A stretch of 64,000 nucleotides of DNA from Deferribacteraceae bacterium V6Fe1 (lineage in GTDB: Bacteria > Chrysiogenota > Deferribacteres > Deferribacterales > Deferrivibrionaceae). The notes under the pieces are model-generated. The model saw only the letters and a program-made list of their open reading frames with translations, had not been told where the DNA came from and did no database searches. Made by a program: the position numbers and the translations under genes. The stretch is from the NCBI GenBank assembly GCA_022813675.1, contig CP063375.1, positions 1,314,001 through 1,378,000 on the forward strand. Reading direction: 5' to 3'. This document shows, in pieces, positions 1 to 64,000 of this stretch; the first letter of the stretch is position 1, and every line of letters begins with the position of its first letter.

Positions 1-193
1 CATCAGTAAGTGCAAAAAGTGTGTAATCTTTTCCACAGCCTACATTTACGCCAGGTTTAAATTTTGTACCTCTTTGCCTTACAAGGATATTACCGGCTTT
101 AACAACTTGTCCTTCAAATCTTTTTACGCCAAGTCGTTTACTATTACTGTCTCTACCGTTTCTGGTACTACCACCAGCTTTCTTATGAGCCAT
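1..193 (-). CDS. rpmA: 50S ribosomal protein L27 (3' end beyond window)
   Basis: Component of the large ribosomal subunit whose N-terminal tail reaches the peptidyl-transferase centre. The reverse strand begins [20 protein letters not shown], the classical L27 N-terminus, and continues through LGVKRFEGQ and [10 protein letters not shown] before running off the left edge after about 64 residues; the family is usually about 85 residues, so some 20 are missing. There is no Firmicutes-style N-terminal extension. A GGAGGA ribosome binding site lies just upstream of the ATG at 193. It follows rplU after a 10-base gap, the near-universal rplU-rpmA order, and is presumably co-transcribed with it. Confidence 0.97.
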
Positions 194-203
194 TTATATC
201 CTC

Positions 204-518
204 CTAACCAACTTTAATATCTTTTATTCTAACTTTTGTAAGATACTGTCTGTGCCCTTGTTTCTTTTTATAATCTTTCCTTCTTTTTCTCTTGAAAACA
301 ATTATTTTTTCCCCTCTTGTTTGTTCGATCACTTCAGCTTCCACCAAAGCACCTTCAACAACAGGATTTCCAAGCACAAGTTCACCATCTTTTGAAACAG
401 CAAGCACATCACTAAAGTTAACAGCAGCACCTTTTTCTGCTTCTAACTTCTCTACCTTAATAATATCGCCAGGTTTAACAGTAAACTGTTTCCCGCCGGT
501 TTTTACTATCGCAAACAT
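204..518 (-). CDS. rplU: 50S ribosomal protein L21
   Basis: Large-subunit ribosomal protein that binds 23S rRNA. The 104-residue product starts [12 protein letters not shown] and carries the conserved basic segment with [18 protein letters not shown] and ends [11 protein letters not shown], full length for L21. The ATG at 518 was chosen over a possible in-frame start at 560: it is preceded by GGAGGT at the right distance, the longer form would add 14 residues not seen in the family, and it would begin inside the predicted -10 box. First gene of the rplU-rpmA unit. Confidence 0.97.
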
Positions 519-557
519 TTTCGACCTCCAATTTAAGCACAATCTTAGGGAAGAAGT

Positions 558-586
558 CATATAACAGCATTAGATGTCTAAGTCAA
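558..586 (-). promoter_or_regulatory. sigma-70-type promoter of rplU-rpmA
   Basis: On the minus strand TTGACT (586-581) is separated by 17 bases from TATATG (563-558). It lies about 40 bases upstream of the rplU start and is divergent from the yceD promoter, so the 158-base intergenic region holds two back-to-back promoters. Confidence 0.6.
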
Positions 587-619
587 CAAAAAAGTTGCCT
601 TTATTTAAAAAATCCGTTA

Positions 620-648
620 TTGACAATTACAGTACATTTAATTATAGT
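620..648 (+). promoter_or_regulatory. sigma-70-type promoter of the yceD-rpmF-plsX-fab operon
   Basis: TTGACA (620-625), 17-base spacer, TATAGT (643-648), giving an expected start near 655 and a short leader before the yceD ATG at 677. A consensus -35 fits strong expression of a ribosomal protein and fatty acid operon. Confidence 0.65.
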
Positions 649-676
649 GCTTCGCACTTTTTTCTAAGGTGGATTA

Positions 677-1183
677 ATGCGTATTTACTTTGAACAGATA
701 CCCGAAGAGGGTAAAAATTTTAGTTTTGAAAAGAAATTTAGCGTTGATGATACAGATTATATTGTTGAATCTTTTGAAGGTATAGTATACCCTGCAGGGG
801 ATGGCTATTTACTGGATTCAACCTTAAAGCTTAAAATAATCGATATCTGTGACAGATGCCTTGAGAGATTTGAAGAGTCTTTCAATGAGAGAATTACCCT
901 TGAAATTGTTAAAAGTAAGAATGATGACGAGGAAAAAGAGGTTGAGCTTAGTGACGAAGATGTTGGTTTTTATATCGTCGAAGAAAATGTTATTGACCTT
1001 GAGCATATAGTTATGCAAGAGTCAGTTTTGTTGAGACCGGTAAAAAGGGTGTGTGGAGAAGATTGTAAGGGGATTTGCTCCGGATGTGGTGCAAATTTAA
1101 ACATTGAAAGTTGCGAGTGTAAAGAAGATATTGATGATAGATGGAAGGCGTTAGCTGACCTGATGCAGAAGAAACAAAAATAA
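677..1183 (+). CDS. yceD: YceD/DUF177 family protein (23S rRNA accumulation)
   Basis: Family linked to accumulation of 23S rRNA and almost always encoded beside rpmF, as here. The 168-residue protein has the family's conserved cysteines: CDRCLERFE in the middle and a C-terminal cluster of CGEDCKGICSGCGANLN type followed by CEC, which suggests metal binding. The ending DDRWKALADL is also typical. The ATG follows AAGGTGGA. It is separated by 26 bases from rpmF. The family assignment is firm from motifs and context; the molecular role is inferred from studied homologues. Confidence 0.88.
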   Translation: MRIYFEQIPEEGKNFSFEKKFSVDDTDYIVESFEGIVYPAGDGYLLDSTLKLKIIDICDRCLERFEESFNERITLEIVKSKNDDEEKEVELSDEDVGFYIVEENVIDLEHIVMQESVLLRPVKRVCGEDCKGICSGCGANLNIESCECKEDIDDRWKALADLMQKKQK

Positions 1184-1209
1184 GTTACATATAATAAAGG
1201 AGAGATAAT

Positions 1210-1392
1210 ATGCCAAATCCAAAAGGAAAAAGTTCAAGATCAAAAAGAGGCGCAAGAAGAAGCCATATCAAGGCTACCGTGATGGGGTTTGCAAAGTGTG
1301 ATAATTGCGGTGAGTTAAAACTTACTCACAGGGTTTGCCCATCATGTGGACACTATTCTAAAAAACAAGTTTTAAAAATAGAAGAAATTTAA
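1210..1392 (+). CDS. rpmF: 50S ribosomal protein L32
   Basis: Small large-subunit protein of 60 residues. It starts MPNPKGKSSRSKRGARRS and has paired CDNC and CPSC motifs forming a zinc ribbon, so this is the zinc-binding (C+) form. A strong AAAGGAGA site precedes the ATG. It lies between yceD and plsX (5-base gap to plsX), the widely conserved junction of translation and phospholipid synthesis genes. Confidence 0.97.
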   Translation: MPNPKGKSSRSKRGARRSHIKATVMGFAKCDNCGELKLTHRVCPSCGHYSKKQVLKIEEI

Positions 1393-1397
1393 TCTGA

Positions 1398-2480
1398 ATG
1401 AGAATTGTTGTTGATGCAATGGGGGGCGATTTCGCCCCCGCTGAAGTAGTCCAGGGTACTGTAGCTGCCGTCAAGGAGTATGGTTACAATATTGTCCTTG
1501 TGGGTGATGAAAGATTAATCAACAAAGAGCTTTCCAAATATTCCAATGCATTAAAAGATAAAATTTTTGTTGTTCACACGGAAGAAGCCATTACTATGGA
1601 GGACAGTCCATCACAGATAGTAAGGGGGAAAAGAAACTCCTCCGTTCATGTGGCACTTAAAATGCTTAAAAATGGCGAGGCTTCCGGGTTTTTTAGTGCG
1701 GGCAATACCGGTGCAATTATGGCAGTTGCGAAGCTTTTTCTGAGGACTATTGAAGGGGTTGACAGGCCGGCGATTGGAGCCGTACTACCTACTATGAAGG
1801 GGCATACGGTAATGCTTGACGTGGGAGCAAATGTAGATTGTAAGCCTATACACTATTTGCAGTTTGCGATAATGGGTGCTGCTTATGCCAAAATAGTTTT
1901 AAATGTTGAGAATCCTACTGTTAAGCTTTTGAGTATAGGTGAAGAGGACATTAAGGGGAATGAAGTCACAAAGTCGGTTTTTAAGTTGCTGCAAAATTTT
2001 AGTGGAATAAACTTTAAAGGGAATGTGGAAGGGAAGGAGATTTTTAAGGGTGTTTGTGATGTAATTGTCTGTGATGGATTTGCAGGGAATATTGCTCTAA
2101 AATCCAGTGAATCCGCAGCCGGTTATATTTCAAAGCTTTTAAAAGAAGAGCTTACACGGACACTTCTTTCTAAAATAGGTGCACTACTTGCCAAGGGTGC
2201 ATTTGAAAGGATAAAAAAGCGTGCCGATTATACAGAGTATGGTGGTGCTCCTCTACTTGGAGTAAACGGTGTAGTTATTATCGGGCATGGGAGTTCTAAC
2301 GCAAATGCCGTTAAAAACGGCATAAGAGTAGCTCATGAACTTGCTGAGCAAAAGATCGTAGGTGTTATTGAGCAAAACATCAGAGACGGCTATTCAGTGA
2401 TGAAAGTTGACAAAGGTGAAAGTTTTTGGAACAATATCAAAGAGAAATTAAAAAAGCTTAATAAAACCGAAGACGATTAA
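1398..2480 (+). CDS. plsX: Phosphate acyltransferase PlsX
   Basis: Peripheral membrane enzyme converting acyl-ACP and phosphate to acyl-phosphate, the donor used by PlsY in phosphatidic acid synthesis. The 360-residue protein begins MRIVVDAMGGDFAP and shows the family signatures EDSP, SAGNTGA, LDVGAN, GFAGNI and GHGSSN. Length is normal (330-360), with a charged tail at the C-terminus. It lies between rpmF and fabH as in many bacteria and is translated in the same operon. Confidence 0.96.
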   Translation: MRIVVDAMGGDFAPAEVVQGTVAAVKEYGYNIVLVGDERLINKELSKYSNALKDKIFVVHTEEAITMEDSPSQIVRGKRNSSVHVALKMLKNGEASGFFSAGNTGAIMAVAKLFLRTIEGVDRPAIGAVLPTMKGHTVMLDVGANVDCKPIHYLQFAIMGAAYAKIVLNVENPTVKLLSIGEEDIKGNEVTKSVFKLLQNFSGINFKGNVEGKEIFKGVCDVIVCDGFAGNIALKSSESAAGYISKLLKEELTRTLLSKIGALLAKGAFERIKKRADYTEYGGAPLLGVNGVVIIGHGSSNANAVKNGIRVAHELAEQKIVGVIEQNIRDGYSVMKVDKGESFWNNIKEKLKKLNKTEDD

Positions 2481-2494
2481 GTAAGAAGGTGTTT

Positions 2495-3469
2495 ATGGTC
2501 TACTCAAGAATTGCCGGTACTGGATCTTATTTTCCTAAAAAGGTCCTTACAAATGCTGATTTGGAAAAATTTGTTGATACCTCTGATGATTGGATTACAT
2601 CAAGGACTGGGATTAAAGAGAGGAGAATTTCAGAGGGTGAAACCACAAGCGATATGGCTTATAATGCTTCTATTGAGGCAATTAAGTCAGCAGGTATTTC
2701 AAATAGCGACATTGACGGCGTAATACTTGCTACGTGTACCCCGGATTATCTAATTCCTTCGGCCGCTTGTTTGCTGGCTTCAAAATTGGGAGTTAAAACT
2801 CCGTATTCTTTTGATATTAATGCTGCCTGTTCCGGCTTTATTTATGCTTTAGGAATAGCAGATTCTTTAATAAAAAATAATTTAGGTAAAAACATTTTGG
2901 TAGTGGGTGCCGAGAGGCTAAGCTCCATAATAAATTGGGAAGATAGAAATACTTGCATATTATTAGGTGACGGTGCAGGTGCCGTCGTGTTATCAAAGAG
3001 TGATGAGCCAGGCATACGCTCTGTTTGTATGCAGGCCGATGGGGAATATGCTGAAATCTTAACTTGTAAAGCCGGTGGCAGTAATGCTCTTTATGAAAGG
3101 GATAATTTCGATATAAATTCAAATCTTTTTACTATGAAAGGGAATGAAGTATTTAAAATTGCAGTGAGATCTATGGCGGAAATAGCTGTTGAGGCGGTAG
3201 AGAAAAGCGGTTTATCTTTTGAAGATATAGACTTTTTTATTCCTCATCAGGCTAATGTGAGGATTATAGATGCTGCTGCTAAGAGGCTTAATCTTGAACA
3301 CGACAAGGTTATAATAACTCTTGATAAATATGGTAACACATCTGCCGCATCAATACCTACTGCTTTGGATTTATGCGTAAAGTCAAATAAAATAAAAAGA
3401 GGGGACAATGTTGTTTCCGCCGCATTTGGGGGCGGGCTGACATGGGCCTCAACATTCTTTACTTTTTAG
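2495..3469 (+). CDS. fabH: Beta-ketoacyl-ACP synthase III
   Basis: Condenses acetyl-CoA with malonyl-ACP to start type II fatty acid synthesis. Active-site residues are visible: the cysteine in NAACSGF, the histidine in PHQANVRI and the asparagine in YGNTSAAS. The ATG at 2495 (324 residues) was preferred over a GTG two codons upstream because AAGG sits five bases before it and the N-terminus then reads MVYSRIAGTGSYFP as in the family. It is followed after 7 bases by fabD. Confidence 0.95.
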   Translation: MVYSRIAGTGSYFPKKVLTNADLEKFVDTSDDWITSRTGIKERRISEGETTSDMAYNASIEAIKSAGISNSDIDGVILATCTPDYLIPSAACLLASKLGVKTPYSFDINAACSGFIYALGIADSLIKNNLGKNILVVGAERLSSIINWEDRNTCILLGDGAGAVVLSKSDEPGIRSVCMQADGEYAEILTCKAGGSNALYERDNFDINSNLFTMKGNEVFKIAVRSMAEIAVEAVEKSGLSFEDIDFFIPHQANVRIIDAAAKRLNLEHDKVIITLDKYGNTSAASIPTALDLCVKSNKIKRGDNVVSAAFGGGLTWASTFFTF

Positions 3470-3476
3470 GTGATTT

Positions 3477-4397
3477 ATGAGATTGGCTGTAATATTCCCG
3501 GGGCAGGGGTCGCAATACGTTGGTATGGCGAAAGATTTTTATGAGAAGTTTGAAGAATCTAAGTATATAATCGATAAGGCAGATGCAGCTTTAGGATATG
3601 GTTTGAAAAAGATAATGTTTGAAGGCCCGGAAGATGAGTTGAAAATAACTTATAATACTCAGCCGGCTCTTTTGACAGGCAGTATTGCAATATGGGAAGT
3701 GATTAAAGGTAGACTTAATCCGGTAGCTTTTGCCGGGCATTCTTTGGGTGAGTATACAGCACTTGTTGCGGCGGGAAGTATTAGTTTTGATGATGCCGTT
3801 AAAGCAGTTCATAATAGAGGAAAATTTATGCAGGAAGCTGTCCCTGTTGGAGTGGGGGCTATGGCTGCAGTTCTTGGTGGTGATGTTGATAAGATTGAGA
3901 ATCTTTGTAGAGCTATTTCTGCGGGCGGAAAGGTAGTAGAGCCTGCCAATTATAACTGTGATGGCCAGCTTGTTGTGGCAGGTCATGCAGACGCTGTTGA
4001 TGAATTTATTTCCAAGATAAAAGAAACCGGAGCAAAAAGAGCTGTAAAACTTCCGGTAAGTGCTCCTTTTCATTGTTCATTAATGAAACCTGCTCAGGAG
4101 AGGATGAGAGATTATCTTGAAACTGTTAATATAAAAGATATAGATGTGCCTGTTTATAATAATGTTGATGCTGAGAAAGAGAGTAAAAAGGAAGTTATTA
4201 AGGATGCTTTGGTAAGACAGGTTTCCGGAGCTGTCAGGTGGACAAGGCTTGTGGAAAACATGATAGCAGATGGTGTTAATACATTTGTGGAAGTAGGGGC
4301 TGGTTCTGTTTTGACAGGACTTGTGAAAAAAATTAATAAGAATGTTAACGTCTTTAACATTTCTACCGTTGAAGATTTAAATAAACTGGAGAGTTAA
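3477..4397 (+). CDS. fabD: Malonyl-CoA:ACP transacylase
   Basis: Transfers malonyl from CoA to ACP, supplying the extender for fatty acid elongation. The 306-residue protein begins MRLAVIFPGQGSQYVGM and contains the nucleophile elbow GHSLGEY with the catalytic serine, the conserved QEA region (FMQEAVP) and the catalytic histidine in SAPFHC. Length is standard. Its stop codon abuts the fabG start, suggesting translational coupling. Confidence 0.96.
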   Translation: MRLAVIFPGQGSQYVGMAKDFYEKFEESKYIIDKADAALGYGLKKIMFEGPEDELKITYNTQPALLTGSIAIWEVIKGRLNPVAFAGHSLGEYTALVAAGSISFDDAVKAVHNRGKFMQEAVPVGVGAMAAVLGGDVDKIENLCRAISAGGKVVEPANYNCDGQLVVAGHADAVDEFISKIKETGAKRAVKLPVSAPFHCSLMKPAQERMRDYLETVNIKDIDVPVYNNVDAEKESKKEVIKDALVRQVSGAVRWTRLVENMIADGVNTFVEVGAGSVLTGLVKKINKNVNVFNISTVEDLNKLES

Positions 4398-5141
4398 ATG
4401 TTTAAAGATAAAATAGTTCTTGTGACGGGAGCTTCCCGTGGTATAGGAAGGCAGATTGCTATCGATTTTGGAAAGCTTGGGGCTAAGGTCTGCGTAAATT
4501 ATTCGTCTAATGAGGGCAAAGCTCTTGAAGTCGTTGAATATATCACTAAAGAAGGCGGCATGGCAAAGGCTTTTAAAGCAAATGTTGCCATAGAAGAAGA
4601 AGTTATGTCTATGTTCAAGGCTATTAAGGCAGAGTTTGGCCCGGTAGAGATTCTTGTGAATAACGCAGGTATCACTCGTGACGGACTTTTTATGAGGATG
4701 AGCGAGAAAGATTTTGATGATGTTATTGATATTAATTTGAAAGGTACTTTTTTGTGTTGTAAGGCAGCTGCTCGAGATATGATGAAAAACAGGTATGGAA
4801 AGATTATAAATGTTTCAAGTGTAGTTGGCTTTATCGGTAATATTGGGCAGGCTAACTATGTTTCAAGTAAAAGCGGCATAACCGGGCTTACAAAATCTCT
4901 GGCTTTGGAGCTGTCATCAAGAGGGGTTAGAGTAAACGCTGTTGCTCCCGGTTTTATTGATACCGATATGACTACTGAGCTGACTGAAGATGTAAAAAAA
5001 GAGATGTTAAACAGAATACCTCTTGGTTATTTTGGGAAGGTTGAAGATGTATCAAGAGCTGTTTTGTTTTTAGCTTCAAGTGATTCTGACTATATTACCG
5101 GTCAGACAATTCATGTGAATGGCGGCATGTTTTTCAATTAA
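4398..5141 (+). CDS. fabG: 3-oxoacyl-ACP reductase
   Basis: NADPH-dependent reduction of beta-ketoacyl-ACP. Classical 247-residue short-chain dehydrogenase: nucleotide-binding TGASRGIG near residues 10-17, NNAG, the catalytic serine in NVSSVVG, and YVSSK holding the catalytic Tyr and Lys. The C-terminal GQTIHVNGGM is typical of FabG. It starts on the base after the fabD stop and lies 30 bases upstream of acpP. Confidence 0.96.
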   Translation: MFKDKIVLVTGASRGIGRQIAIDFGKLGAKVCVNYSSNEGKALEVVEYITKEGGMAKAFKANVAIEEEVMSMFKAIKAEFGPVEILVNNAGITRDGLFMRMSEKDFDDVIDINLKGTFLCCKAAARDMMKNRYGKIINVSSVVGFIGNIGQANYVSSKSGITGLTKSLALELSSRGVRVNAVAPGFIDTDMTTELTEDVKKEMLNRIPLGYFGKVEDVSRAVLFLASSDSDYITGQTIHVNGGMFFN

Positions 5142-5171
5142 ATAAATTAAGAAGAAAACTAGGAGGAAGAA

Positions 5172-5408
5172 ATGGCAGATATTGAAAAGAGAGTAAAAGA
5201 GATTATTGCAGAGCAGTTAAGTATTGATGTTGAAGAGGTTAAACCTGAGGCTTCATTTATAGAGGACCTTGGTGCTGACTCTCTTGACACAGTTGAGCTT
5301 ATTATGGCTTTCGAAGAGGAATTTGATCTTGAGATTCCTGATGAGGAGGCTGAAAAGATTAAAACTGTTGGCGATGCAATAGAGCATATTAAAAAGCATG
5401 TAGGCTAA
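5172..5408 (+). CDS. acpP: Acyl carrier protein
   Basis: Carries growing acyl chains on a 4'-phosphopantetheine attached to the serine of the GADSLD motif. It is a 78-residue acidic protein with the standard four-helix ACP pattern. A very strong AGGAGG site precedes the ATG, in line with the high abundance of ACP. A terminator-like hairpin follows, which may reduce read-through into fabF. Confidence 0.98.
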
Positions 5409-5414
5409 TTTTTT

Positions 5415-5443
5415 CGGGAGGTTTAAAGCCTCCTGAATTTTTT
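5415..5443 (+). terminator. Intercistronic hairpin between acpP and fabF
   Basis: CGGGAGG (5415-5421) can pair with CCTCCTG (5429-5435; one G-U pair) around a 7-base loop, followed by AATTTTTT. It looks like a Rho-independent terminator but sits inside an otherwise continuous operon, so it may act as a partial terminator that sets a higher acpP to fabF ratio or as an mRNA-stabilising end. Confidence 0.5.
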
Positions 5444-5454
5444 GGAGGAAATTA

Positions 5455-6693
5455 GTGAAAAAAAGAGTTGTAATTACCGGGATAGGCTTGGTAACCCCAC
5501 TTGGTGCGGGGGTAGAAGAAAATTGGGAAAATATTAGAAAAGGTCAGGGCGGTGTTGGTAGAATAACCAAATTTGACACTTCTGATTTTCCTGTTCATAT
5601 AGCTGCTGAAGTGAAAAATTTTGACATGGATGAGTATGTCGATAAAAAAGAAGCAAAAAGATTTGATGAATTTATAGTTTTTGCCCTGGCTGCTGCAGAG
5701 ATTGCTGTGAGAGATTCAAAAATTGATTTTTCCAAAGTTGATTGTAACAGAGCTGGTGTTATCGTTGGTTCAGGTATCGGAGGTTTTAGGACTATCGAGG
5801 ATACCCATACTGTTTATGTTGAAAAAGGGAATAAGAGGATTTCACCGTTTTTTATCCCTTCGGCAATCATAAATATGGGGAGTGGTGCCATATCTATCAG
5901 GTATGGACTTAAAGGCCCAAATAGCAGTGTTGTGACTGCTTGTGCAACAGGTACCCATGCAATCGGTGATGCCTTTAAAGTGATTCAGCGTGGTGACGCA
6001 GATATAATTTTTGCCGGTGGAAGTGAAAGTGCAATCACCCCTCTTGCTCTTGGCGGATTTGCCAATATGAAAGCCCTTTCCAGACGAAATGATGAACCTG
6101 AAAAGGCAAGCAGGCCTTTTGACAAGGACAGAGACGGATTTGTTATGGGGGAAGGTGCGGGAATTTTAATTTTGGAAGAGTTGGAGCATGCCAAAAAACG
6201 AGGGGCTAAAATTTATGCTGAAGTTGTTGGTTATGGTTTAACAGGGGATGCATATCATATTACAGCTCCGGACGAAAGTGGTGATGGGGCAAAAAGGTGC
6301 ATGGAAATGGCAATTAAGGATGCCGGACTTAAGCCTGAAGATGTGGATTATATAAATGCCCATGGTACTTCAACACCTTATAATGATATTATTGAAACAA
6401 GAGCAATTAAAAAGGTATTTGGCGAACATGCCTATAAATTGCTTGTCAGCTCTACAAAGTCTATGACCGGTCATATGTTGGGGGCAGCAGGAAGTGTTGA
6501 GGCAGCATATACGGCTCTTGCAATATACAATGGGGAGATTCCTCCCACAATAAACTTAGATGAACCTGATGAGGGCTGCGACCTTAACTATGTGCCAAAT
6601 AAAATGATTAAAAAGGAGATAAAAGTAGGTCTTTCCAATTCTCTTGGATTTGGGGGGACAAATGCTTCAATAATAGTGAAAAAATATGAATGA
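5455..6693 (+). CDS. fabF: Beta-ketoacyl-ACP synthase II
   Basis: Elongating condensing enzyme. The 412-residue protein begins [17 protein letters not shown] and has the Cys-His-His triad: the cysteine in TACATGTHA, the first histidine in [11 protein letters not shown] and the second in TGHMLGAAG. Translation starts at GTG 5455, preceded by GGAGG. The 3' end overlaps rnc by 8 bases. Family and length match FabF rather than FabB. Confidence 0.96.
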
Positions 6694-7378
6694 TTATAGT
6701 TTTTTGGAGGAGCTCCTAGACTATAAATTTAGTGATAAGGGGCTTCTTTTGGAAGCTTTAACACACAAGTCGTATTCTCATGAGCACAAGCTGAGTCGTA
6801 ATTATGAAAGGCTTGAGTTTTTGGGTGATGCAGTCCTTCAGCTGATTGTTACAGAATACCTTGTTGCCAAGTATAAGCAATTTGATGAAGGGGTCCTTTC
6901 CAAATATCGCGGATATTTTGTTAGTGAACAGTTTCTGAGCGAGATGGCAAAAGAGATTAGGCTCGGAGATTTTGTAAGACTTGGGAAAGGTGAGGAACAA
7001 AGCGGAGGGAAGGATAAAAGCTCTTTGCTATGTGATATTTTTGAGTCCCTTGTGGCTGCTCTTTATATCGACGGTGGTTATAACTGCGCAAGAAGCGTTG
7101 TGATAAATTTGTCTTCTGATAAAATTGATGAAACTATAGATGGCAACAGATTTGTTGATGGAAAAACGGAATTGCAAAAGTTGACTCAAAAAAACTTTGA
7201 GCAGCTACCTGAGTACAGGATAGTTTCAGAAAATGGCCCTGAGCATGATAAGGTTTTTGTGGTCGAAGTAATTATAAATGGTAAATCTGTTGCAATGGGC
7301 AAAGGTAAAAGTAAAAAAAAGGCAGAGCAGGACGCCGCTAAGAAGGCTTTGTTAGTTTTGCAAAAACAAGATGCCTAA
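6686..7378 (+). CDS. rnc: Ribonuclease III
   Basis: Double-stranded RNA endonuclease for rRNA processing and mRNA turnover. The 230-residue protein has the RNase III signature [12 protein letters not shown] near residues 41-52, the acidic pair region [14 protein letters not shown], and a C-terminal double-stranded RNA binding domain ending with [18 protein letters not shown]. It overlaps fabF by 8 bases and the next gene by 8 bases. The fabF-rnc arrangement is common. Confidence 0.96.
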
Positions 7379-8408
7379 AATTTTACCCGTATTTATACCT
7401 TTCTCGGGTTGTAAAACTAAGTGTGTGTACTGCAATCAAAACGGTATTTCAGGTCAACATGTTACCAGCCTTCAAGAAGATGTATTGCAGCAGATAGAAT
7501 ATTTCTTAAGATTTAACTCGAAATGGGATGAGATATCTTACTTTGGGGGAAGTTTTTCCTGTCTTCCAAAAGAAAGCAGGCTTTCTTTATACAATATAGC
7601 TCGGCAAAAAGGGTTTTTTAATATTAGATTTTCTACCAGGCCTGATTGCATATCTGAAGAAATGTTGAACGAATTTAAAGAGAATAACGTAAAGGTTATT
7701 GAGCTTGGGATTCAGTCTTTGTCAAATATGGTGCTTGCCTCTAATAATAGACCTTATTCAAAGGATTTGGCACTTCAAAGTATAGATAAGCTAACCAAAG
7801 CAGGGTTTGATGTAATTGCTCAAATCATGACAGGTATGTATCAAGAGAGTTTTGATGACTTAAAATATACTGTCGATGAATTAGTTAATAAAGATATCAA
7901 AGGTGTCAGGATATATCCTACCGTTGTTTTAAAAGACACTAAACTTGCTGAATACTTGAGAGAAGGAAAATTTACACCATTAAGTTTTGAGGAAATATTT
8001 GTAAGGACTGCTTACGCTTATATCAAGTTTGCAGCCAGAGGGATAGAGATATTGAGAATAGGGCTGCAGGATGGTTTAAGTCTGAAAAACAGTATCATAT
8101 CAGGCATTTATTTTCCTGCTTTTGGCGATATGATAAAAACATTTATTTTGATTTTATATATTAAGCATTTTAATAAGCTTTTAGTAGGCGAGACAGAAAT
8201 AAAAAAACTGCCAAATTATAAAGGAATTTTAAAAAAATACTTTTCTGATAAGATAATTTCTGTTAATAATTCTGAGGAGTTTTCAATTAAAGATATTTGT
8301 GCAAAATTGGAGATAATTACAGGTGAGGATAACTGGGGGCAGTCTGAAAGGGAGGTTGCTAAATTCGCCAAAGAAATCTGGAGTCAGACCGACGACAGAC
8401 CGGCTTAG
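7371..8408 (+). CDS. Radical SAM protein, Elp3-like, lacking the acetyltransferase domain
   Basis: The 345-residue protein carries a radical SAM cluster motif CKTKCVYC (cysteines 14, 18 and 21) that would bind a [4Fe-4S] cluster and S-adenosylmethionine, followed by FGGSFSCLP and a TIM-barrel-like sequence with ELGIQSLSNMVL and GVRIYPTVVLKDTKL, which resemble Elp3/coproporphyrinogen-oxidase-type radical SAM proteins. No GNAT acetyltransferase domain follows, so the substrate cannot be assigned. It overlaps rnc by 8 bases. Its 3' end overlaps rsmD by 86 bases in a different frame, which is unusual. Family confident, function unknown. Confidence 0.8.
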   Translation: MPKILPVFIPFSGCKTKCVYCNQNGISGQHVTSLQEDVLQQIEYFLRFNSKWDEISYFGGSFSCLPKESRLSLYNIARQKGFFNIRFSTRPDCISEEMLNEFKENNVKVIELGIQSLSNMVLASNNRPYSKDLALQSIDKLTKAGFDVIAQIMTGMYQESFDDLKYTVDELVNKDIKGVRIYPTVVLKDTKLAEYLREGKFTPLSFEEIFVRTAYAYIKFAARGIEILRIGLQDGLSLKNSIISGIYFPAFGDMIKTFILILYIKHFNKLLVGETEIKKLPNYKGILKKYFSDKIISVNNSEEFSIKDICAKLEIITGEDNWGQSEREVAKFAKEIWSQTDDRPA

Positions 8409-8853
8409 AAGTTCGCTATTCTCTATAATCGGTGGTAAAATTGTAGATTCATATGTCCTTGATTTATTTGCGGGGACAGGTGCCTTCGGTATCGAATCAT
8501 TAAGCCGTGGGGCAAAATTTGTTGCATTTCTGGATATAGACACTGTCAATCTTAAACAAAATCTAAGTAATTTTAATATTTCTAACAATGTAAAAGTATT
8601 TACCGGAGACTTTAGGACACTTTTGAAAAAAATAAGTCTTACTTTTGATATTATCTTTATCGATCCCCCTTATGAAAAATACAGACCAAAAGATGTCTTA
8701 AACAGTGTTAGACATTTGTGTGGTGAAAATACCGTGATTATCTTTGAGGAGAGGAAAAATACAGATTTTAATGAAATAGATGAGGTTTTTAAAGAAATAG
8801 ATAGAAGGGATTACTCAGATACACAAATAAGGATTTACGAGGTTGTTAAATGA
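8323..8853 (+). CDS. rsmD: 16S rRNA (guanine-966-N2)-methyltransferase
   Basis: Methylates G966 of 16S rRNA. The 176-residue protein starts MRITGGSLKGRLL and continues GVRPTTDRLRSSLF, the RsmD N-terminal signature, then the SAM-binding LDLFAGTGAFGIESLSRG and the catalytic IDPPY. The start is a GTG at 8323; a stop lies three codons upstream and homology requires this N-terminus, so the 86-base overlap with the radical SAM gene is real rather than a start error. It ends with an ATGA overlap with coaD. Confidence 0.93.
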   Translation: MRITGGSLKGRLLNSPKKSGVRPTTDRLRSSLFSIIGGKIVDSYVLDLFAGTGAFGIESLSRGAKFVAFLDIDTVNLKQNLSNFNISNNVKVFTGDFRTLLKKISLTFDIIFIDPPYEKYRPKDVLNSVRHLCGENTVIIFEERKNTDFNEIDEVFKEIDRRDYSDTQIRIYEVVK

Positions 8854-9335
8854 AGGCGATTTATCCTGGTACTTTTGACCCTATGACAAATGGTCATCTT
8901 GATATTGTTGAAAGAGGGGTATTGATGTTTGATTCTCTTGTGATTGGCGTTGCTGAAAATAGGCGGAAGAAGCCGCTTTTTTCACTTCAGGAGAGGGTTG
9001 ATATGATACAAGAGTCAGTTAAACATCTGAAAAATGTAGAGGTAAAACCTTTTAGTAATCTTTTGGTAGACTTCATGAAAAATGAAGGGGCAAATGTTAT
9101 TCTTAGGGGCTTAAGAGCGGTTTCTGATTTTGAGTTTGAACTGCAGCTTGCTCTTATGAACAGAAAACTATACAGCGATTGTGAAACTGTATTTTTAATG
9201 CCGAATAAAAAGTATATATTTTTAAGTTCCAGTATGATAAGGGAGATAGCAATGTTAGGTGGTGATGTTTGTGAATTAGTCCCGCCTAAAGTAAAAGAAT
9301 ATATTGACATGAAATGTAAAAATGGGTGCATGTAA
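8850..9335 (+). CDS. coaD: Phosphopantetheine adenylyltransferase
   Basis: Penultimate step of coenzyme A synthesis, joining ATP and 4'-phosphopantetheine. The 161-residue protein begins MKAIYPGTFDPMTNGHLDI with the nucleotidylyltransferase T-x-GH motif (TNGH), and has SSSMIRE, the counterpart of ISSTxVR. Length is standard. Overlaps rsmD by 4 bases; the rsmD-coaD pair is conserved in many bacteria. Last gene of the left-hand plus-strand run. Confidence 0.96.
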   Translation: MKAIYPGTFDPMTNGHLDIVERGVLMFDSLVIGVAENRRKKPLFSLQERVDMIQESVKHLKNVEVKPFSNLLVDFMKNEGANVILRGLRAVSDFEFELQLALMNRKLYSDCETVFLMPNKKYIFLSSSMIREIAMLGGDVCELVPPKVKEYIDMKCKNGCM

Positions 9336-9400
9336 TTGTTTAAAATTGTTATGTTTTTTTATTGAAAATGTTTTTTTACGTGTTAGTATTGTAAATATGT

Positions 9401-9429
9401 TTGAAATTTGATTTTTATGGTTATATAAT
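9401..9429 (+). promoter_or_regulatory. sigma-70-type promoter of the chemosensory operon
   Basis: TTGAAA (9401-9406), 17-base spacer, perfect TATAAT (9424-9429), about 80 bases upstream of the first gene. No sigma-54 or sigma-28 box was seen in the 174-base gap, so the operon appears to be under the housekeeping sigma factor. Confidence 0.65.
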
Positions 9430-9509
9430 TGGTTTGAAGCAACTTTTGTTTTTAAATGTAGTACTAACTTTGCTAAGGTATAAAAGATTTTTATTTCGGG
9501 AGTTTTATT

Positions 9510-10757
9510 ATGATTAAGGTTCTTGCGGTTGACGACAGCCCTACAATGCATAGGCTCTTTAAAATGATTTTTAGCACGGATGAATATGAGCTCAGGCTTG
9601 CCGATAATGGTGAAGAGGGGCTTAGAATTGTAAAGGAGTTTTCACCTGATTTAATTTTACTCGACTTTATCATGCCTAAAATGAACGGTTTTCAATTTTG
9701 TAAAATTTTGAGAGAGGATTATGGATTTAATGAAATTCCGGTTCTTCTGATTACAAGTAAGGCTGAAGATGTCGGAGATAAGTTTATCGAAAAGTTTAAA
9801 TGTATTGACTACATTGCAAAGCCGTTTCAACCAGATGAGTTGATTGAAAAAGTCAATGAGGTTGTAAATAAATGTGAAAACGGTGTGCAAGATGACGGTG
9901 CAATTGATCAGCTACTTGATATTGAAGCCAAAAGCTTTGAAGAAAACACTGAGCATCAGGTTGCCGATGTCAAAGTTGAACAGAATAGGGAGTACTCTTC
10001 AAGCTCTGTTGTGGATGAAATAATATCAAAGGTTGAGAAGGACGTATTGCCTACACTAAGAAAGTCCATTGAAAAATTTCTTAAATTTGAAACAGGTTAT
10101 ATGATCAGTGATATTAAAGGTGAGTCGATAAATATTGAAAAACTAACTGATATCATGACAAAATTTGATGGTGAACTGACTGTTTTTAATAATGAGATTG
10201 ACTACCATTTTTATATGTCAGGTGGATATATTTCTTATTGTTATAAGGGGGACGACAAGGTCGAAGATTTTTTTGAGCTATTACAGGATGTGACCGGGAC
10301 ATGCCTTTTAGAAGTTGAGAATTTTGTTTCTTTGTATGCTCAGGTGAGAAATTTGGGGTTTGAAGATAGTCTTATAAAGAGATGTTTTATATTTTACGTT
10401 GCTAATATGCTATGCGAGGCATTTGAGCTTAGTGGTGGCAGATATTATGTGGATTTGATTGATGTGGATGATAATTTTAAAAGTAAGAATTGGGTTTCGT
10501 ATAATGATTTGGGTAAGATTGTTTCAGATTTTAAAGAGGAGAAAGTAGAGATAAATAAAATAATATATGACGAAAACCTCGTACCTCAGAGAATTACCGA
10601 GCAGGCAGATGGCTTGAAAGCTTTTGAAGTGAGGTTGTTTGAGCTTTGTGACGGGAAAAGGACAGTAGGGGAGATTTTGAGATTTTTTGGTAACAATAGG
10701 CAGTATGTAAAGAACATAATTGGCACTTTGGTATTAACAGGATATTTGAAAATTTAA
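9510..10757 (+). CDS. PatA/PixG-like response regulator (REC plus PATAN/DUF4388-like domain)
   Basis: The 415-residue protein has an N-terminal receiver (about 1-120) with VLAVDDS, the phospho-acceptor D52 in LILLDFIMP and the lysine in IAKPF. After a linker, residues about 165-415 contain a GELTV...YHFYMSGGYISYC segment and DFFELLQDVTGTCLLEVE that resemble PATAN/DUF4388 modules, and a C-terminal winged-helix-like region with CDGKRTVGEILRFF. In cyanobacterial PatA/PixG the receiver is C-terminal, so the order is reversed. First gene of the operon, in the position of pixG/pilG; likely output of the CheA below. The C-terminal domain assignment is inference. Confidence 0.75.
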   Translation: MIKVLAVDDSPTMHRLFKMIFSTDEYELRLADNGEEGLRIVKEFSPDLILLDFIMPKMNGFQFCKILREDYGFNEIPVLLITSKAEDVGDKFIEKFKCIDYIAKPFQPDELIEKVNEVVNKCENGVQDDGAIDQLLDIEAKSFEENTEHQVADVKVEQNREYSSSSVVDEIISKVEKDVLPTLRKSIEKFLKFETGYMISDIKGESINIEKLTDIMTKFDGELTVFNNEIDYHFYMSGGYISYCYKGDDKVEDFFELLQDVTGTCLLEVENFVSLYAQVRNLGFEDSLIKRCFIFYVANMLCEAFELSGGRYYVDLIDVDDNFKSKNWVSYNDLGKIVSDFKEEKVEINKIIYDENLVPQRITEQADGLKAFEVRLFELCDGKRTVGEILRFFGNNRQYVKNIIGTLVLTGYLKI

Positions 10758-10771
10758 TTTAGGGGGTATAT

Positions 10772-11134
10772 ATGGCTAAAATTTTGGTAGTAGATGATAG
10801 TTTGACCGAAAGGGAGATTATAAAAAAAGCTCTTGAGGCCGAGGGATATACTGTGGTGTTAGCTAATGATGGTGAAGCGGGACTGAAGGCACTTGACGGT
10901 GAAAAGTTTGATTGTGTGCTTCTTGATGTGGTAATGCCAGGGAAAAACGGATATCAGATTTGCAGAGAGATTAAAAAGAACGATTTTACGAAAGATATTC
11001 CAGTTATATTGGTGACATCCAAAGGGCAGGATAGTGATAAATTTTGGGGGAAAAAGCAGGGAGCCGATGATTATATTGTTAAGCCTTTTCAGATTGAGGA
11101 ACTTATTCAGACTGTTAAGAGGTTTGTTAAGTGA
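10772..11134 (+). CDS. Single-domain response regulator, CheY/PilH-like
   Basis: A stand-alone receiver of 120 residues: VVDDS, phospho-acceptor D52 in VLLDVVMPGKNG, VTSKG and the lysine in IVKPF. The sequence, including KNGYQICREIK and the FWGKKQGADDYI segment, resembles PilH of type IV pilus chemosensory systems. It has no output domain and would act by protein contact or as a phosphate sink. It lies 14 bases after the first gene and its stop overlaps the GTG start of the CheW gene. Confidence 0.85.
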   Translation: MAKILVVDDSLTEREIIKKALEAEGYTVVLANDGEAGLKALDGEKFDCVLLDVVMPGKNGYQICREIKKNDFTKDIPVILVTSKGQDSDKFWGKKQGADDYIVKPFQIEELIQTVKRFVK

Positions 11135-11610
11135 TAAAGCAGGTTTTATTGAAAAAAGCAAAGGGCTTACCCGTTGTAGAGAAACCTGTCGGGCTAAAAA
11201 AGTATGTTATATGCAAGGTTGGTGCTAAAAGTTTTTTGATTGAGCTTGACAAAGTCAGAGAGCTTGTCCCATTGACTACAATTGCAAATATTCCAGGTAC
11301 TGATCATAAAATTTTGGGAGCATTGAATCTAAGAGGGGACATCGTAGTAATAATTGATCTTCGTGAGAAGTTAAACGTCAGCGAAGTAAAGAAAACCATT
11401 GCAAGCAGGTTTGTTATTGTCGAAGTAGAGGGTGAATTGTTGGGTATTTTTGTGGACGAAGCTCAGCAAATTATAGAAGCAGGCAAGGAGCAGATTAGTA
11501 AGGAAGTAGAGGATAAAGAAGAAATTTTCTGTGAGTATGTTGATGTTAACGGTTTATTAATAGGTGTTTTGGATTTAAGTAAAATATATATTGATTATAA
11601 AATTAAGTGA
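11131..11610 (+). CDS. CheW/PilI-like coupling protein
   Basis: Couples the chemoreceptor to the CheA kinase in signalling arrays. The 159-residue protein shows the CheW fold pattern: [21 protein letters not shown], then [27 protein letters not shown] with the conserved NLRG motif, and [12 protein letters not shown]. Starts at GTG 11131, overlapping the stop of the CheY-like gene. It is the more conserved of two CheW-type genes in this operon. Confidence 0.9.
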
Positions 11611-11618
11611 GGTTGGTT

Positions 11619-13775
11619 ATGGCAGAAAGAGGTGTTAAGTTTAGTTTGTTATCAAGAATTATATTATTGATACTTGTTGTTATTGCCCTTGTTTCTTTTG
11701 CTGCAAGTTACATCGTTTATTCCAGCTCTGTGAAGACTGAGGTTAAAAACATCCTTGAAGATTTAACTACAAGGGTTGACGGGACATTTAAAAGGATTGA
11801 AGATAAGGATAAAGAGGTTGGTAGCATTATCAGGACATTTACCATTTCACCACTTTTAAAAACTGCCTTACAAGGCAAGGTTAAGCAAAGCGTGATTTCC
11901 GGTGAAATGGATAGATTTTTAGGCACCTACACAGATGTAACGTCCGTTTATCTGGTAGATTTGGATTATAATATCATCGGTGAAGCTTCCAAAAAAGAGA
12001 TTAAATTGCCGCCTCTTGATGAAATTATATATTATGAGGACTTAAAGCTTAACGAATATTATGTCGAGTCATATCTGACCAAAGAGACACCTTATGTTGT
12101 ATATTACTCACCAGTTGGGGATGAAAATGGCATTTATGGGGCACTTGTGGCAGTTGTTGACGGTAACTATCTGCTTGGTTTTGCTAACACTGAGTTTACA
12201 AAAATGAAATTTCACGAAGCTCAGAGAAGCTGTGCTAATTGTCACACTAAAGAAGAAGGACTTATTAATTATGGTTTTACGGTTGTTTATGATGCAGATG
12301 GAAACTTGGTATTGAATCCTCTCTATGGTGACAGGATGCTTTATGAAAAGAAGCCTGAATTTACCGCGCTTTTCAATGAAATAAAGCCTGTGTTGAAGTT
12401 GGATAAGTTTATAGAAAAAGAGGTTATCATTCAAGGCCAGCCGTTTTTTGCTTCTTTTGGTAAGTTGAGTTTTAAGAAAACCGAGTTTTATGTAGGTATG
12501 CTTAAAAATAAAAATTACAAACTTGCCAGTATTAAAAAAGGTGGTTTGTTTTCTATTGGTATTACAGCGGTTTTGGCGCTTATAATTTTCTTGATTACTA
12601 TAGTGCTTATGAGAAGGTCTTTAGCCCCTGTTTTTGAGCTTAACAATGCTATGCAAAGGGTAATGGAAGGGGAATATGATATTAGGGTTGCTTCAAAGAC
12701 ATCTGATGAGCTTGGTAGTCTTGCGGAAGGTTTTAATGAAATGCTTGACAGAATTTCCGGTTATATTCAGACGGATGAAGACAGAAAGCGTCTGCAAAAC
12801 CAGGCAATAAATCTTATGGACGTAGTTTCTGAGGCTGCTGAAGGTAACTTGACTGTAGAAGCTGAAGTAACTGCTGACGAACTTGGCGCAGTTGCAGATG
12901 CATTTAATATGATGACAGGCAATATTAGGGAGCTTATTAACGATATTAAGAGCGCAGGTGACTCCATTGTTGATGCTACCGAAAAGTTGCTTATGGCAGC
13001 TGAAAAAACAAGTGAAGGTGCGAATATTCAGATTGAAGAATTGAATAAGACTTATGAGGTCATTACGGTATTTAAGAAAAATAGCCAGGCTTCTGCTACA
13101 AAGTCTGAAGAAACGGTTGAAGTTACGGCAAGTGCTTCTGAAGCTGCAGAAAAAGGTCTTGCAATGCTTGATGAAACGGTTGACGCCATGTTAAATGTTA
13201 AAAGGTATTCTCAACTTGCCTCCAAAAAGGTTAAGAGCCTTGGTGAAAGGTCTCTTGAGATTGGCGATATTACAAATGTTATTAGTGAGATTTCAAACCA
13301 GACAAACCTTCTTGCACTTAACGCCGCTATAGAGGCTGCAAGGGCAGGTGAGTATGGACACGGTTTTGCGGTTGTTGCCGATGAGATTAGAAAGCTTGCA
13401 GAAAGAAGTACGAAGGCTACTAAGGAGATTGCCGAGCTTATCAAATCTATTCAGGTGGAAACATCAGAGACGGTAAAACTTGTTGAGGAGAGTACTGTAA
13501 ATATCGAGCATAGTTCCGATTTGGCTGAAAAAGCAGGTAACTCACTGAAGGATATTAACGAAGCGTTAGTAAGGGCAAGGGATTCTATTAGAGAGATTTC
13601 TCTTGAGATTATTAACCAGGCTGAAGAAGCAAATAATGTAGCAGTATCAATTGAAAAGGTTAGAGAGATTGCAGAAGGTACGGTTGAAGGTGTGAAACAG
13701 ACAAATATGATTGTGGCAACACTGTCTCAATTGGCTGAAATGTTTAAGGAAGCAGTAGATAAATTTAGAGTATAA
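11619..13775 (+). CDS. Methyl-accepting chemotaxis protein with periplasmic CxxCH heme motif
   Basis: Membrane chemoreceptor of 718 residues. TM1 is about residues 12-32, a periplasmic domain of about 270 residues follows, TM2 is about 309-329, then two HAMP-like segments (after [10 protein letters not shown] and around [11 protein letters not shown]) and a signalling domain with the hallmark [19 protein letters not shown] and [16 protein letters not shown]. The periplasmic domain contains SCANCHT: Cys205, Cys208, His209, a covalent heme c attachment motif. ATG 11619 follows GAGG; an upstream GTG at 11607 would add four residues. No CheR-docking pentapeptide is present at the C-terminus. Position matches pilJ/pixJ. 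Heme attachment is inferred from the motif. Confidence 0.9.
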
Positions 13776-13777
13776 AA

Positions 13778-16126
13778 ATGGCTAAAATTAACAAGCAGGA
13801 ACTGATTGAGTTTTTCTTGATGGAAAGTGAAGAGCACTTTGAGACCATTTTAAATGGTCTCTTGGTGCTTGAGCAGAATCCTGAAAACTGGTCTATTATT
13901 GATGAGATGTTTCGCAGCACCCATACTATTAAAGGTTCTGCCGCAATGGTAGGTTTTATAAATGTGTCAAGTGTTGCACACAAGTTGGAAGATTTTTTAG
14001 ATGAATTTAGGACGGGAAAAAGAAAAATCGATCAGGGGATAACGACTGTCTTAGTGGAAATTTTTGAAAAATTTAACAATGAGGTTAAGTCAAAAAAGGA
14101 TGACTTAAGACAAGAGCTGTATGAAGAACTTTTGTCTAAAATTGATAATATTTCAAAAATAGTTCCCTCTTCTGTTAAGGAAGATTTGGTAGAATTATCT
14201 ACTGATAAAAAACAGGCTAAGGTAAAACCTTCGAGAACTGAGATACTCGAAAAAGCCGATGAAAACTTTAGTCAGATAGGTGAACAGACGTTTGACAGTT
14301 ATATAAGGGTAAAGCTGAATAAGATTGATGGCTTATTAAACTTGGCTGGGGAGCTTATTACCAATAAGAATAGGCAGAATGAAAGGGTAAAAGCAATTCA
14401 AGATTTAAGCAGCAACCTTGAATATACAAAAAACAGACTTGTTCAAATTATCAGGGAATTTGAAGACAAATACTCATATACATTATCTTCGGAAAATGAG
14501 TTGGCTAAAAGTTATTCGGAAGAGCTTTTGGATGGTTTTTCTGAGGGTGAATTTGATAGGTATGACCACTTTAACATACTTTCAAGACGTCTTCAGGAAA
14601 TTGGTAACGACATTGTAATGAGTATTGATGAAATTTTTAAAAATTTTGAATCTTTTTCAGAAGAAATCAGTTACGTCAACAGGGTGACAGACAGTATTCA
14701 GAAAGGATTGACATCAATAAGACTTGTCCCTATTGACAGGCTTTTCAGCGCAGCAACAAGAGCGGCAAGAAGTGCGGCAATTGCAGAAAATAAAAAAGTA
14801 AAAGTACATATTATAGGTGAGAAAGTTGAACTGGATAAGACACTTATTGATGCGTTGACGGAATCTTTTATTCATATAGTCAGAAACTCCATTTCTCACG
14901 GTATAGAAAGCTCGGACATTAGAAAACAAAAGGGGAAGGATGAAGAAGGTAATATCTATCTAAAGGCAAAACGTGAAGGTAGATATGTTATATTGGAAGT
15001 AGAGGATGATGGTGGTGGGCTTAATCTTGAACTTATAAGGGAAAAAGTGGTTCAGAAGGGTTTATTGCCCGAATATGAAGCTAAAAACATGAGGGCTGAT
15101 AAACTGCTTAATTATATATTTTTACCGGGCTTTTCCACCAAAGAAGGTACATCGGAGATTTCAGGGCGCGGTGTAGGGCTTGATGTAGTAAAAAGACAAG
15201 TAGAAAGTCTTGATGGTAACATATCCGTTATAAATAAAGAAGGTAGCGGATTGTGTATCCAAATTAGTGTGCCTGTTACCCTTTTGATTTCCGAATATCT
15301 TTTATTGCGGGAAAACTCTCAGACATTTTCAATCCCAATAATTTCTGTTTACGAATCTTTTAATATAGATACGGCAAATGTAAAAAAGATAGGCGGACGT
15401 TTTTTCTACAAAATACGAGATGAAATACATGAAATTCACGACCTTGGTGTTTTGTTAAAGCAAGTTGAAAATGCCCAGTTTGAAAACGGAAGTGTTGGGA
15501 TAATTGTTGAAGGTATAAAAAAACCTTACATAATCACCGTAGATGAGATTATAGGACGAGAAACTGCAGTCACAAAGAAGCTTGGAAAAATTGTTGAAGG
15601 TTTAAGACATATAACAGGAGCGACCATAAGCCCGAGTGGAGAGGTAAGGCTTATTATTGATCCTATAAGGCTTATCGAAGAAAAAGCAGAAGGCACTCTA
15701 AATTATACTAAAACTACCACTGAGCAGCCGAAAAGTACGGGGAAAATATATATTCCTAATAGTGTATTAATTGTGGATGACTCTATCAGTATCAGGAAGT
15801 TTTTGAGTTCGATAATTGCGGACATGAACTTGGCGGTGGACGAAGCTTACGATGGTGCCAATGCACTTGAAAAACTTGAAAAGAGGAGATATGATTTAAT
15901 TATCACCGACTTGGAGATGCCTGTGTTAAATGGTTATGAACTAATTGATAAAATTAGAAATTACTATCGTGATAATTCTACTGCCATATTTGTATTAACA
16001 TCTAGGGCTACGGAAAAGCATAAAAATAAGGCTTTTGAGCTTGGGGCTAACGATTTTTTAATTAAACCGCTAAATGAAGATAAAATTAAAGAAAAAATAA
16101 GAGAGGTTATTTTTGAAAGGGCTTAA
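13778..16126 (+). CDS. cheA: Hybrid chemotaxis kinase CheA-REC (ChpA/PixL-like)
   Basis: Histidine kinase of the chemosensory array, 782 residues. Domains in order: one Hpt domain with phospho-acceptor His49 in RSTHTIKGSA; a divergent linker/dimerisation region; HATPase_c with HIVRNSISHGIE (N box), VEDDGGGLN (G1) and GRGVGLDVVK (G2); a CheW-like domain; and a C-terminal receiver with VDDS and acceptor Asp711 in IITDLEMPVLNG. The fused receiver is typical of ChpA/PixL rather than flagellar CheA. Only one Hpt is seen, unlike the multi-Hpt Pseudomonas ChpA. It starts 2 bases after the receptor gene and overlaps the next CheW-like gene by 14 bases. Confidence 0.92.
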   Translation: MAKINKQELIEFFLMESEEHFETILNGLLVLEQNPENWSIIDEMFRSTHTIKGSAAMVGFINVSSVAHKLEDFLDEFRTGKRKIDQGITTVLVEIFEKFNNEVKSKKDDLRQELYEELLSKIDNISKIVPSSVKEDLVELSTDKKQAKVKPSRTEILEKADENFSQIGEQTFDSYIRVKLNKIDGLLNLAGELITNKNRQNERVKAIQDLSSNLEYTKNRLVQIIREFEDKYSYTLSSENELAKSYSEELLDGFSEGEFDRYDHFNILSRRLQEIGNDIVMSIDEIFKNFESFSEEISYVNRVTDSIQKGLTSIRLVPIDRLFSAATRAARSAAIAENKKVKVHIIGEKVELDKTLIDALTESFIHIVRNSISHGIESSDIRKQKGKDEEGNIYLKAKREGRYVILEVEDDGGGLNLELIREKVVQKGLLPEYEAKNMRADKLLNYIFLPGFSTKEGTSEISGRGVGLDVVKRQVESLDGNISVINKEGSGLCIQISVPVTLLISEYLLLRENSQTFSIPIISVYESFNIDTANVKKIGGRFFYKIRDEIHEIHDLGVLLKQVENAQFENGSVGIIVEGIKKPYIITVDEIIGRETAVTKKLGKIVEGLRHITGATISPSGEVRLIIDPIRLIEEKAEGTLNYTKTTTEQPKSTGKIYIPNSVLIVDDSISIRKFLSSIIADMNLAVDEAYDGANALEKLEKRRYDLIITDLEMPVLNGYELIDKIRNYYRDNSTAIFVLTSRATEKHKNKAFELGANDFLIKPLNEDKIKEKIREVIFERA

Positions 16127-16487
16127 ATTTAAACAAGGGGATTTCCATTTTATAGTTGATGTAAGAGATATTCTCCACGTTGCCGGCAAAAAAGATGTGG
16201 AAGATGATCTCAAAGAGATTAAAAATCTTGATTTTAAGAAACTTCTTAATGTTGGAAATTCATCCGAAGAGGTTATTTTTATCGGGCGGGATGATAAAAT
16301 AATGGGGTTATTGGTTGAAAAAGTTATTGAAGTATCTGAAATAGGCGAAGTATTCCCTTTTGAAAAAGAAATTTTTGTGATAGAGTTTATTAAAGGCATG
16401 GTTAAGTACAATGATGTGATATATTATTTGATAGATTTTGACAAAATAATAGAGGTAGATTATGAAGAAAAAAGTCCTTCTTATTGA
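16113..16487 (+). CDS. Short divergent CheW-like protein
   Basis: A 124-residue protein with a reduced CheW-like pattern: FKQGDFHFIVDVRDILHV at the start, IFIGRDDKIMGLLVEKVIEVSEI in the centre, and FIKGMVKYNDVIYYLIDFDKI at the end, matching the strand order of CheW where the canonical NLRG is replaced by a KGMVKYN-type loop. Starts at TTG 16113 with GAGG upstream, inside the end of cheA, and its 3' end overlaps the next gene by 26 bases. It may be a second coupling protein with altered binding to receptor or kinase. Family assignment is moderately secure, function inferred. Confidence 0.65.
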   Translation: MKGLKFKQGDFHFIVDVRDILHVAGKKDVEDDLKEIKNLDFKKLLNVGNSSEEVIFIGRDDKIMGLLVEKVIEVSEIGEVFPFEKEIFVIEFIKGMVKYNDVIYYLIDFDKIIEVDYEEKSPSY

Positions 16488-17868
16488 CGATAGCATGACT
16501 ATTCACAGGGTAATTGATTTGTCTGTAGATGAGGAAAAATATGAAGTTGAGAAGGTGTTTTCTGCAGAAGATGCCGAAGGAAAAATAAAAAGTTTTAATC
16601 CTGATATAGTACTTCTTGATAATAAACTCGAAGGGATAAAGCTTAATGAGTATGTATCCAGGTTAAAATCTGAAACCGGCGCATCTGTTATCCTTCTTGT
16701 AGGAGCGTTTGATCATTTTAACGAAAGTAATTTAAGTGCTACAAATGCCGATGACTTTATTGTGAAGCCTTTTAACTCTTCATTGCTTGAAGAGAAATTG
16801 GAAAAGTTTGGGCAGGCAGTTGCAACAGAGGTAAAAGCTTCAGAAAGTGAGTTAGAGCCTTCCATTGAAAAAGACAGTGCGGTTGAAGAATTATTGGCAT
16901 CAATAGATTCTGAAGAGACTGCCGAGAAGGAAACTCAGTTTGAGGACTTTGATGATTTATTGGCAGAAAATACACATTCGGAAGATTTAGTCGCAGATGA
17001 AAAACAGGACGTAGAACTTGAAGAGTCATTAGAGTTAAATGAAAGTATTGAAGCAGCGGAAGAGTCAAATGAGTCTGTTGAGGTGGAAGATATTTTCGAT
17101 GATGTAAAGGTTGAAGAAAAAACCGAGGAAGATCTTTTTGACACAGTATTGGCAGAGGAAAAGCAAAGTGAGGACTTGATTGCAAGTGAATCAATTTCCG
17201 AGGATATATTATCGGATTTAGTTGAAGAAAGCAGTGTAAAAGAAGATGTAGAGCAAGAAGTAATTTCGGAAGAAGATGTTACTGAACAAAAAGAAGATTC
17301 GGAACTAACTGATATCTTTGGTGAACTTGAAGATGTAAAAGATGAAGAAGATAAAGACTTATTGGAAGAGGTGGCTGTAAGTGAAGCCGATGAAGGTGTA
17401 GTTGACTCTTTACAAGAGCTTGTGGAGGATGAGAAAGTTTTTGATGAAGATTTTGACAAATCATTTGATGAAACATTTGTTGGTAAAGAAGAAAGCGATG
17501 TTAATATTGGCGAAAATATAGATGCGCAAGACGTGGCGGATGAGCTGACAGTAGATATGCCTGATGAGGTAGAGTTTGGCGCAGAATTGGATGAAAAGGA
17601 TACGTTGTCAGAGGAAGCTGAAATCCCTTCTGTAGAAGAAGAGGTTTTGGTAGAAGATTCTGTAAAAAGTGGTGAAGAGGGAAAGTTACTTGTAGATAAA
17701 GAAGTGATTAAGAAAGTTATAGAAGATTCAATAGATTTAGATTTTCTGCGTGATGTGGTAAGGGAAGTGATTTCTAAAAATTTGGAAAAAGTAATTTGGG
17801 AAATAGTCCCTGATATGGCTGAAAAATTAATTATCGAGGAAATAGAAAAGCTTAAAAAAGGTGAGTAA
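16462..17868 (+). CDS. Receiver-acidic linker-PopZ-like C-terminal helix protein
   Basis: A 468-residue three-part protein. Residues 1-115 form a receiver with LLIDDS, acceptor D53 (LLDNKLEG, lacking the usual proline) and the lysine in IVKPF. Residues about 125-405 are extremely rich in Glu and Asp with few hydrophobics, predicted disordered, with recurring short motifs such as DDLLAE, DIFDDV, DLFDTV and DIFGEL. The last 60 residues are helical, with LRDVVREVISKNLEKVIWEI and AEKLIIEEIEKLK, reminiscent of the oligomerising C-terminus of PopZ (DUF2497). It is the last chemosensory gene, and purM starts 5 bases after it. A polar or array-anchoring role is a hypothesis. Confidence 0.7.
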   Translation: MKKKVLLIDDSMTIHRVIDLSVDEEKYEVEKVFSAEDAEGKIKSFNPDIVLLDNKLEGIKLNEYVSRLKSETGASVILLVGAFDHFNESNLSATNADDFIVKPFNSSLLEEKLEKFGQAVATEVKASESELEPSIEKDSAVEELLASIDSEETAEKETQFEDFDDLLAENTHSEDLVADEKQDVELEESLELNESIEAAEESNESVEVEDIFDDVKVEEKTEEDLFDTVLAEEKQSEDLIASESISEDILSDLVEESSVKEDVEQEVISEEDVTEQKEDSELTDIFGELEDVKDEEDKDLLEEVAVSEADEGVVDSLQELVEDEKVFDEDFDKSFDETFVGKEESDVNIGENIDAQDVADELTVDMPDEVEFGAELDEKDTLSEEAEIPSVEEEVLVEDSVKSGEEGKLLVDKEVIKKVIEDSIDLDFLRDVVREVISKNLEKVIWEIVPDMAEKLIIEEIEKLKKGE

Positions 17869-17873
17869 TATCA

Positions 17874-18908
17874 ATGAGCAAAAAAATCAAATACAATGAT
17901 GCTGGCGTCAATATTGATGAGGGGAATCTTTTTGTAAATAAAATAAAAGGGATTGTTGCTTCCACTTTTGATGAAAATGTTCCGGAAGGGATTGGCGGCT
18001 TTGCCGGATTTTACTCTATCCCTTTTGCCAAGAATATGGAATGCCCTATGCTTGTCTCTTCAACGGATGGTGTCGGTACCAAATTAAAGGTAGCGATAGA
18101 GTCGGGGGTATTAGATACGGTTGGCATTGACCTTGTGGCGATGTGTGTAAATGACTTAATAGTGACAGGGGCAAGGCCTCTGTTTTTTTTGGATTATATT
18201 GCAACGGGGAAATTGAGTGCAGAGAAGTCCGTAAAAGTTTTAGAGGGTATTGTTGAAGGGTGTAAGCAGGCTAATGCTTCCCTTTTAGGTGGGGAAACTG
18301 CTGAAATGCCTGATATGTATCAAGAAGGTGATTTTGATTTGGCGGGTTTTGCCGTAGGTGTTGTCGATAAACCTAAAATAATAGATGGAAAAAGTATCAA
18401 AGACGGTGATTGGCTTTTGGGGATGTCCTCAAGTGGATTTCATAGTAATGGATACTCCCTTTTGAGAAAAATATTTTTTAAAGAGTTAAAAATGAAAGGG
18501 GATGAAGAAATCGCTGACGGCATTACTTTGAATGAACTATTATTGACCCCTACAAAGATTTATGTGAAAGAGATCCTCAATCTTATTGAAATGGGTGCTA
18601 AAATAAAAGGTATGGTGCATATAACCGGTGGCGGTTTTTATGAAAATATACCACGTGTGATGCCAAACGGGTTGTCTGCAAAGGTTTATCCGGAAAATAT
18701 GCCAAGCTTGCTCCATTATGAATATTTAAAGTCTCTCAATCTTGTGGAAGAAAAAGAGTTATTCAGAGTTTTTAATATGGGTGTTGGATTTGTGCTAATT
18801 GTTGACCCTTTTGAAGGGGATAAGCTATTAAGTGACAATAATAATATTTTCAAAATTGGCGAAGTGTATTCAGGGTCTGAAGTAATAGTCAAGGGGGTAG
18901 ATTTTTGA
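17874..18908 (+). CDS. purM: Phosphoribosylformylglycinamidine cyclo-ligase
   Basis: Fifth step of purine synthesis, closing the imidazole ring to give AIR with ATP. The 344-residue protein begins MSKKIKYNDAGVNIDEGN and has the AIR synthase motifs SSTDGVGTKLK, GIDLVAMCVNDL, GGETAEMP and HITGGGFYENIPR. Full length. It begins 5 bases after the last chemosensory gene, so purine genes appear to be in the same transcript, and overlaps purN by 4 bases. Confidence 0.96.
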   Translation: MSKKIKYNDAGVNIDEGNLFVNKIKGIVASTFDENVPEGIGGFAGFYSIPFAKNMECPMLVSSTDGVGTKLKVAIESGVLDTVGIDLVAMCVNDLIVTGARPLFFLDYIATGKLSAEKSVKVLEGIVEGCKQANASLLGGETAEMPDMYQEGDFDLAGFAVGVVDKPKIIDGKSIKDGDWLLGMSSSGFHSNGYSLLRKIFFKELKMKGDEEIADGITLNELLLTPTKIYVKEILNLIEMGAKIKGMVHITGGGFYENIPRVMPNGLSAKVYPENMPSLLHYEYLKSLNLVEEKELFRVFNMGVGFVLIVDPFEGDKLLSDNNNIFKIGEVYSGSEVIVKGVDF

Positions 18909-19513
18909 AAAGGATTGGCGTCTTATTGAGTGGTCGAGGGAGCAATTTTAAGGCTATCTTTGAGGCTATAAAGTCCGGTTTTATTGAAGATGCTGAGATA
19001 TCCGTGGTAATAAGTGATAAAAAAGATGCCAAAGGTCTTGAATTTGCCAGAGAGAATGGGCTAAATGCTCTATTTGTAAATCCAAAGGATTTTAGTGATA
19101 GAAAGGCCTATGATTTGGAGCTTGTTAAAATTTTAAAAAATGCAAATGTAGATATTATATGTCTTGCAGGTTTTATGAGAATCATTAGTGAAGAGTTTGT
19201 AAATGCTTTTGAAAATAAAATTATTAATATCCATCCTTCTCTTTTGCCGAGCTTTCCTGGATTGAATGCACAAAAGCAAGCTCTTGAATATGGAGTGAAG
19301 TTTACAGGTTGTACAGTGCACTTTGTTGATGCCAAGGTTGATAACGGTCCTATTATATTGCAGGCTGTTGTCGAAGTTAAACATGACGATACTGTAGAGA
19401 CCCTTTCAGACAGAATCTTAAAATATGAACATAAAATTTATCCGATGGCTGTAAAACTTTTGGTAGAAGATAAAATAAAGGTTGAAGGCAGAAAAGTTAT
19501 TATTTTGGATTGA
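18905..19513 (+). CDS. purN: Phosphoribosylglycinamide formyltransferase
   Basis: Transfers a formyl group from 10-formyl-THF to GAR, the third purine step. The 202-residue protein starts at TTG 18905 (MKRIGVLLSGRGSNFKAI, phosphate-binding GRGSN) and shows NIHPSLLPSFPG with the catalytic Asn and His, and FVDAKVDNGPII with the catalytic Asp. purM-purN adjacency is conserved. Full length for the family. Confidence 0.95.
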   Translation: MKRIGVLLSGRGSNFKAIFEAIKSGFIEDAEISVVISDKKDAKGLEFARENGLNALFVNPKDFSDRKAYDLELVKILKNANVDIICLAGFMRIISEEFVNAFENKIINIHPSLLPSFPGLNAQKQALEYGVKFTGCTVHFVDAKVDNGPIILQAVVEVKHDDTVETLSDRILKYEHKIYPMAVKLLVEDKIKVEGRKVIILD

Positions 19514-19566
19514 ACTCTTTTAGGTTATTTCTAATCTTTTTGATAAATTGCAAAAAAGGATGCACT

Positions 19567-20823
19567 ATGAAAAAGCTGTTTTTAATAATATTTCTATTTT
19601 GTTTCAAAATTCTGTTTGCTGGTGAGGTGGTTATGCTTGATAATGGCGGGAAGTTTGTGACAATTGAAAGGGGTTATACGGATACTGTTTCCATATCAAT
19701 GTTTATTAAGGGAGGATTATTTCGGGAAACTCTTGAAGATAACGGTATAGGCAATCTTTTTTCTGATGTTTGGGTAAAAAGCAGTAAATTACTTGATAAA
19801 GTGGAATTTTATGGTGGTTCTATTGGTGCTTCTATCACAAATGATTACCTTGAGTTTTCACTTTCAGTCCCATATGAAAACCTTAACCTTGTATTTGAAG
19901 AATTGGATGAGTTTATCAATTCTCCTAAGTTTGATGCCAAGATTTTTAATGTGGAGAAGGAGTTAATTTTAAAATCTATCGAAAGTATCAAGGATAATCC
20001 TAACAGCATGGCGATGAAAGGTTTTAACAGACTTTCCTATGAAGGTTTTACTTATTCAATGGACAGTCTTGGGACAACCGAATCTGTCAGTAAGTTAGGT
20101 GTTGATGATGTTAAAAAATATTATGAGAAAAATATTGTTGGTTCAGATATGGTTGTAAGTGTCGCAGGCAAGTTTAGTGACGTCGATGTAAAAAAAATTA
20201 AAAGTATTTTTTCTAAGTTACCTAAAGGGGAAAAAGTAAAAATAGATTGCTCTGCTTCAAAAATTGATGCAGACAGATTTTTAGAAGAGACAGATGATAA
20301 AATTCAGCAGGCTAAATTATTCATAGGTTTTGATGCGCCTAATGCTACCAATAATCAATACATACCTCTTAAAATATTATCCGATTTGATGGGCGGAGGG
20401 ATGAGCTCTGTCTATTTTGAAAAGCTTAGAAAAGAGAAAGGGTATGCATATTCAGTTGGCGCTTTTTATCCGTCAAGGATTTGCAATTCAAGGTGGGTTG
20501 GTTTTATAGGTTTGGACTATGCTAATGCCAAAGATAGTATAGCTACAATGAAAAATCTGCTTGGTCAGGTTAATGAGATTGTGGATGATGAAAAGCTTGA
20601 AAGTGTTAAAAATTATGTGATTGGCAGAATTTTAAATGAGTCTCAGACAAATGCAAAAGTAGCTTGGCATTCGTCTTTTTTTGAGACCGTAGGGCTTGGT
20701 TACAATTTCATGGACAAATATATAGATATGCTAAGGAGTGTTAGAAAAGACGATATCTTAAAGGCTGCTGAGACTCTTTTGAAAAGTCATACTGCAACAT
20801 ATATTTTAAAACCTAAAGGGTAG
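19567..20823 (+). CDS. Periplasmic M16-family peptidase homologue lacking the zinc motif
   Basis: A 418-residue protein with a signal peptide (MKKLFLIIFLFCFKILFAGE) and two M16/insulinase-type halves. The HxxEH zinc site expected near residue 63 reads NLFSD, so the catalytic metal ligands are absent. The second half keeps the substrate-binding Arg/Tyr pair in FEKLRKEKGYAYSVG. It therefore resembles the non-catalytic partner of two-subunit M16B peptidases, but no active partner is adjacent. ATG 19567 was chosen because it follows AAAGGA and gives a clean signal peptide; an in-frame TTG at 19510 would bury it. Confidence 0.78.
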   Translation: MKKLFLIIFLFCFKILFAGEVVMLDNGGKFVTIERGYTDTVSISMFIKGGLFRETLEDNGIGNLFSDVWVKSSKLLDKVEFYGGSIGASITNDYLEFSLSVPYENLNLVFEELDEFINSPKFDAKIFNVEKELILKSIESIKDNPNSMAMKGFNRLSYEGFTYSMDSLGTTESVSKLGVDDVKKYYEKNIVGSDMVVSVAGKFSDVDVKKIKSIFSKLPKGEKVKIDCSASKIDADRFLEETDDKIQQAKLFIGFDAPNATNNQYIPLKILSDLMGGGMSSVYFEKLRKEKGYAYSVGAFYPSRICNSRWVGFIGLDYANAKDSIATMKNLLGQVNEIVDDEKLESVKNYVIGRILNESQTNAKVAWHSSFFETVGLGYNFMDKYIDMLRSVRKDDILKAAETLLKSHTATYILKPKG

Positions 20824-20855
20824 AATTAAAAAATAAAATTTAACATAAAAAATGC

Positions 20856-20884
20856 TTGAAATATAAATTAAATTATATTATATA
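20856..20884 (+). promoter_or_regulatory. Promoter of the serine tRNA pair
   Basis: TTGAAA (20856-20861), 17-base spacer, TATATA (20879-20884), ending 20 bases before the first tRNA; an AT-rich stretch makes chance matches more likely, hence moderate confidence. Confidence 0.5.
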
Positions 20885-20904
20885 AACTTTCCGCAGAAAT
20901 TAGC

Positions 20905-20997
20905 GGAGGGATGGCCGAGTCTGGCTTAAGGCGGCGGTCTTGAAAACCGTTGTAGGGTAGCCCCCTACCGTGGGTTCGAATCCTACTCCCTCCGCCA
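20905..20997 (+). tRNA. tRNA-Ser (anticodon TGA)
   Basis: Folds as a class II tRNA: acceptor GGAGGGA pairs with TCCCTCC, discriminator G and an encoded CCA at 20995-20997, D-arm GCCGAG...GGC, anticodon arm CGGT-CTTGAAA-ACCG with TGA at 20941-20943, a long variable arm TAGGGTAGCCCCCTA, and T-loop GGTTCGAATCC. Reads UCN (UCA) codons. Confidence 0.96.
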
Positions 20998-21006
20998 TTT
21001 TTTTTA

Positions 21007-21098
21007 GGAGAGATGGCCGAGTATGGTCGAAGGCGCTCGCCTGCTAAGCGAGTGTACCGTTAATCGCGGTACCGAGGGTTCAAATCCCTCTCTCTCCG
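21007..21098 (+). tRNA. tRNA-Ser (anticodon GCT)
   Basis: Class II tRNA 9 bases after the first: acceptor GGAGAGA/TCTCTCC, anticodon arm CTCGC-CTGCTAA-GCGAG with GCT at 21043-21045, long variable arm GTACCGTTAATCGCGGTAC, T-arm GAGGGTTCAAATCCCTC, discriminator G. Unlike its neighbour the 3' CCA is not encoded (GTAA follows), so it must be added by tRNA nucleotidyltransferase. Reads AGU/AGC codons. Confidence 0.96.
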
Positions 21099-21331
21099 TA
21101 ATTAATCCAAAATGTTCATTTTTATTAACACCGTTTAATGGACTCCCCCTAAAGTAGGTTTTTTTATATATTTTTTCTTTTTTTTTGAGGCCTTTGGGCC
21201 TCATTATTCAAATATTGATATATTCAAATTAACTTTTTTATATTTTCAAGAAACAGGCAAAAATATCAAAGAAATCTTGATAAGTTTGAATTTTATGGTT
21301 AAAAATAATGCTCTTTAACTTGGAGGTATCG

Positions 21332-23449
21332 ATGGTTGAAATATTGGCAAAAGAATTTAACAAGCAAGCAAAACACGTAGAAAATTTGTTAAAGCTTCAT
21401 CTTGACGGGAATACAGTCCCTTTTATCGCAAGATATAGAAAAGAATTGACCGGAAGTATGGATGAAAATGAGATAAGGGATATTTTGGAAAGGTATGAAT
21501 ATCTTGAAAACCTTAAAAAACGTAAAGAAGAAGTTATTAGGCTAATTGATGAAAAAGGCAAACTGACCGATGAGCTAAAAGTAAATATTTTAAAAGCTGA
21601 AACTCTTAAAGATGTTGAAGATTACTATGCTCCTTATAAATCAAAAAGAAAAACAAAAGCTGATATTGCAAAAGAATTGGGCTTAGCCCCTTTATCAGAT
21701 TTTATTAAAGTTACTGCTGATGAATCAAAAATATTTGAAGAAGGAAAAAAGTTTGTAACTGAAGGGGTGGACAGTCCTGAAATTGCTATTGAGATGGCGC
21801 AAGATATAATTATCGAAGAGATAGGACATAATATTGATATAAAAAATAGAATTAGAGAGATTTTTAAAAACGAAGGGGTTATTGCTTCATCAAAGTCAAA
21901 AGATGTAACCGGACGCACGGTGTATGAAGATTACTATGAATATGAAGAAAAAGTAAAAAATATTCCTTCCCACAGAATTTTGGCAATTTTCAGAGGGGAA
22001 AGACAAAAAGTATTAAAAGTTAAGATAAATATAGATGAGGAAAAAGGGATAAATTCCATTAAAAATATTTTGCATAAGGATATTGTGTTTAATGTTTACA
22101 CTGAAGCAGCCACACAAAAGGCGCTGAAAAGAATGCTTCTCCCCTCTATCGAGCTTGAAGTTAGAAGCGAATTGAAAGAATTTGCCGAGGAAAAGGCTAT
22201 CAAAGTTTTTGAAGAAAACTTGAAAAATATTCTTCTAACTCCGCCTGTTAAAAATAAGAGGATTTTAGGAATAGATCCAGCTTTTAGGACAGGGTGCAAA
22301 TATGCAGCAATAGATGAGACAGGAAAATTGTTAAATTATGGGGTAATATACCCTGTAGAGCCTCAGAAAGATATTGATGGAAGTGAGAAAACACTTACCG
22401 AAATAATTAGGAAATATAATATTAATGCCATTGCTGTCGGAAACGGAACTGCCAGCAGAGAGGTTGAAGAGTTTATAGCAAATATGATTGAAAAATGTAA
22501 TCTTGATGTAGAATATACCATTGTGAGTGAGGCGGGAGCGAGTGTGTATTCCGCAAGTAAAATTGCCAATGAAGAGTTCCCTGAATTGGATTTAACAATC
22601 AGAGGTGCAATATCAATCGCAAGAAGAGTACTTGATCCACTTTCAGAGTTGGTAAAAATAGAGCCGAAATCTATTGGTGTCGGTATGTATCAGCATGATG
22701 TAAACCAGAATAGGTTAAATGAAAAGTTAGTAAATGTAATAGAAGATGTCGTCAATAAAGTAGGGGTTGATCTGAATACAGCCGGTTATTCAATTCTTAG
22801 TTATATATCAGGACTTAATTTATCTTTGGCAAAAAAGATTGTTAAGTATAGGGATGAAAATGGCAAATTTAAAAGCAGAAAAGAGCTGTTAAATGTTGCT
22901 GGTATTGGTGAAAATATTTATAGGCAATGTGCAGGGTTTCTTAAGATATATGACGGAGAAGAGTTGTTGGATAAAATGTTTATACATCCGGAAAGTTATG
23001 ATGCTACTTATAAACTTTTTGATTATTTATCCTTGAAGCCTGAAAATCATAAGATGGTTAAACTCGCGTTAAAAGGGAAAAACATTGCAGAAATCGCCAA
23101 AAGGATAGATATTGGACTTGAAACTTTGGCAGATATAATAGAAAATTTGGAGAAGCCTGAAATAGATATAAGGAGCAATGTCGCTCCGGTAATTTTTAAG
23201 AAGGGCGTGGTTGATATAAATGATTTGGATGAAGGGATGATTTTGCAAGGTAAAGTCAGTAATGTTGTAGATTTTGGGGCATTTGTAGACTTGGGGCTTA
23301 AAAATGACGGGCTTGTACATATATCGGAAATGGCTGATAAGTTTATCAAACATCCGAGTGAAGTGGTCGAGTTAGGCGACATAGTAAATGTTAAGATAAT
23401 TAAAATTGATAAGGAAAGGGGTAGGGTAAGTTTATCTCTTAAATTATGA
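21332..23449 (+). CDS. tex: Tex family S1 RNA-binding protein
   Basis: Nucleic-acid-binding factor of the Tex/Spt6 family acting on transcription. The 705-residue protein has the Tex N-terminus (TVPFIARYRKELTGSMDE), the YqgF/RNase-H-like domain (LGIDPAFRTGCKYAAID), helix-hairpin-helix motifs (VGVDLNTAGYSILSYISGL and LLNVAGIGENIYRQCAGF) and a C-terminal S1 domain (about 635-705; GKVSNVVDFGAFVDLG). ATG 21332 follows GGAGGT; an upstream in-frame ATG at 21308 has no such site. Slightly shorter than the usual 720-780 residues. Overlaps the next gene by 4 bases. Confidence 0.95.
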   Translation: MVEILAKEFNKQAKHVENLLKLHLDGNTVPFIARYRKELTGSMDENEIRDILERYEYLENLKKRKEEVIRLIDEKGKLTDELKVNILKAETLKDVEDYYAPYKSKRKTKADIAKELGLAPLSDFIKVTADESKIFEEGKKFVTEGVDSPEIAIEMAQDIIIEEIGHNIDIKNRIREIFKNEGVIASSKSKDVTGRTVYEDYYEYEEKVKNIPSHRILAIFRGERQKVLKVKINIDEEKGINSIKNILHKDIVFNVYTEAATQKALKRMLLPSIELEVRSELKEFAEEKAIKVFEENLKNILLTPPVKNKRILGIDPAFRTGCKYAAIDETGKLLNYGVIYPVEPQKDIDGSEKTLTEIIRKYNINAIAVGNGTASREVEEFIANMIEKCNLDVEYTIVSEAGASVYSASKIANEEFPELDLTIRGAISIARRVLDPLSELVKIEPKSIGVGMYQHDVNQNRLNEKLVNVIEDVVNKVGVDLNTAGYSILSYISGLNLSLAKKIVKYRDENGKFKSRKELLNVAGIGENIYRQCAGFLKIYDGEELLDKMFIHPESYDATYKLFDYLSLKPENHKMVKLALKGKNIAEIAKRIDIGLETLADIIENLEKPEIDIRSNVAPVIFKKGVVDINDLDEGMILQGKVSNVVDFGAFVDLGLKNDGLVHISEMADKFIKHPSEVVELGDIVNVKIIKIDKERGRVSLSLKL

Positions 23450-24501
23450 TGAAAATACTGGTTTTTAATCCATCTTTTATTGGGGACTGCATATTGACAA
23501 CCCCTCTTTTAAAATATTTGAAAAATAAAATACCGGGGTGCAAAATTTATTTTTGTGTAAGACCTGAAAGTGCACCTTTGTTCAAAAATTTAGATTTTAT
23601 TGATGAGGTTGTTGTTTATGACAAAAGGAAAAAAGACAAGGGGTTAAAAGGGCTTATACAATTTGCTATAAAGCTGAACAGCATAGGCTTTGATAAAGTA
23701 GTTTCTGTTCATAAATCCTTTAGGAGCAGTTTGGTTATTAGGATGATTAAGGCGAATATCAAAGTGGGATTTAACGAGGCAACTTTACCATCTGTTTACA
23801 CTCATAGAGTGTGCAGGGATATGAGTTTGCATGAGATTGAAAGAAATTTGATGCTTGCAAGCAAGATTATAAATGGTTTTGACCTTGAAGAAGCAAAATC
23901 TATTGCTGGTAAACCTCAAATTTCAATTGATGAGACTTTTTTTAGCAAATTACATAAATATTTGGATATAGCCGCCAACGGGAAGAAGGTAGTCGCGTTT
24001 GCCCCCACAAGCAATTGGAAAACGAAGATGTGGCCGGCTGAAAAGTATGCTTTTCTTGTAAATAAACTTTATGAGAAAGGTGTATATAGCCTTGTGTTTG
24101 CGGCAAAAAGTGAGGAGGATGATTACCTCAGATTTAAAAGATTTGTAAAAGTGCCGTTTTTTGATTTTGCCTTAAAAACTTCCATTGCTGAGTTATCGTC
24201 CGCCATCAAGTCGTCAGACCTATTGGTTTGTAATGACAGTGCACCCCTTCATATGGGGGTGGCACATAATAGAAAAATTTTATGTTTTTTTGGTCCAACA
24301 GTCCCTGCATTTGGGTTTTATCCATATACGGATGATGCTGAAATTGTCGAGGTAAAAAATTTGTATTGCAGGCCTTGCCATATCCATGGGAAAAATAGTT
24401 GCCCTGAAAAACATTTCAAATGTATGAACGATATTGATGAAAATGTCGTGTTGGAAAAAATACTTGCTAAGTTGGGGATAAATGAAACTATTAATTGTTA
24501 G
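23446..24501 (+). CDS. Family 9 glycosyltransferase (heptosyltransferase-like, WaaF type)
   Basis: A 351-residue protein with the ADP-heptose:LPS heptosyltransferase pattern: N-terminal ILVFNPSFIGDCILTTPLLKYLK, central TSNWKTKMWP, and C-terminal LLVCNDSAPLHMGVAHN plus LCFFGPTVPAFGFYP, then CRPCHIHGKNSCPEKHFKCM. It would add a sugar, probably heptose, to the lipopolysaccharide core on the cytoplasmic face of the inner membrane. ATGA overlap with tex; overlaps the following family 9 gene by 20 bases. Acceptor and donor specificity cannot be read from sequence. Confidence 0.87.
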   Translation: MMKILVFNPSFIGDCILTTPLLKYLKNKIPGCKIYFCVRPESAPLFKNLDFIDEVVVYDKRKKDKGLKGLIQFAIKLNSIGFDKVVSVHKSFRSSLVIRMIKANIKVGFNEATLPSVYTHRVCRDMSLHEIERNLMLASKIINGFDLEEAKSIAGKPQISIDETFFSKLHKYLDIAANGKKVVAFAPTSNWKTKMWPAEKYAFLVNKLYEKGVYSLVFAAKSEEDDYLRFKRFVKVPFFDFALKTSIAELSSAIKSSDLLVCNDSAPLHMGVAHNRKILCFFGPTVPAFGFYPYTDDAEIVEVKNLYCRPCHIHGKNSCPEKHFKCMNDIDENVVLEKILAKLGINETINC

Positions 24502-25432
24502 ATACAGTGCTTTCGGGGACGTAATTTTGACGACCGGGGTTATCAACTTTATAAAAAGTACCGGATTTTTCGACCAGATAGATATTTTGACTGGCAAGGA
24601 TTTTGGCTTTATTTTTGAAAATGATAATAATGTGAATAATGTCTTGAAATATGATAAAAATTTAACCTTTTGGCAATATCTTGATTTCTTACAAAATGAG
24701 GTAAATGACTATGATTATATCCTTGATTTGCAAGGAAAATTTAGGACATTGCTGCTAAGGCTTTTTAGTAATGCAAGTAGCATAGGGTATGACAAAAAGA
24801 CATGGCAAAGAAGGCTATTTACCAAGTTTAGAATATTTGAGAAAAGCCTTCAAGAGCACGTGACTGAAAGATATGTTAAGGAGCTAATCAAAACATTTTC
24901 ATTGGAAAAACCCGATATTGAGCAACTACGTCCTGTTATTAATATTAAAGCTGTGGAAGAAGATAATAGTATTGCAGTGCACCCTTTTGCCAGCAAAAAT
25001 ACGAAGATTTGGCCATATTTTGATAAGTTGGTTGAAAAACTTGCAGTTGAAGGTTTTAGTGTAAAGGTAATAGGGCAAGGTGATAGAGATATTTTTAATA
25101 TGAAAGGGGTTGTCAATCTTGTTAACAAAACCGACCTTAAGCAGATGCTTGAAGAGATAAAAAAATCAAAACTTTTAATAACGACTGATTCCGGCCCTTT
25201 ACATGCAGGTGTAGCTCTTGGAGTAAAGACTTTAGGAATATTTGGTTCGACAACGCGCCATTATGGTTTTTATCCTAAGTTTAAAGATACTTATGTTATT
25301 GAAAATAACGATATAACTTGCAGACCTTGCCATGTGCATGGGCTAAAGGAGTGTCCTAAGGGGCATTTTGATTGTTTAAAAAGCATTTCTGTTGAGCAAG
25401 TTTTTGACAAAGTAGTGGGTATCTTAAAATGA
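24482..25432 (+). CDS. Family 9 glycosyltransferase (heptosyltransferase-like, WaaC type)
   Basis: A 316-residue paralogue of the upstream gene: KLLIVRYSAFGDVILTTGVI at the N-terminus, DYDYILDLQGKFRTLLLRL in the first Rossmann half, VHPFASKNTKIWP, LLITTDSGPLHAGVALG and FGSTTRHYGFYP, then CRPCHVHGLKECPKGHF. The tandem pair fits sequential addition of two inner-core heptoses, as WaaC and WaaF do. It overlaps both neighbours (20 bases upstream, 4 bases downstream). Assignment of WaaC versus WaaF is inference. Confidence 0.85.
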   Translation: MKLLIVRYSAFGDVILTTGVINFIKSTGFFDQIDILTGKDFGFIFENDNNVNNVLKYDKNLTFWQYLDFLQNEVNDYDYILDLQGKFRTLLLRLFSNASSIGYDKKTWQRRLFTKFRIFEKSLQEHVTERYVKELIKTFSLEKPDIEQLRPVINIKAVEEDNSIAVHPFASKNTKIWPYFDKLVEKLAVEGFSVKVIGQGDRDIFNMKGVVNLVNKTDLKQMLEEIKKSKLLITTDSGPLHAGVALGVKTLGIFGSTTRHYGFYPKFKDTYVIENNDITCRPCHVHGLKECPKGHFDCLKSISVEQVFDKVVGILK

Positions 25433-26202
25433 TATTTTTCGTGATAAAAAAGGTATTATCATTCTCATTGTTGCCTCCGGGGCTTTTTGTAGTCTTACTT
25501 TTAGTGGCAGGGGTATATTTATTATTAAGAAAGAATAAAGCCTTAGGCATCTTATTACTATGTTTGTCGACATCGATTTATCTTTTGAGTATCGAGCCTG
25601 TCAAAGATAGATTATTGCTCCCTCTTGAAGATATGTATCCGACTTTTACAAGTAATGATAATATATCCAAATCGTTAATTGTAGTGCTCGGGGGTGGAGT
25701 TTATGATAGAAGCCCCGAAAACGGATTGAAGGCAAGTGTAATGCCTGAACCGCTAAAAAGGTTAATTTATGCCTATTTGCTTTTTAAACATAACAATGCA
25801 GATATTTTGGTTTCAGGCGGTAGAGTTTTTAAGTCGAGTGAAATACTAAGTGAAGCTGAAGCTATGCGGGATATGTTATTGGAGTTAGGCGTTGAAAGGG
25901 ACAGAGTAATTTTGGACACAAAGAGCCTTGATACTTATGAAAATATTCTTAATACCAAGAGTATTGTTCAGAATAATGATTATGACAGAGTTATTATTGT
26001 AACATCAGCTTATCATATGCCAAGGGCGATGTTTCTTTCTCAAAAAGTAGGTTTGGTTGCTATCCCTGCTCCGACTGACTTTAAGACAGACAGGACAGAA
26101 TATTCTTTTGATAGTTTTTTACCTAAAATGGGATATCTTTATGATTCCTATAAAGCCCTTCACGAATACTTAGGTCTTCTTTTTTATAAAATAAAGTTTT
26201 GA
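25429..26202 (+). CDS. YdcF/ElyC family membrane protein (DUF218)
   Basis: A 257-residue protein with two N-terminal membrane segments (about 12-33 and 38-56) followed by a DUF218 domain: VVLGGGVYDRSPENGL, DILVSGGRVF, SEAEAMRDMLLELGV, DTKSLDTYENI and VTSAYHMPRAMF. Relatives such as ElyC and SanA affect envelope integrity and peptidoglycan precursor supply. The location after LPS core glycosyltransferases, with a 4-base overlap, fits an envelope role. Biochemical activity of the family is not settled. Confidence 0.83.
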   Translation: MIFFVIKKVLSFSLLPPGLFVVLLLVAGVYLLLRKNKALGILLLCLSTSIYLLSIEPVKDRLLLPLEDMYPTFTSNDNISKSLIVVLGGGVYDRSPENGLKASVMPEPLKRLIYAYLLFKHNNADILVSGGRVFKSSEILSEAEAMRDMLLELGVERDRVILDTKSLDTYENILNTKSIVQNNDYDRVIIVTSAYHMPRAMFLSQKVGLVAIPAPTDFKTDRTEYSFDSFLPKMGYLYDSYKALHEYLGLLFYKIKF

Positions 26203-26205
26203 AAG

Positions 26206-26233
26206 AAAAAGGGGGGTGGGGCATAAAGCCCCA
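26206..26233 (-). terminator. Terminator-like hairpin after pyruvate carboxylase
   Basis: TGGGGC (26217-26222) pairs with GCCCCA (26228-26233) around ATAAA. On the minus strand it is followed by a run of C and then TTTTTC, so it most likely ends the pyc transcript; the U-run is offset by several cytosines, which weakens the call. Confidence 0.45.
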
Positions 26234-26239
26234 TGGAAG

Positions 26240-29200
26240 TCAAGAGAGCTTAATAAGAAGGTCTCCAGCCTCTATTTTATCTCCTTCAGAAAGGAGAATT
26301 TCTTCTACTTTTCCATCGACACTTGCTGCAATCTTAGTTTCGATTTTCATCGCTTCAGTGATTAATAAGATATCACCTTTTTTCACTTTGTCGTTTAGTT
26401 TGACATTTATTTTTGTTATTTTTCCTGGCATTGTTGCACATATTTGTTTTGGATCTGAGATGTCACCTTTTGTGTTTGATTTTATGATATCTGTCAATGT
26501 GTTATCTTTGATAGCCACATTTCTTGGCTGACCGTTTAATTCAAAATAAACCCTTCTTTCCCCTTTTACATCCGGTTCGCTGACTCCAAGGTATTTAATT
26601 GTAAGTGTCTTCCCTTCTTCAATATCTATGGAGATTTCCTCTTCCTTTCTTAGTGGATAGAAAAATGATTTTGAATCCAAAACTATCGGATTGCCAAATT
26701 CGTCGGTAAATTTTACAAAATCTTTGAATACTTGAGGATAAAGGGCAAAGGATATAAGCTCTTCATCGGAAAATTCTTTACCAAATTCTTTTTCCAGTGC
26801 TTTTTTGGCATTTTCAAAATCGTATGGTTTAAGAAGCTCTCCTGGTCTGCATTTAATAGCTTTTTCATTTTTTAAAACTATCTCTTGCAAATCCGACGGG
26901 AAGCCGCCCACAGGCTGACCCAACATCCCTTTAAAAAAGCTTACCACCGAGTCTGGGAAAGATAATGTTTCCCCTTTTGTGTATAAGTCGTTTACTGTCA
27001 GATCATTTCTGACCAAAAATAGTGCCAAATCACCTACAACTTTAGAGGAAGGGGTTACCTTTATTATATCTCCGAGAGCTTTGTTGACCTCTTTGTACAT
27101 TTTTCTTACTTCTTCCCACCTGTCTAATAGTCCCATTGCTTCTACCTGAACTATGAGGTTTGAATATTGACCACCGGGAATTTCATGTTCGTAAACTTCT
27201 GCTGTTGCTGACTTCAGACCGCTTTCAAATGGGAAATAGTATCTTCTGACCCTTTCAAAATAATCAGATATATTTTGAGCCCATTCCTTGTCAATAGAAG
27301 GACGTTTTTCTGTGGATTCAAGTGCGGCCATTATTGAATTTAAGTTTGGTTGACTGGTTAGACCGCTCATAGAGCTTATCGCAGCATCAACTATTTCGGC
27401 ACCAGCCTCTATTGCCATAAGTACGGATGCTTCGCCATTTCCACTGGTATTGTGTGTATGGAAATGTATTGGAAGGCCTGTCTCATCTTTAATTGCTTTG
27501 ACCAATAATTTAGCGGCATACGGTTTGCAAAGTCCAGCCATATCTTTTATGCCGATAATATCTGTGCCCATCTGGGCAAGCTCTTTTGCAAGACCTGTAT
27601 AATATTTGAGACTGTATTTATGTTTTTTGGGGTCGGTTATATCCCCGGTGTAGCAGATTGCCGCTTCACATATTTTGTTATTCTTTTTTACCTCTTCTAT
27701 TGCTACTTTCAGCTGGTCAAGCCAATTAAAGCAGTCAAAAATACGAAAAACATCTATTCCGCTTTTAGCGGAGAGTTCTATAAACTTTTTTACAACATTG
27801 TCAGGGTAGTTTGTATATCCGACTGCATTTGAAGCCCTTAAAAGCATTTGAAAAAGTATGTTTGGAATTTTTTCTCTTAAAAGTCGCAGTCTTTCCCACG
27901 GTGATTCTTTTAAAAATCTAAATGCAACATCAAATGTAGCACCGCCCCACATCTCTAAGGAGAATAGATTGTTCATATGATAGGCATAGGCATCTGCGAT
28001 TTCTACCAAATCTTTTGTCCTAACTCTTGTGGCTAAAAGGGATTGGTGAGCATCACGAAATGTAGTATCGGTAAAAAGGACTTCTTTTGAATTTCTTACA
28101 TAATCCAAAACACCTTTTACCCCTTTTCTGTTTAAAATATCTTTTGTACCGGTAGGTATTTTTTCCCCGAATTTAATAACAGGTGTTTTTATTGGAGGCA
28201 ATATTATATCGTCGGTAAGCTTTACACCGGAAGGATTGTTTACAATGTTGTTAGCTAAAAACTTTAATGTCTTGGTGGCTCTGTCTTTCCTCTTTTTGAA
28301 TTGGTACAATGATTTGGTTTCATCAACAAATGTGGTGTCAACTTCGCCTCTTAAAAATTTTTCGTGGCTGATCACATTTTCCAGGAACGGTATGTTTGTT
28401 TTTACCCCTCTGATTCTAAATTCGCTTAGAGCTCTTGCCATTTTGCGTGCTGAGTTTTCAAATTGAGTTGCCCAAGTGCACACCTTTACCAGCAATGAAT
28501 CATAGTGCTCGGTGATTTTAGCGTTTACGTAACCGTTGCCTGCATCAAGCCTTACGCCAAAACCGGCTGCAATTCTATATGCCTCTATCGTCCCCGTGTC
28601 AGGCATGAAGTTATTTTCCGGGTCTTCGGTGGTTACTCTGCATTGAATAGCATATCCATGCTTTAAAATTGAATCTTGGGAAACAATTGATATTTTGTTA
28701 CCGTCAAGTGTCTCACCCGCAGCAATATGTATTTGTGCCTGAACAAGATCAATGCCTGTGATAAGCTCTGTTACAGTGTGCTCTACCTGTATCCTAGGGT
28801 TGACTTCAAGAAAATAATGTTTCCCAGATTTGTCTACTAAAAATTCTACGGTAGCCGCACTTGAAAGGTTTGACATTTTACCGATTTTTATTGAGTCTTT
28901 ATAAAGATTTGCCAATGTTTTTTCAGGTAGGTTAAGAGAAGGGGCGATTTCTATTATTTTTTGATGCCTTCTTTGGATTGAGCAATCTCTTTCGTAAAGA
29001 TGAACGATGTTTCCATGCTTATCTGCTAACAGCTGTATCTCTATATGCTTTGGCTTGTGAATATATTTTTCAAGTAATATTTCATCTTTACCAAATGCTT
29101 TTAAAGATTCCCTTTTTGCAGATTCAAAGTTTTCTACGAGCTCTTTTTCAGAATTGCATATTCTGATACCTCTCCCTCCACCGCCTGCAACAGCTTTTAG

Positions 29201-29674
29201 AAGTACAGGATATCCAATGTTTGCAGCAATTTGTTTGGCTTCATCAAGATTTTTTACATTTCCGGGCGAGCCTTCAATGACAGGGACGCCGCATTCTCTT
29301 GCAAGGTCCTTTGAAATTTGTTTGTCACCAAAAATTTTAATCGTTTCAGGGCGAGGGCCTACAAATATTATACCAGCCTTATCACACGCGGCGGCAAATT
29401 CATAAGATTCAGATAGAAAACCGTATCCGGGATGAATAGCATCTATATTTTTTCTTTTGGCAATATCGATTATTTCATCTATATTTAAATATGCTTGCAC
29501 AGGGTCAAGCCCTTTTCCCACTAAATATGCCTCATCGGCTTTGTAGCGATGCAGTGAGTAGATATCTTCATTTGAGTAGATTGCAACCGTTCTTATCCCT
29601 AACTCTGTGCAGGCTCTAAAAACTCTAATTGCTATTTCTCCCCTGTTTGCACACATGAGCTTTTTTATTCTCAT
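26240..29674 (-). CDS. pyc: Pyruvate carboxylase (single chain, biotin-dependent)
   Basis: Carboxylates pyruvate to oxaloacetate with bicarbonate and ATP. The 1144-residue protein contains a biotin carboxylase domain (about 1-460: CANRGEIAIRVFRA, ERDCSIQRRHQK, FLEVNPRIQVEHTVTE), a carboxyltransferase domain (about 530-1000: FTDTTFRDAHQSLLATR, MWGGATFDVAFRFL, FDCFNWLDQ, GIKDMAGL) and a C-terminal biotin carrier with the biotinylated lysine in EAMKIET. ATG 29674 gives MRIKKLMCANRGEI with GGGGG five bases before it; upstream starts add five residues. In this window there is no partner subunit, in line with the one-chain form. Likely anaplerotic. Confidence 0.96.
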   Translation of the reverse strand: MRIKKLMCANRGEIAIRVFRACTELGIRTVAIYSNEDIYSLHRYKADEAYLVGKGLDPVQAYLNIDEIIDIAKRKNIDAIHPGYGFLSESYEFAAACDKAGIIFVGPRPETIKIFGDKQISKDLARECGVPVIEGSPGNVKNLDEAKQIAANIGYPVLLKAVAGGGGRGIRICNSEKELVENFESAKRESLKAFGKDEILLEKYIHKPKHIEIQLLADKHGNIVHLYERDCSIQRRHQKIIEIAPSLNLPEKTLANLYKDSIKIGKMSNLSSAATVEFLVDKSGKHYFLEVNPRIQVEHTVTELITGIDLVQAQIHIAAGETLDGNKISIVSQDSILKHGYAIQCRVTTEDPENNFMPDTGTIEAYRIAAGFGVRLDAGNGYVNAKITEHYDSLLVKVCTWATQFENSARKMARALSEFRIRGVKTNIPFLENVISHEKFLRGEVDTTFVDETKSLYQFKKRKDRATKTLKFLANNIVNNPSGVKLTDDIILPPIKTPVIKFGEKIPTGTKDILNRKGVKGVLDYVRNSKEVLFTDTTFRDAHQSLLATRVRTKDLVEIADAYAYHMNNLFSLEMWGGATFDVAFRFLKESPWERLRLLREKIPNILFQMLLRASNAVGYTNYPDNVVKKFIELSAKSGIDVFRIFDCFNWLDQLKVAIEEVKKNNKICEAAICYTGDITDPKKHKYSLKYYTGLAKELAQMGTDIIGIKDMAGLCKPYAAKLLVKAIKDETGLPIHFHTHNTSGNGEASVLMAIEAGAEIVDAAISSMSGLTSQPNLNSIMAALESTEKRPSIDKEWAQNISDYFERVRRYYFPFESGLKSATAEVYEHEIPGGQYSNLIVQVEAMGLLDRWEEVRKMYKEVNKALGDIIKVTPSSKVVGDLALFLVRNDLTVNDLYTKGETLSFPDSVVSFFKGMLGQPVGGFPSDLQEIVLKNEKAIKCRPGELLKPYDFENAKKALEKEFGKEFSDEELISFALYPQVFKDFVKFTDEFGNPIVLDSKSFFYPLRKEEEISIDIEEGKTLTIKYLGVSEPDVKGERRVYFELNGQPRNVAIKDNTLTDIIKSNTKGDISDPKQICATMPGKITKINVKLNDKVKKGDILLITEAMKIETKIAASVDGKVEEILLSEGDKIEAGDLLIKLS

Positions 29675-29753
29675 CATATCCCCCAAAGATTTTTATTATA
29701 TTATAACTAATTATTTTTACGTTTAAAAATTAAACAAAATTAAGTTTTACTAA

Positions 29754-29782
29754 ATATTATTATAGAAAATTATAATTGTCAA
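29754..29782 (-). promoter_or_regulatory. sigma-70-type promoter of pyc
   Basis: On the minus strand a consensus TTGACA (29782-29777) is followed after 17 bases by TAATAT (29759-29754), about 80 bases upstream of the pyc start. Confidence 0.6.
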
Positions 29783-29940
29783 GATTCTTTATATTTATTG
29801 ATGTATAAAATTTTTAAATATAATAATTGAATATAATTTGATATATGTATTTTTATTTTTTATATGGTTTTGTTGTTTTTGTAAAAGGTGTTGTTGTGTG
29901 TAATATATGTATAGAAAAAATCTATAATAATGCTACATAT

Positions 29941-29971
29941 AAAAAGAGAGCGCAAGATGCTATCTTGCGCT
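29941..29971 (-). terminator. Rho-independent terminator of apbC
   Basis: Perfect 10-bp inverted repeat AGCGCAAGAT/ATCTTGCGCT (29949-29958 and 29962-29971) with a 3-base loop, followed on the minus strand by CTCTTTTT. It lies about 30 bases past the apbC stop codon. Confidence 0.85.
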
Positions 29972-29998
29972 TTAAAAAGGTATTTCTGTTAAATGATA

Positions 29999-30877
29999 TT
30001 ATTTAGAAGTAAGTTGCTTGATTATATTTTCTGATATTTGTCTGAAAGAATTGGTTACTTCATTATTTGGATATTCTATCACATAAGGTTTACCGGAATC
30101 CCCTTGCATTACAACCATTGGATCAAGTGGAATTTTACCCAGAAAATTAACCTTCAATTCGTTAGCTGCTTTTTCTCCGCCCCCGGTTTTGAAAATATCA
30201 GTTCTTTCTCCACACTTAGGACAGACAAAACCGCTCATATTTTCTACTATTCCAAGGATAGGAACATTTAGTTTTTTGCTGAAAGTTACGGACTTGCGTG
30301 AGTCAAGCAGCGCAACCTCTTGAGGTGTTGTAACAATCACGCTTCCGTCTATGTCGCCGATTACATGTGCTACACTGAGTGGTTCGTCCCCTGTTCCGGG
30401 GGGAAGATCGATAAGTAAGAAGTCAAGCTCTCCCCATTTTACATCACTTAAAAATTGCTCTATCAGACTGTGTTTTAACGGTGCTCTCCATATTACTGCA
30501 TCATCATCATCCCTGATAAGAAAACCTACTGACATAATATATAAGTTTTCTATCGGTTCGTAAGGGATTATCCCTTCAGCAGTTGATAAAACTCCTTTTT
30601 CTTTGATACCAAACATTTTTGGAATATTAGGCCCGTGAATATCTGCATCGATAAGTCCAACTTTGTAACCGAGCTTACTAAGGGAAGAAGCCAAGTTAAC
30701 TGATACCGTCGATTTGCCAACACCACCTTTTCCGCTCATTACCATAACTTTGTACTTAATCTTCTCAAGGGTTTGTGCAATCATTAATTTTGTGTGATTT
30801 TGTTTCTGGCTTGTGTCGCAGGAGTCTGTAGAAGAGCAACTGCTGCAGCCAGAGTTGGTATTGCATTTATCTGCCAT
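29999..30877 (-). CDS. apbC: Mrp/ApbC/NBP35-family iron-sulfur carrier P-loop protein
   Basis: ATP-binding scaffold or carrier for [4Fe-4S] clusters. The 292-residue protein has the deviant Walker A MSGKGGVGKSTVSVNLA (about 45-61), LIDADIHGPNIPKMFG, LIDLPPGTGDEPLS and the cluster-binding CPKCG (CPKC) near residue 218. The N-terminus has cysteines 5, 11, 14 and 20; the C-x2-C-x5-C part matches the N-terminal ferredoxin-like motif of NBP35, absent from short bacterial Mrp proteins. It is a single gene divergent from radC. Confidence 0.9.
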   Translation of the reverse strand: MADKCNTNSGCSSCSSTDSCDTSQKQNHTKLMIAQTLEKIKYKVMVMSGKGGVGKSTVSVNLASSLSKLGYKVGLIDADIHGPNIPKMFGIKEKGVLSTAEGIIPYEPIENLYIMSVGFLIRDDDDAVIWRAPLKHSLIEQFLSDVKWGELDFLLIDLPPGTGDEPLSVAHVIGDIDGSVIVTTPQEVALLDSRKSVTFSKKLNVPILGIVENMSGFVCPKCGERTDIFKTGGGEKAANELKVNFLGKIPLDPMVVMQGDSGKPYVIEYPNNEVTNSFRQISENIIKQLTSK

Positions 30878-30960
30878 ACTGCCCTCCTTTTTTTGAAGCC
30901 TAATAATAGTACATTTTTTATTTTTTTCTATCTTTAAATTTAAAATTTTTAAAAAAATGG

Positions 30961-30966
30961 TATTAT
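30961..30966 (+). promoter_or_regulatory. Candidate -10 box immediately before radC
   Basis: TATTAT at 30961-30966 ends only 6 bases before the radC ATG (30973), and no ribosome binding site is present between them. If used, transcription would begin at or next to the start codon, giving a leaderless mRNA. The -35 region is weak, so this is tentative. Confidence 0.3.
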
Positions 30967-30972
30967 TTATAC

Positions 30973-31650
30973 ATGGAAAAACATTATTTAGGGCATAGAA
31001 AAAGATTGAAGGAAAGATTTTTGTCTAATCCTGACAGTTTGCAGGACTATGAAATATTGGAATTATTGTTGGGATATGTTATAAGGGGTAAAGATACAAA
31101 ACCTTATGCAAAAGAGCTTATTAAGGTTAGCGGCGGATTAAACAATATATTTTCCTGCGATACAGGAAGCGTTAAGGGGCTTGGTTGTGAAACGGAAACA
31201 TTTTTTAAACTGTTAAAAGAATTTTTATTTAGAATTGAAAAAGGTATTGTAACGGGTAAAAAAGAAATTTTGAATTCCCCTGAGTCCGTATTTGATTTTC
31301 TTAAATATAAAATTGGCTATGAAAACAAGGAAAAATTTGTGGTTATTTTGCTCAATTCAAAAGGGGAATTATTGGAATATAAAATATTTAATACTGGCAC
31401 AGTCAATCAAGCAGTCGTTTTTGTGCGGGAAGTGGCGGAATTTGCGGTTAAGGGGGGTGCCGTTTCTGTGATAGTGGCACATAATCACCCGAGCGGAATT
31501 TTAAAATTTTCTAATAGCGATTATGATTTGACTGTTAAAATAAAGAGCGGGCTGGAAATCCTTGAAATTATTTTGCAGGATCACATTTTGGTTTGTAAGG
31601 ATGCCTATTTGTCTATGAGGCAATATGATGATAGAAGGCTATGGAGGTAA
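30973..31650 (+). CDS. radC: RadC/JAB-domain protein
   Basis: The 225-residue protein belongs to the RadC (UPF0758) family. It begins MEKHYLGHRKRLKERFL, has a helix-hairpin-helix-like N-terminal half (DYEILELLLGYVIRGKDTK) and a C-terminal JAMM/MPN+ domain with AHNHPSG and the HxHx7SxxD metal-binding arrangement ending NSDYD. Historical claims of a role in DNA repair are disputed. The GHRKRL start matches relatives, supporting the ATG at 30973 despite the absence of a ribosome binding site. Divergent from apbC; the next gene follows after 3 bases. Confidence 0.9.
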   Translation: MEKHYLGHRKRLKERFLSNPDSLQDYEILELLLGYVIRGKDTKPYAKELIKVSGGLNNIFSCDTGSVKGLGCETETFFKLLKEFLFRIEKGIVTGKKEILNSPESVFDFLKYKIGYENKEKFVVILLNSKGELLEYKIFNTGTVNQAVVFVREVAEFAVKGGAVSVIVAHNHPSGILKFSNSDYDLTVKIKSGLEILEIILQDHILVCKDAYLSMRQYDDRRLWR

Positions 31651-31653
31651 TTT

Positions 31654-32538
31654 GTGAAAGTATTTTTGACTGGTTCTACCGGTTTTGTAGGGAAAGAGAT
31701 TTTGAGGATGCTGGTAAAAGAGGGTTATATAGTAGTTGCTCTTGTGAGGGATGTAGGTAAAACTGAGGAGATGGAAAATGTTATTTATGTTAAAGGGGAT
31801 ATATTAAAACCTGAGAGCTATGAGGATTATCTGAAAGAGTGCAATGCAGTAATTCACCTGGTGGGGATAATTAGGGAAGATAGAAAAAAAGGGGTGACTT
31901 TTCAAAAACTTCACTATGAGGCTACAAAAAATATTGTTGATTTGGCATATAAATACAGTATCAAAAGATTTATCCATATGTCTGCCAACGGTACTCGAAA
32001 AGATGCAGTGAGTGATTATCATAAGTCAAAATTTATGGCTGAGGAATACTTAAAAAATAAGGGCTTAAATTATACGATTTTCAGACCTTCCGTTATTTAT
32101 GGTCCGGGAGATATTTTTATAAATATGTTAAACGGTCTGATGAAAATGACGCCTTTGTTCAGCTATTTTGGTGATGGAGGCTATAAAATGCAGCCGGTAA
32201 GTGTTTATGAAGTGGCAGAACTGTTTGTGAATGCTTTAAAAGATGATGTTAGTATCGGTAAAACCTACAGTGTATGTGGTAAGGACATTTACACCTATAA
32301 AGAGATATTAAAGATGATAATTAGGGTTACCGGCAGGAAAGTATTACTTTTTTCTATTCCGGAGTTTATTATTATAGTCTTGGTTAAATTTTTTGGAAAG
32401 ACCACATGGTTTCCCATTACGACAGACCAGTTTATTATGCTTACCGAAGGGAATATTTGTGATAACGATGCGTGTTTTAGAGATTTAAATGTTGAAAAGA
32501 GGGATATGTTTGAGGTTTTAAAAAGTTATTTAAAATGA
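31654..32538 (+). CDS. NAD(P)-binding atypical SDR/epimerase, NDUFA9-like
   Basis: A 294-residue Rossmann-fold protein with VFLTGSTGFVGKEILR at the N-terminus (dinucleotide-binding TGxxGxxG), AVIHLVGIIRE, FIHMSANGTR, the YHKSK catalytic-type motif and FRPSVIYGPGD. The HLVGII and RPSVIYGPGD blocks are typical of the complex I NDUFA9-like subgroup. The substrate is unknown. It starts at GTG 31654, 3 bases after radC, and is probably co-transcribed with it. No respiratory complex I genes are near. Confidence 0.78.
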   Translation: MKVFLTGSTGFVGKEILRMLVKEGYIVVALVRDVGKTEEMENVIYVKGDILKPESYEDYLKECNAVIHLVGIIREDRKKGVTFQKLHYEATKNIVDLAYKYSIKRFIHMSANGTRKDAVSDYHKSKFMAEEYLKNKGLNYTIFRPSVIYGPGDIFINMLNGLMKMTPLFSYFGDGGYKMQPVSVYEVAELFVNALKDDVSIGKTYSVCGKDIYTYKEILKMIIRVTGRKVLLFSIPEFIIIVLVKFFGKTTWFPITTDQFIMLTEGNICDNDACFRDLNVEKRDMFEVLKSYLK

Positions 32539-32558
32539 AATATTCTATATGGACTTAG

Positions 32559-32586
32559 TGGACTTTTTTTTTAATTTTGGTATAAT
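32559..32586 (+). promoter_or_regulatory. Promoter of the TlpA-like lipoprotein gene
   Basis: TGGACT (32559-32564), 16-base spacer, perfect TATAAT (32581-32586), 25 bases upstream of the ATG. The -10 is strong, the -35 only a partial match. Confidence 0.5.
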
Positions 32587-32610
32587 TGACAAAAATATTA
32601 GGAGAGTTTG

Positions 32611-33090
32611 ATGAGGAAAATTTTAGTATTATTTGTAATTTCCGTTTTTTTTGTTTTGGGTTGTTCAAATAATAGTTCAAAAAACATTAACCCTGCTGAG
32701 ATTATCCCTCAGATGAGTATTGCCAAGTATGAAGAGGTAAAGGCTCAATATAAAGGTAAGGTAGTGTTAGTAAACTTTTTTGCTTCTTGGTGCCCCCCTT
32801 GTAAAGCCGAAATTCCTGATTTTATAAAGGTTTATAATAAGCATAAAGATAAGTTTGTAATTATAGGCATTTCCATTGATGATGATGTTCAAAAGGGGGC
32901 TGAGTTTGTAGTTGATAAAGGCATCCCATATCCGACCTTTCATGCGGAAAGGGCACTTGAGGCGAAAATGAATATTTCAAGCATACCAACAAATATATTC
33001 TATAAACCTGACGGTACACTTTTTAACTTTTACGTAGGTGCTTTGACGGAAGATTTTCTTGAATCGGTTATTGAGAGGCTTTCTAAATAG
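32611..33090 (+). CDS. TlpA-like thiol-disulfide oxidoreductase lipoprotein
   Basis: A 159-residue exported thioredoxin-fold protein. The N-terminus is a lipoprotein signal peptide with lipobox VLGC, so it should be anchored in a membrane facing the periplasm. The active site is WCPPC in FFASWCPPCKAEIPDF, the TlpA/ResA form used to reduce apocytochrome or other cysteines, and the cis-proline is in SSIPTNIF. The ATG follows GGAG. It could serve cytochrome c maturation, which the CxxCH receptor in this window would need, but no ccm/res genes are adjacent. A 1-base overlap links it to the next gene. Confidence 0.87.
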   Translation: MRKILVLFVISVFFVLGCSNNSSKNINPAEIIPQMSIAKYEEVKAQYKGKVVLVNFFASWCPPCKAEIPDFIKVYNKHKDKFVIIGISIDDDVQKGAEFVVDKGIPYPTFHAERALEAKMNISSIPTNIFYKPDGTLFNFYVGALTEDFLESVIERLSK

Positions 33091-34088
33091 TGGACAATTT
33101 AACCAAATCTTTGCTTATTATTGATGATGATATTGGGATAAGGGACGGCCTGTCGGTATTGATGGGCCGTTATTTTAATGTGGAAACCGCTTCTTGCGGA
33201 AAAGAAGCTTTTGAAAAATTAGAAAAAAGTCAATATGATGTTTATCTCATAGATTTATATCTTGGTGATATAAGTGGATTGGATGTTTTAAAAAAAATTA
33301 AAAGCCTAAATAAAAATTCCGTGGCAATAATTTTGACAGCCTATGGCGACGAAACCGATATAGAGCAGGCCGAGAAGTTAGGGGCTGATGAGTTTTTACA
33401 TAAACCTATTACATACAACAAGTTAATGGATGTGATTAATAATATCTTCGAAAAAGGCGAAAAAACATCCAATTTTGAAAAGTACCAAAATTCTGTGTCA
33501 AAATTTATCAAAGAGGTTAGCAATGAGCTCAAGGTGCATCTGAATATTGCCGAAGGCTCAGCTAATTATTTGTATGAAAAATATGATGGTGATATTGTTG
33601 AAGTAAGTAATACCATAAAAAAAGCTGTTCACGAAATGAAAATGATTATTGAGTTTTTAAATATACTTTCAAACTTAAAAAATAAAACATATACCGATGA
33701 AAGAAAAACCATAACAATAAAAGGGCTTATGGAAGATGCTTCTCGTAAGCTGTTTGACAGAGGTGTTTTTAAAAGGGTAGTATTTGAGGATGCTTCTTTT
33801 TCTTTTTTTAGGGACAGCTTATTAAATATATTTACTGTTGTGTTATCAATTTTATCTCACTCGGACAGAAGTATTTTGAGGATTACAAAGAATGGAAGTG
33901 AATTGCTGTTAGAATTGATAAATTTAAATTTTAATGTAAAAAACTTTTTAAATGACGAAGAAGATTTCAGTTATCCGTCTGTTGAGGTCAGATTGTTAAG
34001 AGAGCTTATAAGTTATGTTAGAGGCAAGATTAATATTAAGACAGGGGAGAAATATACTTCTTTGATTCTTGTGATTAATTTATCGTAG
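33090..34088 (+). CDS. Response regulator with degenerate histidine-kinase-like domain
   Basis: A 332-residue protein. Residues 1-120 form a receiver with LIIDDD, acceptor D55 in VYLIDLYLGD, LTAYGD and the lysine in LHKPI. Residues about 130-200 resemble a kinase dimerisation domain, but the phospho-acceptor is replaced: the expected SHEL reads SNEL (Asn144) in EVSNELKVHLN. The remaining 130 residues match the position of an ATPase domain but lack clear N, G1 and G2 boxes. It is probably a signalling pseudokinase. GTG start overlaps the lipoprotein stop; the 3' end overlaps the converging anti-sigma gene by 14 bases. Confidence 0.7.
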   Translation: MDNLTKSLLIIDDDIGIRDGLSVLMGRYFNVETASCGKEAFEKLEKSQYDVYLIDLYLGDISGLDVLKKIKSLNKNSVAIILTAYGDETDIEQAEKLGADEFLHKPITYNKLMDVINNIFEKGEKTSNFEKYQNSVSKFIKEVSNELKVHLNIAEGSANYLYEKYDGDIVEVSNTIKKAVHEMKMIIEFLNILSNLKNKTYTDERKTITIKGLMEDASRKLFDRGVFKRVVFEDASFSFFRDSLLNIFTVVLSILSHSDRSILRITKNGSELLLELINLNFNVKNFLNDEEDFSYPSVEVRLLRELISYVRGKINIKTGEKYTSLILVINLS

Positions 34089-34488
34089 TGTTGTCATGTT
34101 TCAAATACTTAGTCAATGTAAATATTGTTGAGTCTCCTGTTTGAATAAATTCCATTTTATCAACTATCTTTGAGATAATAAAAAGCCCTCTTCCAGATTC
34201 GTCATAAGGGTTTGGGTCTATCACAGACGGATTTTTGTCAAGTTTGCCACCTTTGTCAATTATCTCAATATTAACTGCTGAATTTTCAACAATAATTTTT
34301 ACTGTTATCTCCTTTTTTGCACCATGTTTGACAGCATTAGAAAGAGCTTCGGTTACTGCCAGATTTAAGTAAAAGGCGATATCAGCATGATTTGGGTAAA
34401 AATTTTTTACAGAATTTTCCAATAACTCCCCCACTTTTTGCAAGATATCCAATTTGCTTGGGAGAGTCAGCACAAATGACAGTTTCAT
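34075..34488 (-). CDS. Anti-sigma-factor-type serine kinase (RsbW/SpoIIAB-like HATPase)
   Basis: A 137-residue stand-alone HATPase_c domain of the GHKL family: LAVTEALSNAVKHGA (N box), VNIEIIDKGGKLD (G1) and ESGRGLFIISKIVD (G2). Such proteins bind and phosphorylate a STAS antagonist and hold a sigma factor or other target. The gene follows the STAS gene with an ATGA overlap, the usual order of partner-switching pairs. No sigma factor or PP2C phosphatase is nearby, so the target is unknown. Confidence 0.88.
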   Translation of the reverse strand: MKLSFVLTLPSKLDILQKVGELLENSVKNFYPNHADIAFYLNLAVTEALSNAVKHGAKKEITVKIIVENSAVNIEIIDKGGKLDKNPSVIDPNPYDESGRGLFIISKIVDKMEFIQTGDSTIFTLTKYLKHDNTTIN

Positions 34489-34817
34489 GACAAGTTGACC
34501 AATGCCTCTTCTAAATTATCGTATATTTCAAATATTTTTGTAAGACCGGTCATTTTTAATATGGACATTACCTTATCGGATATATTTATAAACCTTATAG
34601 CAATATTTTTGGCTTTACCTTGTTTGTAAAAGTAGACAAATGCACTGAGTCCTGAGCTATCTATAAACTCAAGTTTTTGAAAGTCAACTATGACAGGTTT
34701 ATGTTTTAAAAAACTAACGAGTTTGTTTTTGTATTCTTCGGATGTACTGGAATCGATTCTAATATCTGTAATTGTAAGTAAGGTATAATTATCTTGCTCA
34801 TTTAAAATTATATTCAT
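34485..34817 (-). CDS. STAS-domain anti-sigma factor antagonist
   Basis: A 110-residue single STAS domain with PVIVDFQKLEFIDSSGLSAF; the serine in DSSGL is at the position phosphorylated by the partner kinase in SpoIIAA/RsbV. It ends VMSILKMTGLTKIFEIYDNLEEAL as in the family. First gene of a two-gene minus-strand operon with the kinase; GGAG precedes the ATG. Would act in a partner-switching switch with the downstream kinase. Confidence 0.9.
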   Translation of the reverse strand: MNIILNEQDNYTLLTITDIRIDSSTSEEYKNKLVSFLKHKPVIVDFQKLEFIDSSGLSAFVYFYKQGKAKNIAIRFINISDKVMSILKMTGLTKIFEIYDNLEEALVNLS

Positions 34818-34916
34818 AATTTTCTCCTTTTTTATTTTACAAATTATATCACATATTATATGATTTGTTGAAAAATTTTCTATAGAAGTTCACTAAAAAT
34901 CTTATGAGGTAGAAAA

Positions 34917-36554
34917 ATGGGTGAGATTTTTGTTATCGGTCATAAAAATCCGGATACTGATTCTATTTGTTCGGCATATGCTTATGCTAATCTTAAAAAT
35001 AAAATTGATAATAAAAATAGATATATTGCTGCAAGATGCGGCAGCTTGAATGACCAGACTAAGTTTGTATTTTCAAATATAAGTGATGAACCGCCTGTTT
35101 TTATCAGAGATATTTATCCCAAGGTAAAGGATGTAATGACAAAGGAAGTTATATATTCTACCCCTGATGAGCCTATTTACAATGCAGTAAAAAACCTTGA
35201 GTCTCTTGGCGTCAGACTTACGCCTGTTGTTGATGGGCAAACGTATAAAGGTGTAGTTAGTATACTTGAAATATCGAGGTTCTTTTTGCCAAATAATATA
35301 GAAAATAAGCCTGAATATTTGGTCAGACCTGAAAATTTTAAAGATGTTATCCCCGGTGATTTTATAAAAATAGGTGATAGGAAAGAGTTTTTAACAAATT
35401 TTCTTGTAGGTGGGATGCCTTTTGAAACATTTTTGAAAAGGTTTAAAAATTTACATGCTGATAAAACTGTACTTATAGTCGGCAAAAGAAGGGATTTTAT
35501 CGAGTATGCGATAAAAAATAATATGGCGGGGATAATTGTAACCGGTATTGCCAATACCGAAGAGTTTGATTTTGAAATTACTGGTTATAAGGGTTTTGTT
35601 TATCTTTCATGCTTGGATACTGCCGAGACGCTAAGAAGGATTGTTTTTTCTGTCCCTATAAAGTCTATCATGACAGATAAAATTCCGATAACCGAGCCAA
35701 ATTTTTATTTGGAAGATGCAAGGAAAATTATGATTAACGAAAACCATCGAGGTTTGCCGGTTGTGGAAAACGGAAAACTTGTTGGGATTATAACAAGAAG
35801 CGATTTGTTGAAAGATAAAAAGCACAGAATTATTTTGATGGATCATAATGAACTTTCACAGTCCGTAGATGGTGCAGAAATAGCAGAAATAGTTGAAATA
35901 GTTGATCATCATAGACTTGGGACGATCAAGACAAAGTCGCCTGTGACATTTTTTGCAAAGCCTGTGGGGAGTACATGTACACTGGTATTTCAGCAATATA
36001 AGTTAAACAATGTTGAAATAGATGATAATAGTGCTTTGGCACTTTTATCAGGAATTCTTTCTGACACGGTTGTGTTAAAATCCCCTACTATGACTAATGA
36101 AGATATAGAAACAGTGGAATTTTTGGCTGCAAAGCTTGGAATTGACTATAAAGAATACGGAAAAAAGATGTTTGAGGCATCGTCAAAACTTAAGGGGAGG
36201 TCACCTGAAAGTATTGTGGCAACTGACTTTAAAATTTTTGAGGAGCAAGGATATAGGATAGGAATAGGGCAAGTTGAAACAGTTAATTTAATGGAGTTAA
36301 ATGATATTAAACAAATTTTATTGGATGAAGTTAAAAAAGTTGCTTCGGTTAAAAATTTAAATTGGGCAAGTTTATTGGTTACAGATATTATTGAAGAGAG
36401 GAGCGTGCTTTTGACCAGTGGTTTTCAAGCGTTAGAAAATCTGCTTATTTATAGTAAGTTAGAAGAAAATATTTACGATTTACCGGGTGTTTTGTCAAGA
36501 AAAAAACAGCTTTTGCCTGAGGTCTTGAGAGTTTTGGAACTGTTGAATAATTAA
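34917..36554 (+). CDS. Manganese-dependent inorganic pyrophosphatase with CBS and DRTGG domains
   Basis: Family II pyrophosphatase of 545 residues. The N-terminal DHH part begins with GHKNPDTDSICSAYAYA (Mn-binding), interrupted by a regulatory insert: CBS 1 (about 68-125, VKDVMTKEVI), a DRTGG domain (about 130-240) and CBS 2 (about 245-305, IKSIMTDKIP). The DHH part resumes with EIVDHHRLG, and a DHHA2 domain ends the protein. In studied relatives the CBS pair binds adenine nucleotides and the DRTGG domain helps sense diadenosine polyphosphates, which regulate activity. Single gene, divergent from the STAS operon. Confidence 0.93.
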   Translation: MGEIFVIGHKNPDTDSICSAYAYANLKNKIDNKNRYIAARCGSLNDQTKFVFSNISDEPPVFIRDIYPKVKDVMTKEVIYSTPDEPIYNAVKNLESLGVRLTPVVDGQTYKGVVSILEISRFFLPNNIENKPEYLVRPENFKDVIPGDFIKIGDRKEFLTNFLVGGMPFETFLKRFKNLHADKTVLIVGKRRDFIEYAIKNNMAGIIVTGIANTEEFDFEITGYKGFVYLSCLDTAETLRRIVFSVPIKSIMTDKIPITEPNFYLEDARKIMINENHRGLPVVENGKLVGIITRSDLLKDKKHRIILMDHNELSQSVDGAEIAEIVEIVDHHRLGTIKTKSPVTFFAKPVGSTCTLVFQQYKLNNVEIDDNSALALLSGILSDTVVLKSPTMTNEDIETVEFLAAKLGIDYKEYGKKMFEASSKLKGRSPESIVATDFKIFEEQGYRIGIGQVETVNLMELNDIKQILLDEVKKVASVKNLNWASLLVTDIIEERSVLLTSGFQALENLLIYSKLEENIYDLPGVLSRKKQLLPEVLRVLELLNN

Positions 36555-36602
36555 TTATTTTTATATACTGTTAAAGTAAAGTATAATTTCCATTAAAAAA
36601 TA

Positions 36603-36631
36603 TTGACAACATTTTAGGCAGTGTATAAGAT
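36603..36631 (+). promoter_or_regulatory. Promoter of dctQ-dctM
   Basis: TTGACA (36603-36608), 17-base spacer, TAAGAT (36626-36631), 30 bases upstream of the dctQ start codon. Confidence 0.55.
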
Positions 36632-36660
36632 TTCTCACAAAAATACAATGGAGGTCTGCT

Positions 36661-37185
36661 TTGAAGATCATTAAATGGTATGTTAATTTGGTAGATAGCC
36701 TTAACGAAAAAGTCGGCTATTTGGCCGCTTGGCTTTCAACGGCTTTGGTCCTTGTTGTGTGTTATGATGTTTTCACAAGATATGCGTTGAATAACAGTAA
36801 AGTGGCTGTCCAGGAGATGGAGTGGCATATTTTTTCTGTGATGTTTTTGATTGGAGCTGCTTACACTCTAAAAAAAGACAAGCATGTCAGGGTAGATGTT
36901 TTCTATATGAAAATGCCTGAGAAGATAAGGGCTTGGATAGATTTCCTGGGTAATCTTATATTCCTTATTCCTTACTCTATGTTGGTTATTTATACTTCAA
37001 TCAATTTTGTAAAGTTTTCCTGGATGTCAAAAGAAGGCTCTCCAGACCCTGGCGGTTTGCCGGGGAGATATGTATTGAAAGCTTTTGTGACTGTCGGCTT
37101 TATTCTTCTTGTTTTGCAAGGGCTTGCTGAGGCTTTAAAGTCTTTTTCCAAAATAATCGGTAAAGATATACAAAGGAGTGAATGA
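36661..37185 (+). CDS. dctQ: TRAP transporter small membrane subunit
   Basis: The small 4-helix membrane subunit of a tripartite ATP-independent periplasmic transporter. The 174-residue protein has four hydrophobic segments and DctQ features: VFTRYALNNSKVAVQEMEWHIF, LKKDKHVRVDVF and GGLPGRYVLK. It starts at TTG 36661 with GGAGG upstream. Overlaps dctM by 4 bases. The binding proteins likely to serve it lie on the opposite strand downstream. Confidence 0.93.
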   Translation: MKIIKWYVNLVDSLNEKVGYLAAWLSTALVLVVCYDVFTRYALNNSKVAVQEMEWHIFSVMFLIGAAYTLKKDKHVRVDVFYMKMPEKIRAWIDFLGNLIFLIPYSMLVIYTSINFVKFSWMSKEGSPDPGGLPGRYVLKAFVTVGFILLVLQGLAEALKSFSKIIGKDIQRSE

Positions 37186-38495
37186 TGCTTGCTATTATTT
37201 TGTTTGTATTGATGTTTGCTATGCTCCTCATAGGCTTCCCAGTTGCTTTCACATTGGGAGGAGTTTCTCTAATCTTTGGGTATTTCTCTTTTGGTTTGGA
37301 TTTGTTTAATCTTTTACCTCTTAGAATTTGGGGTACAATGACAAATTATGTTTTGATTGCAGTTCCACTTTTTGTGTATATGGGAGTTATGCTTGAAAAA
37401 TCTGGACTTGCCGAAGAGCTTTTGGAAACTATGGCACTTTTATTCGGAAGGCTTAGAGGTGGCCTTGCTATTTCGGTAGTGGTTGTTGGAGCCCTTCTTG
37501 CTGCGGCAACAGGGATTGTCGGTGCTACGGTTGTTACAATGGGGCTTTTGAGCTTACCTACTATGCTCAAAAGAGGTTACAGCACTGAGCTGGCTACCGG
37601 TACAATTTGTGCTGCAGGTACTTTGGGACAGATTATTCCGCCAAGTATTGTTTTAGTTTTACTTGGCAGTATTTTAAACGTTTCAATCGGTGACATGTTC
37701 ATGGGCGCTGTTGTTCCTGGCCTTTCCCTTGTTGTTTTGTATCTTATATATTTGTCTATAATAGCAATTATAAAACCTAAAAGCGCACCTGCAATGCCAG
37801 CTGAAGAGTTGGCAGCTTTCAGAGATAAGGGGATGTACAAAAGGATATTCAGAGCATTCTTCTTGCCATTTTTTCTGATTGTTGCTGTTTTAGGTTCAAT
37901 ATTTGCTGGAATTGCTTCACCTACTGAAGCTGCAGCTGTCGGTGCATTTGGTGCTACACTTTTAACTCTTGTTCAGGGGAAACTAAACTATCAGACTGCT
38001 ATGGATGTCATGAAGGATACATTGACCCTCACATGCATGGTGTTTATTCTTCTTGTGGGTGCTACAGCTTTCGGATTAGTTTTTAGAGGCTTGGGCGGTG
38101 ATACATATATTGTTGAACTTATTGAAAATTCAAATATGGAACCAATGCACTTTTTGGCACTCGTAATGGCGATAGTTTTTGTTGCCGGCTTTTTTATAGA
38201 CTTTATAGAAATTACGTTTATCATAGTTCCGGTTGTTGCCCCTATTTTTCAGAGTATGGGGATGGATTTGCTTTGGGTAGGTATTCTTTTTGCAATGAAC
38301 TTGCAAACCTCATTCTTGACACCACCTTTTGGATTTTCGCTGTTTTATCTAAAGGGGGTTGCACCTTCAAGTGTAACTACAGGGCATATATATAGGGGTA
38401 TTATACCTTACATAATTATGCAACTTATCGCTCTGTATGTTGTAGCTGCCTATCCGGATGTAGTGTATTGGTTACCTAAGATGTTAGCAAAATAA
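37182..38495 (+). CDS. dctM: TRAP transporter large permease subunit
   Basis: Ion-coupled permease of the TRAP transporter, 437 residues, with about a dozen membrane segments. Family landmarks include LIGFPVAFTLGG near the start, VPLFVYMGVMLEKSGLAEEL, GTLGQIIPPSIVLVLLGSI, ASPTEAAAVGAFGA, DFIEITFIIVPVVAPI and FLTPPFGFSLFYLKG. The ATG overlaps the dctQ stop. A strong terminator follows. Family sequence and the binding-protein type suggest uptake of a small 2-oxo acid or hydroxy acid (inference). Confidence 0.94.
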   Translation: MMLAIILFVLMFAMLLIGFPVAFTLGGVSLIFGYFSFGLDLFNLLPLRIWGTMTNYVLIAVPLFVYMGVMLEKSGLAEELLETMALLFGRLRGGLAISVVVVGALLAAATGIVGATVVTMGLLSLPTMLKRGYSTELATGTICAAGTLGQIIPPSIVLVLLGSILNVSIGDMFMGAVVPGLSLVVLYLIYLSIIAIIKPKSAPAMPAEELAAFRDKGMYKRIFRAFFLPFFLIVAVLGSIFAGIASPTEAAAVGAFGATLLTLVQGKLNYQTAMDVMKDTLTLTCMVFILLVGATAFGLVFRGLGGDTYIVELIENSNMEPMHFLALVMAIVFVAGFFIDFIEITFIIVPVVAPIFQSMGMDLLWVGILFAMNLQTSFLTPPFGFSLFYLKGVAPSSVTTGHIYRGIIPYIIMQLIALYVVAAYPDVVYWLPKMLAK

Positions 38496-38500
38496 ATTAA

Positions 38501-38525
38501 AAGGGGCTTAAAGCCCCTTTTTTTT
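38501..38525 (+). terminator. Bidirectional terminator between dctM and dctP1
   Basis: AAGGGGC...GCCCCTT hairpin (38501-38519) followed by TTTTTT on the plus strand; on the minus strand it is followed by TTTTAATTTATTTT. It serves dctM and overlaps the end of the converging dctP1. Confidence 0.85.
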
Positions 38526-39612
38526 ATGGTAAGTTTGCGTAAGCGATTTCTGATATTTTTGCCCAATCAGTAACTTTTTTCTTGAAATCTTTGAAGTTTT
38601 CATAAACTTTCTTGCTCATTGGGTCTTTTTCTGTGATTTCAGCTAATACCTCTTCTGAGTAAGCTCTAAGCTGTTTTATTACTTCATCAGGGAATTTTTT
38701 GAGCTGAACATTATGTTCTTTTATAAGTTTTTGTAAATATTCGTTATTCTTAGATTCAAATTCTGCAAGCATCCATGAATTTGATCTGATTGCAGCTGTG
38801 GTAACGATCTCTTGCAAGTCGGCCGGAAGATTTTCAAAAGCCTTTTTGTTTACAAAAGTTTCAAGTACTGTTCCAGGCTCATGCCATCCGGGGTAGTAGT
38901 AAAACTTAGCTACCTTATAAAAACCCATCAGATAGTCATGATATGGTCCAACCCACTCAGTTGCGTCGATTACACCTCTTTCAAGGTTAGTATAAATCTC
39001 TCCTCCGGCAGAAAGAACAGCCGAACCACCTGCCTTAGCTAATACTTTGCCGCCAAGCCCAGGGATTCTCATTTTGAGCCCTTTAAAGTCATTAATTGAG
39101 TTAATTTCTTTGTTAAACCAACCGCCCATTTGGACTCCGGTGTTACCTGCCGGCATACCTTTAACGCCAAACTGCCCGTAAACTTCATCCCAAAGCTTTT
39201 GGCCGTCACCGGCGTAAATCCAAGCATTCATCTGCTGGGCATTCATACCAAAAGGCACTGCTGCAAAAAATTGTGTTGCAGGTGATTTTCCAGCCCAGTA
39301 ATAAGCTGCGCCATGCCCCATTTCTACCATACCTTGTCCGACAGCATCAAATGCCTGCAAAGGTGGCACAAGCTCTCCGCCGCCATAAACATGAATCTTG
39401 AGTCTACCACCTGACATTGTTTCTATCCATTTTGCCATCATTTCAGCCCCAACACCCATTACAGGGAATTTAGGCGGCCAAGTAGTAACCATTTTCCATA
39501 CATATTTTTTTTCGGCATGAACAGCAGGGGCTCCAAATGATACGGCAGCTGCTGCAGCTAAAGTTGTTGCTGATGCCTTTTTAAGAAAACTTCGTCTGTT
39601 AACTTTGTCCAT
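38524..39612 (-). CDS. dctP: TRAP transporter substrate-binding protein (Tat-exported), copy 1
   Basis: Periplasmic solute receptor of 362 residues with a Tat signal (NRRSFLKKA, then an Ala-rich stretch and VHA cleavage site). The mature part has WKMVTTWPPKFPV, GGRLKIHVYGGGELVPPLQAFDAVG, GLKMRIPGLGGKV and EWVGPYHDYLMGFYKVAKFYYYPGWHEPG. These features resemble the TakP/lactate-binding branch of DctP proteins that bind 2-oxo or hydroxy acids, often with a metal ion; specificity is inferred. It is closely related to the second copy at 40942-42024 and converges on dctQM, which lacks a co-directional receptor gene. Confidence 0.92.
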   Translation of the reverse strand: MDKVNRRSFLKKASATTLAAAAAVSFGAPAVHAEKKYVWKMVTTWPPKFPVMGVGAEMMAKWIETMSGGRLKIHVYGGGELVPPLQAFDAVGQGMVEMGHGAAYYWAGKSPATQFFAAVPFGMNAQQMNAWIYAGDGQKLWDEVYGQFGVKGMPAGNTGVQMGGWFNKEINSINDFKGLKMRIPGLGGKVLAKAGGSAVLSAGGEIYTNLERGVIDATEWVGPYHDYLMGFYKVAKFYYYPGWHEPGTVLETFVNKKAFENLPADLQEIVTTAAIRSNSWMLAEFESKNNEYLQKLIKEHNVQLKKFPDEVIKQLRAYSEEVLAEITEKDPMSKKVYENFKDFKKKVTDWAKISEIAYANLP

Positions 39613-39640
39613 AAATCTACCTCCTTTGGTAAGTTATTTA

Positions 39641-39669
39641 ATTATATTTCTATTTAAGTTTATTTTCAA
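39641..39669 (-). promoter_or_regulatory. Promoter of dctP1
   Basis: On the minus strand TTGAAA (39669-39664), 17-base spacer and perfect TATAAT (39646-39641), about 30 bases upstream of the ATG, with AAAGGAGG between. dctP1 can therefore be transcribed independently of the MFS gene upstream. Confidence 0.65.
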
Positions 39670-39709
39670 ACTTTTTTTTGTAAAAAAGAAGAAAATATTT
39701 TATTTTGAG

Positions 39710-40906
39710 TTAAACAGATTTTTCCTTTACAAAGAGATACAGCGCAAGACTAATGAAAATAAAAATCTCACAAATGATAAATGACGTGGAGAATTTATTG
39801 TGACCACTGTTTTCAAGATTTATATATTCAATTGCATACCCGATAAAGTGTTGAAGTATTGCTGCACCTAAAATTGCAAAAAAATTGACATAAGACATTG
39901 CTGTGCCACTAATTTCGGCAGGGAAAAGCTCTTTAACGTGCGCATATCCTGTCACACCAAACCCGCCTGCAAGTCCAAATATAAAGAATATTAGATACAG
40001 AGCAGATGCGTGTTCAAAAAATATATTACTTAATACAATAAACGTTAATAGAAATATGCTTAATCCGATGATAATGACCTTTTTTCTTGAGTTTAAAACC
40101 TTATCAGATATATATCCCCAAACAGGCGCACCTAAAATAAAGCCAATAGATATCATTGATAATATGTTACCTGCAGCAGTTTTTGGTAAATTGTAATTTT
40201 CAATTAAATATGGCCCACCCCAAAGACCTTGAATTGCCATGAAACTTCCAAACCAAGAAAATTCCATAAAAGCAATTATAAGGAAGTTTTTATCAAACAA
40301 AATTTTTCTATAAGGGATATTAATCGTCGTTACTCTTTTTTTATCTGTTTTGAATTTGTCATCTGTAAAAAATAAAATTGCTAAAGCTGAAGTTAAGGTT
40401 ATAAAGGCAAAAAAAGATAGACTCCCGCGCCAACCAAAAATTGATGTCAAGTAAGCTAGAGGCGCTGCAGCAGAAAGTGCCCCTATATTTCCAAAGGCCA
40501 TAGCAGTGGAAGAAAGGGTTGCAAACTTTGAGGGTTCAAACCATATGGAGATAATTTTAAGTGTTCCCATGTATGCACAAGATACGCCAAGCCCTATTAA
40601 AGCTCTTCCGAGGAGAGAAACAGTAAAGCTTTGTCCTAAGGCAAATATAAAGGCTCCTAATGAAGCGATAAGTCCAAATAAAAATACTACTATCCTTGGG
40701 CCTTTTTTATCAAGAAGTGGCCCAATAAAAAATTGTGCTGCTGCAAACGTATAGAAATAAGCGCTGCTTAAAAGGCCTAATTCTTTTGGAGAAATTTTAA
40801 AATCATTGATTAAGTCAGGAGCAATGACGGCGGTAGAGACCCTGAAAAAATATGACATAAAATACATAGAAAGAAAAGTTAGTAAAATTAAATATCTGTT
40901 TTTCAT
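39710..40906 (-). CDS. Major facilitator superfamily transporter
   Basis: A 398-residue polytopic membrane protein with about 12 hydrophobic segments and the MFS pattern: SYFFRVSTAVIAPDLINDF after helix 1, LSSAYFYTFAAAQFFIGPLLDKKGPRIVV (loop 2-3 signature GPLLDKKGPR), LGRALIGLGVSCAYMGTLKI. The overall layout resembles the nitrate/hexuronate/phthalate-type families, but the substrate cannot be read. ATG 40906 was preferred: an upstream in-frame TTG would lie inside the dctP2 terminator. No clear ribosome binding site is seen. It lies between two TRAP binding protein genes, hinting at a shared organic acid substrate. Confidence 0.82.
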   Translation of the reverse strand: MKNRYLILLTFLSMYFMSYFFRVSTAVIAPDLINDFKISPKELGLLSSAYFYTFAAAQFFIGPLLDKKGPRIVVFLFGLIASLGAFIFALGQSFTVSLLGRALIGLGVSCAYMGTLKIISIWFEPSKFATLSSTAMAFGNIGALSAAAPLAYLTSIFGWRGSLSFFAFITLTSALAILFFTDDKFKTDKKRVTTINIPYRKILFDKNFLIIAFMEFSWFGSFMAIQGLWGGPYLIENYNLPKTAAGNILSMISIGFILGAPVWGYISDKVLNSRKKVIIIGLSIFLLTFIVLSNIFFEHASALYLIFFIFGLAGGFGVTGYAHVKELFPAEISGTAMSYVNFFAILGAAILQHFIGYAIEYINLENSGHNKFSTSFIICEIFIFISLALYLFVKEKSV

Positions 40907-40913
40907 AAATGTT

Positions 40914-40940
40914 AAAAAAGCAGGCAAAAGCCTGCTTTTT
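40914..40940 (-). terminator. Rho-independent terminator of dctP2
   Basis: AAAAAGCAGGC/GCCTGCTTTTT with an AAAA loop, followed by T residues on the minus strand; begins 2 bases after the dctP2 stop and separates it from the MFS gene. Confidence 0.88.
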
Positions 40941-40941
40941 A

Positions 40942-42024
40942 TTAATACATTATTTCAGAATATGCTACTTCAGAAAGCTTATCCCAATCCATTATCATTT
41001 TTTGGAATTTGCTGTAGTTTTCATAAACTTTTTTACTCATTGGGTCTTTACTTGTAACGTCATCCAATACTTCTTTTGTATACTCTTTAAATTTTAGCAA
41101 CACTTCTTTAGGGAATTTTTTCAATTTCACATTGTGCTCTGTGAGAAGTTTATTTAAGTAGAAGTTATTTTGAGCTTCAAATTCTGCTAGCATCCACTCG
41201 TTTGATTTTGCTGCTGCTGCTGCCACAATTTGCTGTAAATCTTTTGGTAAAGATTCGTAAGCTTTTTTGTTAACAAACATCTCAATTGCAGTTCCAGGTT
41301 CGTGCCATCCTGGATAGTAATAAAACTTGGCGACTTTATAAAATCCCATTTTGTAATCGTGATATGGTCCAACCCACTCAGTTGCGTCGATTACCCCTCT
41401 TTCAAGGTTAGTGTAAATCTCTCCGCCGGCAGAAAGGACAGCTGAACCACCTGCCTTAGAAATAACCTTACCGCCAAGCCCCGGGATTCTCATTTTAAGA
41501 CCTTTAACATCGGCAATTGTGTTTATCTCTTTGTTAAACCAACCGCCCATCTGAACACCGCACTCACCAACTAAAAATGGTTTCAGGTTAAAGTTTGCAT
41601 AAAGCTCTTCCCATAATTTCATCCCGTCACCGGCAGTAATCCATGAGTTCATCTGCTGGCTGTTAAGACCAAAAGGCACCGCTCCGAAAAATTGTGCAGC
41701 TGGAGCTTTACCTGCCCAGTAATATGCACAACCATGCCCCATTTCAACCATCCCTTGACCAACTGCATCAAATGCTTGAAGTGCCGGGACAAGCTCTCCA
41801 CCGGCATATACATGTATTTTTAGTCTTCCTTCAGACATCTCTTCTATCCATTTTGCTATAAAGTTAGCACTTTCTCCAAAAACAGGGAAATTGGGTGGCC
41901 AAGTAGTTGCCATTTTCCATTGATATTTTTTTGCCGCATGAACGGCAGGAGCACCAAAGGCTAAAGATGCACCGGCAACAGCAGTAGTTGCAGCAGCTTT
42001 TTTTAGAAAATCTCTTCTCTTCAT
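40942..42024 (-). CDS. dctP: TRAP transporter substrate-binding protein (Tat-exported), copy 2
   Basis: Periplasmic receptor of 360 residues with a Tat signal (MKRRDFLKKA). It is strongly similar to copy 1 along the whole length, sharing RLKIHVY, GGELVP, GLKMRIPGLGGKV, EWVGPYHDY and YYYPGWHEPG, with differences concentrated in the segment around VGECGVQMGG and at the C-terminus. The two probably arose by duplication and may widen the substrate range of the single DctQM pair. It has its own promoter and a perfect palindrome in its leader, and ends at a strong terminator. Substrate class inferred (2-oxo or hydroxy acids). Confidence 0.92.
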   Translation of the reverse strand: MKRRDFLKKAAATTAVAGASLAFGAPAVHAAKKYQWKMATTWPPNFPVFGESANFIAKWIEEMSEGRLKIHVYAGGELVPALQAFDAVGQGMVEMGHGCAYYWAGKAPAAQFFGAVPFGLNSQQMNSWITAGDGMKLWEELYANFNLKPFLVGECGVQMGGWFNKEINTIADVKGLKMRIPGLGGKVISKAGGSAVLSAGGEIYTNLERGVIDATEWVGPYHDYKMGFYKVAKFYYYPGWHEPGTAIEMFVNKKAYESLPKDLQQIVAAAAAKSNEWMLAEFEAQNNFYLNKLLTEHNVKLKKFPKEVLLKFKEYTKEVLDDVTSKDPMSKKVYENYSKFQKMIMDWDKLSEVAYSEIMY

Positions 42025-42045
42025 GACGCCTCCTTGTTTAGTTTT

Positions 42046-42073
42046 ATTTAAACAATTAAAACATTGTTTAAAT
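42046..42073. promoter_or_regulatory. Perfect 11-bp inverted repeat, candidate operator of dctP2
   Basis: ATTTAAACAAT (42046-42056) and its exact complement ATTGTTTAAAT (42063-42073) are separated by 6 bases. The element lies just downstream of the predicted -10 box and some 20 bases before the dctP2 start, a position where a bound regulator would block transcription. The long symmetrical arms without a U-run argue against a terminator. Confidence 0.5.
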
Positions 42074-42083
42074 TATTGGGGTA

Positions 42084-42112
42084 ATATTATTATAAATTAT
42101 CAGTAATTTCAA
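42084..42112 (-). promoter_or_regulatory. Promoter of dctP2
   Basis: On the minus strand TTGAAA (42112-42107), 17-base spacer, TAATAT (42089-42084), about 60 bases upstream of the ATG and directly beside the inverted repeat. Confidence 0.5.
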
Positions 42113-42192
42113 TAGTTTTTTTTGTTTGTATTTTTCTATGTATTAACTAATTTTAAAATAGTTTGAATTTTTTCAAAGGGTTTTGTCTTATA

Positions 42193-42221
42193 TTGACAAA
42201 ATTCTATTTGTTGTTTAATGT
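42193..42221 (+). promoter_or_regulatory. Promoter of the B12 uptake operon
   Basis: TTGACA (42193-42198), 17-base spacer, TAATGT (42216-42221); expected start near 42228, immediately before the riboswitch. Confidence 0.6.
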
Positions 42222-42227
42222 TGCCTA

Positions 42228-42390
42228 ATCATAGAGTGGGGAAGTCCGGTGAAAATCCGGCGCTGTCCCGCAACTGTGAGCCTGACGAAAGCCAAATATG
42301 CCACTGCTTTTATAGCGGGAAGGCTGGCAAGTAGGTTGAAGGTGAGCCAGGATACCCCCTATGAAATACCTTACGTGGATAAGGAGGCCT
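42228..42390 (+). ncRNA. Cobalamin riboswitch
   Basis: The leader contains the conserved cobalamin aptamer blocks in order: GGTGAAAATCCGGCGCTG, TCCCGCAACTGTGAG, AGCC followed by the B12 box GCCACTG (42300-42306), GCGGGAAGGC and GAGCCAGGATACC. After the core lies a 5-bp hairpin CCTTA/TAAGG (42369-42384) whose 3' arm overlaps an AAGGAGG sequence, suggesting translational control through loop-loop pairing. It precedes the btuB receptor gene, its classical target. Edges are approximate. Confidence 0.93.
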
Positions 42391-42392
42391 GT

Positions 42393-42416
42393 ATGAGCAT
42401 TTCAGTTTCTCTCTAA
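42393..42416 (+). CDS. Seven-codon leader ORF in the btuB 5' region
   Basis: An ATG with a near-perfect ribosome binding site (AAGGAGG, 5 bases before) opens a reading frame MSISVSL ending at TAA 42416. The ribosome binding site is the one covered by the riboswitch's terminal hairpin, whereas btuB has its own site further down. It may be a leader peptide through which the riboswitch acts, or a fortuitous ATG. No evidence of a peptide function. Confidence 0.35.
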   Translation: MSISVSL

Positions 42417-42469
42417 TTTCGGTATTTTACTTTTTTAACTCAACAAATTAAATCATTATGGAGGATAAT

Positions 42470-44371
42470 GTGGTTTTCAAAAATATTTTCTTATATTTAA
42501 CTATTTTTTTGTTTACTTTTAATGCGTTTGCTGTCGAAACAAAAACTATTACTATTTTTGGTGATAAAATTACAGAGTCAGATGCAAAACAGCAGGCTAA
42601 TATTATAATTTTGACATCGGAAGAGATTCAAAGGATAAATCCGAGGGATACATATGAGCTTTTAGAAATGATACCTGGTATAAATATTAAATCCTATGAT
42701 CGCAAAAATGTTACAGTTAATATAGGTGGTTTTGTAGGGGATAAGGCCGGATTAAACAATGTACTCATGATAAATGGACGAAAGATTAGCAATGCTGATA
42801 TGAGTAGTGCGGATCTTACATTGATACCTGTTGATGTGATAGAAAGGGTAGAGGTGTATTTGGGTAGCAATAGTGTCTTGTTTGGCGATAGGGCAACAGG
42901 CGGAGTAATAAATATTATCACTAAAAAACCTATAAATAATTCTTTTAAGATTAAAACAAATGCCGGTTCATATGGCTCTTATAATGCTTATGCCGAAGGG
43001 GTTTTAGCCGGTGAAAGATACTCTTTTTTGTTGAGTGGCAATAAATATGGCACACAAGGGTACCGCGATAACTCAGAATTGTATACCGGTACAATAAATG
43101 GAGAGTTTACCTATTATGCTGATAGATTTGATATTACATTTAATGGGCTTTATACCGACTCAACTTACGGTCTCCCCGGTGCACTGTCTCTGAATGAAAT
43201 AGCAACATATGGAAGAAAATACACTAACAGACCTAATGATGGCGGGCATGATTATGAATGGCTTTCAGGTGTTAGGGTATCTTACCATATTGGAAGTCTT
43301 GGAAAAATCATATTAGATTCCCAATATAAAAGTAGGAATAGAAACTATGAATTATGGGGTAACCATAATAAAGACGAACTGAAGTCTAATGTGAATAGTA
43401 TAAAATATGAATTGGGTTACAATAAAAACAGGTATAAAAACAAACTTATTGCCGGAATTGATATTGAAAATTACGATTTAGACACAAAATCGGTAAACAG
43501 TTTGAATAAATTTTTGAATAAATTAGAGAGGGATATTTTATCTTTTTTTGTTTCGGATAAGGTTGAATTAGATAAGTTTTATATTGAGTTAGGTTTCAGA
43601 ACTTCCGGTTTGGATGATAGTTATAAATCTGCCAACGAATCTAAGAATTTATCTGCTAATGCTTATAATATTGGAATTGGCTATAGTTTAACTAAAAATC
43701 AGAATATATATTTCAGGTATGATAAAAGTTTTAGGTTTCCAACGACGGATGAAATAAATGAATATAGTGGACTTAATACCGAAATAACCAAACAGGATAC
43801 CAAAACCTATGAAATTGGATACAAAATCAACTATGTAAACTATTATATTTCGGCATCTGCATATAAGCAAACTTCTGATAATGAAATATTTACTGATCCT
43901 GATTTCAATTGGTATAGCACTGGCCCGGCGAATATAAATCTTGACACTAGAAAATATGTGTTCAACTTTAATGGTGGTTACGACAACAAGCAAGTTCTGA
44001 TTAAAGCTTCATACAACTATATCGACTCAAAGCTTACTGAAGATGGCTACAACGGCAAAACAGTGCCTCTTGTTTCAAGGCATAATGTAAAAGCTACCGC
44101 TGGTTATAGGTTTGAAAACGGGGTAGGGTTATATTATGATTTTAGATATTTTAGCTCTTACTATAAAGGGAATGATTATAAAAACGTAGATTCAAAAATG
44201 GGCGGATATGCTATCAGTGACGTTAAGGTGGATTTTGTAACAAAAAACTACGAACTGTTTTTAAAAGTAAATAACATTTTCGATAAGAAATACTATGATT
44301 ATGTTTATGGTTCAGGGTATTATCCATCTACTGCAAGAAGTTTTCTGGCAGGAATATCTGTTAAGTTTTAG
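42470..44371 (+). CDS. btuB: TonB-dependent vitamin B12 receptor
   Basis: Outer membrane receptor of 633 residues. It has a signal peptide ending FNAFA, a TonB-box-like ETKTITIFG at the mature N-terminus, a plug domain (LLEMIPGINIKSYDR, VLMINGRKI, VIERVEVYLGSNSVLFGDRATGGVINIITKK) and a 22-strand-barrel-type remainder ending in SVKF with a terminal Phe. GTG 42470 is favoured: GGAGG lies 5 bases before it, while an in-frame ATG at 42458 overlaps that site. The riboswitch and the following B12 ABC genes identify the ligand as cobalamin or a corrinoid. Confidence 0.92.
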   Translation: MVFKNIFLYLTIFLFTFNAFAVETKTITIFGDKITESDAKQQANIIILTSEEIQRINPRDTYELLEMIPGINIKSYDRKNVTVNIGGFVGDKAGLNNVLMINGRKISNADMSSADLTLIPVDVIERVEVYLGSNSVLFGDRATGGVINIITKKPINNSFKIKTNAGSYGSYNAYAEGVLAGERYSFLLSGNKYGTQGYRDNSELYTGTINGEFTYYADRFDITFNGLYTDSTYGLPGALSLNEIATYGRKYTNRPNDGGHDYEWLSGVRVSYHIGSLGKIILDSQYKSRNRNYELWGNHNKDELKSNVNSIKYELGYNKNRYKNKLIAGIDIENYDLDTKSVNSLNKFLNKLERDILSFFVSDKVELDKFYIELGFRTSGLDDSYKSANESKNLSANAYNIGIGYSLTKNQNIYFRYDKSFRFPTTDEINEYSGLNTEITKQDTKTYEIGYKINYVNYYISASAYKQTSDNEIFTDPDFNWYSTGPANINLDTRKYVFNFNGGYDNKQVLIKASYNYIDSKLTEDGYNGKTVPLVSRHNVKATAGYRFENGVGLYYDFRYFSSYYKGNDYKNVDSKMGGYAISDVKVDFVTKNYELFLKVNNIFDKKYYDYVYGSGYYPSTARSFLAGISVKF

Positions 44372-44374
44372 ACA

Positions 44375-45256
44375 ATGGTTAAATTTTATAGTTTGCGGGG
44401 AGCTTTTCCCCGCTTTCAAATATTTTTCTTGTTGTGTATAGTTTTTCTTATTTCCCCCATTAGGTTATATGCTTTAAAGATAGTTTCATTGACCCCTTCG
44501 GTTACCAAACAGCTTATTGTTTTGGGGTTAAAGGATAGTATTGTTGGTTGTACTTCCTATTGCCCTTTGGCTGGGGATAAAAGTTCAAGTGCAGTCGTTG
44601 TAGGTACAGTTTCAGATATAAATATCGAAACAATTTTAAAATTAAAGCCTGACTTGGTATTTGCTAATTCTTTGACCAATTCAAAGGCAATTGAAAAGCT
44701 AAAAAGGCTTGGTATAAGGGTTGAGATTTTTGAGTATCCCAAAAGGATTGAAGATATTTTTGATACTCTAATAAAACTTGGAGAATATACAGGTAAAGTT
44801 GATATTGCGCATAAAATTTTTTGGGAGTCCAAAGTAAAATTAAAAGTAGTAAGAGAAAGATTTTCAAGAAAAGAAAAACAAAGATTATTTTTTGTAGTAG
44901 GCATTAATCCACTTTTTACTGTGGCAAAAGACACATATATCGACGACATGATTGGAGTTATAAATTGTGAAAATGTATCACACAACCTTATTTCAGGAAT
45001 GATATCCAAGGAGTATGTGTTAAAAAGTAACCCAGATGCAATATTGATTATGGATATGGGGGTTATGGCTCAAGATGTAATAACAGAATTCAAAAAATAT
45101 GGCTTTTTAAACTTTGTTAAAAATGATAAATTTTTAATGGTTAATGCAGATAGACTGGGCAGCCCTGCACTACCTGATTTTATCGACTTAATTGATGAAA
45201 TCGGGATAATGGTTCATGGTTTTGGTATTTCAGTAAATAAGGCAGAAGATGAATAA
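44375..45256 (+). CDS. btuF: Periplasmic cobalamin-binding protein
   Basis: Class III solute-binding protein of 293 residues delivering B12 to BtuCD. A hydrophobic export segment occupies about residues 14-33, then KIVSLTPSVTKQLIVLGL, the usual start of BtuF-like proteins, VGTVSDINIETILKLKPDLVFA and NPDAILIMDMG. The ATG at 44375 lies 3 bases after the btuB stop and has no ribosome binding site, so translation may be coupled to btuB or start at a downstream TTG. A GC-rich hairpin lies in codons 7-13. Overlaps btuC by 8 bases. Confidence 0.88.
   Translation: MVKFYSLRGAFPRFQIFFLLCIVFLISPIRLYALKIVSLTPSVTKQLIVLGLKDSIVGCTSYCPLAGDKSSSAVVVGTVSDINIETILKLKPDLVFANSLTNSKAIEKLKRLGIRVEIFEYPKRIEDIFDTLIKLGEYTGKVDIAHKIFWESKVKLKVVRERFSRKEKQRLFFVVGINPLFTVAKDTYIDDMIGVINCENVSHNLISGMISKEYVLKSNPDAILIMDMGVMAQDVITEFKKYGFLNFVKNDKFLMVNADRLGSPALPDFIDLIDEIGIMVHGFGISVNKAEDE
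44395..44413 (+). promoter_or_regulatory. GC-rich hairpin in the 5' end of btuF
   Basis: GCGGGGA (44395-44401) and TCCCCGC (44407-44413) form a perfect 7-bp stem with a 5-base loop, followed by TTTCAAATATTTTTC. It stands out in an AT-rich gene and could be a partial terminator between btuB and btuFCD, a translation block, or an RNA-stability element. Confidence 0.45.
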
Positions 45257-46226
45257 CAGGAAAGCAGCTTTCAGACTTTTTATATTGTTTTTATTTATGT
45301 TAATAATATTTATTTTTCATATGTTTTACGGGGTTGATATTTTTAACGGCTTATTTTCTGATATAGATAAAACAATTTTAACACAAATTCGTCTTCCACG
45401 AGGTTTTTTAGGGATTTTAGCTGGAGGCGGGCTCTCTGTCTGTGGGGCAGCATTGCAAGGTGTCTTTAGAAATAATCTTGTTGAGCCTTACACCCTTGGT
45501 GTATCAGGTGGAGCGGCTGTAGGTGTAGCTTTGGCTATATCGCTTTCACTGAATATGTTACTTGGTTATTTTACGCTAATTTTAGCGGGTTTTCTTGGCG
45601 CTGTTTTTGTGCTTTTTTTGCTTTACTACATTGCAATTAAAGAAAATAGGTTTGATATAAAGACGTTATTACTGATAGGTGTAATGATAAGTTTTATGTC
45701 ATCTTCTATTTTAATGTTAATACTTTCTGTATCAAAAACAGAAAATTTGCATGGTATTATATTTTGGATGATGGGCTCACTGAGTGATGCTGAAAATATG
45801 ATAAATATTTGGTTGGGTATTATAGTACTGTCAGGACTGTTTGTTTTTTATTTAATGGCCAATGATTTAAATGCCATACAATTTGGATATGAAAAGAGCT
45901 TTACGTTGGGGGTAAATGTAGAGAATGTCATAAGAATGACAGTTTTAATTTCTTCGCTTGTAACGGCATCTATTGTTTCCGTGACAGGTGTGATTGGCTT
46001 TGTTGGGCTTGTAGTCCCTCATGTAATGCGAAAGTTTTTTTATAATGATTTTAGAATCTTGTTTTTAGCATCTTTTTTAGGTGGTGGTGCATTTTTACTG
46101 TTATCCGACATGATTGCAAGTAAGATTATTTATCCCATAGAGCTTCCTGTGGGGGTTGTGACCGGAATTTTGGGTGGTGCTTTGTTTATTAATATCTTTC
46201 GAAAAGAGAGAGTAAAATGGAAGTGA
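45249..46226 (+). CDS. btuC: Vitamin B12 ABC transporter permease
   Basis: FecCD/BtuC-type inner membrane permease of 325 residues with about ten hydrophobic segments. Family motifs include QIRLPRGFLGILAGGGLSVCGAALQGVFRNNLVEPYTLGVSGG near the start of the core, FWMMGSL, and VTGVIGFVGLVVPHVMRKF, the coupling region contacting the ATPase. It overlaps btuF by 8 bases and btuD by 10 bases. Ligand assignment comes from the riboswitch and operon. Confidence 0.92.
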   Translation: MNNRKAAFRLFILFLFMLIIFIFHMFYGVDIFNGLFSDIDKTILTQIRLPRGFLGILAGGGLSVCGAALQGVFRNNLVEPYTLGVSGGAAVGVALAISLSLNMLLGYFTLILAGFLGAVFVLFLLYYIAIKENRFDIKTLLLIGVMISFMSSSILMLILSVSKTENLHGIIFWMMGSLSDAENMINIWLGIIVLSGLFVFYLMANDLNAIQFGYEKSFTLGVNVENVIRMTVLISSLVTASIVSVTGVIGFVGLVVPHVMRKFFYNDFRILFLASFLGGGAFLLLSDMIASKIIYPIELPVGVVTGILGGALFINIFRKERVKWK

Positions 46227-47038
46227 TAAGGCTTGAGAATGTGATTTCTGGCTATGAAAGCGGGTTTTTATTAAGAGAGATAAATATTAAAGTCAATAAA
46301 TGTGCTTTTTTAGGGATTATAGGTCCAAATGGCTCAGGTAAAACTACACTATTAAAAACAATTGCCGGAATTGTTAAGCCTTTTAAAGGAAATATATTTT
46401 TAAATAATGTCAATTATTTGTTACTTGACAGGAAGGAGAGAAGCAAAAGGGTGGCGTATGTCAGCCAATTTGTTGAAAATAAAGATATTAAAGTGATTGA
46501 CTATATTTTAGCCGGTAGATTGCCACATTTTAGAAAATTTCAACTTTTTGAGACAAAAAATGACATACATAAGGCATATCGCTTTATGGAAATTTTCAAT
46601 ATTTTAGATATCAAAGATAAATTTATGTTTGAATTAAGTGGAGGGCAACAACAGGTTGTGGCAATATGTTCTGCTCTTGTACAAGAACCTGAAATATTAT
46701 TGCTTGATGAGCCTACAGCACATCTTGATTTAAATTATCAGATTAAAATTCTTGACTTACTGCAAGAGCTCAACGAAAATCTTAATCTTTCTATAATAAG
46801 CATTTTTCATGACTTGAATCTTGCAGCCGAGTATTGCAGCAATATTGTCGTGCTTAAAAATGGTCAAATTGTTAAATACGGTAAAGTTGAAGATGTCCTT
46901 AAATATGATATTCTTGAGGCAGTATATGAGACTGTTATTGTAACCGATACAAATCCTGTTTCAAAAAGGCCTATTGTTCTACCTGCTTCTAAAAATGCTT
47001 TAAAGAGTAGTTTAAGGGTGGAAAAAGTTGATAAATAG
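46217..47038 (+). CDS. btuD: Vitamin B12 ABC transporter ATPase
   Basis: ATP-binding subunit of 273 residues: Walker A GPNGSGKTTL near residue 38, the Q-loop in YVSQF, signature LSGGQQQ, Walker B ILLLDEPTAHLD and the switch histidine in SIFHDLN. FepC/BtuD-like, with about 30 residues beyond the standard domain. Overlaps btuC by 10 bases and the tonB-like gene by 11 bases. Confidence 0.93.
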   Translation: MEVIRLENVISGYESGFLLREINIKVNKCAFLGIIGPNGSGKTTLLKTIAGIVKPFKGNIFLNNVNYLLLDRKERSKRVAYVSQFVENKDIKVIDYILAGRLPHFRKFQLFETKNDIHKAYRFMEIFNILDIKDKFMFELSGGQQQVVAICSALVQEPEILLLDEPTAHLDLNYQIKILDLLQELNENLNLSIISIFHDLNLAAEYCSNIVVLKNGQIVKYGKVEDVLKYDILEAVYETVIVTDTNPVSKRPIVLPASKNALKSSLRVEKVDK

Positions 47039-47777
47039 CAAACTGGCAATATTTGTTTTACTTTCAGCTGTATTTCATTTTATGATTTTTACGTTAATGC
47101 AATACGATATAAAAGATTATCCAAGCAAAGTCTCAGATGGCAGGTATTCTGTTTATTTTTTTAAAATTGCGGATAAAAAAACTGCCTTAAAAAATGATGA
47201 TTTTAAGACTACTAAAAGAAATAGAACTGTCAAAGAAAGCATTAAGACTAACAAAAATGCTATGCCAAAAAAAGAGATTTCCAACATAAACAAAACAGAA
47301 CAAGTTGTAGCTTACAAAAATCAGGCAGACAATCAGACTGAAATTACGGGTATTGAAGCTAAACAATCGAGATCATTTATTACAAAGACATTAGGGTTTC
47401 GCAAGGAGGAAAGTAGTTATCATAAGACGGATAATATTAACGATAATTTTGCTTTAGCTGATAAAGGTGAGAAGCAAAATGCAGAGCTTTTGGTAAATTT
47501 TGACGTGGAAAAATATTCAAAATACGCCCTTTCAGTCATTAGAAATGTATTGGATTATCCTTATTTCGCAAGGAAAAGAGGGATTGAGGGGGATGTTGAA
47601 GTATTGATTAAAGTCTCAAAAGGTGGAAAGTTAGAGGATTTAAAACTGATAAAATCTTCCGGTTACAACGTATTGGACGAAAACACACTTAAACTTGCAG
47701 GCAAAGTGGATTTTGAAAGAAAACCACCTGACAATGTAGAATTTCCTGTTAAAATATCTTACAGGTTAAATCAATAA
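47028..47777 (+). CDS. tonB: TonB-like energy transducer
   Basis: A 249-residue protein with a single N-terminal membrane anchor (about residues 5-25), a Lys-rich periplasmic spacer and a TonB C-terminal domain: NVLDYPYFARKRGIEGDVEVLIKVSKGGKLEDLKLIKSSGYNVLDE. It would couple inner membrane proton motive force from an ExbBD complex to BtuB; exbB and exbD are not in the window. The spacer is not Pro-rich as in E. coli TonB. Starts at TTG 47028 inside the end of btuD, so it is likely dedicated to B12 uptake. Confidence 0.87.
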   Translation: MINSKLAIFVLLSAVFHFMIFTLMQYDIKDYPSKVSDGRYSVYFFKIADKKTALKNDDFKTTKRNRTVKESIKTNKNAMPKKEISNINKTEQVVAYKNQADNQTEITGIEAKQSRSFITKTLGFRKEESSYHKTDNINDNFALADKGEKQNAELLVNFDVEKYSKYALSVIRNVLDYPYFARKRGIEGDVEVLIKVSKGGKLEDLKLIKSSGYNVLDENTLKLAGKVDFERKPPDNVEFPVKISYRLNQ

Positions 47778-47845
47778 ATGCATTAGTTGGGTTTTTCAGT
47801 GATGCGATTTTGTGTATCAACGTAAGGGATAAAAGGGGTAAGTTT

Positions 47846-48091
47846 ATGAACAGTTACAGACATTTCAGCAATAAAGACTGCGAGTATTATCCTTGTCATG
47901 GAATAGAAAACCAAAACTGTTTATTTTGTTTTTGTCCTCTATATTTTATAGATAGTTGTGGAGGAGATTATAAAATGATTAATAAGATAAAAGACTGCTC
48001 AAAATGTATAAAAAATCATGATGAAAACAGCTATGATTTTATTTTAAAAAGACTAAAGCTTGTTTTTGAAGAAAAAAAGAAAGACAAATAG
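47846..48091 (+). CDS. Cysteine-rich small protein
   Basis: An 81-residue protein with nine cysteines, arranged around DCEYYPCHG, NCLFCFCPLY, SCGG and DCSKCIKNH, likely to bind a metal ion or iron-sulfur cluster. It matches the pattern of the small cysteine-rich domain family often seen beside corrinoid-related genes. ATG 47846 follows AAGGGG; an in-frame upstream start at 47810 has poor support. It is the last gene of the B12 uptake operon, 68 bases after tonB. Function unknown; a role in corrinoid handling is inference from context. Confidence 0.75.
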   Translation: MNSYRHFSNKDCEYYPCHGIENQNCLFCFCPLYFIDSCGGDYKMINKIKDCSKCIKNHDENSYDFILKRLKLVFEEKKKDK

Positions 48092-48245
48092 CTTTTATAG
48101 CAAGTTGTTAGTTTATTATTTTATAAATTTGGTGGCTTGAGAGGTGGTTTTTAAGTGGGTCAATAGAGGCGTCTGAAATAGCTATACTATATTTCATTGT
48201 ATCCTTTTGGTATTTTAAATATTTTGATAAACTCTAAAAATTTAC

Positions 48246-48274
48246 TTGAAAACAGACCATTATTGTGTTAATCG
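48246..48274 (+). promoter_or_regulatory. Weak candidate promoter of the ilv operon
   Basis: TTGAAA (48246-48251), 17-base spacer, TAATCG (48269-48274) with a TG one base before the -10. The 277-base gap upstream of ilvB has no T-box, no leucine- or valine-rich leader peptide and no obvious attenuator. Confidence 0.3.
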
Positions 48275-48368
48275 TTTAAAAAAATTTAGTGTAATTAAAC
48301 ATGATTTTTAAAATATGTTTGCTTAGGGTTATACCCAGGTAAATATTAGAAAAAATAAGGGGTAATTT

Positions 48369-50063
48369 ATGAGCAGGACAGGCGCAGAGGCATTGGTAGA
48401 ATGCTTGAAAAAGCAAAATGTTGACATAGTATTTGGTTATCCCGGCGGTGTGCTACTTGGTATTTATGATACTCTATTTGATGCTGATATTCTTCATGTG
48501 CTTCCTCGTCATGAGCAAGGTGGTGTTCATGCTGCTGATGGGTATGCCAGGGCAACAGGAAAGGTTGGTGTCTGTTTTGGAACAAGTGGACCCGGTGCTA
48601 CAAACCTTGTGACAGGCATTGCAAATGCATATATGGATTCTGTTCCTTTGGTGGCATTTACCGGTCAAGTGCCTACAGCTTTAATCGGTGGAGATGCATT
48701 TCAAGAAGCGGACATTATAGGGATTACAAGACCTATTGTTAAACACAGCTATCTTGTACAAAATGTAGATGATTTGCCAAGGGTTATAAATGAAGCATTT
48801 TATATCGCTAGTACAGGAAGGCCAGGGCCAGTTGTAATAGATTTGCCAAAAGATGTGGTTGCAGGAAAAACTAAGACAAAGTGTAGTGGCAAAATAGATT
48901 TGCCGGGTTACAACCCGACCTATGAAGGTCACCCTTTGCAGATAAAAAAGCTTTTGAAAGAGCTATCAGAGGCAAAAAAACCGGTTATATATGCTGGTGG
49001 TGGTGTAATTATAAGTGGAGCTACCGAAGAGCTTGTCAAGCTATCCGAGAAGATTGGACTACCGGTTGTGAATTCTTTTTTAGGTCTGGGAGGTTTCCCA
49101 AGTGCTCATGAGAACTATGTTGGTTGGTTAGGGATGCACGGTAATTTTGCTTCAAATATGGCAATGACTGAAACCGATTTTATACTTGCTATCGGTACAA
49201 GATTTTCCGACAGGTCAACAGGCAGACTCGACGGTTTTGCGCCTAATGCAAAAATTGCTCATATAGATATTGACCCTGCTTCAATAAGTAAGATTGTGGA
49301 TATAGATATACCGGTAGTTGGTGATTGTAAAAAAGTCTTGAAGCAGATGGAAGAGTATCTTGATAAGTTTAACTGGGAGAAGAATGCCGAAAGCAGAAAA
49401 GGGTGGTTGAAAAAGATAAGAGCGTGGAATAGCGAAAGACCGTTTAGTTATAAAAAATCTGATAAAGTGATAAAACCTCAATTTGTAGTTGAGGAGATAT
49501 GCAGGCTTACTGACGGAGAGGCAATAATTGCGACGGAAGTAGGACAAAATCAGATGTGGGCTGGACAGTTTTATAAATTTAAGCACCCCAGACAGTTTAT
49601 AAGCTCAGGGGGGCTTGGTACGATGGGGTTTGGTTTTCCTGCTGCAATCGGGGCTAAACTTGGCAGACCTGATAAACACGTTTTTGACATTGCCGGTGAT
49701 GGGAGCTTCTTGATGAATATGCAGGAGATTTGCACTGCCGTCCAATACAGAGTAGGGGTAAAGGTTGCCATACTTAATAATAAGTTTTTAGGGATGATTA
49801 GACAGTGGCAGCACCTATTTTACAATAAAAGGTATTCTTATTCATGTCTTGAATGCCAGCCTGACTTTGTCAAGCTTGCAGATGCATACGGGTGTGTTGG
49901 TCTGATAGCTGAAAAACCGTCAGAAGTAGCCGATGTCATTGCCGAGTCTCTAAAGATTGAAGATAAACCTGTCTTGATGGACTTTAGAGTGGATAGAGAA
50001 GAAAACGTATATCCTATGGTGCCTGCAGGTGCAGCACTCAATGAAATGATATACGGGGAGTAG
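48369..50063 (+). CDS. ilvB: Acetolactate synthase large (catalytic) subunit
   Basis: Thiamine-diphosphate enzyme making acetolactate or acetohydroxybutyrate for valine, leucine and isoleucine. The 564-residue protein has the catalytic Glu region FGYPGGVLLGIYD, HEQGGVHAADGYARATGKVG, GPGATNLVTGIANAY, the FAD-binding central domain, and the ThDP motif GDGSFLMNMQEICTAVQYRVGVKVAILNN. Full length. It is followed after 4 bases by the regulatory subunit. Confidence 0.96.
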   Translation: MSRTGAEALVECLKKQNVDIVFGYPGGVLLGIYDTLFDADILHVLPRHEQGGVHAADGYARATGKVGVCFGTSGPGATNLVTGIANAYMDSVPLVAFTGQVPTALIGGDAFQEADIIGITRPIVKHSYLVQNVDDLPRVINEAFYIASTGRPGPVVIDLPKDVVAGKTKTKCSGKIDLPGYNPTYEGHPLQIKKLLKELSEAKKPVIYAGGGVIISGATEELVKLSEKIGLPVVNSFLGLGGFPSAHENYVGWLGMHGNFASNMAMTETDFILAIGTRFSDRSTGRLDGFAPNAKIAHIDIDPASISKIVDIDIPVVGDCKKVLKQMEEYLDKFNWEKNAESRKGWLKKIRAWNSERPFSYKKSDKVIKPQFVVEEICRLTDGEAIIATEVGQNQMWAGQFYKFKHPRQFISSGGLGTMGFGFPAAIGAKLGRPDKHVFDIAGDGSFLMNMQEICTAVQYRVGVKVAILNNKFLGMIRQWQHLFYNKRYSYSCLECQPDFVKLADAYGCVGLIAEKPSEVADVIAESLKIEDKPVLMDFRVDREENVYPMVPAGAALNEMIYGE

Positions 50064-50067
50064 TATT

Positions 50068-50583
50068 ATGAGACATATTATTTCCGTTTTAGTTGAAAAT
50101 AATTTTGGGGTTTTGTCGAGGGTAGCAGGGCTTTTTAGTGGAAGAGGTTACAATATAGAAAGTCTTTCTGTAGGCGTTACTGACGACCCAAAGTTTTCGG
50201 TAATGACAATAGTTACGCATGGTGATGACAAGATTGTTGAGCAAATAATCAAGCAGTTAAGAAAATTGATTAATACAATAAGAGTCAGAGATGTAACCCA
50301 AATGGACCATATTGAAAGGGAGATGATGCTTGTAAAAGTCCATGCTTCTCCTAAATATAGGGCGGAAATATTTGGAATAGTAAATACTTTTAGGGGTAAG
50401 ATTGTAGATTTGACTACCGAGTCCATGGTTATAGAAATTACCGGCACTAAAGATAAAAATAAAGCTTTTTTGGATGTTTTGGAAGTATATGGTATTATTG
50501 AGGTGGTAAGGACAGGTAGCGTAGCAATAGCAAGAGGTAGCAAGGCTACTACTGATTTTACAAAACAAGATTTAAAACACTAG
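50068..50583 (+). CDS. ilvN: Acetolactate synthase small (regulatory) subunit
   Basis: A 171-residue ACT-domain subunit conferring valine feedback control. It starts MRHIISVLVENNFGVLSRVAGLFSGRGYNIESLSVG, the hallmark of the family, and has the second domain with RELMLVKV-like REMMLVKVHA and DLTTESMVIEITG. Long form similar to IlvH. It lies directly between ilvB and ilvC. Confidence 0.95.
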   Translation: MRHIISVLVENNFGVLSRVAGLFSGRGYNIESLSVGVTDDPKFSVMTIVTHGDDKIVEQIIKQLRKLINTIRVRDVTQMDHIEREMMLVKVHASPKYRAEIFGIVNTFRGKIVDLTTESMVIEITGTKDKNKAFLDVLEVYGIIEVVRTGSVAIARGSKATTDFTKQDLKH

Positions 50584-50592
50584 GAGGAATAA

Positions 50593-51609
<1,017 letters not shown>

Positions 51610-51618
51610 TCTAATCAT

Positions 51619-51646
51619 GGGAGGGTTATCCTCCCTTCTCTTTTTT
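51619..51646 (+). terminator. Rho-independent terminator after ilvC
   Basis: GGGAGG (51619-51624) and CCTCCC (51630-51635), loop GTTAT, followed by TTCTCTTTTTT. Separates ilvBNC from psd-pssA. Confidence 0.85.
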
Positions 51647-51760
51647 AAGAAAAGTGTTAAGTTAGTTTGATTATTCTAATAAGTTAGCAGTGTTAGTTAA
51701 AATGCTCTTGCTTTTTTTTTTATACTTGTTAAATTACTAGAAAAATAATGGGAGTCGAAT

Positions 51761-52399
51761 TTGATAGCGAAAGAAGGTTTTCCTTTTATTGTAACTGCGG
51801 CAATTTTATTTGTCGTTTTTTTGGTTTTTCCAAAATGGCTTTTGGTAGTTTTAAGTTTAACTTGTGTTGTTTTCTTTTTAATATTTTTCAGAGACCCGGA
51901 AAGAACTGTTCCCCCTTTTGAAAACATTGCGGTTTCTGCTGCAGATGGAAAGGTCGTGGAAATAAAGGATGAAGAGTTAGATGGGGTTTCATATAAAAAA
52001 GTAAGTGTATTTATGAATGTCTTTAATGTCCATGTAAACCGTATGCCTGTTACCGGCACAGTTGTTAAGGTTGAGCATAGACCCGGAAAATTTTTGGCGG
52101 CAGATAAGCCTGAAAGCTCTATGGAAAATGAACAAAATCTTATCTATGTGGACTCAAAATACGGTAAAATGATATTTAAACAGGTTGCTGGTCTTGTAGC
52201 CAGAAGGACAGTTTGCTATGCGAAGGAAAATGAGTTGTTGCAAATAGGCGATAGGTTAGGTATAATAAAATTCTCGTCAAGAGTTGATCATTATTTTCCG
52301 GCGGATACATTTATAGCGGTAAGCCTTAATGACCATGTTAAAGCCGGGGAAACTGTGATTGCAAGATTTGAAGGTGTTAAAGAAGGAGAAGATAGTTGA
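51761..52399 (+). CDS. psd: Phosphatidylserine decarboxylase proenzyme (short form)
   Basis: Pyruvoyl enzyme producing phosphatidylethanolamine. The 212-residue short form has an N-terminal hydrophobic pair (VTAAILFVVFLVF, LLVVLSLTCVVFFLIFF), FFRDPERTVPP, SAADGKV, the FMNVFNVHVNRMP segment with catalytic histidine, and the processing region KFSSRVDHYFP. The cleavage motif usually reads GS; here it is Ser172-Ser173. It starts at TTG 51761 with GGGAG upstream, and overlaps pssA by 4 bases, linking the two steps of phosphatidylethanolamine synthesis. Confidence 0.9.
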   Translation: MIAKEGFPFIVTAAILFVVFLVFPKWLLVVLSLTCVVFFLIFFRDPERTVPPFENIAVSAADGKVVEIKDEELDGVSYKKVSVFMNVFNVHVNRMPVTGTVVKVEHRPGKFLAADKPESSMENEQNLIYVDSKYGKMIFKQVAGLVARRTVCYAKENELLQIGDRLGIIKFSSRVDHYFPADTFIAVSLNDHVKAGETVIARFEGVKEGEDS

Positions 52400-53130
52400 T
52401 AGAAAAAAAATGTATTTTGCCGAATTTCTTAACTGTAATGAGTATGTTTTGTGGATTTTATTCCATCGTATCATCAATACAGGGTAATTATGTGGCGGCA
52501 GCATATGCAATATTGGTTGCGTTTGTTTTTGACGGGTTGGATGGCAAGGTTGCAAGAGCTCTTAATGCTACGAGCAAATTTGGCGTGCAGCTTGATTCTT
52601 TAAGTGATTTGGTATCGTTTGGAGTAGCTCCGGCTGTTTTGATATATATGTGGCTTTTAATCCCTTACGGGAGACTTGGATGGATGGCTGCTTTTCTTTT
52701 TGTGGCGTGTGGTGCTTTAAGGCTTGCAAGATTCAATGTGCAGGCAGGGAAGATTGATTCCACTTTTTTTGTGGGCTTACCGATTCCGTCAGCTGCAGGA
52801 ATAATAGCCACAAGTGTCCTTTTTGTTAAAGATGTGTTTGGCAATCCGACAGACTTTTCCATACCTGTTACTTATGTCTTTATGATATATCTTTTGGCAT
52901 TTTTAATGGTTAGTTCACTTCCATATTATAGTTTTAAAAAGGTTGAGGGTATTTCTAAGAGGCCCTTTAATATAATGGTTCTTTTCGTGTTGTTTATATT
53001 CATAATAGGGATGTATCCTGAAGTATTTCTCTTTCTGTTTTTTGTCGGTTATATTTTTTCAGGTCTACTACTTGGTCTACTACGTTATAAGAAGAAGATC
53101 CCGATGGAGGACAGTATAGAGGAGATTTAA
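52396..53130 (+). CDS. pssA: CDP-diacylglycerol-serine O-phosphatidyltransferase
   Basis: Integral membrane enzyme of 244 residues making phosphatidylserine from CDP-diacylglycerol and serine. The CDP-alcohol phosphatidyltransferase motif DG-x2-AR-x8-G-x3-D-x3-D is complete (DGKVAR, then GVQLDSLSD near residues 55-78). About seven hydrophobic segments. It is the membrane-embedded type II form, not the E. coli type. TTG start overlaps the psd stop. Product is the substrate of Psd. Confidence 0.93.
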   Translation: MIEKKCILPNFLTVMSMFCGFYSIVSSIQGNYVAAAYAILVAFVFDGLDGKVARALNATSKFGVQLDSLSDLVSFGVAPAVLIYMWLLIPYGRLGWMAAFLFVACGALRLARFNVQAGKIDSTFFVGLPIPSAAGIIATSVLFVKDVFGNPTDFSIPVTYVFMIYLLAFLMVSSLPYYSFKKVEGISKRPFNIMVLFVLFIFIIGMYPEVFLFLFFVGYIFSGLLLGLLRYKKKIPMEDSIEEI

Positions 53131-53155
53131 CTCTCTATACCGCAAAGGCGAATAT

Positions 53156-53191
53156 AAAGCCCTACCCTCCAACGGGGGTAGGGCTTTTTTT
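53156..53191 (+). terminator. Rho-independent terminator after pssA
   Basis: Perfect 11-bp stem AAAGCCCTACC/GGTAGGGCTTT (53156-53166, 53177-53187) with a T-run to 53191. A second hairpin, GTATAGAG/CTCTATAC (53114-53121, 53133-53140), spans the pssA stop codon just before it. No leucine-rich leader peptide is present, so this is not a leu attenuator. Confidence 0.87.
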
Positions 53192-53219
53192 GTATAGTTT
53201 AAAATAAAGGAGGAAGTCG

Positions 53220-54770
53220 ATGAGAAAAATTGTAGTATTTGACACCACATTAAGGGATGGGGAACAAGCGCCCGGTTTTAGTATGAACATTGATGAGAAG
53301 ATTAAAATGGCCTTGCAGCTTGAACGTTTGGGGGTAGACGTTATTGAAGCCGGTTTTCCTATCTCTTCACCCGGTGATTTTGAAGCGGTCAAAAAGGTCG
53401 CGGAAACTGTAAAAAAACCGGCAGTCGCAGGTCTTTGCAGAGCTAATAAAAAAGATATTGAAGTTGGTTATGAGGCACTTAAAAATGCTTTTAGACCAAG
53501 AATCCACACATTTATTGCCACGTCTGATATACATATGCAGTATAAGCTTAAAAAATCCCCTGAAGAAGTGTTGGAAACAGCTATTGAAGCGGTAAAATAT
53601 GCAAGAAATCTTTGTGAAGACGTGGAATTTAGCGCTGAAGATGCCACAAGGACTAATCTTGATTTTTTATGCAAGGTTGTTGAGGAGGTCATAAAGGCAG
53701 GGGCTAAAACAGTCAATATCCCAGATACTGTGGGTTACACCGTTCCAATGGAGTTTGAAAAGATTATTTCAACAATTATGAACAAGGTTCCAAATGTTGA
53801 CAAGGCAGCGATAAGTGTGCACTGCCATAATGATCTTGGGCTTGCGGTTGCTAATTCTTTGGCAGCTATAAAAGCTGGTGCTTCGCAGGTGGAATGCACT
53901 ATTAATGGAATAGGTGAGAGAGCTGGAAATGCCTCACTTGAAGAAGTTATAATGGCAATGTATGTAAGGCGCGATATTTTCAATGATGTAGAAAATGGGA
54001 TTAATACTCATGAAATCTACAAAACGAGCAGACTTTTGACTTCTATTACTGGTGTGGAAGTACAGCCAAACAAGGCAATTATCGGTAAAAATGCTTTTGC
54101 TCACGAAGCCGGGATACATCAGGATGGTGTTTTAAAAGAGAGAACAACTTATGAAATAATGACACCTGAAAGTGTTGGTTTTCCGTCTAACAAACTTGTT
54201 CTTGGGAAACATTCCGGAAGGCATGCTCTTTTAAAAAGAATTCAAGATTTGGGTTATGATATAGAAGGGGTAGATATCGAGAAAGTGTATAATAAATTTA
54301 AGGTATTGGCTGACAAAAAGAAAGAGGTCTATGACGAAGATATTGAAATAATCATTGAAAATCAAACTAGTAGTGCCAAAGAGGCTTTTTCTCTTGAATA
54401 TATAAATATTGTTAGTGGTAATACCGCTGTGCCAACTGCAACAGTGCAGCTTATGGATGCTAAAGGTAATATCAGTATGGATGCCTCAACAGGTGATGGC
54501 CCGGTAGATGCAAGCTTTAAGGCTATTGAGAGGATAGCAGGAATTCAAGGCAGGCTTAAAAAGTATAGAATAAATGCAGTAACAGCTGGAAAAGATGCTC
54601 AAGGGGAAGTGGTAGTGAGTGTGGTTTTTGAAGATTCAGGTGTAGAGGTTACCGGACGTGGATATTCCACAGACGTTGTTGAGGCAAGTGCAAAAGCTTA
54701 TTTAAATGCTTTAAACAGATATTTAAATAGAAAAAATTTTGGTAAAAAAGAAGTTAGTGAAACAATATAG
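53220..54770 (+). CDS. leuA: 2-isopropylmalate synthase
   Basis: First committed step of leucine synthesis: acetyl-CoA plus 2-ketoisovalerate. The 516-residue protein begins with VVFDTTLRDGEQAPGFSM (metal-binding catalytic motif), has VHCHNDLGLAVANSLAAIKAGA with the HxH metal ligands, GIGERAGNASLEEVIMA and GKHSGRHAL, and a C-terminal LeuA-type allosteric domain (about 385-505). GGAGG precedes the ATG. Completes the ilvBNC-psd-pssA-leuA block seen in related phyla. Confidence 0.96.
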   Translation: MRKIVVFDTTLRDGEQAPGFSMNIDEKIKMALQLERLGVDVIEAGFPISSPGDFEAVKKVAETVKKPAVAGLCRANKKDIEVGYEALKNAFRPRIHTFIATSDIHMQYKLKKSPEEVLETAIEAVKYARNLCEDVEFSAEDATRTNLDFLCKVVEEVIKAGAKTVNIPDTVGYTVPMEFEKIISTIMNKVPNVDKAAISVHCHNDLGLAVANSLAAIKAGASQVECTINGIGERAGNASLEEVIMAMYVRRDIFNDVENGINTHEIYKTSRLLTSITGVEVQPNKAIIGKNAFAHEAGIHQDGVLKERTTYEIMTPESVGFPSNKLVLGKHSGRHALLKRIQDLGYDIEGVDIEKVYNKFKVLADKKKEVYDEDIEIIIENQTSSAKEAFSLEYINIVSGNTAVPTATVQLMDAKGNISMDASTGDGPVDASFKAIERIAGIQGRLKKYRINAVTAGKDAQGEVVVSVVFEDSGVEVTGRGYSTDVVEASAKAYLNALNRYLNRKNFGKKEVSETI

Positions 54771-54800
54771 AGTATGCCGGTTTTCCGGCATACTTTTTTT
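54771..54800 (+). terminator. Terminator after leuA (bidirectional)
   Basis: Perfect 10-bp stem AGTATGCCGG/CCGGCATACT with a TTTT loop and a T-run to 54800. It begins on the base after the leuA stop and also lies at the end of the converging gene at 54799-55710. Confidence 0.9.
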
Positions 54801-55710
54801 AAAATTTGTATCCTAAAATAATACCTGAGAATATTTTTGACTCTTCGTAAAAACCTATGTTTGAATATTTTTCAGAGTATCCTGCAGTTAGAGTAAGGTA
54901 AGTTTTTTCAAACCCTAAAGGGTCGTCAAAATTGCAAATAAGCATAAGGTTATATGAATTCTCACTACGTTTTTTCCCGAAAATAGGTTCATTGTCTTGA
55001 TAATATTTTTTATTAAGATTTATTTTAAATATTAGTTTAAGGTTTCTTTTGAAATAAAGGGATGAAAAACCCGCACCGTATCCATAATAGCTATTGCTTT
55101 CACCTTTTGCTTTTGAAGCGTTGAAAGATGCTTCAGGGATAAACAATAAGCCTCTGATTTTTGTTTTAATGTTATAACCTACAATGAAGTCTTTAAAAAT
55201 AGCATCCCTTTTTAGAATGCTGTAATTGACATCATCTTTTCTGACATCCATATATTTTAAATTATATTTAATTAAAAAGTTTGAATTCATTACTTTATTG
55301 AGTTCAAAATTAAGACCATAAGTGTAAATATCTGTTTCTTCTCTCTTACTGTTTAATTGGTATGGGTTTTTCCACCCTTTTTTAAAAGGGTCAATAAATA
55401 TTTGAGCTTTTAAATCACCGTAATTTTCCATTTTCTTTTTACCGGAAATAAAAAGTCCGCGAGCATCACCGGAATAGCCTATACCTCCGGAGATAGATGA
55501 ATCGCCGTATCTTTTTGAGATGTTAAGCTCACCTATGGGTATTGTATCATTATTGTATGACCCGGGTTTATCGTATTTGCTCAAATAATCATTACCGCTT
55601 GTTTCAAAATTGCTTTTTGTGGCAGTAAATATGGAGCCTATACCTATTTTCGTTTCGGCATAGAGATTATTGATTGCAAAAATTAATAAGACTATTAGAA
55701 AACGTGTCAT
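54799..55710 (-). CDS. Hypothetical outer membrane beta-barrel-like protein
   Basis: A 303-residue exported protein with a signal peptide (MTRFLIVLLIFAINNLYA), many alternating aromatic/polar stretches typical of transmembrane beta strands (for example SISGGIGYSGDARGLFISG and KIRGLLFIPEASFN), no cysteine-rich or catalytic motif, and a C-terminal GYKF ending in Phe as in barrels recognised by BamA. It may belong to the DUF2860 type of putative outer membrane proteins, but I cannot confirm this. Single gene between converging leuA and divergent mraZ. Function unknown. Confidence 0.65.
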   Translation of the reverse strand: MTRFLIVLLIFAINNLYAETKIGIGSIFTATKSNFETSGNDYLSKYDKPGSYNNDTIPIGELNISKRYGDSSISGGIGYSGDARGLFISGKKKMENYGDLKAQIFIDPFKKGWKNPYQLNSKREETDIYTYGLNFELNKVMNSNFLIKYNLKYMDVRKDDVNYSILKRDAIFKDFIVGYNIKTKIRGLLFIPEASFNASKAKGESNSYYGYGAGFSSLYFKRNLKLIFKINLNKKYYQDNEPIFGKKRSENSYNLMLICNFDDPLGFEKTYLTLTAGYSEKYSNIGFYEESKIFSGIILGYKF

Positions 55711-55768
55711 TAAACACCTCAGTTAAATTTTTATTGAAAGCCAGGGTTCTCTTAGCAACTGCCTAATC

Positions 55769-55797
55769 AATATATGTATTTTTTTGCATTGCGTAAA
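55769..55797 (-). promoter_or_regulatory. Candidate promoter of the barrel protein gene
   Basis: On the minus strand TTTACG (55797-55792), 17-base spacer, TATATT (55774-55769), about 60 bases upstream of the start codon. Weak -35. Confidence 0.35.
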
Positions 55798-55854
55798 GGT
55801 TATATTTTTAAGCGTTTTTTACTGAATAAAAAGAAAGTTTTATAGATATTTCCC

Positions 55855-55884
55855 TTGACAGCAAATGTTGTATATGTGTATTAT
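55855..55884 (+). promoter_or_regulatory. Promoter of the mraZ (dcw) operon
   Basis: Consensus TTGACA (55855-55860), 18-base spacer, TATTAT (55879-55884), expected start near 55891, within the repeat array that overlaps the mraZ start. Confidence 0.6.
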
Positions 55885-55885
55885 T

Positions 55886-55921
55886 TGTCATATAATGTCA
55901 TTTATTGGTATGGAATGTTAT
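55886..55921 (+). repeat. Four 10-bp-phased hexamers, candidate MraZ operator
   Basis: TGTCAT (55886), TGTCAT (55896), TGGTAT (55906) and TGTTAT (55916) recur at exactly 10-base intervals, consensus TGKYAT, with the last copy running into the mraZ ATG. MraZ in other bacteria is known to bind short direct repeats with a 10-bp period upstream of its own gene. Binding here is inference. Confidence 0.6.
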
Positions 55922-56384
55922 GAAAATTTTAGGAAGTTTCAAAGGCAAAAGTTTGCACACCATCAACGAAACAGGCCGCGTCAGTATTCCGTCAAAATTT
56001 AGAGATATCCTTAAATCAAAATATAACGAAGAATCATTGATCTTAGTTTCACTTGGTAGTCACATTGTAGCTTATCCGGTATATGAGTGGGCAAAGCTTG
56101 AGGAAGCGTGGGAAAAGGAGCCGCCAAGTGATCCAAAAGTAAAAAAATTTATAAAGTATCTGTATTCTACTGCTGAAGACTGCTCCATCGACCGACAGGG
56201 TAGGATATTGATACCGAATATCTTGAGAGAAAAGACAGGTTTGGCTTCTGAATGCGTGATAGTAGGTGTAAGAAATAAAATAGAGATATGGCCTAAAGAT
56301 AAATGGGATGCAGAGTTTGAACATATTGATGTGGAGGATATGTTCAATACGATTTCTGAACAGTTTCCTGAGATAAATTTGTAG
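55920..56384 (+). CDS. mraZ: Transcriptional regulator MraZ
   Basis: DNA-binding protein at the head of the division and cell wall cluster, 154 residues, made of two AbrB/SpoVT-like halves. The first has the DRxGR-type motif as NETGRVSIPSKFRD, the second IDRQGRILIPNILRE. ATG 55920 gives MKILGSFKGKSLHTI; an in-frame TTG at 55905 would add five residues and lies within the repeats. Proposed to repress its own operon through the phased repeats directly upstream. rsmH follows after 10 bases. Confidence 0.94.
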   Translation: MKILGSFKGKSLHTINETGRVSIPSKFRDILKSKYNEESLILVSLGSHIVAYPVYEWAKLEEAWEKEPPSDPKVKKFIKYLYSTAEDCSIDRQGRILIPNILREKTGLASECVIVGVRNKIEIWPKDKWDAEFEHIDVEDMFNTISEQFPEINL

Positions 56385-56394
56385 CAGGTGATAA

Positions 56395-57318
56395 ATGCAT
56401 AAACCTGTGATGTCTAAAGAGTTGATAGAATACTTAAAACCGGTAAAAGGTGGCGTATATGTTGATTGCACCGGCGGTGGTGGCGGACATGCTAAGCTGG
56501 TTTTGGAAAAGATAGGTGAGTCGGGAAAGCTTATAATCTTAGACAGAGACCAAGATGCCATAGAGAGATTAAAGGAGAAGTTTAATTTGCCTAATGTTAT
56601 GGTAGTAAATGAGAATTTTTCGAATATTTCAAGTGTGCTGTCAGGATTAGGCATTCAGGCTGTTGACGGTTTATATGCGGACTTTGGGACTTCAAGCTTT
56701 CAGTTAAATGATCCCCAGAGGGGTTTTTCTTTTTTAAGGTCAGGCCCGTTAGATATGAGGATGGATAAAAATCTCGAAATAGATGCCTATACCGTAGTGA
56801 ATAACTATCCTGAGGAAACAATTGCAAATATTCTTAAAAAATATGGAGAAGAACAATTTGCTAAGCGCATTGCGGGAAAAATAATTCAAAAAAGGGCTAT
56901 TGAAAAAATATCTACAACTAAAGAGCTTGCAGACATAATTTTTGACGCCGTACCTAAAAAATTTCATAAACCTGGTGTTCATCCGGCAACAAAATCTTTT
57001 CAAGCATTGAGAATATTTGTAAATAAAGAGCTTGAGTCTATAGAATCATTGTTAAAATCACTTGAAAAAATTATAAAAAAGTCAGGGCGTGTAGTTTTTA
57101 TTTCTTTTCATTCTCTTGAAGACAGGCTTGTTAAAGATATGCTTAATTATTATGCTAAAGATTGTATTTGTGAGATAAAAACACCTATATGTAATTGTGG
57201 CAAAATTAAGACTTTTAAAATACTAACCAAGAAACCGGTTACTCCATCCGAAAGCGAGATAAATGATAATAAGCTAAGCAGAAGTGCAAAGCTTAGGGCT
57301 GCGGAGAAAATTGTATGA
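56395..57318 (+). CDS. rsmH: 16S rRNA (cytosine-1402-N4)-methyltransferase
   Basis: Methylates C1402 in the ribosomal P site. The 307-residue protein (MraW) starts MHKPVMSKELIEYL, has the SAM-binding YVDCTGGGGGHAKLVLEK, DGLYADFGTSSFQLNDPQRGFSF, and the C-terminal blocks ATKSFQALRIFVNKELE and ISFHSLEDRLVK. In most relatives the active region reads DLGVSS; here DFGTSS. Full length. Overlaps ftsL by 4 bases. Confidence 0.95.
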   Translation: MHKPVMSKELIEYLKPVKGGVYVDCTGGGGGHAKLVLEKIGESGKLIILDRDQDAIERLKEKFNLPNVMVVNENFSNISSVLSGLGIQAVDGLYADFGTSSFQLNDPQRGFSFLRSGPLDMRMDKNLEIDAYTVVNNYPEETIANILKKYGEEQFAKRIAGKIIQKRAIEKISTTKELADIIFDAVPKKFHKPGVHPATKSFQALRIFVNKELESIESLLKSLEKIIKKSGRVVFISFHSLEDRLVKDMLNYYAKDCICEIKTPICNCGKIKTFKILTKKPVTPSESEINDNKLSRSAKLRAAEKIV

Positions 57319-57611
57319 AAGCTTTAATTGCCAGTATTAAATTATTTGAAGTTAATATCAATAAAGCCTTTTTTCTTAAGATTTTTTTACTTGCAATTAT
57401 CATAATAGCAATTATTTCTGTCAAAATTTCATGTATCAAGACCGGATACCAGATCAGCAGGATTACAGACGAACTTCAAAAGGTCAGAATTAAGTATGAA
57501 TCTTTAAGGAAAATTGAGTACAAGTATACAAATACTGGGTTGCTTACGGAAAAAAGTGAAAGTTTGGGGATGCGTCACATAAACCTGGAGCATACTTTTT
57601 ATGTTAAATGA
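57315..57611 (+). CDS. ftsL: FtsL-like cell division protein
   Basis: A 98-residue bitopic protein: short cytoplasmic N-terminus, one membrane segment (about residues 21-41, rich in Ile/Leu), then a periplasmic heptad-like coiled coil (ISRITDELQKVRIKYESLRK). FtsL sequences are poorly conserved, so the call relies on topology, size and the invariant position between rsmH and ftsI. It overlaps both neighbours (4 and 11 bases). Would form the FtsQLB-type subcomplex of the divisome. Confidence 0.8.
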   Translation: MKALIASIKLFEVNINKAFFLKIFLLAIIIIAIISVKISCIKTGYQISRITDELQKVRIKYESLRKIEYKYTNTGLLTEKSESLGMRHINLEHTFYVK

Positions 57612-59271
57612 TTATTTTAAGGCAACATTTATTGCCGGAGCATTGACAGTTTGTCTTATTATAATTTTGGGCAGGCTTCTTTACTTGCAAGTGTATAAAC
57701 AGAGCTTTTACGAAAACTTTTCAAAAAAGCAATCTACTGCTGTTATTACACTTGATAGGAATAGAGGGGTAATATATGACAGAAATGGTAAAGTGTTAGC
57801 TCAAAATGTGTATAATGCCTCGGTTTATGTGGATGCTTCCAAATTAGATAATCCAAGAAATTTTATCTATGTGTTGAAGGTTAATGGAATCGAATTGTCA
57901 AAAAGGACTAAGGAAAAAATATTCAAAAAAGACAGATTTGTTTGGATAGCAAGAGGGATGGATGTAGAAAAGGCTAAAAAATTGACGCGTTTGGATGACA
58001 ATTTGCAAGTAATTTTGCAGGAGCACAGATTTTATCCTGAAGGGGATATAGTCTCTAAAACCGTTGGATTTACAGGTATAGATAATCAAGGATTGGAAGG
58101 GGTGGAAACGTTTTTTGAATCTTCTCTTAAAGGGGAAAAGGTTAATGTTTCAGTTTTGAAAGACAGTAGAGGGAAAACACTTGTGTTTGAGGACAGAGCA
58201 GTAAAGACGAATCCTGAAAATAGTCTGTATTTATCCATAGATTCAAATTTGCAGAAGGTGGTTACTTCAATACTTTACAATGACTTGAAAGAGATTGGGG
58301 CAAAGTCTGTTTTTGCCGCTGCTATGGATGTAAATACTGGAGAAATAATTTTTTCTTCATCTGTACCAACATACGATTCCAATGAATTTGATAAATACGA
58401 AAAAACATTATGGAAAGACCCGCTCTTCTATTATCTTTTTGAACCGGGATCAATATTTAAGGCTGTTACTTTCTCAGTGCTTGCCGAGGAAAATCTTATT
58501 AAGAGGGATGAAAAAGTTTATTGTGAAAACGGTAAATACCCTTATGCAGGTCATATATTTAATGATGTGCATAAATTTGAACGCCTTACATATGAAGAGA
58601 TATTTGCCAATTCAAGTAATATCGGTACAATCAAACTTACAGAAAAGATTAGCTCAGCACAGTTTTACAAATATCTCAAAAAATATGGTTTTGGAGAATT
58701 AACAGGCACAAAAGGGTTTGCTGAAGAATCAGGTTTTTTAAGAAATGTAAAAGATTGGTCAAAGCTTTCAAAACCATCAGTATCTATCGGACAAGAAATT
58801 CTCGTTACCCCTATACAGATGTTGAGATTTTATGGGGCATTAGCTAACGGTGGCTATGCTGTCAGACCTACTATTATAAAAGGTAAGACCGAAGAAAGAG
58901 AAAAAATTTTAAGTGCACAAACTGCGACCTTATTAAAAAAACTTCTGATTGCTGCAGTTGAAACGGGGACAGGCCAGAATGCCAAATCTGAATTAATTAA
59001 AATAGCCGGCAAAACAGGTACTGCTCAAAAATTTGATAAATCAACGAATAGTTATTCATATAGGGATTACAACGCAAGTTTTATAGGTTTTTTCCCTGTT
59101 GAAAAACCGAGATATGTAATGATTGTTACTTATGATTCACCGAGAAAATCAATTTATGGCGGAAGTACGGCTGCTTACACATTTAAAAAGATAGCCGAGC
59201 AAATGGCAATTCATTTCAGACTAAATATAAATAAAATGATGGTGGAAAATGAAAATAGAAAAGCTTCTTAA
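57601..59271 (+). CDS. ftsI: Division-specific peptidoglycan transpeptidase (class B PBP)
   Basis: Septal penicillin-binding protein of 556 residues with an N-terminal membrane anchor (about 9-28), the pedestal domain (LDRNRGVIYDRNGKVLA, GLEGVETFFESSLKG) and the transpeptidase domain with the active-site serine in PGSIFK (SxxK), the SSN triad in NSSNIGT and KTGT in AGKTGTAQ. No PASTA domain is present. Position after ftsL and before murE identifies it as FtsI. Overlaps murE by 23 bases. Confidence 0.95.
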   Translation: MLNDYFKATFIAGALTVCLIIILGRLLYLQVYKQSFYENFSKKQSTAVITLDRNRGVIYDRNGKVLAQNVYNASVYVDASKLDNPRNFIYVLKVNGIELSKRTKEKIFKKDRFVWIARGMDVEKAKKLTRLDDNLQVILQEHRFYPEGDIVSKTVGFTGIDNQGLEGVETFFESSLKGEKVNVSVLKDSRGKTLVFEDRAVKTNPENSLYLSIDSNLQKVVTSILYNDLKEIGAKSVFAAAMDVNTGEIIFSSSVPTYDSNEFDKYEKTLWKDPLFYYLFEPGSIFKAVTFSVLAEENLIKRDEKVYCENGKYPYAGHIFNDVHKFERLTYEEIFANSSNIGTIKLTEKISSAQFYKYLKKYGFGELTGTKGFAEESGFLRNVKDWSKLSKPSVSIGQEILVTPIQMLRFYGALANGGYAVRPTIIKGKTEEREKILSAQTATLLKKLLIAAVETGTGQNAKSELIKIAGKTGTAQKFDKSTNSYSYRDYNASFIGFFPVEKPRYVMIVTYDSPRKSIYGGSTAAYTFKKIAEQMAIHFRLNINKMMVENENRKAS

Positions 59272-60694
59272 AGACATAAAAGTGTTGGAAATTTCTGACT
59301 CTGCTCTTTTAGAGAAAGAAGTAGAAGATATCTCATTTGATAATAGAGATATAAAGCCTAACTCAATTTTTGTGGCAATAAAAGGTGAAGCATTTGACAC
59401 TCACTCGGTAATTAATGATGTTTATAGTTCGGGGGAAGTTGTCTGCGTATTAACAGAAAAGAAAGTTGACAATATCCCTTACATTTTGGTGGATGATTCA
59501 AAAAAAGCATTTAACAATATATGCTTAAATTATTTTAATATAGACCTTAATAAATTTGTGAAAATAGGGATTACCGGTACAAACGGCAAAACTACTACAT
59601 CCTATTTGGTAGAGAGTATATTAAAGTCAAACGGAGCAAAAACTATAAGGCTTGGCACTGTAGAATATGATATTTGCGGCGAAAAATTAACAGCCAATAA
59701 TACTACACCGGGGATGTACGAGATTTGCAGTATGATAGCAAAAGGGGTCAAAAAAGGTGCCGATGCTCTTGTCATGGAGATATCCTCACATGCGCTTAAA
59801 CAAAATCGTATATTTGGGTTAAAATTTGATGTAGCAGTTTTTACAAATCTTTCAGGTGATCACCTTGATTACCATCTGAGCATGGACGATTATTACAATT
59901 CTAAAAAAATACTGTTTACGGATTTATATTCTGACAAGTGTGTCATTAATATTGAAGGGGAATACGGGTATAAGCTTTATAATGAAATTAATATTAAAAA
60001 GCTGTCATGCGCAGTTTCAAAAGATGCAAATCTTGTCCCGCGTGATGTGGACTATCATTTGGATGGGATAAACTGTAAACTAAAGAGTGGTTCTTTTGAT
60101 TTGGATATAACTTCATGTCTTGTGGGCCAACATAATTTGGAAAATATACTTTGTGCTGTTGGTGCAGGATATATGTTAAATATTAATGGTGATGCTATTC
60201 GAAAAGGTATTGAAAGTCTAAAGAATGTTCCTGGCAGATTGGAAAAAATAGAAAGTAACGGAATTTATTATTTTGTGGATTATGCACATACCGATGATGC
60301 ATTGTTAAATGTTTTAAGAGCCCTTAGTTTTTATAAAAAGAATAGAATTATCACTGTATTTGGTTGCGGTGGTGACAGGGACAAGACAAAAAGACCGAGA
60401 ATGGCAAAAGCCGCGGAACAATATTCGGATAAGATAATTGTTACCAGCGATAATCCGAGAACTGAAGATCCTGAAAAAATTATTGAAGATATTTTACAGG
60501 GGTTTGAAGATAAAAAATGTGTGGTTGTTATCCCTGACAGAAGAAAAGCTATTCAATATACCACAACTATTGCTGAAGAAGGTGATATTGTGCTTGTGGC
60601 TGGTAAAGGGCATGAGGATTATCAGATAATAGGGAAAGAGAAAATTCACTTTGATGACAAAGAGGAAATTTTAAAGGCGATAAGTGAGAAATGA
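59249..60694 (+). CDS. murE: UDP-MurNAc-L-Ala-D-Glu:meso-diaminopimelate ligase
   Basis: Adds the third residue to the peptidoglycan stem peptide. The 481-residue Mur ligase has the ATP-binding GITGTNGKTTTSYLVES (about 109-125), the carbamylated-lysine region and NTTPGMYEI, LSGDHLDYH, and DNPRTEDP. The DNPR motif marks meso-diaminopimelate as the added residue rather than lysine. It overlaps ftsI by 23 bases and murF by 4 bases, consistent with tight coupling. Confidence 0.95.
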   Translation: MKIEKLLKDIKVLEISDSALLEKEVEDISFDNRDIKPNSIFVAIKGEAFDTHSVINDVYSSGEVVCVLTEKKVDNIPYILVDDSKKAFNNICLNYFNIDLNKFVKIGITGTNGKTTTSYLVESILKSNGAKTIRLGTVEYDICGEKLTANNTTPGMYEICSMIAKGVKKGADALVMEISSHALKQNRIFGLKFDVAVFTNLSGDHLDYHLSMDDYYNSKKILFTDLYSDKCVINIEGEYGYKLYNEINIKKLSCAVSKDANLVPRDVDYHLDGINCKLKSGSFDLDITSCLVGQHNLENILCAVGAGYMLNINGDAIRKGIESLKNVPGRLEKIESNGIYYFVDYAHTDDALLNVLRALSFYKKNRIITVFGCGGDRDKTKRPRMAKAAEQYSDKIIVTSDNPRTEDPEKIIEDILQGFEDKKCVVVIPDRRKAIQYTTTIAEEGDIVLVAGKGHEDYQIIGKEKIHFDDKEEILKAISEK

Positions 60695-62037
60695 GACAAT
60701 TTGAAATTGATAAATATTTGAAAAAATTTGAGTCGGCTGAAGTTAACGAATTTTTACCTTTTAAAGGTGTGTCAATAGACAGCAGGACTATAAAAAAAGG
60801 GGAAATATTTATCGGGCTTAAGGGTGAAAATTTTGATGGTAATCTTTTTGCAGAAAGGGCAGCTGCCAATGGTGCATCATTGTTGATATTGGATAATGAA
60901 GAGGTATTTAAAAAAATAAATTATCCTAAGGTGTTGGTAAAAAATAGTTTAATTGCACTGAAAGAGATAGGGGGATCATGTCTGTCCGAGTTTGGCGGAA
61001 AGCTTATTTGTATTACCGGAAGTGCCGGGAAAACAACTGCCAAAAAGATGGTAAGTGATGTTTTAAATTCCAAATATAAGGTTTTCACTGCATATAAAAA
61101 TTATAATAATGAAATAGGTGTAGCCTTAAATGCGGCAAATCTTGATTTGGACGCTGAATATGCGGTTTTTGAAATCGGTACAAATAATCCTGGGGAGATT
61201 GAGCTTCTTGCAAAGTATCTTTCTCCTGATGTCAGTATAATTACAAATATCGGCAAATCTCATATTGGCCGCTTTAAAAGTATTGAAAATATAGCAAAAG
61301 AAAAGTTAACACTTTTGAATTATACCAAAAAAGTCAGTTATCTTTATGAAAACTGCCTAAATTTTATTGGGAATAGTGCCGACATTATTGTCAGTTACGG
61401 TATTTCGGAAAATAATTCTGCTGTTATTTCAGATATTTATAGAGAAGGGAATAAATTGAATTTTTCCATAAAATATAAAGATAAAAAGTATAACCTGCAA
61501 CTTAACCACATATATCGTCACTTTGTTTATAATGCGACGGCAGCAGCTATTTTAGGACTGGATGAAGGGTTAGAGATAAGAGACATTCAATATGCACTTA
61601 AAAATTTTACTCCTGAAGAGCACAGGGGGAATGTTATTGAGACAGGCGTCCTGACAATAGTAGATGATACATATAATTGTTCATTTGAGTCTTTGGTTGA
61701 AGCGATAAAAAATTTTAGTGAGCTTAATAATGCCAAGAAATACGCAATAGTGGGTGAAATGGCGGAGATCGAAGGTTTTGAAGATGAATTTTATGAGAAA
61801 ATTTACAATCTTGCCTGCTCACTCAAAGGTATACAATTTACCTTTTTTGGTGAAAAGTACAAAAAGTATGATGAAAATGGATATATTGAAATAATTACAC
61901 AAAAAGAGAAGTTACTTGAAAGGCTTTCTTCAATCAATGATGGCATTGTATTACTGAAGGCCTCAAGAAGTAAAAAGTTTGATGAGTATGTTGATTATTT
62001 GAAGACAAATACAAAGAGGAGGAGCAATGCTTTATAA
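60691..62037 (+). CDS. murF: UDP-MurNAc-tripeptide:D-Ala-D-Ala ligase
   Basis: Adds D-alanyl-D-alanine to complete the pentapeptide. The 448-residue Mur ligase has [27 protein letters not shown] at the N-terminus, Walker-like [51 protein letters not shown] and [17 protein letters not shown]. These are the MurF family blocks. Overlaps murE by 4 and mraY by 11 bases. Confidence 0.95.
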
Positions 62038-63112
62038 TCTTCTTTATCCGCTATCAGAATATATTTCGATATTTAACGTTTTTAAATACATTACTTTCAG
62101 GACTGCCTATGCGATACTCACTTCCCTTGCCTTAAGTTTGTATTTGGGTCCGGTTGTTATAGAAAAGCTTAGAAGTTTGCAACTTTCACAAAAAACAAAA
62201 GGTTATGAGCCTGAAACCCACAAGGCAAAAGAAGGCACACCTACTATGGGTGGAATATTTATAATTTTATCTGCTGCAATATCTACGATACTGTGGGCGG
62301 ATTTGAAGAACCCTTATGTTTGGATAATTCTTTTTGCCTTTGCAGGCACAGGAATGATAGGTTTTTACGATGATTATATTAAAACGGTTCAGAAAAATCC
62401 CGAAGGGATAAGTCCCAAACTTAAATTTACATTGCAACTTGTTATAGCGATTATTGTTGCTTTTTCCGTTATATATGCTGACAGAGGGGCTAATTCTACA
62501 AAATTGACATTCCCTTTCTTTAAAAATCTAATAGTTGACCTGTCATATTTCTACGCAGTATTGGCAGTATTTATAATAGTGGGTGCTTCAAATGCGGTAA
62601 ATTTGACGGATGGACTTGATGGTCTTGCTACGATGCCAAGCGTTATTGCATTTGGGACATTCATAATTTTTGCTTATGTCGCAGGTAATGTGAAATTTGC
62701 TAATTATCTGCAAATTATATATGTGCCGGGTGCTGGTGAGCTGGCAATATTTTGTGGGAGCTTGGTTGGGGCTGGTCTTGGATTTTTATGGTTTAATGCA
62801 TATCCTGCTTCCGTTTTTATGGGGGATGTGGGCAGCCTTTCTCTCGGGGCTGCGCTTGGGACAGTTGCGGTTATAGTTAAGCAAGAGATTGTTTTGGCAA
62901 TTGTAGGTGGACTTTTTGTAATAGAAACTGTTTCTGTAATTTTACAGGTTGGTTTTTTTAAAGCCACAAAAGGTAAAAGGCTGTTTAGAATGGCACCGAT
63001 ACACCATCATTTCGAATTAAAAGGTTGGCAGGAGCCAAAGATTATTGTGAGATTTTGGATTGTCTCACTTGTTTTGGCACTGATTGCTCTAAGTACTTTA
63101 AAATTAAGGTAA
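62027..63112 (+). CDS. mraY: Phospho-N-acetylmuramoyl-pentapeptide transferase
   Basis: Makes lipid I by transferring phospho-MurNAc-pentapeptide to undecaprenyl phosphate. The 361-residue integral membrane protein has about ten membrane segments and the MraY motifs [20 protein letters not shown] with the metal-binding acidic pair, [33 protein letters not shown] and the HHHF-type [15 protein letters not shown]. Full length. murD follows after 2 bases. Confidence 0.97.
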
Positions 63113-63114
63113 AT

Positions 63115-64000
63115 ATGAAAGCAGCTATTTTGGGATACGGAAAAAGCGGACAATCTGCCGAGAAAATTTTGAAAGTTAACGGGATTACAAATATAGATAT
63201 ATATGATGACTCATTGGCATCATATCCAAATATTACAGAGGTAAAAGAGGGTTACGATACAATTGTGGTTTCACCTGGATTAGACTTAAATAAATTAAAT
63301 ATAGACAAGGATAATGTGACAAACGAAATAGACCTTGCTTATAGTAAGATTGACAATAATGCCAAAATTATCGGAGTTACAGGCACAAACGGGAAATCTA
63401 CCATTACTTATTTAACTGAGCAGATATTAAACAATTACGGCATCAAAGCCAAAGCGTGTGGTAATATAGGATACCCTTTTGGAGAAGCAGTATTGGAACA
63501 ATATGATGCTTATGTGGTCGAGTTAAGCAGTTTTCAAATTGACTTGATCAAACTGTTCAAAGCCGATTCGTCATGTATTTCAAACATTACCGATGATCAT
63601 TTCGACAGATATGGTAATTTGGAAAATTATGTTAACGCCAAACTTAAGATTTTGGATATAACAAAATTCAAGGTTTACGCGTTAAATGATAATATCCTTA
63701 AAGAAAAGTTGACTGGTTTTGCAAGATTTATTGATAAAGATTTAAGCTCTTATCCGTTTATAGAAGATGAAGTAATGAAATTTGGCAATTTTTATGTGAA
63801 TCTTCAAAAATTTAATCTGTTTGGTTGGCATAACAAAGTAAATTTGGCATTTGCGCTGAGTCTGGCATCTGAAGTTGTTAATTTGAATGGGGATGTTACA
63901 AATCTTATAAGTAATTTAAAAGGGTTGCCTCACAGGTGTGAATATGTAGCTGAAATAAAAGGGAATATTTATATCAATGACTCAAAAGGGACAAATGTCG
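63115..64000 (+). CDS. murD: UDP-MurNAc-L-alanine:D-glutamate ligase (3' end beyond window)
   Basis: Adds D-glutamate to UDP-MurNAc-L-Ala. About 295 residues are visible of an expected 430 or so. It starts MKAAILGYGKSGQSAEKIL and contains VTGTNGKSTITYL (ATP binding), CGNIGYPFGEAV, ELSSFQID, NITDDHFDRYGN (MurD-type, H and D of the metal site) and reaches INDSKGTNV, the conserved block preceding the C-terminal domain, exactly at the right edge. Next gene after mraY in the usual dcw order. Confidence 0.95.
   Translation, partial: MKAAILGYGKSGQSAEKILKVNGITNIDIYDDSLASYPNITEVKEGYDTIVVSPGLDLNKLNIDKDNVTNEIDLAYSKIDNNAKIIGVTGTNGKSTITYLTEQILNNYGIKAKACGNIGYPFGEAVLEQYDAYVVELSSFQIDLIKLFKADSSCISNITDDHFDRYGNLENYVNAKLKILDITKFKVYALNDNILKEKLTGFARFIDKDLSSYPFIEDEVMKFGNFYVNLQKFNLFGWHNKVNLAFALSLASEVVNLNGDVTNLISNLKGLPHRCEYVAEIKGNIYINDSKGTNV

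Follow-up and report, generated by a model that had tools for sequence, protein, structure and literature searches.

Cache domains with a covalently attached heme have been described in the family DUF3365/Tll0287, which was renamed sCache_heme in a February 2026 preprint and includes the Geobacter sensors GSU0582 and GSU0935 (PMC12889525). The preprint presents it as the first Cache domain known to bind a cofactor covalently and reports its enrichment in Deferribacterota, among other phyla (PMC12889525). A signalling-type sCache_heme protein binds NO tightly and behaves as an NO sensor, and the members studied form no stable complex with O2 (PMC12889525). For the heme MCPs of Geobacter, redox-linked loss of an axial Met is the proposed mechanism, and DcrA of Desulfovibrio vulgaris, which has a periplasmic c-type heme, is a proposed sensor of redox potential and oxygen (PMC8396549). 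Heme-bearing receptors are already known, but apparently not with the domain type considered here, a divergent double Cache (dCache) chemoreceptor with a strongly conserved predicted heme c site.

The receptor gene lies on the plus strand of the 64,000-nucleotide stretch of DNA that was analyzed (the window), which comes from the 2,358,333-base, single-contig genome of Deferrivibrio metallireducens V6Fe1. This thermophilic anaerobe, from Vulcano, reduces Fe(III) and nitrate. It carries out nitrate ammonification with NrfA and has two PilA genes, 17 multiheme cytochrome genes, and Hcp and NorV as possible NO-handling proteins; motility was not observed despite the presence of flagellar genes (PMC11896075). 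The open reading frame at 11607-13775 encodes 718 to 722 residues, depending on whether translation starts at the ATG at 11619 or at the alternative GTG at 11607. Hydrophobic stretches mark the approximate positions of TM1 (11646-11717) and TM2 (12540-12611), and matches to HAMP (PF00672, 12603-12758) and the MCP signalling domain (PF00015, 13122-13670), both over the Pfam cutoffs, identify the protein as an MCP.

The codons TGT GCT AAT TGT CAC (12231-12245) encode Cys205-Ala-Asn-Cys208-His209 as counted from the ATG (209, 212, and 213 from the GTG) and fall between TM1 and TM2, on the periplasmic side. Codons, reading frame, and numbering agree exactly with the earlier note, which had placed a CxxCH motif here. 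The periplasmic domain has no cysteines besides the two of the motif. Based on the Cys and His frequencies of the window itself, CxxCH is expected by chance ∼0.0003 times per 270 residues, and this value, together with retention of the motif in all 11 orthologues, rules out a chance origin. The window also holds two overlapping GT9-family heptosyltransferase-like genes (23446-24498 and 24482-25429), each with CRPCHxHG. The CxxCH of these two genes almost certainly binds no heme, and CxxCH alone is therefore no proof of heme.

Among 51 genomes of the phylum, 11 from four families of Deferribacterales carry one copy each of the sensor domain. No further orthologues were detected among 385 relatives, some of them from outside the phylum, with at most six candidates scored per genome. 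A sequence scan of genome contigs returned a single near orthologue, and neither plasmid sequences nor PHROGs gave a match. The receptor tree groups the sequences by family, which fits vertical descent. Deferribacteraceae, Flexistipitaceae, Calditerrivibrionaceae, and Deferrivibrionaceae form one clade in a phylogenomic study, and the four receptor-bearing families appear to be the families of this clade (PMC13186404).

All 11 orthologues retain CxxCH, at sensor identities to the window sequence that range from 97 down to 29%. The alignment, which comprises these 11 sequences only, has 24 invariant columns, including both cysteines, the motif histidine, and His199 (12213-12215), a candidate distal heme ligand. 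His199 stands six residues before the first cysteine (seven in Flexistipes) and 10 to 11 before the motif histidine. It and His209 are the only invariant histidines, and no Met is invariant among the 11 sequences. The earlier note had proposed conservation of the motif and of a second axial ligand as a check on heme binding, and both the motif residues and a candidate for the ligand proved invariant. The most conserved 20-column stretch lies elsewhere, at domain residues 113 to 132 in the distal module.

Other observations also bear on heme attachment. A 34-residue Flexistipes fragment (core HKFHEPVREDCSNCHEGE) matched Paired_CXXCH_1 at the cutoff (20.6 bits; E value, 3.6e-4), and a second Flexistipes fragment reached 17.8 bits. 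None of 10 shuffled sequences that kept CxxCH matched this family, and with no family did they exceed 15.6 bits. The motif fragment of the window receptor itself gave weak cytochrome matches. Collectively, these comparisons lend modest support to a resemblance between the motif segment and cytochrome motifs. The V6Fe1 genome encodes CcmF- and CcmC-like cytochrome c maturation proteins (assembly family matches of 637 and 222 amino acids), so that both marks of a c-type heme protein are present: a maturation system in the genome and an exported domain with CxxCH. Based on the maturation genes and the conservation in 11 of 11 orthologues, the CxxCH of the periplasmic domain can be regarded as a putative heme c attachment site, as the earlier note had claimed.

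An AlphaFold model built from the 11-sequence alignment (mean pLDDT, 87.9; pTM, 0.84) has a dCache fold. In order, it comprises a long helix, a five-stranded distal module (residues 74 to 148 of the modelled domain; 11937-12161, also placed by alignment to dCache_1), a helix to residue 161, a coil, and a proximal module (186 to 264; 12273-12509). The coil between the modules holds His166 and C172-x-x-C-H176 in domain numbering. With the Flexistipes orthologue as lead sequence, a second run reproduced this order of elements at a pLDDT of 80, and both models put CxxCH in the linker, ahead of strand 1 of the proximal module. Confidence around CxxCH is among the lowest in each model, with blocks of pLDDT 58 and 44, as expected if a cofactor is absent from the model. 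The leading Foldseek matches in the PDB, over ∼260 to 300 columns, are mostly dCache domains of chemoreceptors and kinases, including CtaA, Mlp24, PctA, Tlp3, and TlpC. Pfam dCache_1 scored 29.8 bits on the receptor, against a cutoff of 45, and matched 8 of the 11 orthologues, all below the cutoff. Sequence searches of the PDB with the sensor domain or its profile gave nothing convincing, and viral structures showed just general Cache or histidine-kinase resemblances. The suggestion that the sensor might be a separate fold was discarded, since AlphaFold and Foldseek indicate a long N-terminal helix followed by two Cache modules in tandem.

We found no PF11845 (sCache_heme) match in the window receptor or in any of the 11 orthologues (E values up to 1). 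Profile comparison of the receptor sensor with sCache_heme gave a probability of 0.65%, with the motif outside the aligned part. Based on the missing match, the unaligned profiles, and the different position of the motif, membership in DUF3365/Tll0287 was ruled out, consistent with the earlier note, which had seen no obvious match to the PAS-like heme sensors of Geobacter. The Geobacter sensors now count as single Cache domains (PMC12889525), and with the V6Fe1 receptor as a dCache, both fall within one superfamily. Of 45 relatives searched, 43 have true sCache_heme members. The V6Fe1 genome encodes three, with PF11845 loci outside the window (1972469-1972990, 1065694-1066092, and 1121984-1122427) in a 575-residue MCP, a 508-residue protein, and a 276-residue protein. 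Together with the window receptor, these bring the putative heme-c sensors of V6Fe1 to at least four, belonging to two kinds. Proteins of ∼850 residues from one related genus (G001:C2:1442310, G002:C58:35812, and G004:C9:9077) matched PF11845 weakly, over the heme-motif part only; they may be multiheme cytochromes or a further heme sensor.

The receptor is the fourth gene of a seven-gene plus-strand operon. Upstream, RR1 (9510-10757) consists of a receiver and ∼300 conserved residues without a Pfam family (9861-10757), RR2 (10772-11134) is a CheY-like receiver, and a CheW follows (11131-11610). Downstream are a hybrid CheA with Hpt, dimerisation, ATPase, CheW, and receiver domains (13778-16126), a second CheW-like protein just under the Pfam cutoff (16113-16487), and RR3 (16462-17868), identified by its Pfam receiver and by the conserved operon order. 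The order RR1-RR2-CheW-MCP-CheA-CheW-RR3 is kept in the window and seven relatives, and across these eight neighborhoods the operon is flanked by purM-purN on one side and, in most, by coaD or a dGTPase-like gene on the other. Full-length RR1 occurs in exactly the 11 receptor genomes, and its post-receiver residues are confined to them. A PATAN/DUF4388 assignment in RR1, considered as a link to Pix systems, was dropped (E value of just 0.23, in one orthologue). In RR3, the middle is long, acidic, and variable while the C terminus is conserved (VIWEIVPDMAEKLI), a layout reminiscent of docking or scaffold proteins. The genome paper on Flexistipes sinusarabici offered a missing cheW as a reason for non-motility (PMC3236037). 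We observed that the Flexistipes operon encodes homologues of both CheW-like proteins (10200-10673 and 5255-5632).

Elsewhere, the V6Fe1 genome encodes pilus/secretion-type ATPases, flagellins, four CheR proteins, and, at 1.42 Mb, another CheA. The CheA of the operon was the sole CheA detected in two Flexistipes genomes, one apparently of the type strain; CheA counts are approximate, as the CheA family profile misses this protein in some genomes. The Flexistipes type strain is non-motile and lacks cheB and cheR, and Deferribacter desulfuricans shows twitching (PMC3236037). Based on the sole CheA and the non-motile type strain, the output of the operon is probably something other than the flagellum, and control of type IV pili is a plausible leading candidate. 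Pil/Pix systems have the gene order response regulator, CheY, CheW, MCP, and hybrid CheA with a receiver. The V6Fe1 operon shares this order with the type IV pilus systems of the Pil-Chp/Pix kind but differs in the extra CheW and response regulator at its end and in having no CheR, CheB, or pilus gene inside or beside it in any of the eight neighborhoods read; pilus-type ATPases are encoded elsewhere in the genome. The label "Pil/Pix-type" given in the earlier note fits the gene order and not the gene surroundings.

From these observations, we infer the heme attachment, its ligation, the signal, the mechanism, and the output. On balance, we favor a heme-c dCache redox sensor with an inter-module heme ligated by His209 and probably His199 and with a non-flagellar output, for which pili are the leading candidate. 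Cys205 and Cys208 would hold one covalently attached c-type heme in the linker that joins the distal module to the proximal one, with His209 as the proximal ligand. His199, chosen from its conservation, is the likeliest sixth ligand and would make the heme bis-His or switchable. A redox change of the heme, and perhaps also displacement of the distal ligand by NO, could shift the linker and with it the proximal module. The shift would then pass through TM2, HAMP, and the MCP tip to CheW and the hybrid CheA, whose phosphate would go to the receivers of the operon. With such a receptor, anaerobes that respire iron and nitrate can probably detect redox state or NO. By analogy, sensing of O2 is less likely because no stable O2 complex is formed by the sCache_heme proteins studied.

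NO could instead be the signal itself, bound from nitrate or nitrite respiration by a periplasmic sensor whose heme is five-coordinate in practice or has a weak distal ligand. Such a role would be in keeping with an sCache_heme protein, fused to signalling parts, that has high affinity for NO and does not bind O2 (PMC12889525) and with nitrate reduction by V6Fe1, which has possible NO-handling Hcp and NorV (PMC11896075). However, sCache_heme is a different domain, the invariant His199 suggests an occupied sixth site, and electron acceptors vary among the organisms of the four families; we regard a dedicated NO sensor as unlikely, though a serious alternative. The distal module of dCache domains is the usual binding place of small ligands, and in this receptor the best-conserved columns lie there and not at the motif. 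Both points favor a small molecule as the real signal, with the heme structural or an electron relay, but a hinge heme c in every orthologue would be costly if merely structural, and we consider this reading improbable.

Least of all do we expect CxxCH to serve metal binding or as a dithiol switch. The motif does occur in non-heme proteins, such as the two GT9 glycosyltransferases of the window, and His199 could form a metal site with it. Nevertheless, the site is periplasmic in an organism whose genome has a Ccm system, the full CxxCH and not merely CxxC is strictly kept, and the segment resembles cytochrome motifs, so that a non-heme role is very improbable.

If the heme-c dCache redox sensor is real, it is a second Cache type with a covalent cofactor, a double one whose heme is placed differently from that of sCache_heme, and it suggests that Cache domains gained heme c more than once. 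Tentatively, and somewhat short of calling it probable, we propose that a heme-c Cache arose a second time when a cytochrome-like segment entered a dCache hinge in the ancestor of the four families, yielding a redox hinge through which bacteria that respire metals and nitrate control type IV pili or some other non-flagellar output. Pili, the possible output, are linked to metal respiration. A single-receptor operon that survives in a non-motile organism opens both its input (redox or NO) and its output (possibly pili) to direct study.

Like the V6Fe1 receptor, DcrA is, by description, a chemoreceptor with a periplasmic c-type heme (predicted in V6Fe1), but DcrA has a cytoplasmic PAS domain, whereas the V6Fe1 receptor has no Pfam PAS match. 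The receptor and sCache_heme (PF11845) are both periplasmic sensors of the Cache superfamily with a strictly conserved CxxCH and a cytochrome-like heme segment, and both occur in chemoreceptors. In contrast to the single Cache of sCache_heme, with CxxCH between strands 3 and 4, the two AlphaFold models of the receptor have a double Cache with CxxCH in the inter-module linker. This difference in position argues for separate acquisition, although the profiles are shallow and a common origin is conceivable. The closest likeness in fold is to the dCache_1 domains of CtaA, PctA, Mlp24, Tlp3, and TlpC, which share the two-module architecture over nearly the whole domain. Their structures are described with amino acids or other small ligands and none with heme, whereas the V6Fe1 receptor is predicted to carry one.
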